Shown piece by piece: positions 1-34,202 of a stretch of DNA of 34,202 bases. This DNA comes from Chitinophagia bacterium (GTDB taxonomy: Bacteria; Bacteroidota; Bacteroidia; Chitinophagales; Chitinophagaceae). The DNA is taken from assembly GCA_021324175.1 (NCBI GenBank), contig JAJPJP010000238.1:1-34202 (forward strand), read 5' to 3'. The notes below the pieces were generated by a model. The model did no database searches. It was not told the DNA's origin and saw nothing but the letters and a program-made list of their open reading frames with translations. The translations under genes and the position numbers were made by a program. Numbering within the stretch: the stretch's first letter is position 1; each line of letters begins with the position of its first letter.

Positions 1-677
1 ATCTGGATACCCGAATATCCGTCCGAAAAGCCATTAGTTTCATAATAAGCATTTATCGAGTTCACACCAACGGGAACGTTCACTTCTGAGTAAAACCATG
101 CAACGCCTGAAGCGGTATCTTCTCCAGGTAAAGGGTAGTGCAAATGGGTCGACGCAGCACCTCTATACTCCTTGTTATTGAATTTTAGACCTTTCGCGGC
201 CTCTCCTGAAAGGACAATGGCCTGAATATCGGGAAAATATTTGCCATTTTTTGTCAATCCTTTGATTTCGATGTAGTGATAGCAGGAAGTATCTATTTTA
301 AATTTTCCCACCTGGAGTATCACAGAACTATCCGTCCGCTTCACTTCTTTTTCGTAACCTCCCATTGAATTATCAATCGATAATTTGATTCTGCTTTTGT
401 TGAACAGGGATCTCACTTTAACGCTTACGAATAGTTCGCCAGTTTTTTGCGTGTAGAAATATATTCGTGCATAACTTATTGGATCTTTCCACAATGTCAA
501 GCCATTCGTTTGGATCGGATCTTCCTCTCCTTCCAATTCTTTCGGATAAATATATCCGTTACCCAGCATATTAACTGTTGATACATTTGATGTATCAAAC
601 GACATGCCTTGAGAAAAGACAAGGGCTGGGACGACAAACAAAGTAAAAGTAAGTGTGAACGATTTCTTGTATTTCAT
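1..677 (-). CDS. Secreted DUF5077/DUF3472-like protein, 3' end outside window
   Basis: The reading frame starts with ATG at 677 on the minus strand and runs open off the left edge, so about 225 N-terminal residues are visible. Residues 1-22 form a signal peptide (basic MKYKK, a hydrophobic stretch, then VFSQ), so the product is exported. The next ~120 residues resemble the beta-rich DUF5077 domain, and the visible end (WFYSEVNVPVG, then ANGF-like and DGYSGIQ segments) looks like the start of a DUF3472 domain. These two domains usually occur together in secreted Bacteroidota proteins thought to handle carbohydrates, but no reaction is established. The family call is from memory of motifs and is moderately sure; that the gene is real and truncated only by the window edge is well supported. 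Confidence 0.75.
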   Translation of the reverse strand, partial: MKYKKSFTLTFTLFVVPALVFSQGMSFDTSNVSTVNMLGNGYIYPKELEGEEDPIQTNGLTLWKDPISYARIYFYTQKTGELFVSVKVRSLFNKSRIKLSIDNSMGGYEKEVKRTDSSVILQVGKFKIDTSCYHYIEIKGLTKNGKYFPDIQAIVLSGEAAKGLKFNNKEYRGAASTHLHYPLPGEDTASGVAWFYSEVNVPVGVNSINAYYETNGFSDGYSGIQ

Positions 678-891
678 GTTTTCTGTTGCTCAAATAAATC
701 GAGCTGACCATCATAGGTCTTCTTAAATATCCAGTGCACGGCCAGATACGCTGCAAAACCCGGATCAAAAATAGTATTTCCGTCCCTCTGATTGTGAAAG
801 TCCCAAATTTGCAAATGCCTTGACTGGGGGAAGCTTTCACAAGGAACTCGTATCTTAATCGCGCTAACCAGCCAAAATCATAATTTAGCGA

Positions 892-1470
892 ATGCAGCAA
901 GTAACTGACATCAACTCTCTAATCATTAGCCATTTTATAGCTTCACTATTTATTTTGCAAAACTTGACAGAAAAAGGGCAGTCTGATTTCTTGCGAACAT
1001 CATCTTGCCTTCGTAACGATTCTATTCCGGCATGGGTTAAGCAACTTTACGAAAAACATGATACCTCGCAATTCGAAATTAAAGTAAACAAGGTAATTTT
1101 TTTCAAACCCCTTACCGATTCAACGTCATATTCGCTGTTCACAGTCTCCACCGGAACTTGTGTTAGCGCTTATGTTGCAACACAAAAAAATAAAAAGGAT
1201 TATGCCTCTCTGGAAATTCAGGAAGAATGCGATGCGGACCTTTCTTACCCGTCATATTCATGGACATCGTATACACATAACACAATTCGTAGAAGAATTT
1301 CGATAACTACTGATACTAAGGAGGCCAATCCAAAATATTTAAAAAAAGATGGCAACTTTAGAGATGGGTTTGATATGGACAATGTTAAAACGATAAGACA
1401 TGTTACAAGGAAAACGATTGTTATCATGAAATCAGGCAATCTCGAAATTCAGAAAAAAAACACTCGCTAA
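892..1470 (+). CDS. Hypothetical protein, 192 aa
   Basis: An open frame of 192 codons starts at ATG 892, six bases after an in-frame TAG, and ends 21 bases before the PEP mutase-like gene. I do not recognise the family. The middle has two cysteines (in STGTC and EEC) flanking a beta-rich region, and the C-terminal third is basic and polar (RRRISITTDTKE and later KKKNTR), as in small Bacteroidota lipoprotein-like or secreted proteins. The first ~25 residues are moderately hydrophobic but not a convincing signal peptide, so the true N-terminus may have been lost or the start may lie elsewhere. No longer ORF competes on either strand here. It could be a decayed copy of a longer secreted protein. 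Confidence 0.5.
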   Translation: MQQVTDINSLIISHFIASLFILQNLTEKGQSDFLRTSSCLRNDSIPAWVKQLYEKHDTSQFEIKVNKVIFFKPLTDSTSYSLFTVSTGTCVSAYVATQKNKKDYASLEIQEECDADLSYPSYSWTSYTHNTIRRRISITTDTKEANPKYLKKDGNFRDGFDMDNVKTIRHVTRKTIVIMKSGNLEIQKKNTR

Positions 1471-1491
1471 TCAAAACTCTGGATATTTGAT

Positions 1492-2319
1492 ATGATGGAT
1501 CAATCAGAAAAGGGCGACTTGTTCAGGAAACTTCACGAACAGCCGCGCATATTCGTAATTCCTAATCCCTGGGATGCGGGCTCAGCCAAAATCCTCACCA
1601 GCCTTGGCTTCGAGGCTCTTGCCACCACCAGTGCAGGCCTTGCTTTTTCTCTCGCGAAATCTGACGGAACCCGTTCGGTCTCTCGCGAGGAAACCTTAAA
1701 GAATGCAGAGATGATTGTCAAGGCCACCAGTCTGCCGGTTTCCGCGGACCTGGAAAACGGTTACGGACAAGATCCTTCGACTTGTGCCGAAACAATTTTG
1801 ATGGCTGCGCAGACAGGCTTATGCGGCGGATCGATTGAAGACACCACGGGCGACCCTTCTAATCCCATATTGCCAATTGAACTCTCATTAGCAAGGGTAA
1901 AGGCTGCTGTAGAAGCCGCGCGAAGTCTTCCATTTCATTTCACGCTGACTGCAAGAGCTGAGAATCTGCTTCATGGACGCCCGGACTTAGAAGATACAAT
2001 CCACCGACTGGAGTCCTATGCTGAAGCAGGGGCAGACGTTTTGTATGCGCCTGGGTTAAAGACAAAGGAAGAGATTTTAACAGCAGTGAAAGCGGTCGCT
2101 CCGAAGCCGTTGAATGTTGTCATGGGGCTTAACAGTGCTTTCTTTTCGCTGAGAGAATTGGAAGATTTAGGTGTGAGAAGAGTATCCGTTGGCTCAACGC
2201 TTGCCCGTGTTGCCTACGGAGCATTTCTGGAGGCGGCGGAGAAAATAAAGGTTACCGGGACATTTAATTTTGCAGCGGATATCGTGCCGTATTCAAAAAT
2301 TAATGGTATGTTCAAATGA
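1492..2319 (+). CDS. PEP mutase / isocitrate lyase superfamily enzyme
   Basis: This 275-residue protein has the full length and fold signature of the phosphoenolpyruvate mutase/isocitrate lyase superfamily (PF13714-like TIM barrel). Visible landmarks are NPWDAGSA at 25-32, TTSAG at 45-49, the metal-binding strand SADLENGYG at 84-92 (Asp86 and the GYG turn), SIEDTTG at 114-120 and TARAE at 153-157. The KKCGH catalytic loop of true isocitrate lyases is absent. A C-C or P-C bond lyase/mutase of the carboxyphosphonoenolpyruvate mutase or oxaloacetate decarboxylase type is therefore more likely, acting on a small 2-oxo acid in the cytoplasm with Mg2+. The substrate cannot be assigned. Two ATG codons stand in tandem at 1492 and 1495; either may be used. 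No linked gene indicates phosphonate metabolism. Confidence 0.88.
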   Translation: MMDQSEKGDLFRKLHEQPRIFVIPNPWDAGSAKILTSLGFEALATTSAGLAFSLAKSDGTRSVSREETLKNAEMIVKATSLPVSADLENGYGQDPSTCAETILMAAQTGLCGGSIEDTTGDPSNPILPIELSLARVKAAVEAARSLPFHFTLTARAENLLHGRPDLEDTIHRLESYAEAGADVLYAPGLKTKEEILTAVKAVAPKPLNVVMGLNSAFFSLRELEDLGVRRVSVGSTLARVAYGAFLEAAEKIKVTGTFNFAADIVPYSKINGMFK

Positions 2320-2899
2320 AATTTCGTTAATACCTATCCCCGCAGTTATGGATAAGGGACCTTTGAAGATCAATAGAAAAATTATACTCGAAATTCTCTT
2401 GGCTATGATAGGAGCAGCAATAGCAGACCTTCCTAATTTTCAACACACGCAAAGAAACAGGGCGTTGCCTTACCTTCTATTTGGACTCGCGGTTATGCCG
2501 GGTCCTTCGTTTGGGCAATCCCTTAGACCACGTCCGAAGTAAGATTGACCAAGCGCATATCGTTGGCTTATGCAGAGGAAAACCGTTTGTCGTAATGATG
2601 CTGTTTTTCAAAACGGCAGGACTTTTTGGTCCACCGGTCTGCCGATCGCATTTACGCGCAAACGTAAAAAATATTCATCCAGTCCCTTATGGAGTAATAC
2701 TTAGACTGATCACAGTAGGTCACCAGTTTGAAGAACCCATACAAAATAGTTGAAAGTTCGGGAAGACTGTCTGAACTTTCCTATCTTGGATACCATAAGA
2801 ACTGCATCAGTACGACCATGTGGTGTTCGGGAACAGCAGCGTATTTCCAACCAGTTTGGAAAATTACATAATGATAAGTTTTAACCTTTCTACGTTCAC
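2320..2899. other. Intergenic stretch without a supported gene
   Basis: This 580-bp gap holds only two short plus-strand frames (2270-2542 and 2481-2753). They overlap, begin inside other coding sequence or lack any recognisable domain, so I do not call them. A short plus-strand reading near 2620-2665 contains ADRIY, a string typical of FtsX permease N-termini, but it is framed by stops and too short to support a remnant. At 2824-2835 there is an inverted repeat (TGTTC-GG-GAACA), listed separately. No terminator hairpin was found after the upstream gene. Confidence 0.5.
2824..2835. promoter_or_regulatory. Inverted repeat upstream of the cNMP-ZIP gene, possible operator
   Basis: TGTTC and GAACA flank two bases, giving a 12-bp dyad about 65 bp before the ATG at 2900. 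The position suits a regulator site. The two arms are short and the assignment rests on symmetry alone. Confidence 0.25.
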
Positions 2900-4234
2900 A
2901 TGAGTAAGTTGGCTGAAATAATGGCGGTAGTTCTTGTCGGCCTGATCACTACTTCGTCATCGATATTCGGCGCGGCCATCGGCCTTTATGCTTCGCTGTC
3001 AAAACGGATTCTTTCCTGCGTCCTTGCCTTTGCAGCCGGTTCATTGATCAGCGCATTAGCGATCGATCTCGCCTATAAAGGAGCAATGGAACTCCACCAA
3101 AAAAAACTCAATGCGGGTTCTGCCTGGGAATTTATCGCCGGCGGATTTGCTATTGGCGCCATCATTTATTTTGTCACCTCCATGTACCTTGAAAAAAAGG
3201 GTGCCGCGATTAAGCGCCCGATGCGGTTCCGAGAATATGCACTCAACAAAAAACAGGAAGAATCGAAGGCTCTCGTGGGGTTACTGTCGCAATGCGAGCT
3301 CCTAAGAAACCTCGAGGCCGAATCAATCGAGAATATTTTACACAATGTCCGGCAAAGGCAAATAAGACCCGGGGAAGTTGTATTTCACGCGGGCGACCCG
3401 TCCGACTCCTTCTTTATCGTATCCAAAGGATATGTTGAAGTCTTTGATGACCAGCGCGCGCCAGGAAAAGAGGAAGAGACGGGAAAACTAATTGCAAAAC
3501 TCGGACCGGGAAACGCTTTTGGAGAAATGGGACTCATTAGCGGAAGTCCGCGCACCGCGACCATCCTTAGCTCCGAAGGCGCGGAAGTCTTGGAACTCGA
3601 AGCGAAGGACTTTAATGAGCTGATGGAATCAGATCCCGTATTGTCGCGCGCTGTTTCTCACTTAAGCCACGAGCGCGCCATAAAAAACCTGACTGCATCG
3701 GGAAGCAATCCATCAACCTGGGCCAAAGTAGCCATGGATAATATCCGGCATATCAGCCGGGGTGAACAAAATAAATTGTTGCAGGACGCGGGGAAAGGAG
3801 CGGGTATGGCCATTGTGCTCGGGAATATCCTGGATACGATTCCCGGCTGCCTGGTCATTGGCGCCAGTTTTAAAAGCTTTGGCGATTTGTCTTTTACCTT
3901 GATGCTGGGAATGTTCCTGGGAGGCATTCCCGAATCAGCCGTCAGTGCGGCCATGCTGTCAAGGGCAGGTTATAAAGCAAAAAAAATATTTCTGCTGTGG
4001 TCTGCCGTTCTCATTGCCGGCATGGCAGCTGCCGTCATGGGAAAGGAATTGATTGGGACTTCGGAATCCATGACCGCCGTTTTCTGCGAAGCCGTGTCAG
4101 GAGGGGCCGTCCTCGCGCTGGTGACGCATGCCATGATCCCTGAAGCCATACATGAAGGAGGTTCGATTGTCGTCCTTCCTACAGTTGCCGGATTCCTATT
4201 CTCTTTGTTCCTGGCTATGACCTCGGCGTGGTAA
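2900..4234 (+). CDS. ZIP-like membrane protein with inserted cyclic-nucleotide-binding domain
   Basis: The 444-residue protein reads as a ZIP-family metal-transporter fold split by a soluble sensor domain. Residues 7-31, 36-57 and 77-97 are three membrane segments, including the ZIP-like LAFAAGSLI at 42-50. Residues ~125-250 form a cyclic-nucleotide-binding (CAP_ED) domain whose phosphate-binding cassette, FGEMGLISGSPRTATI at 207-222, keeps the Glu209 and Arg218 expected to hold the ribose and phosphate of a cyclic nucleotide. The C-terminal part resumes membrane helices with ZIP-like signatures: LDTIPG at 311-316, GGIPESAVSAAM at 341-352 and VTHAMIPEAIHEGG at 408-421. The domain sits between TM3 and TM4, where other ZIP proteins have a variable cytoplasmic loop. 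The classic HNxPEG helix-4 motif is altered (LDTIPG), so metal transport is inferred, not shown. A DoxX-like gene follows after 104 bp. Confidence 0.75.
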   Translation: MSKLAEIMAVVLVGLITTSSSIFGAAIGLYASLSKRILSCVLAFAAGSLISALAIDLAYKGAMELHQKKLNAGSAWEFIAGGFAIGAIIYFVTSMYLEKKGAAIKRPMRFREYALNKKQEESKALVGLLSQCELLRNLEAESIENILHNVRQRQIRPGEVVFHAGDPSDSFFIVSKGYVEVFDDQRAPGKEEETGKLIAKLGPGNAFGEMGLISGSPRTATILSSEGAEVLELEAKDFNELMESDPVLSRAVSHLSHERAIKNLTASGSNPSTWAKVAMDNIRHISRGEQNKLLQDAGKGAGMAIVLGNILDTIPGCLVIGASFKSFGDLSFTLMLGMFLGGIPESAVSAAMLSRAGYKAKKIFLLWSAVLIAGMAAAVMGKELIGTSESMTAVFCEAVSGGAVLALVTHAMIPEAIHEGGSIVVLPTVAGFLFSLFLAMTSAW

Positions 4235-4338
4235 ATCGGCCGGGCACAATTCAATTTATCGCCCCCCTCAATCGATCCAAATCACCGACCCCTCACCTGT
4301 ACGGCAACAAGTCTATTCAGCACGATTCACGGAACTAA

Positions 4339-4785
4339 ATGAATGAAATTCCTACCTTGGCGTTCGAAACAAATATTAAATCTCACTCCGGTATGCACCT
4401 GGGTCCACGAGTTAAAAATTTCGCTTATTGGATACTGACAGGCTACCTGGCATTTGAATCAATGCTCAGTGCGACTTGGGATTTCAACTGGCTCAATAAG
4501 GATTACGCTATTGGCATCATGAACCATATTGGGTTTCCGCCATATTTTCTCGTCATGAAAGGGATAGCAACTTCGCTGTCAGCAGTGATTTTCCTGTGGC
4601 CGGGTTTACGTTTATTGAGGGAGTGGGCATATTTTGGTACATTCCTCATGTATGCGGGCGCCATTGCCTGCCATTTATTCGTCCATGATGGCGTGGGCTC
4701 ACTGGTTGGACCGCTGGTTTTCTTATGCATAGCAATAGCTTCCTGGGCACTGCGTCCGCCATCGCGGAAATTTTCATCTGCGTAA
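4339..4785 (+). CDS. DoxX-like integral membrane protein
   Basis: A 148-residue protein with four predicted membrane helices (about 27-47, 70-90, 95-112 and 117-137) after a polar N-terminus, matching the size and topology of the DoxX-like family (PF13564 type). Typical traits are the first helix with YWILTGYLAFESMLSA, the short loop with NHIGFPPYFLVMKG, and the third helix region LREWAYFGTFLMYAGA. These proteins sit in the inner membrane; most have no known activity, some are linked to redox or thiol stress. The start at 4339 is the first ATG of the frame and lies 104 bp after the cNMP-ZIP gene, so co-transcription is possible but not evident. Confidence 0.8.
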   Translation: MNEIPTLAFETNIKSHSGMHLGPRVKNFAYWILTGYLAFESMLSATWDFNWLNKDYAIGIMNHIGFPPYFLVMKGIATSLSAVIFLWPGLRLLREWAYFGTFLMYAGAIACHLFVHDGVGSLVGPLVFLCIAIASWALRPPSRKFSSA

Positions 4786-4821
4786 TTGAAAATGCCATCA
4801 CAGGTCCGTCGTGGCTATTAT

Positions 4822-7167
4822 TCACTCCGTCGACAATACAGCTGCGGGGTTAATCTGCGCAGCGCGAAAGGCATGGTAGCTGACTGTTGCCAGTGTGACG
4901 AGAATGGCTCCCGCCCCCGCGACCGCAAAAATCCACCACGAGAGGGAGATGTGATAGTCATTGACTTTGAGCAACGCTGAAGAAGTCATCGCCGCAAGCG
5001 GCGTCGCAACGATAAAACCGAAGAACACGGGCTTTAACATGTCCAGGGCAAGTGACAGCCAAAGGCCGCCTGCGCTGGCGCCTAGTACCTTGCGAATGCT
5101 GATCTCTTTGGTCCTGCGTTCGACCGCGAAGCTGGCGAGTCCGAAAAGTCCCATACAGGAAATAAGAACGGCTAGCACAGAAAAAATATTGGCAAGTTGC
5201 TCGACGTCATAGTCCTTCTTAAATAAATTCTTTAGTTCTTCATCGGTAAACTGCCAGGTGAATGGGTAGCCTGGGTTTAAAGTGGTCGCCGCGTTTTTAA
5301 TCTGCGACAAATGCTTCTTCCACTGAACGTCGTTGGCGAGCCGGATGAGGAAATGATCAAGGTTTTGCGACCCGAAATAGACGATTAGTGGTTGGTTTGA
5401 TTTTCCAAAAGGTCCAATTGGAAAATCCTGCAGTACGCCAATGACTCGTCTGCCGGCGATTGTGGTACCGATTACAGGCTCCCTCAAGGCCATTTTGCGT
5501 GCCGCGCTCTGATTGATGAGACAAGCCGAACTGTCCGCGCCATAATCTGGGCTGAAATCCCTTCCCTCCGCCAATTTCAGCCCCGTCGTTTTTGTCCAGT
5601 CATATTGAACCCACATCGCCGCAATAATAAAGTCCTGGTCAGGTTGCTTGCCTGGCCACTCAAGCCCCGCCTGGGAAAGCGAAACGCCGAGCAGATTTGA
5701 ACTGCTTGCGGTGAGGTTAATCACTCCAGGAATATGCTGAACCTGGGCTTTGAAGAGATCGAACCGTTGCGGAAGTTTGCCATCTGCAGCGATATCAATC
5801 AGGTTAGATGTTTCAAAACCAAGTGGCCTGTCGGCAACGTGGCGAAGTTGTTTTACCCCAACGATGGTCGTAACCACCAGGAACACCGAGATGACAAATT
5901 GAACGGTTACGAGCGCCTTGCGAAGGAAGGCTCCCTTCCGGCCTGTCGACATCAGACGCTTCAGGACTTTTGCCGGTTGGAAGCGGCTCAGGTAGATTGC
6001 GGGATAACTGCCGGCCACTAACCCGGTAAAAATGCCAATCCCTGCAATAAGAACCCATACCCAAGGATGACCCAATTGATTCGCCAGTGGCAAATGGGCA
6101 AAAGACGCAAACCACGGCAGTGCGATAAAGGCCAGCCCGACGCTCAGGAGAAGGGCTGCCATGGCGAGAAGCACAGCCTCTCCAAGAAACTGCCCGATGA
6201 TAATCCTTCTGGATGCGCCAAGCACCTTCCGGACCCCGACTTCGCGTGCGCGACGCTCCGCCATGGCGGTGGAAAGATTCATGAAATTGATACAAGCTAT
6301 CAGGAGTGTCAGAAACGCGATAAATCCAATGAGGACAAAAAGGTACGCCTTCCCCCAATAAGGTTTCCCATCCCGAAAATTGTCATACAATTCCAGTCTG
6401 GTGATCGGATAGGCGAAAAGCGAGACCTCCGTGAAATGGCTTTTTTTTAGGAGCAGATGCGTCATCTGGCGGTTGATTGATCCCACGCTCGCGCCGGGTT
6501 GTAGCTGCAGCCATGTTTGAACCATGCAGCAGTTCCAGCTGTCCTCCAGCTGGTGGTCCTTTGCGAACAACGAGAATGGCAACGCCAAATCAAATCGGAT
6601 CGTGCTGTTTTGCGGGATGTCCTGGATGACGGCCCCTACCTTGAGTGGAAAAGTGTTATTCAGGAGGATCGTTTTGCCCATGGCCGATCCGGCACCGAAG
6701 AGTCTCCGGGCGGCGATTTCGGTTATCACGACCCCGCTTCCTTCTTGAAGGGTGCTCACTGGGTTTCCTTCGATAGCCGGAAACGTCATCATGCGAAAGA
6801 AGTCCGGCTCGACATAGACACATCGCTGGTAAATGAGCTTATCGCCATAGCGCGTCAGATTTTCGCCTGCATTTCTGGTCCGCACGACATACTTCATTCC
6901 GGGAATACCGCTCTGTATCGCGGGCCCAAGTAAGGTTGAAGTCGCATTTCCGGTGGATATATTGCCAGCCAGAAACTGGTTCATTTCGACCAGATGAATG
7001 TCCTTATAGTGCGCATGGAACTTGTCAAACCCGAAAGCATAGACCAGGACCAAACAAATGATGATGCCTGTAGTCAGGCCAAGCGTCAGCCCGAAAATAT
7101 TGATGAAGGAAGTGAGTTTATTACGCAGGAAACTGCGCAGGGCAACGATGAAATAACTTCGGAACAT
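4822..7167 (-). CDS. Orphan FtsX/MacB-type ABC transporter permease (A)
   Basis: The product has 781 residues when started at the internal ATG at 7167 (MFRSYFIVALRSFLRNKL), which matches family N-termini. The longer frame to 7350 adds 61 residues with no family resemblance. It has the duplicated layout of large Bacteroidota permeases: TM1 near 20-43, a periplasmic MacB_PCD-like domain, three helices of a first FtsX domain including the coupling motif AREVGVRKVLGAS, a fourth linker helix (KALVTVQFVISVFLVV), a second periplasmic domain, and a second FtsX domain with TKEISIRKVLGAS and LSWWIF near the end. No ATPase gene is adjacent, so the energising subunit must be encoded elsewhere. Such proteins are thought to export peptides or drugs or drive lipoprotein-related work; the substrate is unknown. 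A 17-bp element shared with other permeases here lies 100 bp upstream. Confidence 0.9.
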   Translation of the reverse strand: MFRSYFIVALRSFLRNKLTSFINIFGLTLGLTTGIIICLVLVYAFGFDKFHAHYKDIHLVEMNQFLAGNISTGNATSTLLGPAIQSGIPGMKYVVRTRNAGENLTRYGDKLIYQRCVYVEPDFFRMMTFPAIEGNPVSTLQEGSGVVITEIAARRLFGAGSAMGKTILLNNTFPLKVGAVIQDIPQNSTIRFDLALPFSLFAKDHQLEDSWNCCMVQTWLQLQPGASVGSINRQMTHLLLKKSHFTEVSLFAYPITRLELYDNFRDGKPYWGKAYLFVLIGFIAFLTLLIACINFMNLSTAMAERRAREVGVRKVLGASRRIIIGQFLGEAVLLAMAALLLSVGLAFIALPWFASFAHLPLANQLGHPWVWVLIAGIGIFTGLVAGSYPAIYLSRFQPAKVLKRLMSTGRKGAFLRKALVTVQFVISVFLVVTTIVGVKQLRHVADRPLGFETSNLIDIAADGKLPQRFDLFKAQVQHIPGVINLTASSSNLLGVSLSQAGLEWPGKQPDQDFIIAAMWVQYDWTKTTGLKLAEGRDFSPDYGADSSACLINQSAARKMALREPVIGTTIAGRRVIGVLQDFPIGPFGKSNQPLIVYFGSQNLDHFLIRLANDVQWKKHLSQIKNAATTLNPGYPFTWQFTDEELKNLFKKDYDVEQLANIFSVLAVLISCMGLFGLASFAVERRTKEISIRKVLGASAGGLWLSLALDMLKPVFFGFIVATPLAAMTSSALLKVNDYHISLSWWIFAVAGAGAILVTLATVSYHAFRAAQINPAAVLSTE

Positions 7168-7266
7168 TTGAATGGTAGTTGGACTGCGGCTCTCTGGCAA
7201 AGTCAATGCCAGTTCATTAGTCAATTGGATTTCACGGGATTTGATTTGGCAACAGGGATAGCGACC

Positions 7267-7283
7267 TGATCGTTTCTGATACA
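7267..7283 (-). promoter_or_regulatory. Shared permease upstream element, copy A
   Basis: On the minus strand the sequence is TGTATCAGAAACGATCA, 15 of 17 bases identical to the copy ahead of permease B and 100 bp upstream of the permease A start. Shared position and sequence upstream of paralogous genes suggest a control site. Its binding factor is unknown. Confidence 0.45.
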
Positions 7284-7370
7284 GCAGGTGTTTGAATCCG
7301 AGACACATTGTTTTTGGGTGGAATTCTCTGCCTTCCCAATAATGAACCATCTACCAAATAAACCATAATG

Positions 7371-8096
7371 TCAAAGTAAAGATTCTATACTCTTGGTGAG
7401 CGTTGATTTGATGTCAGGGTCTGGAGCCACGGATGCCGCAAAGACTCCATTTCGGTCAATGACGAAGCTGACCGGAAATTCTGATACTTTGTATTTTTCG
7501 TTGACCTCCATTGATTCCGGCAACAGCGTATATTCGAACTTGTGCTCCTTCAAAAAGTCTTTTACATCTTTCACGTCATTGAAAGTGAGCGCAAGGAAAA
7601 CCACTCCTTCGGGTTCATATTTTTCCACTAGGTCATTTAGCGTGGGCATTTCCTGTATACATGGTGCACACGACGTGAACCAGAAATTGAGCACCACAAC
7701 TTTCCCTCTGAGGGAACTTAGCCTCCACTTCTTGCCGTTCAGATCTTTCAGTGTAAAATCGGGCGCATGTTTTCCGATCATTTCCTTCAACGCCTTTTCG
7801 GTTTTCGCGCTTTCTTCCTCCCTCTTTTTGGCCATTTTATCCGTTACCCTCACCAGGTGTACGATCCCTTTTTCGTCGTCCTGTGTGGAATGGACCATGG
7901 CTATACGACCTTTCCCCCAGGCATTGCTGAGACTGTCCATCTTTTGCTCCGGCAGAATTCTGCCGTCCGGTAGAATATAAGTCGTTCTATGCGCCGAAGA
8001 TACATTTGACTGGCCGCTCGCACCAAAAGACAAAAGGGCTAAAAACGGCGCTAAAGCGCAGACCAGGTTACGACGGAATACAGTTTGTTTAGCCAT
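7371..8096 (-). CDS. TlpA-like thioredoxin-fold thiol-disulfide protein
   Basis: The 241-residue protein begins with a basic tail and a hydrophobic signal segment (residues ~9-29, ending FGASGQ), so it is exported to the periplasm. Residues ~110-241 form a TlpA/AhpC-TSA thioredoxin fold: GKHAPDFTLKDLNG at the start, GKVVVLNFWFTSCAPC with the redox pair Cys143-x-x-Cys146, and the cis-proline in SEFPVSF. The ~80 residues between signal and redox domain are polar, contain a lysine/glutamate-rich stretch (KKREEESAKTEKALKEM) and have no assigned domain. The likely role is reduction of disulfides in exported proteins. The gene is followed on the same strand by permease A after 203 bp; a shared transcript is possible but the permease has its own upstream element. 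Confidence 0.9.
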   Translation of the reverse strand: MAKQTVFRRNLVCALAPFLALLSFGASGQSNVSSAHRTTYILPDGRILPEQKMDSLSNAWGKGRIAMVHSTQDDEKGIVHLVRVTDKMAKKREEESAKTEKALKEMIGKHAPDFTLKDLNGKKWRLSSLRGKVVVLNFWFTSCAPCIQEMPTLNDLVEKYEPEGVVFLALTFNDVKDVKDFLKEHKFEYTLLPESMEVNEKYKVSEFPVSFVIDRNGVFAASVAPDPDIKSTLTKSIESLL

Positions 8097-8127
8097 GTCA
8101 TCTTATTTTCAATGCAATGAGAACCGA

Positions 8128-8604
8128 TCATTTTGATTCCGCTGCAGCTTTGATCGCGGCAATATCCAGCTTGATCATTTTCATCATCGCCTGCATGACG
8201 CGACCAGCCTTCGCCCTATCCGGGTCGCCCAGGAGCTGTGGCAATATGCTAGGCGTTACTTGCCAGTGAAGGCCAAACCTATCTTTAAGCCAGCCACAGG
8301 CAATCTCCTTGCCCCCACCCTCCAGGAGCCTGCTCCAATAATGGTCGACCTCATCTTGTGTAGAGCAGTTAATGAGAAAGGAGATGGCATCGGTCAGTGG
8401 ATGACCGGGACCGCCATTCATCAGCATCAGCTCCTGACCATCGAGTTGGATAGATGCTACCAGAAGCAACCCCTCAGGTCCCGGTGCTCCGGGCGGGTTC
8501 CGAGCGGACCTGATGATTTTTGAATCTTTGAAAATAGAAAGGTAGAAGTTCATCGCTTCCTCAGCATTATTGTCGAACCAGACGAACGGACTGATCTTTT
8601 GCAT
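8128..8604 (-). CDS. VOC family protein, PhnB-like
   Basis: A 158-residue protein of the vicinal oxygen chelate fold, of the PhnB/3-demethylubiquinone methyltransferase-like group (PF06983 type). It opens with QKISPFVWFDNNAEEAMNFYLSIFKDSKI, a hallmark of the group, followed by a GQELMLMNGGPGH strand, the CSTQDEVDHYW helix and GWLKDRFGLHWQV near residue 110. The extension after residue 120 (AKAGRVMQAMMKMIKLDIAAIKAA) is common in the family. These are soluble cytoplasmic proteins, often annotated as glyoxalase/bleomycin-resistance relatives, with few proven reactions. It lies 31 bp downstream-side of the TlpA-like gene on the same strand, so the two may be co-transcribed, VOC first. Confidence 0.9.
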   Translation of the reverse strand: MQKISPFVWFDNNAEEAMNFYLSIFKDSKIIRSARNPPGAPGPEGLLLVASIQLDGQELMLMNGGPGHPLTDAISFLINCSTQDEVDHYWSRLLEGGGKEIACGWLKDRFGLHWQVTPSILPQLLGDPDRAKAGRVMQAMMKMIKLDIAAIKAAAESK

Positions 8605-8931
8605 AAAATGAATTTAGGTGATTTTTAATTTGCAAACAACAAACATTATTCCCGGATTTTGGTCATGAGTTGCCCGGCCCATGATTAGCTTGCTACTACG
8701 CAAATGACCATTAAATGCTATGAATTTCAATTTTAACTCGATGTTCGAAAAAGCGGCTCCGCAAATGTTCCGACGAGCCACACTGCCTCAAAATGATACG
8801 TCTTATGTATCAGAAACGGACAACTTGATTGAATGGCTTTCCAAATTGAATTGATTCTCAGTTGGAAATCAAGATGGCATGTTTTTTCCTATTTTAGAGG
8901 TTGTCCGGCTCGGAAACAAAATCTCATCGAC
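8605..8931. other. Divergent intergenic region between VOC gene and permease B
   Basis: This 327-bp region separates the VOC gene (minus) from permease B (plus) and should hold promoters for both. The frame of permease B is open back to 8833, but those 33 codons lack family resemblance. The only marked structures are the shared 17-bp element at 8806-8822 and an overlapping inverted repeat TGATAC-N7-GTATCA at 8794-8812. Confidence 0.5.
8794..8822 (+). promoter_or_regulatory. Shared permease upstream element, copy B, with overlapping dyad
   Basis: TGTATCAGAAACGGACA at 8806-8822 ends 109 bp before the permease B start and matches the permease A copy at 15 of 17 positions. Its first bases also form the right arm of an inverted repeat, TGATAC-N7-GTATCA (8794-8812). 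A CCTCAAAAT string just upstream recurs, loosely, ahead of other copies. Confidence 0.45.
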
Positions 8932-11304
8932 ATGTTTAAGAACTATTTCACCATTGCGTGGCGAAATATGCGCAGAAACAAAGTTTTCTCGCTGATCAAT
9001 ATCATGGGGCTCGCCCTGGGGCTGGCCTGCAGCCTGCTGATCATGCTGTCGATCCAGGACGAGTACAAATTCGACACTTTTTTCAAGAATGGCGATCGGA
9101 TCTACAGCATCTTTGAAAAACAATACCGCGACGGGGCCGTATTTGCTTTTTATGGTGGTCCCGGCGTTTTGGCCGACGAAATGAAGAGGGTACTGCCCCA
9201 GGTGCAGTACGCGACCAATTATGCATGGAATGAATTATCCACTTTTGAGGCCAATGACAAAATCATCAAGGAAACGGGTAACCATGGCGGCATCGATTTT
9301 TTTAATGTCTTTTCTTATGCATTGCTCGAGGGAAGTCCAAACACTGCGCTGGCTTCGCCTTCCGATATCGCCATCTCAAAAAAAATGGCCATTGAATTTT
9401 TCGGATCGCCTCATGACGCGATCGGCAAAACGATAAGGTATCAGAACGCCGAGGAGTTCAAGGTTTCGGCAGTATTCGATGATATGCCGCAGCACAGTAC
9501 TATTCAGGTGGACTACCTGCTAACCTGGCAGCAATTTCTCAAAGGCAATGATTGGGCAAGGGAATGGGGGAACAACGGACCTGGCTGCTTTTTTATGTTG
9601 CGACCCGGGACGGACCCCAAGGTCTTCGAACAAAAAATTTCACACTTCCTTGACGGTTACAACAAGGAGCAGACACCGCACTCCTATATCCGCCTTGGGA
9701 TGGCCCTTTATGGCAATATTTACATGCACTCCAATTTTGACAAGGCCGGAAATATTTCTGGAGGCAGGTTTGAATATGCGGAACTTTTCAGCATGGTAGC
9801 GATCTTTATATTGATCATTGCCTGCATCAATTTCATGAACCTCACCACGGCGCGTTCCGCCAAACGAGCTAAAGAAATCGGCGTTCGAAAAGTTGCGGGA
9901 GCCGCCCGTTTGGCGCTTATCAGGCAATTCATCGGGGAAACGCTTTTTATCGTATCGATCGCAACTTGCATTGCTCTTCTCCTGGTTGCCCTCATGTTGC
10001 CTCCTTTTAATGCCTTAAGCCATAAACAAATACATTTCCCGATCTTCAGCAAAGGTTTCTGGCTCGCCATCGCCGGTTTGATTTTTGTCACGGGTATCAT
10101 CTCTGGCAGCTACCCCGCACTTTACCTTTCGTCTTTCATGCCGGCAAAAGTGCTGAAGGGCCTTCCCAAATTCTCCAACAGCGCGCTTTGGTTCCGCAAG
10201 GGCCTGGTCGTTTTCCAATTCGTGCTCTCGATCATTCTGATCATTGGCACTATCGTCGTATCCAAGCAAGTGAACTTCATTCAAACCGTAAACCTGGGAT
10301 ATGACCGGGAAAACCTTATTTATGTTACCCTAGAAGGCGATCTTGTCGGCAAATATGAACTGTTCCATGACGAAGCGCTGAATATGCCGGGTATTCAGGC
10401 TGTGAGTCGGATGATTGACAATCCCACACAAATTGATAATGGAACTGGCGGCGTGCAGTGGGTAGGAAAGGATCCCACCTCCGATATTCAATTCACCCAA
10501 TCAGCAGTCGGCTATGATTTTACCAAGACGATGCGTTTAAAGCTTGCTGCAGGCAGGGATTATTCCCGTGATTTTGCAACCGATTCAGCCGGCTACCTGA
10601 TCAACGAATCCGCTTTAAAAATCATCGGGTACAAAAATCCGGTCGGAATGCCGCTCACTTTTTGGAAGAAAAAAGGGACCATCATCGGCGTGCTCAGGGA
10701 TTTTCATTTTAATTCAATGCATGAGACTATTCAGCCATTGGTCCTTCGGCTCGGTGAAAACCTGCCATGGGGCCAAGCCTTGGTCAGAACCCAACCGGGC
10801 CAGACCAAGCAAGCACTGGCTAGCCTGGAAAAACTCTGCAAGGAGCTTAACCCGAAATTTCCTTTTACCTATAAATTCTCCGACGAGGAATACGCGAAAT
10901 TGTACCAGGGTGAGCAGGTGGTCAGCAAACTTGCCAGCTATTTTGCGTTCCTGGCGATCTTTATTTCCTGCCTGGGTCTGCTGGGTCTCGTCATGTTTAC
11001 GGCAGAACAACGGACAAAAGAATTCGGGATTCGTAAAGTACTCGGCGCAAGTTCCGCCATCCTCTTCAACCTGCTGGCAAAAGATTTCTTGTTGTATGTG
11101 GTGGTAGCGCTCATCATTGCTTCGCCAATAGCCTGGATTGCTATGAACAATTGGCTACTGGATTACAGCTACAAGATTTCGATTTCGTGGTGGATGTTCG
11201 CTCTTGCGGGCTTGTTGGTTATACTTGTTGCTCTTGCGACCATCAGTTTTCAGTCTGCCAAAGCAGCGCTTGCCAAACCCGTAAATAGTTTACGAACGGA
11301 ATAA
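8932..11304 (+). CDS. Orphan FtsX/MacB-type ABC transporter permease (B)
   Basis: Started at ATG 8932 (MFKNYFTIAWRNMRRNKV), the product has 790 residues and aligns in layout with permeases A, C and D. TM1 is at about 20-42, followed by a MacB_PCD-like periplasmic domain with GNHGGIDFFNVFSYALLEG, an FtsX domain with IIACINFMNLTTARSAKRAKEIGVRK, a linker helix (VVFQFVLSIILIIGTIVV), a second periplasmic domain with LAAGRDYSRDF and GVLRDFHFNS, and a final FtsX domain with TKEFGIRKVLGAS and ISWWMFALAG. The terminal ALAKPVNSLRTE is the family's usual end. There is no neighbouring ATPase. The upstream in-frame extension to 8833 was rejected because it lacks family similarity and spans the putative control region. 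Confidence 0.92.
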   Translation: MFKNYFTIAWRNMRRNKVFSLINIMGLALGLACSLLIMLSIQDEYKFDTFFKNGDRIYSIFEKQYRDGAVFAFYGGPGVLADEMKRVLPQVQYATNYAWNELSTFEANDKIIKETGNHGGIDFFNVFSYALLEGSPNTALASPSDIAISKKMAIEFFGSPHDAIGKTIRYQNAEEFKVSAVFDDMPQHSTIQVDYLLTWQQFLKGNDWAREWGNNGPGCFFMLRPGTDPKVFEQKISHFLDGYNKEQTPHSYIRLGMALYGNIYMHSNFDKAGNISGGRFEYAELFSMVAIFILIIACINFMNLTTARSAKRAKEIGVRKVAGAARLALIRQFIGETLFIVSIATCIALLLVALMLPPFNALSHKQIHFPIFSKGFWLAIAGLIFVTGIISGSYPALYLSSFMPAKVLKGLPKFSNSALWFRKGLVVFQFVLSIILIIGTIVVSKQVNFIQTVNLGYDRENLIYVTLEGDLVGKYELFHDEALNMPGIQAVSRMIDNPTQIDNGTGGVQWVGKDPTSDIQFTQSAVGYDFTKTMRLKLAAGRDYSRDFATDSAGYLINESALKIIGYKNPVGMPLTFWKKKGTIIGVLRDFHFNSMHETIQPLVLRLGENLPWGQALVRTQPGQTKQALASLEKLCKELNPKFPFTYKFSDEEYAKLYQGEQVVSKLASYFAFLAIFISCLGLLGLVMFTAEQRTKEFGIRKVLGASSAILFNLLAKDFLLYVVVALIIASPIAWIAMNNWLLDYSYKISISWWMFALAGLLVILVALATISFQSAKAALAKPVNSLRTE

Positions 11305-11357
11305 TTTGCCGGCATAAAAGATTTTAAGATTTTCGAACTGCGCCAGTTCAGGCAGCC

Positions 11358-11680
11358 TTAGTGATTGCCATACCGGTGACTTGCCTTCTCATGTCTTAAT
11401 GGTTGGAAAATTTTGCTTACCGGTAATACTGCAAGTGCTACCCCTGGCATCGCCGTCGCGCAGGGTACGACCATCTGCCCCTTTTGATACTCTTCGTCTT
11501 GCAGGCGGTAGATGCGGTCGGCCGGTTTGTTGAAGGACTTATAACTCCGTTCATAAGCAACATAGGAAAAAATCAGCAGCAGCAACAATTGCCAATGACC
11601 AAGCCGCCAATATTCAGCAGCGAATACCCCGTGTGACGCCACAGGTTGCGCCAGGCAATCCTCAGGAAATTCTTTGTCAT
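11358..11680 (-). pseudogene. N-terminal remnant of an FtsX-type permease
   Basis: Reading on minus from ATG 11680 gives MTKNFLRIAWRNLWRHTGYS and then LLNIGGLVIG, a typical permease N-terminus, which runs into a stop after a frame change near codon 30. In the shifted frame the family text continues: LLLLLIFSYVAYERSYKSFN, then PADRIYRLQDEEYQKGQMVV and PCATAMPGVALAV. After that all similarity ends. Only about 100 of some 790 codons survive, with at least one small deletion, so this is a dead gene. A copy of the shared 17-bp upstream element still lies 91 bp ahead of its start (11771-11787). Confidence 0.85.
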
Positions 11681-11770
11681 GATTCGCCAATTTATCGCAT
11701 TCCCTCATAGAAAATGCCAGATTATTCCATCGTGGAAATTAACCGGTTATATCTCAGCATCATTAACTTA

Positions 11771-11787
11771 TGTGCGTTGCTGATACG
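11771..11787 (-). promoter_or_regulatory. Shared permease upstream element ahead of the dead permease
   Basis: On minus the sequence CGTATCAGCAACGCACA matches the permease B copy at 14 of 17 bases and lies 91 bp before the remnant's ATG. A near-perfect palindrome, TGTACGCATGCGGACA on minus (11794-11809), adjoins it upstream and may be a related site. Confidence 0.4.
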
Positions 11788-11957
11788 AGCTCTGTCCGCA
11801 TGCGTACAGGGCAGTTTCCCTATTGTTAAATAGGCTCTTCAACATACTGTCAGACATCTCTTTGCCGTTAAAGTGACGCCAGAGTCTTGACATGTGATTA
11901 ACCCTATTCGCTTAAACTGCTGGTAACCGGTAAAGTCTAATATCTAAAATCCTCATT

Positions 11958-12815
11958 ATGAAAATAATCCTTAAGCATTCCATTCCATTCATTCTTTTTT
12001 TGTGCCTATTAAAAAGTGCCGATGCGCAGGTAATCAGCGCAGGTGTATCCATAACGATTGCGCCTCCGGCAATACCGGTTTACGCGCAGCCTCCATGCCC
12101 CGTCGATGGTTATTTGTGGACACCCGGCTATTGGTCTTACGGGCCTGATGGTTATTATTGGGTGCCTGGCGTTTGGATGGCGCCTCCTACTCCCGGTTAT
12201 CTTTGGACGCCTGGCTACTGGGGGTTTGTCGGGGGCTATTACGGATGGCATGCCGGTTATTGGGGCCTTCATGTTGGTTATTATGGCGGCATTAATTACG
12301 GCTTTGGCTATGGCGGAGCCGGGTTTGTAGGCGGCGAGTGGCGAGGCGGTTACTTTCACTACAACACTGCTGTCGTCAACGTCAATACAACCGTAGTTCA
12401 CAATACCTATATCAATCGTACGGTGATCAATAATACCACAGTAGTTAACCGCGCGAGTTTTAACGGTCCTGGTGGAATGACAGCACGTCCTACCGCACAA
12501 GAGCAGGTTGCTATGCGCGAACAGCACATACAGGCAACCAGTGGGCAAATGGCGCACCAAAATACAGCAAGCAGAGACCGGAGTCAGTTCGCTTCAATGA
12601 ATCGCGGCGTTCCACATACGACAGCGATGAACAGTGTTGGTGGCAACAGGTTTAATGGTAGCGGCCGTCTTGTTCAGGCTCGTCCGAATAATCAGTCTCA
12701 AATGCATCAACAATATCGCGAGCCTTCGTATAACACTCGCCCTGCTGCAGCCGCACCGAGGGGTGGGCGTCCCAATCAGGGCGGCGGCGAAAGACAGCGT
12801 GAAAGAAGAGGCTAA
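11958..12815 (+). CDS. Secreted YXWGXW-repeat protein
   Basis: The 285-residue product starts with a signal peptide (residues 1-23, ending ADAQ). It carries three close copies of the WxPGxW/YXWGXW repeat at 51-59 (GYLWTPGYW), 65-73 (GYYWVPGVW) and 80-88 (GYLWTPGYW), then a Gly/Tyr-rich stretch to ~135 (with WHAGYWGLHVGYYGG). Residues 137-164 are a run of Val/Asn/Thr (VNVNTTVVHNTYINRTVINN), likely beta-strand forming. The last 110 residues are Gln/Arg/Gly-rich and probably disordered. The family (PF12779 type) is common in cell-envelope proteins of unknown role. A strong terminator at 12846-12873 follows, and the gene stands alone as a single transcription unit. Confidence 0.88.
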   Translation: MKIILKHSIPFILFLCLLKSADAQVISAGVSITIAPPAIPVYAQPPCPVDGYLWTPGYWSYGPDGYYWVPGVWMAPPTPGYLWTPGYWGFVGGYYGWHAGYWGLHVGYYGGINYGFGYGGAGFVGGEWRGGYFHYNTAVVNVNTTVVHNTYINRTVINNTTVVNRASFNGPGGMTARPTAQEQVAMREQHIQATSGQMAHQNTASRDRSQFASMNRGVPHTTAMNSVGGNRFNGSGRLVQARPNNQSQMHQQYREPSYNTRPAAAAPRGGRPNQGGGERQRERRG

Positions 12816-12845
12816 CAACCATCTTAAATTGATGAATTCGTTTTT

Positions 12846-12873
12846 GGGCAGCTAATTGTGGCTGCCCTTTTTT
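12846..12873 (+). terminator. Rho-independent terminator of the YXWGXW gene
   Basis: GGGCAGC (12846-12852) pairs with GCTGCCC (12861-12867) across an 8-base loop and is followed by six T residues, 30 bp after the stop codon at 12815. Confidence 0.9.
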
Positions 12874-12879
12874 GACTTT

Positions 12880-13101
12880 GTAAAAGCAGCCATCCGGGCT
12901 CATCAAATTGTACAGCCGACACTCATCATGGCAGGCGAAAAGGATCTGCCTTTTATTTTGTCGGTCGCTCATTACCTGAAAAGCCGGATCCGAGGTTCAA
13001 CCTTCGCGCTATTTCACCATTCAGCTCACATGATTAACCTCGAGGAACCAGAGAAATTCGAAAAGACCTTACTCGATATCTTGAAAAAAAAAGTCGGTTG
13101 A
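12880..13101 (+). pseudogene. C-terminal remnant of an alpha/beta hydrolase
   Basis: The plus frame from about 12880 to the stop at 13101 encodes the last ~70 residues of an alpha/beta hydrolase: VQPTLIMAGEKD holds the acid residue of the catalytic triad and FHHSAHMINLEEPEKF the histidine. The nucleophile elbow and the rest of the core domain are missing. The only possible start in frame, a TTG at 12856, lies within the terminator of the preceding gene, so expression as a protein is unlikely. I read this as the 3' scrap of a deleted gene. Confidence 0.75.
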
Positions 13102-13162
13102 TTACCCGCTCACTAACGGATCTTTTCCTTCAATTGAGCATTCCTTCGAGCGTGTATGCACC

Positions 13163-14596
13163 CTACTTCGCCTGCAGCGCCTTCACTTGTTCTTTTTCAT
13201 ATTCATTCGTGGGGTCCAATTCCAGCGCTTTCATCCGGCTTTTCAACGCCATGTCTTTATTCCCGGCCTTTTCATAAGCGTCTGCGATGCTGTCAAAAAC
13301 ATTGAATGAATTCGGAAATAATTCGGTGTTCAGCTTAAAAACCTTGATCGATTCATCCACCCGGCCGCCTCTTAATAAAATATAGGCATAACTGTTCAGC
13401 TGCCCTTCTGAATAATCGTAATTGGCCGTGTCGGTACCCCGGAATTCCCGATAGGCCGAAACGGCAGCTTCAATTCCATCAACTGCGATCTTCTTATTCA
13501 ACCAAACAGCCCCGGATATTTTCGGCAGGCGATAGACTTTGTTTTCAAGAATATTGACGATCGCTTCGCGTACACCATATACGTCGCAGCGCCGCATATT
13601 GCTCAATTCAATAATCGAGATGTGATCACTCGTGATCCGCTCATTATAACTCTGGAATCCCGCAAAAGCTCCATCGTGGAAGAAGTCCTTTTTGCCCTTA
13701 TGCATCGCAATCCAGATTCCAAAGCCATAGCTTTTGTCCCCAAACATATTATCCTGAAGTAAAAGCGCCCGATTTTTCATCTCCTCATTAGACATCGCAA
13801 AAGCTTCAGAAAGCGTCTCGGCACTCACCAGCTTAAAATGATATAGCGCATCGTCCCACAGATACATATCACCTACCGTCGAAATCACCGAAACATTTCC
13901 GCCCATAAAACTATCATAGTCGCTTACGTTACCAAACATATCATAACCGACAGCGCGGCTCGTATTCCTGTGGCTGATCTCATTGACTTCGGTATGGTTC
14001 ATACCCAGCGGTCTAAAAATATTCTCCGTCATAAAAGCATTGAGACCTTCCCCCGACACCTTTTCGATGATCTGTCCAAGCAGTGAATATCCCGCATTGC
14101 AATATTCAAATTTCTCTCCCGGCGTGAACCTTAATTTATTCTGCTTCACCAAAATATTCAGCACGTCCTTTTCCGTCATATCTGGGAAATCATCAAAAAC
14201 GTCAAGGCCGGATGTATGATAGAGGAGGTTTTTTATGGTGACACCCTGGGTAAATGCCGGCAGCTCGGGAAAAAAATCCCTTATAGACTGGTCGTATCTC
14301 AGTTTCCCCCGGTCTTTCAGGATCATGATCCCCATCGCGGTAAACTGCTTGGAGATCGAGCCAATATACTCTTGTGTACTTGTCTGAAACGGAATTTGTT
14401 TTTTACGGTCCGACAACCCGAACGCATTTTCGTAAATCACTTGACCATGGTCAGCCACCAAAATTGCCCCGGTGAATTCGCCGCGTCGATACATCGCGTT
14501 CATCAGGGAATCGATTTTTTCCTTCTTGGAAAGCTGCCCGAAAACTGAAGCGGTGCCACTAACTCCCGCCAGTAGTAAAAAAACCACTCTTTTCAT
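13163..14596 (-). CDS. Exported serine beta-lactamase-like hydrolase with C-terminal TPR part
   Basis: The 477-residue protein has a signal peptide (1-20, ending SVFGQ) and a beta-lactamase/penicillin-binding-type serine hydrolase domain (PF00144) at ~25-350. The catalytic SxxK is Ser80-Ile-Ser-Lys83 in GSISKQFTA, the second motif is Tyr165-Cys-Asn167 in FEYCNAGYS, and the third is His307-Asp-Gly309 in FFHDGAFAGF. Residues ~390-470 contain TPR-like helices (NSFNVFDSIADAYEKAGNKD, then MALKSRMKALELDPTN). It likely acts in the periplasm or outside the cell as an esterase, D-amino-acid peptidase or similar; a true beta-lactamase role is not indicated by these motifs alone. It stands alone on the minus strand, with a degraded permease tail immediately upstream. 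Confidence 0.9.
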   Translation of the reverse strand: MKRVVFLLLAGVSGTASVFGQLSKKEKIDSLMNAMYRRGEFTGAILVADHGQVIYENAFGLSDRKKQIPFQTSTQEYIGSISKQFTAMGIMILKDRGKLRYDQSIRDFFPELPAFTQGVTIKNLLYHTSGLDVFDDFPDMTEKDVLNILVKQNKLRFTPGEKFEYCNAGYSLLGQIIEKVSGEGLNAFMTENIFRPLGMNHTEVNEISHRNTSRAVGYDMFGNVSDYDSFMGGNVSVISTVGDMYLWDDALYHFKLVSAETLSEAFAMSNEEMKNRALLLQDNMFGDKSYGFGIWIAMHKGKKDFFHDGAFAGFQSYNERITSDHISIIELSNMRRCDVYGVREAIVNILENKVYRLPKISGAVWLNKKIAVDGIEAAVSAYREFRGTDTANYDYSEGQLNSYAYILLRGGRVDESIKVFKLNTELFPNSFNVFDSIADAYEKAGNKDMALKSRMKALELDPTNEYEKEQVKALQAK

Positions 14597-14642
14597 GACT
14601 ACTTATTATATCGGTTCTAATGAATATGGTATGAAAATTTAC

Positions 14643-14745
14643 TCAGCCCTCCATCCTCAGCGCACTAACAGGATTTGCAATGGCCGCTGATTGCCTGTAA
14701 GGTGACTACGGTCAAAGCAATCAAGATCGTTGAGGCACCCGTTAT
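14643..14745 (-). pseudogene. C-terminal scrap of an FtsX-type permease
   Basis: On minus, one frame reads ASTILIALTVVTLQAI, and after a one-base slip the next frame reads SAAIANPVSALRMEG followed by TGA at 14645-14643. This is the last helix and the usual end (ANPVxxLR.E) of the permease family seen four times intact in this window. Nothing of the rest of the gene is present upstream. A 17-bp site at 14835-14851 resembling the shared permease upstream element lies about 90 bp further upstream, as if an internal deletion joined leader and tail. Confidence 0.75.
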
Positions 14746-14834
14746 ATCGCCAGAACGGTTCAATTAAAACAAGGATGATGCCGGGTAGTAAGCAGGTTTG
14801 AAATCAATCTTTTACAAAACATGAGAAAAGAAAC

Positions 14835-14851
14835 TGTGCGGTTTTGGGACA
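14835..14851 (-). promoter_or_regulatory. Possible diverged permease upstream element
   Basis: On minus the sequence TGTCCCAAAACCGCACA matches the permease B element at 12 of 17 bases, keeping the TGT and ACA ends and the internal CG. A TCTCAAAATTTT string lies further upstream on the same strand, similar to the TCAAAAT context of other copies. Assignment is tentative. Confidence 0.3.
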
Positions 14852-15017
14852 CTCTCCTGTCCAGTTACAGAACACCGAAAATTTTGAGATGATCAATAAT
14901 TATTGACTCAGCGCAGAACAACTATAGACCATCGTTGCCATGCTCGCTTGAACAGCGACAATTCTATTCGGCTTCAAAAGAGATTTCTTATCGAACCACC
15001 CAATGGATGTGTCAATG

Positions 15018-15584
15018 TCAGATGCCTTTCACCTTTTGATCGGTTACAACCAAATCAAATTCTTCGGGATCCCAAATCTTTCCCTTTGAGACACCCGCCC
15101 ATTTACGCATCGATTTGTATTCAGGGTGCGACGGTTCATTGACCGCTTTTTTGAATTCCTCAAATCCCGGAATCGATCCCACATCTTCTGGCGGACATTT
15201 TCCGCCTCCGTCCAAACAAGCGGCCTTTTTTTGCAGAGCGGTGAAAATATTTTCGACTTTGATGACATGGTCCCAGTGATCGCCAAAATCGTACAAGTAG
15301 ATCAACTCATCACCCACATTTCCAAAATAATCCCTCAGGCGGTATGTTCTGCTATTCTTAAATTCTGTTTCCGGCATCGAAGCAGGATCAGCGATCACCC
15401 ACTGATTTTGCCTGCCTTGGACAAAAAACTCGTGGATGTGAGAATCAGTCCAGCCAAATGCTGCCTGGATCACTTGGTGAAATTTGTGAAAACTGAAATT
15501 TCCCGGGACTGTTAATCTTCTCCATACAGCTGGAGAAATAATGCCATCAATCTCGATCTTGAACTGAAAAGTCTGATTTGCCAC
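15018..15584 (-). CDS. pRiA4b ORF-3-like protein
   Basis: The 188-residue protein matches the plasmid pRiA4b ORF-3 family (PF07929 type): QFKIEIDGIISPAVWRRLTV at the start, FHKFHQVIQAAFGWTDSHIHEF at 32-53, a YLYDFGDHWDH segment near 96-106 and CLDGGGKCPPEDVGSIPGFEEF at 123-144. This gives the complete domain. Members are found as passengers of plasmids and transposons and as stand-alone chromosomal genes; their biochemical function is not known. It has its own start at 15584 with no close same-strand neighbour, so it is probably transcribed alone. The adjacent 14.6-15.0 kb region carries permease debris, but nothing shows that this gene itself moved. Confidence 0.88.
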   Translation of the reverse strand: MANQTFQFKIEIDGIISPAVWRRLTVPGNFSFHKFHQVIQAAFGWTDSHIHEFFVQGRQNQWVIADPASMPETEFKNSRTYRLRDYFGNVGDELIYLYDFGDHWDHVIKVENIFTALQKKAACLDGGGKCPPEDVGSIPGFEEFKKAVNEPSHPEYKSMRKWAGVSKGKIWDPEEFDLVVTDQKVKGI

Positions 15585-15825
15585 GACATTGGAGATTTGC
15601 CAAATTTACTTTACAATTTCCACAAAGCATTTGACTAACAGGCTCCGTAACGGCCAGGGCATTTAGAAATCAGGAGCGAAAATAACGGAGAAAACAGAAA
15701 ATTCTGAGACATTAGACGAATCCATTTTTACGCCGTACAAATGTTAGATAAGTTGTGGATCAGGCAACAACAGGTTTGGGAAAAACCAAGTTTTGATCTC
15801 CCAAAAAATGCGCTTTTCACAGTCC

Positions 15826-16209
15826 CTATGGTTTTTGAAGTCTAAAGTGGAAGGGTTGCCTTCTCGTGGATTCTACCTTTTTACCACCAACTTCCGCAGG
15901 GATCCACTTACTTACGCTAATCATGTTGATACATTCTTTCCTTAGCACGGCCGGACCACTTATTACCTTAACATTTGTCGGAGTTCCTGATGTATCAACA
16001 GTAAATTCTACGATTACGTCTCCCTGCACTTCGTTGCTTATGGCTTCGTCCGGATATTTGAAATTCTTGGAAAGAAATTTTTGCCAGCCATCATCTCCCC
16101 CTGGAAACTTCGACCCGATTGAGTCCGGTCGCGAATTAGTTTGGGAATGGACGTTGATTGTGCTAACTACGAAGAAAAATAATAACAGTCTGGCCAAAAA
16201 TCTGTTCAT
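15826..16209 (-). CDS. Small TonB C-terminal domain protein
   Basis: The preferred start is the ATG at 16209 (MNRFLARLLLFFFVVSTIN), giving 127 residues with a signal peptide to about residue 23 (VHSQ). The frame extends to 16275, but that adds 22 residues ahead of the signal. Residues ~37-127 form a TonB C-terminal domain (PF03544 type): FLSKNFKYPDEAISNEVQGD, VIVEFTVDTSGTPTNVKVIS and a final KWIPAEVGGKKV strand. There is no membrane anchor beyond the signal and no proline-rich spacer, so it is not a full energy transducer; such free TonB domains are common in Bacteroidota, role unclear. It follows permease C on the same strand after 77 bp and may share its transcript. Confidence 0.85.
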   Translation of the reverse strand: MNRFLARLLLFFFVVSTINVHSQTNSRPDSIGSKFPGGDDGWQKFLSKNFKYPDEAISNEVQGDVIVEFTVDTSGTPTNVKVISGPAVLRKECINMISVSKWIPAEVGGKKVESTRRQPFHFRLQKP

Positions 16210-16286
16210 GTACTTGTAAGTGCTAAATAACGGTTTTTTACTCAGCATACAAAACCGAGTCGTAGGCGTTTTCACTGAACGCGACT

Positions 16287-18737
16287 CTATTCCGCTCGGA
16301 GACTATCCACAGGATTCGCAGTTGCAGCACGAAATGTCCTCAAAACAAGCACAAGCATTCCAACGATCATCATGGACACGCCGCTAAGAGCGAATATCCA
16401 CCAACTCAGTGTCGTCTTAAATGCAAAATCATCCAGCCATTTATGAGCGAAATACCAGGCGACGGAAAAGCCGATAACATATGCCAGTAGCATCAATTTC
16501 AACAGATTTTTTGAAAGCAATACCAAGATTTGCGAAACAGTCGCTCCCAGCACTTTGCGAATACCTATTTCTTTTACCCGACTGGCTGCCATAAAAGTTG
16601 CCAGTCCAAGAAGCCCGAGGCAGCTGATAAATATGGCAAGACCAGTAGCCCACTTTAGGAGAGTCGATAAGCGGATATCGCTTCTGTAAATATCTTCTGT
16701 CGCCTTGTCGAAAAAGGTGTATTCAAAATCTCTTTCGGGGTATTTCTGCTTGAATATTTTTCTAGTTCTATTTAGTGCAACCTGCCAGGAAGAGATATTG
16801 TTTGAATCCAGCAAAAGCGCAATTCTTCCGCCGATTGAGTTACTCGCCATATATACAAGGGGTTCCACGGGTAGATGCAGGCTTTGCATATTAAAGTCTT
16901 TCATTATCCGAACCACGGCGTAACCTTTCGGTAAACCGTAGAGGTTCACCACTGAACCTAAGGCATCGCTCGGGTGCTCAAATCCCATTTCTTTGGTCAA
17001 GCTGGCATTTGCCAAAACTTCGCGAAGGTTGCCGGTGGTATCGACATGTGCGGTACGCCCGGCAAGCAGTGAGATATTAAACACTTTAATGTAGTTTGAA
17101 TCTCCGTCTTTAATCGCAATGAGGTTGGTAAAAGTCTTCTTTTTTCCATGAAATTCAAACGTAGCGCGTGAGTTACCCTCGGCGTATGGCTCCGCGCTTC
17201 CATATGAAGTGAGATTTTGGATCTGCGGAATTTTTCTCAATTCATCGATCAAAACCGCTTGCCGTTTATCATCAAAGGAAATGAAAGGGACATTAAAATA
17301 CACAATGCCGTCCTTGCGCGCACCAACATCGGCATTCAGCTCATAATGTACTTGCTTCCCGACAATGATGACAATGATCAAAAATACTTGGGCGACCACA
17401 AATTGGAAGATAGTCAGTATTTCCCTCAATCGTCCTCGGCCGGGTCTCTCGGTATTTGCGGTTTGACCCTTTAATACAAGTGCGGGTCGAAAATTGGCCA
17501 GTACGAATCCGGGATAGAGACCGGCAAGAACTGTAACAAGTGTAGTGACGACGAAAAGAAAGACAATTATGCTCAGCTGAAAGAGGAGTCCCGCACCAAA
17601 TCCTTCGGGCAAAAAGCTAATGAACATCCTGATGACTAGAGGTGAAATCAAAAGCGCTAAAGTCGATGCAAAAAGAGCGACTACGAATGTCTCAATGAGA
17701 AATTGAAAAACAATTTGTCTTTTGACGCCGCCCAATGACTTCCGCACGCCGATTTCTTTTGCCCGAATGGTTGAATGCGAAGTAGATAGATTAATAAAAT
17801 TGATGACAGCAAGCAGAAGTAATATTACCGCCAGTCCGATAAGTTCTCTCAAAACCGATTTGTCGGCCCTGCCAAACACCAATTCACCATTTTGAGGAAT
17901 ACCAAAATGAATTTGGTTCAGAGGCTGCAAGGCGGCTGTAAACTGAAAGTTAGGATCTTTTACTCTCACGTGAGCGGCGTACAGCTTTCTTATTTGCCTC
18001 TCAATTCCAGCCACATTGGCGGTCTTATTAATCCGCAAAAAACAGTTAAAGCCATAATAATTGGCGTTCCAGTCATGGACCATGTAATTCCACCTCTTTG
18101 ATGAAGTAAATGTAGAATACGAAATAAAGGCAGTCTTATCGATATCGGTGTGCTCACGCAAATCAGCTACGATTCCTGTGACTGTTGTTATCGTGCTGTC
18201 GCCATATTGAATATTCTTGCCCATTATCTCATCGATGCTGAGTCCTGGAAAATACTTTTTGGCGACAGAAAGTGAAAGCACCACCTGGTTGGGTCTTGCA
18301 AAGGCAAACGTGAGTTGTCCCCGTAGCCATTCGTGCGGAAACATGCGGAAGTATTCTTCATCGGTGAAAACTATCCCGCTCTCATTGTTAAAGACGCGAC
18401 TCGGTTCACTATTTCCATGTAAAGGCTTAACCTGGAAATCAGGGCCCTGGAAAGATTTATAGCGACAGACCTCCGTCACGCCGGTGATCGTGTTCTTAAT
18501 TGCATCAGCAGCTGGGACAGGAACACCAAACAAATCCCCTTCAACGCGGTGGGCATTCAACCTGTAGATTTCGCTTGCATGTGGCTCCCATTTGTCAAAA
18601 CTATAGTCGTATTGTACGATAAGGAAAATGATGATGGAGGCGCTGAGTCCGACACCTAAACCAAGAACATTAATGGCCGAATAGATTTTGTTCCGGATAA
18701 GGTTTCTCCATGCAATCTTTAAGTAATGCTTGACCAT
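16287..18737 (-). CDS. Orphan FtsX/MacB-type ABC transporter permease (C)
   Basis: This is an 816-residue product starting MVKHYLKIAWRNLIRNKIYS at 18737, the family's usual N-terminus. TM1 lies at ~20-43 (NVLGLGVGLSASIIIFLIV). A first periplasmic MacB_PCD-like domain precedes the FtsX helices with AVINFINLSTSHSTIRAKEI and GVRKSLGG. A linker helix (FQFVVAQVFLIIVIIV), a second periplasmic domain and a last FtsX domain with VKEIGIRKVLGATV and LSWWIFALSG follow; the protein ends ATANPVDSLRAE. It is complete and probably functional. No ATPase is encoded nearby. The TonB-domain gene lies 77 bp downstream, and the scar with a TnpB fragment lies just upstream. A weak form of the shared upstream element is 74 bp before the start (18811-18827). 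Confidence 0.92.
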   Translation of the reverse strand: MVKHYLKIAWRNLIRNKIYSAINVLGLGVGLSASIIIFLIVQYDYSFDKWEPHASEIYRLNAHRVEGDLFGVPVPAADAIKNTITGVTEVCRYKSFQGPDFQVKPLHGNSEPSRVFNNESGIVFTDEEYFRMFPHEWLRGQLTFAFARPNQVVLSLSVAKKYFPGLSIDEIMGKNIQYGDSTITTVTGIVADLREHTDIDKTAFISYSTFTSSKRWNYMVHDWNANYYGFNCFLRINKTANVAGIERQIRKLYAAHVRVKDPNFQFTAALQPLNQIHFGIPQNGELVFGRADKSVLRELIGLAVILLLLAVINFINLSTSHSTIRAKEIGVRKSLGGVKRQIVFQFLIETFVVALFASTLALLISPLVIRMFISFLPEGFGAGLLFQLSIIVFLFVVTTLVTVLAGLYPGFVLANFRPALVLKGQTANTERPGRGRLREILTIFQFVVAQVFLIIVIIVGKQVHYELNADVGARKDGIVYFNVPFISFDDKRQAVLIDELRKIPQIQNLTSYGSAEPYAEGNSRATFEFHGKKKTFTNLIAIKDGDSNYIKVFNISLLAGRTAHVDTTGNLREVLANASLTKEMGFEHPSDALGSVVNLYGLPKGYAVVRIMKDFNMQSLHLPVEPLVYMASNSIGGRIALLLDSNNISSWQVALNRTRKIFKQKYPERDFEYTFFDKATEDIYRSDIRLSTLLKWATGLAIFISCLGLLGLATFMAASRVKEIGIRKVLGATVSQILVLLSKNLLKLMLLAYVIGFSVAWYFAHKWLDDFAFKTTLSWWIFALSGVSMMIVGMLVLVLRTFRAATANPVDSLRAE

Positions 18738-18810
18738 GGTGAAGTACCGGCTTTTAAGAAACTGTGGCAGCCAAAAGCAAACACCACAGGTCTAACCTTA
18801 ATTTAAAGAT

Positions 18811-18827
18811 AAAACGAATTGCCGACA
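18811..18827 (-). promoter_or_regulatory. Weak copy of the permease upstream element ahead of permease C
   Basis: On minus the sequence TGTCGGCAATTCGTTTT keeps TGT at 1-3, an internal A-rich position and CG at 12-13 of the element, 74 bp before the permease start, with TTCAAAATT upstream. The match is poor on its own and counts only by position. Confidence 0.2.
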
Positions 18828-18853
18828 GATTTGCCTGGTCTTAATTTTGAATC

Positions 18854-19039
18854 TTATCGAAGGAGCCTACTTCGGCGCCCTCGGTGGTTTTGAGAAATAT
18901 TTTTTGAGTGCTGCATGATGTTTTTAGCGGCATTCAGGTCCTTTTTATGGATTGCTCCGCATTCAATGCAAATCCACTCGCGATCGCTTAGTGCGAGTGT
19001 TTCATGAATTGCTCCACAATCCGAGCAGGTTTGAATGAA
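18854..19039 (-). pseudogene. C-terminal fragment of an IS605-type TnpB
   Basis: The minus frame ending at 18854 encodes, from about 19039, the zinc-ribbon and last RuvC motif of TnpB (OrfB_Zn_ribbon type): [19 protein letters not shown], then [18 protein letters not shown]. The two CxxC pairs are intact and the Asp of the final RuvC motif (KKDLNAA) is present, but the upstream RuvC-I and -II parts and the whole N-terminal domain are missing. Before residue ~44 of the frame the sequence is out-of-frame permease code. So this is a ~60-codon relic, not a nuclease gene. No TnpA and no left end were found. Confidence 0.85.
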
Positions 19040-19187
19040 ACCGATCGGTACTGAGTTCGAAACTGGTGAGCATATAGACAATAAAACAGGAAGTAATGCC
19101 AATCGCGAGACTGAGGATATTGATCGAGGTCTGCACTTTGTGCTTCCACAATTTACGTATCGCAACAAGCCAGTAACTCTTTACCAT
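19034..19187 (-). pseudogene. N-terminal remnant of an FtsX-type permease, cut by TnpB fragment
   Basis: From ATG 19187 on minus the frame reads [19 protein letters not shown], then [20 protein letters not shown] and [10 protein letters not shown], which is a typical permease start through TM1 and the conserved F(E)LS.DRFH segment. Directly after DRFH the family sequence (normally ..ADRIYR) stops and the TnpB zinc-ribbon code begins in another frame. About 50 codons survive. The join near 19034 marks an insertion followed by deletion of most of both genes. Confidence 0.85.
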
Positions 19188-19259
19188 AAAAAAAATTCGT
19201 TAATCATGGATCCTTGTGCGGTCAATCCGTGGACAACCCCCGACTCCCACTAAGCCCTG

Positions 19260-20147
19260 TTAATTCTCGACGCGCAAACCGTTCTTATTGAACCTGATCA
19301 TCCCGGAATTCAGACCGTATTGCCCGCTAAGATATTTTTCATGATATTTCTTAAAAACGTCCTCAGGCTGTCGCACGCCGTTCACCTTCATTTCATCATC
19401 ATCAATCATGCACTCCCGGAGCTCACTACCGCTTGAAATAATTTTATCGCTGATCAGATCACTGGTAAGGTCCTTTTCCATCTTCTCCATCAATTTTGCC
19501 TGGGCTTTATTCTTCTCCGCCTGGATTTCATTGAGCCGGGCCTGCTCCTGGTTTTTTGCAGCCTGTATCTCATTTAACTTCACCTGCTCCTCGTTTTCCT
19601 TCTCCTGCTGCCGGTTTTTCTCGACCTGTTCTTCATTTCGCTTGACCTGTTCCACGTTGAGCCGTTGCTGCTCTTCGTTACGCTTGGCCTGCTCGATGTT
19701 TTTTTCAACCTGGATTTCATTGAGCCGAACTTGCTCACGGTTTTTTTCCTCCTGGATTTCATTCCGGCGGCTCTGTTCCCGGTTCTTAGCAGCCTGGATC
19801 TCATTTAACCGCGCCTGCTCCCGATTTTTTTTCTCCTGTTCTTTCATCTTTTGCCGGACGGAAGAGATAAGGTCTGCATATTTACCCCAGTTTGCAGGCG
19901 GAACTTTTTCGCCATCGATGGTGAGCTTGATCATTGAGTCACCCACAAAGACCACGAAATAAATCTTATCATCAGATGTAAACTGGACACGCTCCACCCG
20001 TTTGCCATTTTCGTCATCATAGAGATCATATTGACTGATGTCGGTGATGTCCTTCATGCGATTTTGTGCCTTCAGCGTGAAGGAGGAAAACATCAGGAGC
20101 AGTAAAAGCCCCTGTTTCAAATTGCTCAAATTCATATTCAAACTCAT
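19260..20147 (-). CDS. Secreted coiled-coil protein with Asn/Gln heptad array
   Basis: The 295-residue protein has a signal peptide (about 1-28, ending LKAQ), a small beta-rich domain at ~31-98 (VQFTSDDKIYFVVFVGDSM) and then 16 unbroken heptads, residues 108-219. In each heptad Asn is followed three residues later by Gln: Asn at 108, 115, 122 and so on to 213, Gln at 111, 118 and so on to 216. Alternate heptads read close to LNEIQAA and KNREQAR, giving a 14-residue super-repeat of high charge. The C-terminal ~70 residues (MKVNGVRQPEDVFKKYHEKY) resemble a tail motif I associate with Bacteroidota M56-linked proteins. The gene is third after blaI and the M56 gene, 151 bp downstream of the latter. 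The same heptad array is in the M56 protein, so a partner role in the periplasm is inferred. Confidence 0.85.
   Translation of the reverse strand: MSLNMNLSNLKQGLLLLLMFSSFTLKAQNRMKDITDISQYDLYDDENGKRVERVQFTSDDKIYFVVFVGDSMIKLTIDGEKVPPANWGKYADLISSVRQKMKEQEKKNREQARLNEIQAAKNREQSRRNEIQEEKNREQVRLNEIQVEKNIEQAKRNEEQQRLNVEQVKRNEEQVEKNRQQEKENEEQVKLNEIQAAKNQEQARLNEIQAEKNKAQAKLMEKMEKDLTSDLISDKIISSGSELRECMIDDDEMKVNGVRQPEDVFKKYHEKYLSGQYGLNSGMIRFNKNGLRVEN
19491..19829 (-). repeat. DNA encoding 16 N-x-x-Q heptads (secreted protein)
   Basis: This is a degenerate 21/42-bp periodic tract encoding residues 107-219 of the secreted protein. The protein period is exact (Asn every seventh residue, 16 times; Gln at +3, 16 times), while codons vary between copies. 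That argues for selection on the protein pattern and not for recent tandem duplication. Confidence 0.85.
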
Positions 20148-20298
20148 GTTCTTGATTTTTTAGATTTAGAAAATAGTTTAGCATTTCGTCACAATCTGAT
20201 GGCGACTGGCATGAAAAACCACTAAATAATGATTGATCTATGGCCGCTGGCTGCAGGGAGTGCGCAGTTCACATGCGTAAGCGGCTCTCTCGATTCGA

Positions 20299-21936
20299 CT
20301 AGTCGGTAATATTTGCCTGTGTCTTTCTTATTTCGTTTAATTTTTCAAGATCTGATTCCTGTTGTCTTAATTTTTCCAATTGCTCTTTTAAATTACTTTG
20401 TGTTTGTGTTTGGCTTGCAGCCTGCATTTCATTGATCAGCACCTGTTCCTGGTTCTTTAAGACCTGGATTCTATTGAGCCACTCCTGGTCAAGGTTTTTT
20501 GCCTCCTGGATTTTATTAAGCCTCGCTTGTTCTTCGTTCTTTCTGACTTGGACTTGATTCAGCAAAACCTGCTTCCTGTTCTTTTCGGCTTGGATCGCAT
20601 TTAACCGTTCCTGTTCCTTATTCTTTTCTTGCTGTATTACATTCTGTCTGGCCTGTTCCTGATTTTTTTCCTCCAGTTCCGCGCTGACTTTCGCCTGCTT
20701 TACAATAGGATTTTGTACTGCTTCACCCAGGTGGCTGGTTGTGGGCTTTTGTTTCCTAAACGTATGAGGCGTGACTTGTCCTGCATCCTTTGTCCTTGGT
20801 GTAATCTTAACAGGCGCGACAGGAACTGGCGCGATTGCAGCAATCGCAGCCACCGCAGCTCTCTCCACGGGCTGCTTAGCAATCTTGGCCCTGGGTTGCC
20901 TCGCTGCGACAACCGCGCTGGTTACGGAGATCAATATCGCGATCAACCCTCCAAGCAAAAATCCCTTTTCCAATCCCCCGAATTTTTGATGCCCGTTATT
21001 CAAAATACGGCTCACGCGCTGAAGCAATTGATTCTTTTTACCCGGGAAAGCCACAGCATAGGATCCGTCGCCGAATGAAAATTCCTTAAAACTGATCAGG
21101 GCCTCAATAAACTCACGTTTATTCCCAGTTTGCTCGATGGCCAGATCATCACAACAATTCTCACGTTCCTCTCTCAACAACGAAGACATCCAAACCAAGC
21201 CGGGATTAAAAAAGAAAACGGTTTCAGTGATGGTCTGCACCATGTTGACCAGGTAATCGCTGCGCCGAATATGAGCCAGTTCATGGATCAATACCGCTTC
21301 TACCTGTTGCGCGGGCAGGCCGGTAAGAAATCCCAGTGGTACCAGGATTACCGGCTTGATATGACCGATGACCATCGGGATGGTGATATACCCGGACTCG
21401 AGCAACTGCACCGCTTTAAAAATAGCAAGCCTTTGACAAATCCGATCGATTCTCCTCTGCCATTCTCCTGATGGCAAAAAAACACGCCGCCGTCTTGCTC
21501 TTTGAAGAAATAAGATTCCGCCCGTAAGTTTTGTCGCGCGATACAAAAACAAGATCAACCAGAGGCCGGTGATCAGGAGGGAATTTGAAGAGACAAAATC
21601 AGCCAGCGTACCCGACAGTTGATTGAGTGCCGGGATCAGTATTTTAAATCCGGAAGCTGGGCTGTTGCCTTGCTGATGAGTTGTCTTGGGTAAAAAACCT
21701 TCCAGTGAGAGTTGATTCCATTCATACATGAATGTGAGTACGCAGGCAACGAGGAAAAGCACGCACATGAAGCCGACCATGTTGTAACGCAGGGTCGATC
21801 GCGCCTTTCTGTACACGATTAAAAATGCCGCCGCAATCCCTGCAAACAGCAAACCCTGCCAGAGAGAATGGATCAGCATCAGGCTAAATGCCTGTATAAA
21901 ATGCTGTGCGGTTATTATGGAGACTTCAAGATGCAT
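20299..21936 (-). CDS. M56 (BlaR1/MecR1-type) sensor metallopeptidase with Asn/Gln coiled coil
   Basis: The 545-residue protein has the BlaR1/MecR1 membrane peptidase layout: helices near 20-42, 53-71 and 117-135, a cytoplasmic zinc peptidase with HELAH at 218-222 and the downstream acidic segment REERENCCDDLA at 255-266, and a last membrane helix at ~326-346. Beyond it, where staphylococcal BlaR1 has an extracellular penicillin-binding domain, this protein has an Ala/Pro-rich linker (350-415) and 12 unbroken heptads (Asn425 to Asn502 every seven, Gln at +3), then a short Gln/Leu-rich helix. So the input is unlikely to be a covalently bound beta-lactam. The peptidase presumably cleaves the BlaI-type repressor encoded 6 bp upstream. 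The downstream gene makes a secreted protein with the same heptads. Confidence 0.9.
   Translation of the reverse strand: MHLEVSIITAQHFIQAFSLMLIHSLWQGLLFAGIAAAFLIVYRKARSTLRYNMVGFMCVLFLVACVLTFMYEWNQLSLEGFLPKTTHQQGNSPASGFKILIPALNQLSGTLADFVSSNSLLITGLWLILFLYRATKLTGGILFLQRARRRRVFLPSGEWQRRIDRICQRLAIFKAVQLLESGYITIPMVIGHIKPVILVPLGFLTGLPAQQVEAVLIHELAHIRRSDYLVNMVQTITETVFFFNPGLVWMSSLLREERENCCDDLAIEQTGNKREFIEALISFKEFSFGDGSYAVAFPGKKNQLLQRVSRILNNGHQKFGGLEKGFLLGGLIAILISVTSAVVAARQPRAKIAKQPVERAAVAAIAAIAPVPVAPVKITPRTKDAGQVTPHTFRKQKPTTSHLGEAVQNPIVKQAKVSAELEEKNQEQARQNVIQQEKNKEQERLNAIQAEKNRKQVLLNQVQVRKNEEQARLNKIQEAKNLDQEWLNRIQVLKNQEQVLINEMQAASQTQTQSNLKEQLEKLRQQESDLEKLNEIRKTQANITD
20413..20667 (-). repeat. DNA encoding 12 N-x-x-Q heptads (M56 sensor)
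   Basis: This tract encodes residues 424-508 of the M56 protein. Asn is at 425, 432, 439 and on to 502, with Gln three residues after each and no break. The pattern is the same as in the adjacent secreted protein, and the codons are not identical between copies. Confidence 0.85.
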
Positions 21937-21942
21937 GTTCTC

Positions 21943-22338
21943 TTACTTGTCTAGCTGGTTTAACAGGTCTCTTATTTTCTTTAGTTCATCAGGGGATGTT
22001 TTGTCGTTGCCGAGCAAAGCCACCAAAAGATTGCTGGGCGAGCCATCATAGGTTGAAGCGATAAACCGGTCCAGGAGACCGCTTTTCACTTTGCTTTCAT
22101 CCAGTGCTGAGCGGTAAACATGTTTCATGCTGCTTTCATCGCGATCAAGCATTCCTTTTTCCCTCATAACCTGCATAAGCTTCAATGTCGACGTATAAAT
22201 TACTGCTTCCTTCTGTTCATTCAGGGTGTCGTGTACAAACCGCACCGTCGACGGGCCATGCTTCCAGAGAATCCTGAGCACATCCATCTCAGTTTTTGTC
22301 GGAACCACAGTTGCATTTAATTGATTTTTCTCTGTCAC
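21943..22338 (-). CDS. BlaI/MecI/CopY family transcriptional repressor
   Basis: The 131-residue protein is a full-length BlaI/MecI-type winged-helix repressor (PF03965 type): PTKTEMDVLRILWKHGPSTV at 13-32, then VHDTLNEQKEAVIYTSTLKLMQ covering the recognition helix region, MLDRDESSMKHVYRSAL as the wing, and a C-terminal dimer domain (LVALLGNDKTSPDELKKIRD) holding the usual protease-sensitive region. The start is GTG at 22338; an in-frame TGA lies six bases upstream, so no longer form is possible. It is the first gene of the operon with the M56 peptidase, whose ATG follows after 6 bp. A large dyad at 22348-22381 sits just upstream and probably serves for autoregulation. Confidence 0.92.
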   Translation of the reverse strand: MTEKNQLNATVVPTKTEMDVLRILWKHGPSTVRFVHDTLNEQKEAVIYTSTLKLMQVMREKGMLDRDESSMKHVYRSALDESKVKSGLLDRFIASTYDGSPSNLLVALLGNDKTSPDELKKIRDLLNQLDK

Positions 22339-22342
22339 AAAT

Positions 22343-22350
22343 CAAAGGTA
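22343..22350 (-). promoter_or_regulatory. Possible Bacteroidota -7 element of the blaI operon
   Basis: On minus the bases TACCTTTG fit the Bacteroidota -7 consensus TAnnTTTG and end 4 bp before the GTG start. If used, the message would be nearly leaderless. No well-spaced -33 TTG was found, so this is tentative. Confidence 0.25.
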
Positions 22351-22381
22351 TGTATAAAAAACGTACGTTTTGATAGTATAC
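22348..22381. promoter_or_regulatory. 34-bp dyad, probable BlaI-type operator
   Basis: A perfect 14-bp palindrome, AAAACGTACGTTTT (22358-22371), is centred between outer GTAT (22348-22351) and ATAC (22378-22381) arms at equal distance from the centre. It lies 10-43 bp upstream of the blaI start, overlapping the likely promoter. BlaI/MecI repressors bind dyads in such positions, so autorepression of the three-gene operon is inferred. Confidence 0.55.
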
Positions 22382-22589
22382 AAAAGATTTTTTTTGAAGT
22401 ATTTTGCAACTAGTTGAATATAAGTCGTTTGATTATTCCCGAGGAGGTAATTACCTGGATGGGTTTATGACCAACATGCGATCGTTAAATACATACATAT
22501 TCGGAGACTTTCATGTATATAAAATTATATTCCCGACGGATAATAAAATGGCACTGTTATAGTGGCTTGTTTAGCCACAAAAACTGGTC

Positions 22590-22800
22590 ATGCTCGCCAA
22601 TTATATGCGCTGGGCGCTCCGCCATTTTATTAGAAATAGGCAATACGCACTGATAAACGTACCCACATAGAACTTCCCTGAGTTGGTGGATTTTCCTCGC
22701 ATCTGGAATGGCCGCCATCTTAATTGCCTTATTTACAATCTGCATTCAGCTCCTGAAAACATCAAGGACCAACCCTATCAAAAGCTTGCGAAGTGAATAA
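22590..22800 (+). pseudogene. FtsX-type permease reduced to its two ends by internal deletion
   Basis: From ATG 22590 the plus strand reads MLANYMRWALRHFIRNRQYA and LINV, a family N-terminus. It then passes near 22660-22675 straight into another frame reading TSLSWWIFLASGMAAILIAL and ending TNPIKSLRSE with TAA at 22800, which is the family's last helix and C-terminus. About 24 N-terminal and 45 C-terminal codons are joined with a frame change, so some 700 codons were lost in between. The intact permease D starts 197 bp further downstream. Confidence 0.85.
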
Positions 22801-22996
22801 CAACCCTGAATTCAGGCATTGAAAAAATCTCGGGACAGCTCAGAGTTGATCATACAATTTATCATTGCGCATTTGCCATGAGGACAAGAGACTCGATGGG
22901 TTGCCGATCAGATCCAATCAGTTTTTTTATTTACCTGCAAAGTGCTTATTTTATACTAGCAAAAATCTAAGGTTCTTCTCACCTAACAGCCCAACC

Positions 22997-25402
22997 ATGC
23001 TGAAAAGTTATTTCAAAATTGCTTTCAGAAACCTTTGGAGGAAAAGGGCCTATTCCCTGATCAACATTTCTGGCTTGGCGGTGGGAATGGCCTGCTGTTT
23101 CTTAATTTTTCTTTACGTTCATTTTGAACTGAGTTACGACCGGTACCACCAACGGGCAGACAGGATTTACCGGGTGGTTGGCGATGTGAAGTCTTCCTCG
23201 GAAACCCTGCACTGGTACGAGACGCCCGGTCCGTTGGGCAGATCGATCAAAAACGATTTTCCGCAGGTTCTTGAGGTGACCCGATTCATAAACGCCAGCC
23301 TGCTGATTAGAAAAGGCAATTTTAAATTCCAGGAGACTCATAGTATTTGGGCAGATTCGTCCATTTTTTCTGTCTTCGACTTACCATTAATTTATGGCAA
23401 TCCCCGTACAGCACTAAGCGAGCCAAATAGCATTGTCATGTCGGAGGCAGCAGCGTTAAAATATTTTGGACATTCGAACCCGGTCGGACAACATCTTTTG
23501 CTAACCGGTCTGGGCTTACCAGCTATCGTTACCGGATTGATGAAGGATATCCCGGAAAATTCTCACTTCAGACCGAACGTGCTGGTCTCCATGTCTACGT
23601 ACACGCATTCATTTCAACCGGGAGTAGAACAGGACTGGGGCAGTTTTCTGTATTCCACTTACTTGTTGCTGTCTCCAGGATCAGATCCGCTCGTTCTTCA
23701 ATCGAAGCTGCCGGCACTCATTCAAAAATATGAAGGCAGTGAATTGAGGAATAGACACACCCGCTATGATTTAAAGTTGGAACCACTGGCCTCAATCTAT
23801 TTGCATTCTTCTTATGGTGCGCCGGTAACCGGCAATTTGGACAACGTACTTATCCTGACGGCGATCGGGATATTCATTTTACTACTCGCCGCGGTCAACT
23901 TCATTAACATGAGCACATCGCGTTCGATCGAAAGGGCTAAAGAGGTGGGCATCCGGAAATGTGCGGGAGCAAGGCGTCGTCAGCTGATCGGACAGTTTCT
24001 CATAGAATCTATGCTGATCGCAACAGTTTCCTTTTTCCTGGCTCTTTCACTTTGCCAGTTTCTGCTGCCGCTATTCAACCAGTTATCCGGCAAAACCATT
24101 AGCATCGGCATTTTCGCGAGTTTGTCCTATCCTATCTGGTTATTGGTGCTTGGGCTGAGTATCGGATTGCTGGCAGGCGTCTATCCGGCAGTGGTCCTGT
24201 CTTCTTTCAAGCCAGTTTCTGTTTTAAAGGGTCGCTTTGTATCAGGTAGCCGCGGAGCCTTTCTCCGGAAGGCGTTAGTTGTAACCCAATACACGATATC
24301 GATCAGTTTGGTCGTAAGTACGCTCGTCGTCTACTCGCAGTTAAATTTCATGGAGCGCCAGCCGCTGGGCTTTGATAAGGATCAAATGCTGATCGTTTCC
24401 AATAACGGCGATCGCGGGACTCTGGCCTTCCAACGTGACATCGCGGCAATGCCTGCCGTGCAAGCTTCTTCTCTCACCTCATCGGTTCCCGGGCGTACCT
24501 ATAACGCGAGCGGAAATGACGTCTGGCCATCGGACGTTGAAAACAGCAAGGGTGAGAAACAGCAGCTCAACCTGGCTTATAATAATGTCGATGCGGAATT
24601 TTTATCCTTATACAAGATCAAACTTCTGGCAGGCAGAGATTTTTACAAGTCCGGTAATGACGATTCGACTGGGGTGATCCTGAACAAGACGGCCGCCCTT
24701 AGTCTGGGGTATTCAGAGTCAACCCTACAGCAGTTAATTGGGAAAAAGGTGCACGGCCAGGGAGATAACTTTTCCAGTATAGTCATCGGCGTCATGGATG
24801 ATTTTCACTTCCATTCACTAAGGGAACCAATCATACCCCTTTGTCTGACGACTAGCAGGGGGTATTGGCAATACCTGTCTGTAAGGATCAATACGAATAA
24901 TTTGGCAGCAACACTCAGTGCGATTGGTGACCAGTGGCAAAAGGCCGTGCCCAACAGACCCTTTACCTATTTCTTTTTGGATGAGGACTTCAATAGTCAG
25001 TATAGTTCCGAAGAAAGCTTTGGGCATCTTTTCATCTGCTTTTCCGCGCTGGCGCTTTTCATTTCCAGCCTCGGACTACTCGGCCTTTCCTCATACAATA
25101 CACTACAACGCACGAAGGAGATCGGCATCCGAAAGGTGCTGGGTGCTACGGTATCAAATATCGTCGGACTTTTATCTGCAGATTTTGTAAAGCTGGTGGT
25201 GATCGCGTTTGTCATAGCTTGCCCGGTATCCTGGCTCGCCATGCATCAGTGGTTAGATGGTTTTGCTTACCGGACGAGGTTGAATGTGAACCTTTTCCTG
25301 GTGGCCGGCGCCGGCGCAATACTGATAGCGTTATTGACGACAAGTATCCAGGCGATAAATGCAGCGTTGGCTAATCCTGTAAATTCCCTAAGAGCCGAAT
25401 AA
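22997..25402 (+). CDS. Orphan FtsX/MacB-type ABC transporter permease (D)
   Basis: Started at ATG 22997 (MLKSYFKIAFRNLWRKRAYS) the product has 801 residues; the frame is open back to 22865, but those 44 residues lack family similarity. TM1 at ~20-42 (GLAVGMACCFLIFLYV) is followed by LSYDRYHQRADRIYR, a first periplasmic domain, FtsX helices with AVNFINMSTSRSIERAKEV and GIRKCAGA, a linker helix (TQYTISISLVVSTLVV), a second periplasmic domain with LLAGRDFYKSG and GVMDDFHFHS, and the last FtsX domain with TKEIGIRKVLGATV. It ends ALANPVNSLRAE. It appears intact. No ATPase lies nearby, and the shared 17-bp element of permeases A and B was not found clearly ahead of it, which sets this copy apart. 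Confidence 0.92.
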   Translation: MLKSYFKIAFRNLWRKRAYSLINISGLAVGMACCFLIFLYVHFELSYDRYHQRADRIYRVVGDVKSSSETLHWYETPGPLGRSIKNDFPQVLEVTRFINASLLIRKGNFKFQETHSIWADSSIFSVFDLPLIYGNPRTALSEPNSIVMSEAAALKYFGHSNPVGQHLLLTGLGLPAIVTGLMKDIPENSHFRPNVLVSMSTYTHSFQPGVEQDWGSFLYSTYLLLSPGSDPLVLQSKLPALIQKYEGSELRNRHTRYDLKLEPLASIYLHSSYGAPVTGNLDNVLILTAIGIFILLLAAVNFINMSTSRSIERAKEVGIRKCAGARRRQLIGQFLIESMLIATVSFFLALSLCQFLLPLFNQLSGKTISIGIFASLSYPIWLLVLGLSIGLLAGVYPAVVLSSFKPVSVLKGRFVSGSRGAFLRKALVVTQYTISISLVVSTLVVYSQLNFMERQPLGFDKDQMLIVSNNGDRGTLAFQRDIAAMPAVQASSLTSSVPGRTYNASGNDVWPSDVENSKGEKQQLNLAYNNVDAEFLSLYKIKLLAGRDFYKSGNDDSTGVILNKTAALSLGYSESTLQQLIGKKVHGQGDNFSSIVIGVMDDFHFHSLREPIIPLCLTTSRGYWQYLSVRINTNNLAATLSAIGDQWQKAVPNRPFTYFFLDEDFNSQYSSEESFGHLFICFSALALFISSLGLLGLSSYNTLQRTKEIGIRKVLGATVSNIVGLLSADFVKLVVIAFVIACPVSWLAMHQWLDGFAYRTRLNVNLFLVAGAGAILIALLTTSIQAINAALANPVNSLRAE

Positions 25403-25410
25403 GGCTGATA

Positions 25411-25860
25411 TCATTTGTCAGCAGTCACCGCAAGCATTACAGCAAGGGAATCCATATAATCACGCCAATGGATTATTCTGCGATCTTTAATCGTGATTAT
25501 CGAGCAGAAAGAATTATTATACGGCTTCCCCGTTGGAGCGACTCCGTGCACCTGGTACTCCAGGATCACGATATTGCCATCTGTGGTTTCGTAAACTTTT
25601 AAATGATCTGCCGAATGTAGAACCATAGAATAACCTGCAAACCAATCCATATAAGATTTACGCCCCACAATTTTATTGGTAAATCCGGGGATGTTGTATA
25701 GAAATTCAAAAACTGCATTTTCTGCCACGGCATCCCAAAAATGATCTCCCTCGACCTTGCCTTTCAAACCCTCCATAACTATGCTATAAAAAGGCTCACT
25801 ATTCTTATTAAAGGCAGGATGATTTCTGTTGACTTTTTCTGTTTTAGTAGTCCTTTCCAT
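25411..25860 (-). CDS. NTF2-like (SnoaL/ketosteroid isomerase-related) protein
   Basis: A 149-residue protein with the single-domain NTF2-like alpha+beta layout: HFWDAVAENAVFEFLYNIPG near 41-60, GRKSYMDWFAGY near 66-77, EYQVHGVAPTGKPYNNSFCS near 101-120 and IITIKDRRIIHWRDYMDSL near 121-139. These correspond to the cone-shaped pocket of SnoaL-like/ketosteroid isomerase relatives; catalytic function varies and cannot be assigned. It lies convergent to permease D with only 8 bp between the stop codons and is divergent from the DUF4331 cluster, so it is a separate transcription unit. Confidence 0.85.
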   Translation of the reverse strand: MERTTKTEKVNRNHPAFNKNSEPFYSIVMEGLKGKVEGDHFWDAVAENAVFEFLYNIPGFTNKIVGRKSYMDWFAGYSMVLHSADHLKVYETTDGNIVILEYQVHGVAPTGKPYNNSFCSIITIKDRRIIHWRDYMDSLAVMLAVTADK

Positions 25861-26422
25861 CTTGAACTTTTTGATTTTAAAATGGCATTATCTAGAGAGA
25901 ATTATACAAGGGTGCAAAACTCTTTCTTTTCAAACTTTTCCGCTGAGAATTGTATAACCGGCGGAAAAGCATATCCGAGCCAATTAGCATGCGTTCAGGG
26001 TTATGCAAAAGTATTTACCCTTTCGCCATTTCTGATTCGATCCGCGGCTTAGCCGTTACAGTCTATTTCTGCTCCCGTTTTCCGCAATGAGCCACCCCGG
26101 TATCAATAGGGTATATTAAATGCACCAAGCAATTTTTTTTGATCTTCCTCCTTTATCCAAAACTGCCCATTTGAAACTAGTGCCAGCTCAACTTCCCTGC
26201 CACCTCCTCTACCTCCTCCGCAACCACCCCCAATATTATCTTTCGAAAAAACTCGACAAACCAAATCCGCCTAAAATATCTTTTCGTAGCTATATCAACC
26301 CTCAGCAACATCTGCCCATGCTTCCCTGATCACAAAAGAACACGTAATAGTTCCGCATCCCTTTGGAAATTCATCGAACCGGCAAGCCTGTTACGATTCA
26401 TTTTAAATTAAAACTTTCAGCA
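25861..26422. other. Divergent intergenic region ahead of the DUF4331 cluster
   Basis: This 562-bp stretch lies between the NTF2-like gene (minus) and the first DUF4331 gene (plus). It is AT-rich in the left half and pyrimidine-rich near 26200-26230 (CCACCTCCTCTACCTCC). Short plus frames at 25741-26052 and 26120-26329 lack domain character and are not called. It must contain promoters for both flanks, but none could be placed with confidence. Confidence 0.5.
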
Positions 26423-28212
26423 ATGAAAAAAAACGCCATTTCCACCGGGCGGGTAGGATTTGCTTTGGCGACTGCGTGCCTTATCGGGCTCTCTGCGACG
26501 CTCATGTCCTCCAGCCACCGAGAAGCTCCCTTGATTGCCAACGACCCCCTCGCTGACAATACGGACCTCTATGCATTTCGAAGCCCCGACAATCCCGACA
26601 AGATCACCATCATCGCCAATTACATCCCGGCTGAACTGCCTTTTGGCGGGCCAAACTATTACACCTTCGGCGAGGACATCCGTTACGAAATCCATGTGGA
26701 CAATAATATCAAGACGCCCGGCGATGACATTATCTATCGCTTCACGTTCAGGCAGGAGAATGAAGATCCGACCACTTTTTTCAACATCCGACTCGGAAAG
26801 CAAAATCTGAAAACTACTTTCCGTTGTGAAAAAAGCACCAACGGGGGCGCTTCGTTTTATACAATCGTTTCACATGGCGAAGTGCCGCCGAATAATATCG
26901 GCCCTCGCTCCATCAGTTCGCCGGTAGGATTGAATACACCGGATTACAATACGCTGATCGATCAGTCGATTGCCTACGCCTCAACCGGCGAAAAAGTATT
27001 TTGCGGGGCCGCCGACGATCCTTTCTTTGTAGACCTTGGAGGCGTATTTGACCTGGGTGATCTTCCCCGCCAAAACGCCCAGTCTCGTGACGGGCTTGGC
27101 CATTACAATGTACATTCCATTTGTTTGCAGGTTGATATTTCTTCCTTACAAAAAGACCACAAGCCGGTATCTCGTGCCGTCAGTATACTTGACCCCGATT
27201 ACATCATCGGCGTGTGGGCCTCGGCTTCCCGCAAAAAATCAGTACGCTCAAAGCTCCGGACGGCCACCAGGACCACTACAATGACAATTTCAATCATGCC
27301 CAGGGTGGTGATGGCGATGACGATGATCGCAACTGGGTGCAAGTTTCCCGGCTCGGCATGCCGCTCACCAATGAAGTGGTAGTCCCAATCGGGAAGAAAG
27401 ATTACTGGAACACACTCACTCCATATGAAGATCTCGACAATATCAACATATTCGGAAATGCCTTTTATAATCCCGAGCTCGCGCTCTACATGGATAACAC
27501 ATTTTACGGCGGCGCCATACCGGCACTCCGTAACCTGCGCGTGCAACGGAATTCGCTTGGAGCTTTTGGTTTTGGGGATAACCAGAATGGTCTTTACGGG
27601 TTAAAAGGAACGGCGGCAGTATCAGGGACAGCATTGGATGACGCTATATTTGGAAAATTATTATTGCCCGCTCCTCATTCGCCCCGCTCGGTCGATCTCT
27701 GGCCCATTTTTAATACCGGCGTTCCAAACCTCGCGCCTTATCAGCTGGCTACCGGCAAGAATGGCAACCCACTGGCTATAGGAAAACCATTTATAAACAA
27801 TTTCCTGCCCACCGGTGGAGATATGCTGCGCTTAAATATGGCCGTACCGCCGACACCCCGGAATGACCCGAATTTTAGTGCGCTGGGCCTGGTTCAGGCG
27901 GCAGTTCTCGGACTCACCGACACCAATTATAATAAGAACAAATCCATTCAGTTCATACCCAACATGGACGGATTCCCTAATGGCAGAAGACTTGAAGATG
28001 ATGTGACCAGGATAGAGCTCCAGGCAGTAAGTGGCGTCGTGCTGGCGGCAATCGGCTTATGGTATGACGACTTTAGCGGAACCGGAAGCCCGGTGACCCC
28101 GGACCTTGTCAATGTACTTACTTACAGTACGGGCGTCGACCAGAACGACACGACTTTCAAAACATCATTCCCGTACGTGCAAACGCCCTGGAGAGGCACT
28201 GCAGTTCAATAA
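26423..28212 (+). pseudogene. DUF4331 family secreted protein, frameshifted
   Basis: Started at ATG 26423 (MKKNAISTGRVGFALATACL), the frame encodes a signal peptide and the N-terminal half of a DUF4331 protein (SSHREAPLIANDPLADNTDL and DPFFVDLGGVFDLG). At the six-A run 27233-27238 (CGC AAA AAA TCA) the reading must shift back by one base to continue as ISTLKAPDG and then NWVQVSRLGMPLTNE to the stop at 28212. Aligned with the intact paralogue just downstream, the two halves fit with no lost residue at the join, so a one-base loss in an A7 run explains it. A real mutation, slippage or a sequencing error are all possible. The protein also ends at PWRGTAVQ, without the T9SS sorting domain that the paralogue has. 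Confidence 0.85.
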
Positions 28213-28232
28213 AACCAATAAATAAATTCATT

Positions 28233-30341
28233 ATGAAACGAAAGATATATGCATCCATCTTACTGGTCGCCATGCTGATCAATACTTTCCCGGTATGGGC
28301 ATCAAGCCACCGGGAAGCGCCACTGATCGCCAACGATCCTCTGGCGGACAACACCGACCTGTATGCATTCAGAAGCCCGGATAATCCGGACAAGATCACC
28401 ATCATCGCCAACTATGTCCCCATGCAACTGCCACAAGGGGGTCCCAATTATTATTCTTTCGGTGAAAATATCCGCTATGAAATACATATTGACAATAATA
28501 TCGCCACACCCGGTGACGATATCATTTACCGCTTTACTTTCCACAAGACCAACCAGGACCCCACCACGTTTTTCAACATCCGGCTGGGGAAGCAAAACTT
28601 GAAAACGACCTATGACATGGAAAGAAGCATCGATGGAGGAAAATCGTTTGAATCGGTCATAACCGATGGCATTGTGCCGCCACCCAATATTGGACCGCGT
28701 TCCATCAGTTCACCCGTCGGATTAAACGTAGCAGATTACAACACGCTGATCAACCAGGCGATCACGACCGCCAGCAGCGGGGAAACGGTTTTTTGTGGCA
28801 CGGCAGACGATCCTTTCTTTGTCGACCTCGGCGGCATATTTGATGTGGGTGACGCGCCGCGCACGACAGGCACAGCGCCAAGCGATGGTCTGAAATGCAA
28901 GAATGTTTCTGTCATCGCCCTGCAGGTCGATATCTCCACCTTGCAAAAAGATCACAAGCCTGTTTCGGCAGCAAAGAATATTTTGGATGCAGATTACGTC
29001 ATCGGCGTATGGGCTTCTGCCAGCAGGCAATCTATCAAGACGCTGCGCAAGCCGGGTGCACCTGATGACAATGCGTGGAGAAACAACAATAATGGCATCG
29101 AATCCTATTCAGGTCCCTGGGTGCAGGTCTCCCGGCTGGGCATGCCACTCACCAACGAAGCGGTGATTCCGATCGGAAAAAAGGATCTCTGGAACTCGCT
29201 GACTCCATACCAGGATCTTGCATACATCAAGACCTTTGGCAACTATTTTTATAACCCTGAGCTCGCCCTCTATATGGATAATACTTTCTTCGGATCCGCC
29301 GTACCGGCGCTCACACCCTTAAGGATACAGAGAAATTCGCTTGGATCCTTTGGTTTCGGGGATGAACAAAACGGGCTCTATGGCCTAAAAGGAAACCCCG
29401 CACTCGCGGGAACTGCGCTCGATGACAATGTTTTTGGCACCCTGTTGCTCCCTGCCCCCAATTCACCGCGCTCGGTCGACCTCTGGCCGATCTTTAACAC
29501 CGGCGTTCCGAACCTGGCGCCCTATCAACTCGCGACCGGCAAGGCAGGAAATCCGCTGGCCTCCGGTAAGCCGTTTATCAATAATTTTCTTCCCACCGGG
29601 GGAGACATGCTCAGGCTGAATATGGCCGTGCCGCCGACTCAAAGAAATGATCCCAATTTTAGTTCGCTCGGGCTCGTATCCGCGGCTGTGCTCGGACTAA
29701 CCAATCCGGCTTATAATGCGGACGCTTCCCTCCAGTTGATTCCGAATATGGATGGTTTCCCCAATGGGAGAAGACTCGAGGACGACGTGACCCGTATTGA
29801 ACTGCAGGCAGTCAGCGGCGTAGTACTCGCGGCGATAGGATTATGGTATGACGACTTTAGCGGAACCGGCAGCCCTGTGACCCCGGACCTGGTCAATGTA
29901 CTTTCCTACAGCACGGGCGTCAATGCCAATGACACCAGTTTTAAAACAGCATTTCCCTATGTGCAAACGCCCTGGTCGGGAACCAGCGCCTGTTGCGGTC
30001 TGGAAATTGTCAAAAACGCTGTGCAGACTAACGCCGTCCAGATGAATTATCCGACAGAGGAAAAACTCGGGGTTGCCACACCAGATATCTTCATGACGGC
30101 CTCACCCAATCCTTTTGTAAGCAGCAATACGATTCGATACCATCTGGAAACGGCCTCGACGGTGATGATCGGAGTCTATGATGCCCGCGGCGCACTGGTG
30201 AAAGTACTCATCAATCAACACCAGGAAGCGGGTACCTACTCGATAGACTGGAACCCGGGCGCGATCGCCAAAGGAACTTATTTTGTCCAGGCCCTTCGCA
30301 ATGGCGTGGCCAGACAATCCATCACGCTGATCAAAAACTGA
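28233..30341 (+). CDS. DUF4331 family protein with T9SS type A sorting domain
   Basis: The 702-residue protein has a signal peptide (1-24, ending FPVWAS), a full DUF4331 domain from SSHREAPLIANDPLADN to FKTAFPYVQTPWSG (about 25-585) and a type IX secretion sorting domain over the last ~80 residues (SPNPFVSSNTIRYHL, GTYSIDWNPG, KGTYFVQALRNG, ending ITLIKN). So it is exported through the T9SS and probably surface-attached or released. DUF4331 has no known activity. It follows the frameshifted paralogue after 20 bp; a 38-residue stretch from SSHREAP is identical between them, showing tandem duplication. A strong terminator follows the stop. Downstream lie a TPR gene and a HupE-like gene on the same strand. 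Confidence 0.92.
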   Translation: MKRKIYASILLVAMLINTFPVWASSHREAPLIANDPLADNTDLYAFRSPDNPDKITIIANYVPMQLPQGGPNYYSFGENIRYEIHIDNNIATPGDDIIYRFTFHKTNQDPTTFFNIRLGKQNLKTTYDMERSIDGGKSFESVITDGIVPPPNIGPRSISSPVGLNVADYNTLINQAITTASSGETVFCGTADDPFFVDLGGIFDVGDAPRTTGTAPSDGLKCKNVSVIALQVDISTLQKDHKPVSAAKNILDADYVIGVWASASRQSIKTLRKPGAPDDNAWRNNNNGIESYSGPWVQVSRLGMPLTNEAVIPIGKKDLWNSLTPYQDLAYIKTFGNYFYNPELALYMDNTFFGSAVPALTPLRIQRNSLGSFGFGDEQNGLYGLKGNPALAGTALDDNVFGTLLLPAPNSPRSVDLWPIFNTGVPNLAPYQLATGKAGNPLASGKPFINNFLPTGGDMLRLNMAVPPTQRNDPNFSSLGLVSAAVLGLTNPAYNADASLQLIPNMDGFPNGRRLEDDVTRIELQAVSGVVLAAIGLWYDDFSGTGSPVTPDLVNVLSYSTGVNANDTSFKTAFPYVQTPWSGTSACCGLEIVKNAVQTNAVQMNYPTEEKLGVATPDIFMTASPNPFVSSNTIRYHLETASTVMIGVYDARGALVKVLINQHQEAGTYSIDWNPGAIAKGTYFVQALRNGVARQSITLIKN

Positions 30342-30365
30342 TTTGCGAATAATCGAATGCCCTTA

Positions 30366-30408
30366 AAAATAGTCCCGTCAAATAGCGGGACTATTTTCTT
30401 TTTTTTCA
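30366..30408 (+). terminator. Rho-independent terminator after the DUF4331 pair
   Basis: AAAATAGTCCCG (30366-30377) pairs fully with CGGGACTATTTT (30386-30397) over an 8-base loop, followed by a T-rich run (CTTTTTTTT). It starts 24 bp after the DUF4331 stop and would separate that unit from the TPR-HupE pair, at least in part. Confidence 0.9.
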
Positions 30409-30454
30409 ATCGCTGAATTTTCAATTTTCGTACATAAAAAAATAAACTGCGATT

Positions 30455-31789
30455 ATGAAAAAAAAATACCTATACATTATCTTTCTCGCCTTCGTGGTTT
30501 TTGCGCTGGCCGCGACCTTTATCAAATACAAGATTAGTCAGTCAACATCCTATGTTTTACTCGAAAGAGCCGGCGTTACCGGTGATAGTCGCGAGTGGAC
30601 CATTACAAAAAATTATGCGGCAAACCTGCTGCAATCGCTGGATAAGAACCCCGCGGATGTTAAAGCTTCGCTTGCCCTTGCGAGTATTTTCATCCAGGAG
30701 GCGCGAGTTACTGGAAATTATGTGTACTATGATAAAGCGGCAATGAAATATGTCAATAATGTTTTGCACTCCGACTCCAATAATTTCGACGCGCTCACTT
30801 TCAAAGCGCTTCTTTATCTCTCGCAACATCATTTCGCTGACGGCCTGGCCATAGCGGAAAAAGCAAAACAAATCAATCCCTATAACGCCTTTATTTATGG
30901 CATGCTGGTCGACGGCAACGTCGAAATGGGGAATTATGATTCGGCAGTAGCCAGTTCTGACAAAATGGTTTCCATACGTCCTGACCTTAAATCCTATTCC
31001 CGAATCTCCTACCTCAGGGAGATCTATGGGGATTATCCCGGGGCCATCGAAGCGATGAAAATGGCCGTGGAGGCCGGCGCGCCAGGTGACGAAGCCACTG
31101 AATGGACAAGGATACAGCTCGCACGCCTATATGAAAATACGGGCGATATGAAAAGCGCGGAAATGCATTATCTGATCGCCCTGCAGGAAAGACCCGGTTA
31201 TGCATACGCCCTGGCGGGCCTGGCGCGGATCGCCATTGCCGCAAAGGATTATGCCAAAGCGATCGATTATTACGGCCGGGCGAGTGCACTTGTCACAGAT
31301 TACGGAATTAAAGAAGAAATGGTGGATGCGTACAGGCTCGCCGGTCAAAATGATCAGGCAGACCGGTTGTCGGCTGAAGTGATCCGCGACATGAGCAGCG
31401 ACAGTAAAACTGCGCAAAATGACGACAACATCGGGCACTACGCGGACCGTGAGCTGGCGAACGCTTACCTGAAAATTCATGATTACGATAAAGCGCTCGA
31501 GCACGCGATGCTCGAATATAACCGCCGTCCGGACAATATCGATGTGAATGAAACCGTGGCCTGGGTCTATTATTGCAAGGGAGAGTACGCTAAAGGATTA
31601 CCTTATCTCAAGGTCGCGCTCAAAACAAACAGCAAAAATCCCACCCTCCTATGCCACGCAGGTTTAATTTATGCAAAGGCCGGTGAAAAGGCCATGGCAA
31701 AAAATGAGCTCCTGGCGGCACTGGGATCGAATCCAAATATTATCGGGAGCCTTAAAACAGAAAGCGATCAAACCCTGAAGACGCTGTGA
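30455..31789 (+). CDS. Membrane-anchored TPR protein
   Basis: The 444-residue protein has a short basic start and one hydrophobic segment at ~5-24 (LYIIFLAFVVFALAATF), either a membrane anchor or an uncleaved signal; no lipobox cysteine is seen. The rest is alpha-helical with tetratricopeptide repeats, clearest at ~110-180 (ALTFKALLYLSQHHFADGLA), 220-275 (ARLYENTGDMKSAEMHYLIA and GLARIAIAAKDYAKAIDYYG) and 345-425 (AWVYYCKGEYAKGLPYLKVA). TPRs mediate protein contacts. Its stop codon overlaps the GTG start of the HupE-like gene by 4 bp, which implies translational coupling and a shared function. Together with the DUF4331 genes just upstream it probably belongs to one module. Confidence 0.88.
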   Translation: MKKKYLYIIFLAFVVFALAATFIKYKISQSTSYVLLERAGVTGDSREWTITKNYAANLLQSLDKNPADVKASLALASIFIQEARVTGNYVYYDKAAMKYVNNVLHSDSNNFDALTFKALLYLSQHHFADGLAIAEKAKQINPYNAFIYGMLVDGNVEMGNYDSAVASSDKMVSIRPDLKSYSRISYLREIYGDYPGAIEAMKMAVEAGAPGDEATEWTRIQLARLYENTGDMKSAEMHYLIALQERPGYAYALAGLARIAIAAKDYAKAIDYYGRASALVTDYGIKEEMVDAYRLAGQNDQADRLSAEVIRDMSSDSKTAQNDDNIGHYADRELANAYLKIHDYDKALEHAMLEYNRRPDNIDVNETVAWVYYCKGEYAKGLPYLKVALKTNSKNPTLLCHAGLIYAKAGEKAMAKNELLAALGSNPNIIGSLKTESDQTLKTL

Positions 31790-32463
31790 TCACTTCCCCG
31801 CGATATAAACGACTCTATTTTTTTTCCTGGCTTGCGCTATTTCTTTTGATGGCCGGCGTGACTTCTGCACACACGATCAACTACGCGTTGGAAAAAGTGC
31901 CCGCCCAGCAGGTGGTCTGGTACTACCTGAAGCTGGGCTTTCGGCATATTGTACCCGAGGGTTTTGACCACATCCTTTTTGTTGCGGGTTTATGCCTGCT
32001 CAGCACCAAGATAAAGACCATCCTCTGGCAGGCAACCGCTTTTACCGTGGCGCATTCAATTACGCTCGCCCTCAGCATGAAAAATATCATCGTCGCCCCG
32101 GGATCAATGGTCGAACCCGTAATCGCGCTGTCGATCCTATTTGTAGCGGTAGAAAATATTCTCCTGGCTGAACTCAAACCATGGCGGGTGGCCATCGTGT
32201 TTTTATTTGGACTCATCCACGGGATGGGTTTTGCCAGCTCGCTCAACGAGATCGGCTTGCCGCGCAACCAGTTTTTTACCTCGATCCTGTCATTTAATGC
32301 GGGAGTGGAAATTGGCCAGATCGCGGTGATATCCGCCGTGTTCCTCGCGATCATTATACCGCTGAAGAAACTTCCGCAGTACCGTAAGCTGGTCGTCAAT
32401 CCGCTTTCCCTCGTGATAGGCCTGATCGCCGGTTACTGGACCATAGAAAGGCTGTTTTTTTAA
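31786..32463 (+). CDS. HupE/UreJ-like membrane protein
   Basis: A 225-residue protein starting with GTG at 31786, overlapping the TPR stop (GTGA). It has an N-terminal hydrophobic signal or first helix (11-28, ending TSAH) and about six further membrane helices. Characteristic polar residues of the HupE/UreJ family are present: GFRHIVPEGFDHILF at 51-65 (His53, Glu58, Asp61, His62), FTVAHSITLA at 86-95 (His90), FGLIHGMGFASSL at 141-153 (His145) and FNAGVEIGQ at 170-178 (Glu175). These could form a metal path, since some relatives are linked to nickel or cobalt handling in hydrogenase and urease systems. No hydrogenase or urease genes are present here, so a metal role is only inferred. Confidence 0.88.
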   Translation: MITSPRYKRLYFFSWLALFLLMAGVTSAHTINYALEKVPAQQVVWYYLKLGFRHIVPEGFDHILFVAGLCLLSTKIKTILWQATAFTVAHSITLALSMKNIIVAPGSMVEPVIALSILFVAVENILLAELKPWRVAIVFLFGLIHGMGFASSLNEIGLPRNQFFTSILSFNAGVEIGQIAVISAVFLAIIIPLKKLPQYRKLVVNPLSLVIGLIAGYWTIERLFF

Positions 32464-32838
32464 AAGATTAGAAGCGCTCAGGGTGCGAACCGACCCGGGA
32501 GAACATCGATTCAGTTTTCTCCGAAATTCACCACTCGCCAATAGCTTATTACCGACTCTACGTAATCGAGCGATGAAGCTCTCCCGATGATTGGAGCCTG
32601 ATTAAATTTGTCGCGGGCATTTTTATCTTTGAAATGGCGCTTGCAATTTGACATAACGACTCAATAACAGACTATGATCAGGTATAAATTTCCTGAATTT
32701 CCGGCCTACGTCGCTGCCGCGAGTTTTACCCTGGAAGTAAATGATTAGGCAAATCGAGGCAACTCACGAAAGAATGCCGGCAGATGAATTCAAATCCTAT
32801 CGGACAAATTTTGCAACCCTGCTCAGGAAATTTTCTAA
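32464..32838. other. Intergenic stretch without a supported gene
   Basis: The 375 bp lie between two converging genes (HupE-like, plus; GT-C-like, minus). Very short plus frames at about 32674-32748 (24 codons) and 32742-32841 (33 codons) overlap by a few bases and have no recognised similarity. No clear terminator hairpin was found for either flanking gene. Confidence 0.45.
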
Positions 32839-33987
32839 TTAGATGCTCTTAGACGCTAGTTCAAATTTTAAGACCAACCGTTTTACTAATAGCAAAAAGA
32901 TGGTTGCATAATAGGCAACATAAAATCTGTCTGCAATTATAGGCTGTAATAAAAACCTAGTAATTATTATCAGCAATACTGCACCTACCAACATCCGTTC
33001 AAATGAATAATCAGTCAGTTTAGATGAATTCCTGTCAAAAAGCAATGCCATGGCCAACAAGAAAAAGATAGGAAGCTCCGAGTAAGCCATCTTGTCAAAA
33101 ATCTGCGTTTGGACAACCGATGAATAAGCTGAAAAGGAGAATGGTATACTGCTATTATAGGTGGGATTTAAATGACTTAAAAACGATGGATAGAACAAAA
33201 TATTCCATCCAAATGGCCTTGCTTTAAAAGCAACAAACAGGTAACATACACAAATCACTAAACCAGCGAAAAAAAATTGACGATTTGAAAGTTGGGTTTT
33301 CCATTTAGCAGAAAACCTCAAAAGTATAAGGACGGCAATCGCGGGAATGACATTATCAAGCCTCGCAAATACGGCAACGGCTAAAAGTCCAAAAATGAGT
33401 CCGAGAGATTTCCTTTCCGCCAAAAAATAAAAAACAATCAGAAGAATTAGTGCAGACAGGCAATCAGGCGTGGAAATATTACCAATGGCCAGGAAAGGTT
33501 TATAAATCATCAGAAGCAAGACAATTAATAGCGATGCAATAGTATTTAAGTATTTGCTGAGCCAGGTATAGAGCACGATACCAATAAAAAAATAGCAAAT
33601 AACTGACGGCAATACGGTTGCCTTGATCAAAGGGAATCCCATTTTATAGAACCAATAAACCAGGCGCGTATATAATGGTTTAACTACATAAAAGGGCAAC
33701 TGCTTTTTAAAATAATCAGCGCTCTCCGCCGATTTTTTTCGCATTTCCACGTTTCCGTAGATCAAAAGCTGGTAATCTCCTGCAGGAACTTGCTCCTTAA
33801 TTGTTTTGTAGACGACATGATGCACCTCATCAATATTGTTGCTTTCATTCATTAACACGACCGCCATATACGGGATCATGTCCCAGTTATATTCCTGTGT
33901 TTTATATTCCCAATATCCTAGGAAGCCCAGGAATAGAACGCAGGCAAAAAGCGAGATGCGCTTAATCTTGTTTCTTTGAGCGTGCAT
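32839..33987 (-). CDS. Polytopic membrane protein, possible GT-C glycosyltransferase
   Basis: The 382-residue protein has about nine or ten hydrophobic segments, beginning with one at ~10-25 and a long extracytoplasmic loop at 26-110 that contains YNWDMIPYMA at 33-42. An acidic residue in the first loop after TM1 (here Asp36) and many short helices are features of GT-C-fold, lipid-phosphate-sugar-using glycosyltransferases. A conserved-looking NISTPDCLSALI stretch follows at about 164-175, then FARLDNVIPAI in a later loop. I do not recognise a specific family. The region is AT-rich compared with the DUF4331 cluster next to it, and the gene has no same-strand neighbour in the window. A plain hypothetical membrane protein is the safe alternative. 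Confidence 0.6.
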   Translation of the reverse strand: MHAQRNKIKRISLFACVLFLGFLGYWEYKTQEYNWDMIPYMAVVLMNESNNIDEVHHVVYKTIKEQVPAGDYQLLIYGNVEMRKKSAESADYFKKQLPFYVVKPLYTRLVYWFYKMGFPLIKATVLPSVICYFFIGIVLYTWLSKYLNTIASLLIVLLLMIYKPFLAIGNISTPDCLSALILLIVFYFLAERKSLGLIFGLLAVAVFARLDNVIPAIAVLILLRFSAKWKTQLSNRQFFFAGLVICVCYLFVAFKARPFGWNILFYPSFLSHLNPTYNSSIPFSFSAYSSVVQTQIFDKMAYSELPIFFLLAMALLFDRNSSKLTDYSFERMLVGAVLLIIITRFLLQPIIADRFYVAYYATIFLLLVKRLVLKFELASKSI

Positions 33988-34202
33988 AAATCTGCAACTC
34001 TTGACAATAAACGAAAATCACTATCGATCTAAAGTAATATTTAATCGCCAAAATTAGGGGCATGTCAAGGTCCGGATCATTGAACCCCTCGCGTGTGAAA
34101 CCCCGCGTGCTGAAAATTTACCAGCCCATTGGTTGCAGGGGCTTCTGATGGTCCTGATCAGCTTAGTCTTACCGCTTTACAACTTTTGAATCTGAAAGGC
34201 AA

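Follow-up and report, generated by a model that had tools for sequence, protein, structure and literature searches.

The operon analyzed here encodes a BlaI-family repressor, a BlaR1-like membrane metalloprotease of the M56 family and a secreted protein. On the sequences compared, we consider it probable that these form a BlaI-M56 switch with its sensor relocated to the separate secreted protein, which would dock in trans via a homotypic heptad tag. It lies in a window of 34,202 nt (the whole stretch of DNA analyzed; Table 1) from a Chitinophagia bacterium. Sequence comparison shows that the N-domain, helix and C-domain found behind the last membrane helix in one-piece relatives make up the secreted partner, while the split M56 protein has neither domain and terminates in a heptad helix whose flavour is that of the partner. 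Soil-dwelling relatives of Puia, Mucilaginibacter and Chitinophaga appear to have this split layout, and the rare helix pattern shared by the two proteins looks like a matching tag.

The operon and its heptad arrays

Table 1. Features of the operon within the window.
Feature	Position	Strand	Remarks
BlaI/MecI-family repressor	21943..22338	minus	GTG start; PF03965 E 6.5e-23
M56 (BlaR1-like) membrane metalloprotease P0002, copy L002	20299..21936	minus	545 aa; PF05569 E 2.1e-25
HEXXH zinc motif of M56, residues 218-222	21271..21285	minus	
M56-tail Asn-x-x-Gln heptad array, starts at residue 425	20413..20664	minus	12 heptads
Secreted partner P0001	19260..20147	minus	295 aa
Partner signal-peptide-like start, residues 1-27	20067..20147	minus	A-Q at end
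Partner N-domain (small beta domain), residues 36-82	19902..20042	minus	AlphaFold model; domain also in one-piece M56 tails
Partner single helix, residues 84-233	19449..19898	minus	AlphaFold model, block pLDDT 90-98
Partner Asn-x-x-Gln heptad array, starts at residue 108	19491..19826	minus	16 heptads
Partner C-domain, residues 234-295	19263..19448	minus	AlphaFold model; domain also in M56 tails and in a FecR-like protein (own genome)
BlaI-operator-like site AACGTACGTTNNNNNTACATACCTTTG	22343..22369	minus	directly upstream of blaI

The original prediction had described unbroken series of Asn at every seventh residue of the M56 tail (425, 432 ... 502) and of the secreted protein (108, 115 ... 213), and recounting found Gln at +3 in 12/12 and 16/16 heptads, respectively. 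Its remark that Leu and Ile are confined to alternate heptads holds roughly but not strictly. A chance origin of these runs was ruled out, given that the longest run of Asn-x-x-Gln heptads in 5000 shuffles of each tail was only 3. The array is no fresh DNA expansion either, because its Asn codons are mixed (AAT/AAC 8/8 and 8/4 in the two window arrays) and the 12 DNA copies found of the repeat share 60-79% identity with the reference copy. Nor was a recent duplication of DNA between the two window genes supported by copy identity, by exact shared DNA (at most 12 nt) or by codon choice, which for Arg differs between the arrays (AGR 5/6 vs CGN 12/12).

The partner is composed of a putative signal peptide, the N-domain, a helix of 150 residues that AlphaFold models as straight and in one piece, and the C-domain. 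At the A-Q end of the signal-peptide-like start, Q is invariant and A nearly so in an alignment of 26 partner rows. Pfam gave no convincing name for the N- or C-domain, and the weak matches scattered among these 26 partners were in part to coiled-coil families (Borrelia_P83 in 4/26, best 3.1e-5), while P0001 matched DUF2963 at E 0.033, under the cut-off. For the C-domain of one relative, L103, a search of solved structures returned only a TATA-binding-protein match (0.0065) and weaker ones, all of which we read as chance; Foldseek with the P. dinghuensis tail model gave 0 matches to PDB folds at E 0.001 (best DNAJB6b, 0.016).

We regard it as very unlikely that this protein is a tether, with its C- or N-domain holding the cell wall or outer membrane and its helix mechanically reporting envelope spacing or stress to the M56 protein. 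The helix would by rule measure about 22 nm, which is near the periplasm width as generally known, and operons of relatives include envelope-type genes (PF00144 serine hydrolases at L126 and L128; M28 and DUF4097 at L036 and L039). However, no lipobox was seen in the partner and no known wall-binding domain was found, the structure search just described lacked a PDB fold match at its threshold, and the genes downstream vary between lineages.

Split and one-piece M56 proteins

Profiles of the N- and C-domain made from 33 partners with the heptads excluded both matched 40/142 M56 frames, and a further 32 matched one of the two, with some of these frames being overlapping copies of one gene. Both profiles matched the M56 paralogue L004 of the same genome (1.4e-12 and 6.6e-13), and neither matched the window M56; the window partner has both domains. 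The split M56 proteins group in a single clade (35 rows out of 89 in one tree and 35 out of 107 in another; SH-aLRT 99) in trees that omit L040, whose M56 spans two frames in its assembly. The window operon shows the features of the split type, with a short M56 inside this clade, a gene for a two-domain partner downstream and the same heptad flavour in both.

Own domain and downstream partner exclude each other: among 74 scanned M56 proteins, none had both, 40 had only a domain, 16 only a partner and 18 neither (Fisher 3.3e-7), after a position or motif filter had set aside L123, L137, L145 and L197 and too little downstream DNA had set aside L122, L141 and the second L182 row. Exceptions are the M56 proteins of L038 and L041, which have a C-domain of their own plus an adjoining partner (fragmentary at L041). 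At L203, a one-piece M56 adjoins a secreted protein with N-domain, C-domain and a proline linker, and the partners of L037 and L045 have no M56 nearby. One-piece M56 proteins of L115, L116 and L164 have Asp-x-x-Gln heptads. Genome counts are lower bounds because the searches scored only part of the first-look candidates.

To judge from its sequence, the secreted partner has the look of an M56 sensor tail that became detached. The original prediction had proposed a ligand, inhibitor or tether; "detached sensor module" is the better description, the partner's two domains being those on many related M56 tails. Its expectation of a penicillin-binding domain at this end fits staphylococcal BlaR1 and MecR1, but the tails of the related Bacteroidota M56 proteins compared here carry other, unnamed domains. 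No penicillin-binding sensor domain was hit by Pfam in P0002 or P0001, and the NCBIfam models for BlaR1 and MecR1 align with the window M56 over the protease region only (best 73.9 of 400 bits, far under the cut-off).

The operator-like site, to which the original prediction did not refer although its range includes it, occurs once in the window and in none of 100 shuffles, and within it TACCTTTG fits TAnnTTTG, the -7 box of Bacteroidota. The own genome (assembly 88% complete), searched with up to 3 mismatches, contains one such site, before blaI, and a reversed control also gave 1; no further copies indicating a wider BlaI regulon were found in this assembly. By pattern search of the 33 pair loci, an operator with ACGTACGT precedes blaI in 30, is present with another base at L126 and L133, and was not found at L123. 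Perfect matches were present in 11 of 19 genomes, each as a single site at the split operon, and are missing from the other 8, to which Mucilaginibacter and Chitinophaga loci had led, because the spacing there is one base longer.

This arrangement would also suit a partner acting as soluble decoy or inhibitor that keeps the protease inactive by binding to the M56 heptads or to the signal, a role we consider distinctly unlikely. Being encoded in the operon itself, such a decoy would give negative feedback, and the conserved operator before blaI, the matched arrays and the single operator copy in the own genome agree with it. Yet the partner has exactly the domains absent from the M56 protein, and the split M56 proteins have no other sensor domain, so that the receptor would have no input if the partner were just an inhibitor.

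Matching of heptad flavours between tail and partner

Heptad flavours across loci comprise Asn, Asp, Gln, His and Ala, and the flavour of an M56 tail co-varies with that of its own partner after phylogenetic correction. Over 33 pairs, array divergence was 0.136 to the own partner vs 0.285 to other partners, with the own partner ranking first in 17/33 and within the top three in 29/33 pairs; the p value of flavour matching by within-genus permutation is at its floor of 5e-5. In several rows of this comparison, the truncated L040 core served as nearest relative. With L040 excluded, the array of the own partner was closer than that of the nearest relative's M56 protein in 22/32 pairs (p 0.0018) and closer than that of the nearest relative's partner in 27/32. 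Independent contrasts over 32 pairs at heptad position 3 gave r 0.88 for Asn, 0.86 for Gln and 0.80 for Asp.

The same agreement is seen when arrays are divided into zones at 56 loci (59 minus L267 and L288, which are without split M56, and L268, which stops at a contig edge). Combinations of tail and partner were D-D at 37 loci, ND-ND at 9, other-other at 5, N-N at 2, ND-D at 2 and D-other at 1, so 37/38 Asp tails come with a clear Asp partner and 0/38 with an Asn partner. Where the tail carries an Asp zone followed by an Asn zone (nine loci), the operon encodes two partners, one per flavour, and the Asn-only tails (window and L266) have one Asn partner each. Even with the N/D and Q columns removed, 8/9 of the ND loci have their N zone closer to the N partner, and 8/9 have their D zone closer to the D partner. 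The rule is broken at L036 and L040, whose M56 cores are 96% identical and which combine an N zone with a D partner only. Changes in N zone and N partner on starred branches of a tree that omits L040 were 2 in the same direction, 0 opposite and 1 without difference, to which no significance is attached because independent changes are too few (at most 3 to 4 usable zone changes). The original prediction of the N/Q stripe as a matching interface is well supported, if indirectly, by the covariation and by the two zones with their two partners.

It is unlikely, in our view, that the heptads are rigid stalks only, derived from a common inherited repeat, with flavours kept by old exchange or by selection on helix stability and no contact made through them. 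The arrays are highly charged and could exist as free single helices, to which the Ala-only hydrophobic stripe of the Asp type and the straight AlphaFold helix are also suited, and one-piece relatives join the same domains by other linkers, in L047 even by polyproline. Synonymous codon agreement in the 33 pairs slightly exceeds that predicted by codon usage (0.477 vs 0.443, p 3e-4), and own pairs have slightly longer stretches of exact shared DNA (16.7 vs 14.8), so some older exchange between the genes is possible. On the other hand, two flavours coexist in one operon with each partner nearly pure, something not accounted for by species-wide pressure; other heptad positions share in the match; and the window arrays differ in their synonymous and Arg codons.

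Proposed mechanism and known systems

Under the docking model that we favor, the helices of M56 tail and partner would pair lengthwise in the periplasm via equal residues at one helical position (Asn-Asn here, Asp-Asp elsewhere) with Ala or Val beside, so that the partner's domains would become the receptor's sensor. A signal on these domains would activate the M56 protease; cleaved BlaI would come off the operator before its operon, and expression of receptor and partner would rise. A single M56 protein would bear two different sensors in those relatives whose tail has both an Asp and an Asn zone. It is quite conceivable, though we do not go so far as to favor it, that polar heptad helices are orthogonal address tags by which each M56 zone recruits its own secreted sensor subunit, with some lineages having lost a zone and its partner together and others having shifted to Gln, His or Ala tags. 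If true, this would amount to a homotypic docking code that evolves in nature and yields multi-input receptors from interchangeable secreted sensors.

Among known systems, BlaR1-BlaI and MecR1-MecI of staphylococci and bacilli likewise have an M56 membrane metalloprotease adjoining a BlaI-family repressor, with the sensor after the last membrane helix and repression lifted by BlaI cleavage (PMC9834060). In those systems a penicillin-binding domain of the protease chain itself is the sensor, whereas the M56 chain of the window terminates in a heptad helix, with unrelated domains on a second, secreted protein. One-piece Bacteroidota M56 proteins (L115, L116, L146 and L164; L004 in the own genome) share the N-domain, a linker or helix and the C-domain, but on one chain and with no downstream partner gene in our scan. 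In the own genome, the FecR-like anti-sigma protein L055/L008, which adjoins a sigma-like gene, has a C-domain-like end (weak, E 0.34 in the first search) but belongs to other signalling machinery and has no heptad array.

The M. tuberculosis BlaR1 homologue is, like the split M56 proteins, a protease without a sensor domain of its own; its means of beta-lactam detection is described as unclear, a kinase has been proposed as substitute, and the passages considered here describe no secreted heptad partner (PMC9834060). How BlaR1-like proteases without a sensor domain sense is a question already raised for M. tuberculosis (PMC9834060), to which the split clade offers a testable answer, a sensor supplied in trans. 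A real heptad code would moreover provide specificity tags of natural origin, polar and built of repeats, in many sequence-diverse pairs, and could inform both helix pairing without a hydrophobic core and the building of receptors with several inputs.

Heptad arrays of the window operon

The operon under study encodes a repressor (BlaI), an M56 protease (P0002) and a secreted partner protein of 295 aa (P0001). The original prediction that the last two share an unbroken array of heptads with Asn and, at +3, Gln was borne out, as the pattern holds in 12 of 12 heptads of the M56 tail and 16 of 16 of the secreted protein, with a longest shuffled run of 3. Because both Asn codons are used in these arrays and the DNA copies match the reference copy at 60-79% identity, the heptad letters are held at the protein level. 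The frame antisense to the array is probably a by-product of the array's codon pattern. Permease genes lie on both sides of the operon, and the short frame at 18854 is what is left of an OrfB/TnpB-type transposase gene, apparently joined to an upstream piece resembling a permease start.

Features of the operon and its surroundings
Feature	Position	Strand	Remark
blaI	21943-22338	minus	
M56 gene	20299-21936	minus	
Secreted protein gene	19260-20147	minus	
Open frame, 184 aa	19408-19962	plus	antisense to heptad array
Permease	16287-18737	minus	MacB/FtsX-like, by Pfam
Permease	22865-25402	plus	similar-looking
Short frame	18854-19168	minus	end matches Cas12f1-like TNB domain (PF07282, 2.8e-10)

One-piece and split M56 proteins

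In a search of the window's own genome, the N- and C-terminal parts of P0001 matched the tail of an M56 paralogue (L004, contig C357), and its C-domain was similar to a second one (L005, contig C410) and weakly similar to a FecR-like protein (L008, E 0.34). AlphaFold models P0001 (mean pLDDT 88.6, pTM 0.42) as a small beta domain at 36-82, a single helix at 84-233 and a small domain at the C-terminus. Searches of Pfam and PDB gave no convincing relative of the N-domain or C-domain, and no description of secreted partners of this kind was found in the literature searched. Profiles of both domains, made from 33 partners with the heptads left out, found neither in P0002; among 142 M56 frames, several of them overlapping copies of one gene, they found two domains in 40, one in 32 and none in 70, many of the latter being M56s of the split type.

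In the tree, the 35 split M56s, putative products of receptor fission, all fall into a single clade (SH-aLRT 99), which was unchanged after adding 18 M56s that have no such domain and no partner. An 80-locus scan took the best 80 of the matches listed and therefore samples the neighborhood of P0002; among the 74 M56 rows that passed its filters, 40 had their own domain and no partner, 16 a partner and no domain, 18 neither and 0 both (Fisher 3.3e-7). Outside the scan, domain-bearing M56s do occur together with a partner-like gene (L038, L041 and L203). L203 (genome G021) arranges these domains in yet another way, BlaI being followed by a secreted protein whose N-domain and C-domain are joined by a proline linker, and then by a one-piece M56; in the one-piece M56 tail of L047, a polyproline linker replaces the helix between the two domains.

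Stand-alone partners are present in at least 10 of the 33 genomes of the window's genus; in these 10, they lie beside a short M56 in 6 loci (window, L036, L039, L040, L042, L044) and in 2 beside a longer M56 that has a C-domain of its own (L038, L041); no M56 was found near the remaining 2 (L037, L045). Family-wide, at least 23 of 294 genomes pass a cut-off of E 1e-20, a few of these matches being one-piece proteins or fragments, and in 17 of 20 family loci inspected a short M56 is followed by the partner gene. In the genus of the Mucilaginibacter pedocola genome, at least 35 of 149 genomes pass 1e-10. Split loci occur in Mucilaginibacter, Chitinophaga, Deminuibacter and Paraflavitalea, among others.

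Matching of M56 tails and partners

In other species the Asn position is taken by Asp, or else by Gln (L109), or is His-rich (L110) or Ala-rich (L113), the same in both members of a pair. Across 33 pairs, the Jensen-Shannon divergence of heptad profiles was 0.136 to the own partner vs 0.285 to others; the own partner ranked first for 17 M56s and in the top three for 29. Within-genus shuffles of partners reached the observed sum 0 times in 20000 trials, and orders as good as the observed one numbered 1 of 720 in Puia and 1 of 120 in genus g107 (the true order in both) and 24 of 5040 in Mucilaginibacter. With L040 left out, 22 of 32 pairs had the own partner's array closer than the M56 array of the nearest relative (p 0.0018), and 27 of 32 had it closer than the partner array of that relative (p 5e-5). 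Independent contrasts on the M56 tree gave p values, uncorrected for multiple testing, below 0.001 for 15 of 31 features and below 0.05 for 23, with the highest correlations at heptad positions 3 and 4 (r 0.90 for Arg at position 4; 0.88, 0.86 and 0.80 for Asn, Gln and Asp at position 3) and weaker ones at 5 and 2. Array lengths correlate as well (Spearman 0.57; 0.50 by contrasts), and in 31 of 33 pairs the partner has the longer array.

Nine M56 tails carry an Asp-heptad run followed by an Asn-heptad run, always with the Asp zone first, and in 9/9 of these loci the M56 gene is followed downstream by an Asn-type and then an Asp-type partner (both open in seven; at L261 and L269 the assembly interrupts the Asn-type partner, which was read from its fragments). 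In 56 loci, Asp tails had Asp partners in 37 and an unclassified partner in 1, two-zone tails had both partners in 9 and a sole Asp partner in 2 (L036, L040), Asn tails had Asn partners in 2 (window, L266), and 5 were of other types in both members. With the N/D and Q columns removed, each zone was still nearer the partner of its own type in 8/9 cases. Outside its array, P0001 is closest in both domains to two Asn-type partners, those of L125 and L128 (identities 29/66 and 31/57). Asn zone and Asn partner coincide by rows (11/1/0/42, Fisher 1e-10), the rows being related to one another, and on the tree just 5 and 4 changes are required; independent pairs on starred branches gave 2 same, 0 opposite and 1 without difference for Asn and 3, 0 and 1 for Asp, numbers too small for a significance test. 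Two Mucilaginibacter loci have a PF00144 (Beta-lactamase family) serine hydrolase with TPR encoded between the M56 gene and a partner gene (L126:5749-7287, L128:6740-8164).

Copying of DNA between the arrays would be another source of such a match. The window's arrays share at most 12 nt of exact DNA and differ in their Arg codons (AGR 5/6 vs CGN 12/12, p 7e-4). Over all pairs, synonymous codons agree between arrays at 0.477 vs 0.443 expected from codon usage (p 3e-4), with 0.464 and 0.482 within arrays, and shared exact DNA is slightly longer in own than in swapped pairs (16.7 vs 14.8; maximum 29 nt, L133). Judged from these sequences, the match does not look like simple DNA exchange; old or occasional exchange may have contributed, given the small codon excess and the slightly longer shared DNA.

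Origin, regulation and comparison with BlaR1

P0002 clusters with the Asn-zone M56s of the Mucilaginibacter group (L258, L262, L266; fork support 81/84), nested in a 25-row clade (99/99); the remaining split M56s of Puia in the tree (L036, L039, L042, L044) stand elsewhere. The window's operator has the TACATACC half, as in Mucilaginibacter and Chitinophaga; other Puia loci have a CGTACC half. The operon was likely acquired by horizontal transfer, and we infer that the window's lineage jointly lost the Asp zone and the Asp partner.

A pattern search found a ACGTACGT-spacer-TACC site in 30 of 33 pair loci, directly ahead of blaI wherever position was inspected; in L126 and L133 a single base of the site differs. 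Allowing up to 3 mismatches, the own genome holds a single site, at the operon (as many as the reversed control, 1), and 11 genomes have one perfect match each, at the operon. These sites suggest that the operon regulates itself and is the main target of BlaI, the putative binder of the site. At L048 and L142, a conserved upstream reading, MFVRKISYLY, begins the BlaI of some one-piece M56 operons, unlike others, hinting at a paralogue-specific operator.

If the Ala column took core position a, the Asn/Asp/Gln column would fall at d, a register that would fit side-by-side helices. By analogy with BlaR1, the partner could be a sensor supplied in trans to the M56 protease. In BlaR1 (PMC9834060), the protease cuts BlaI directly and the sensor follows the last membrane helix, whereas here a separate protein, the partner, would supply it.
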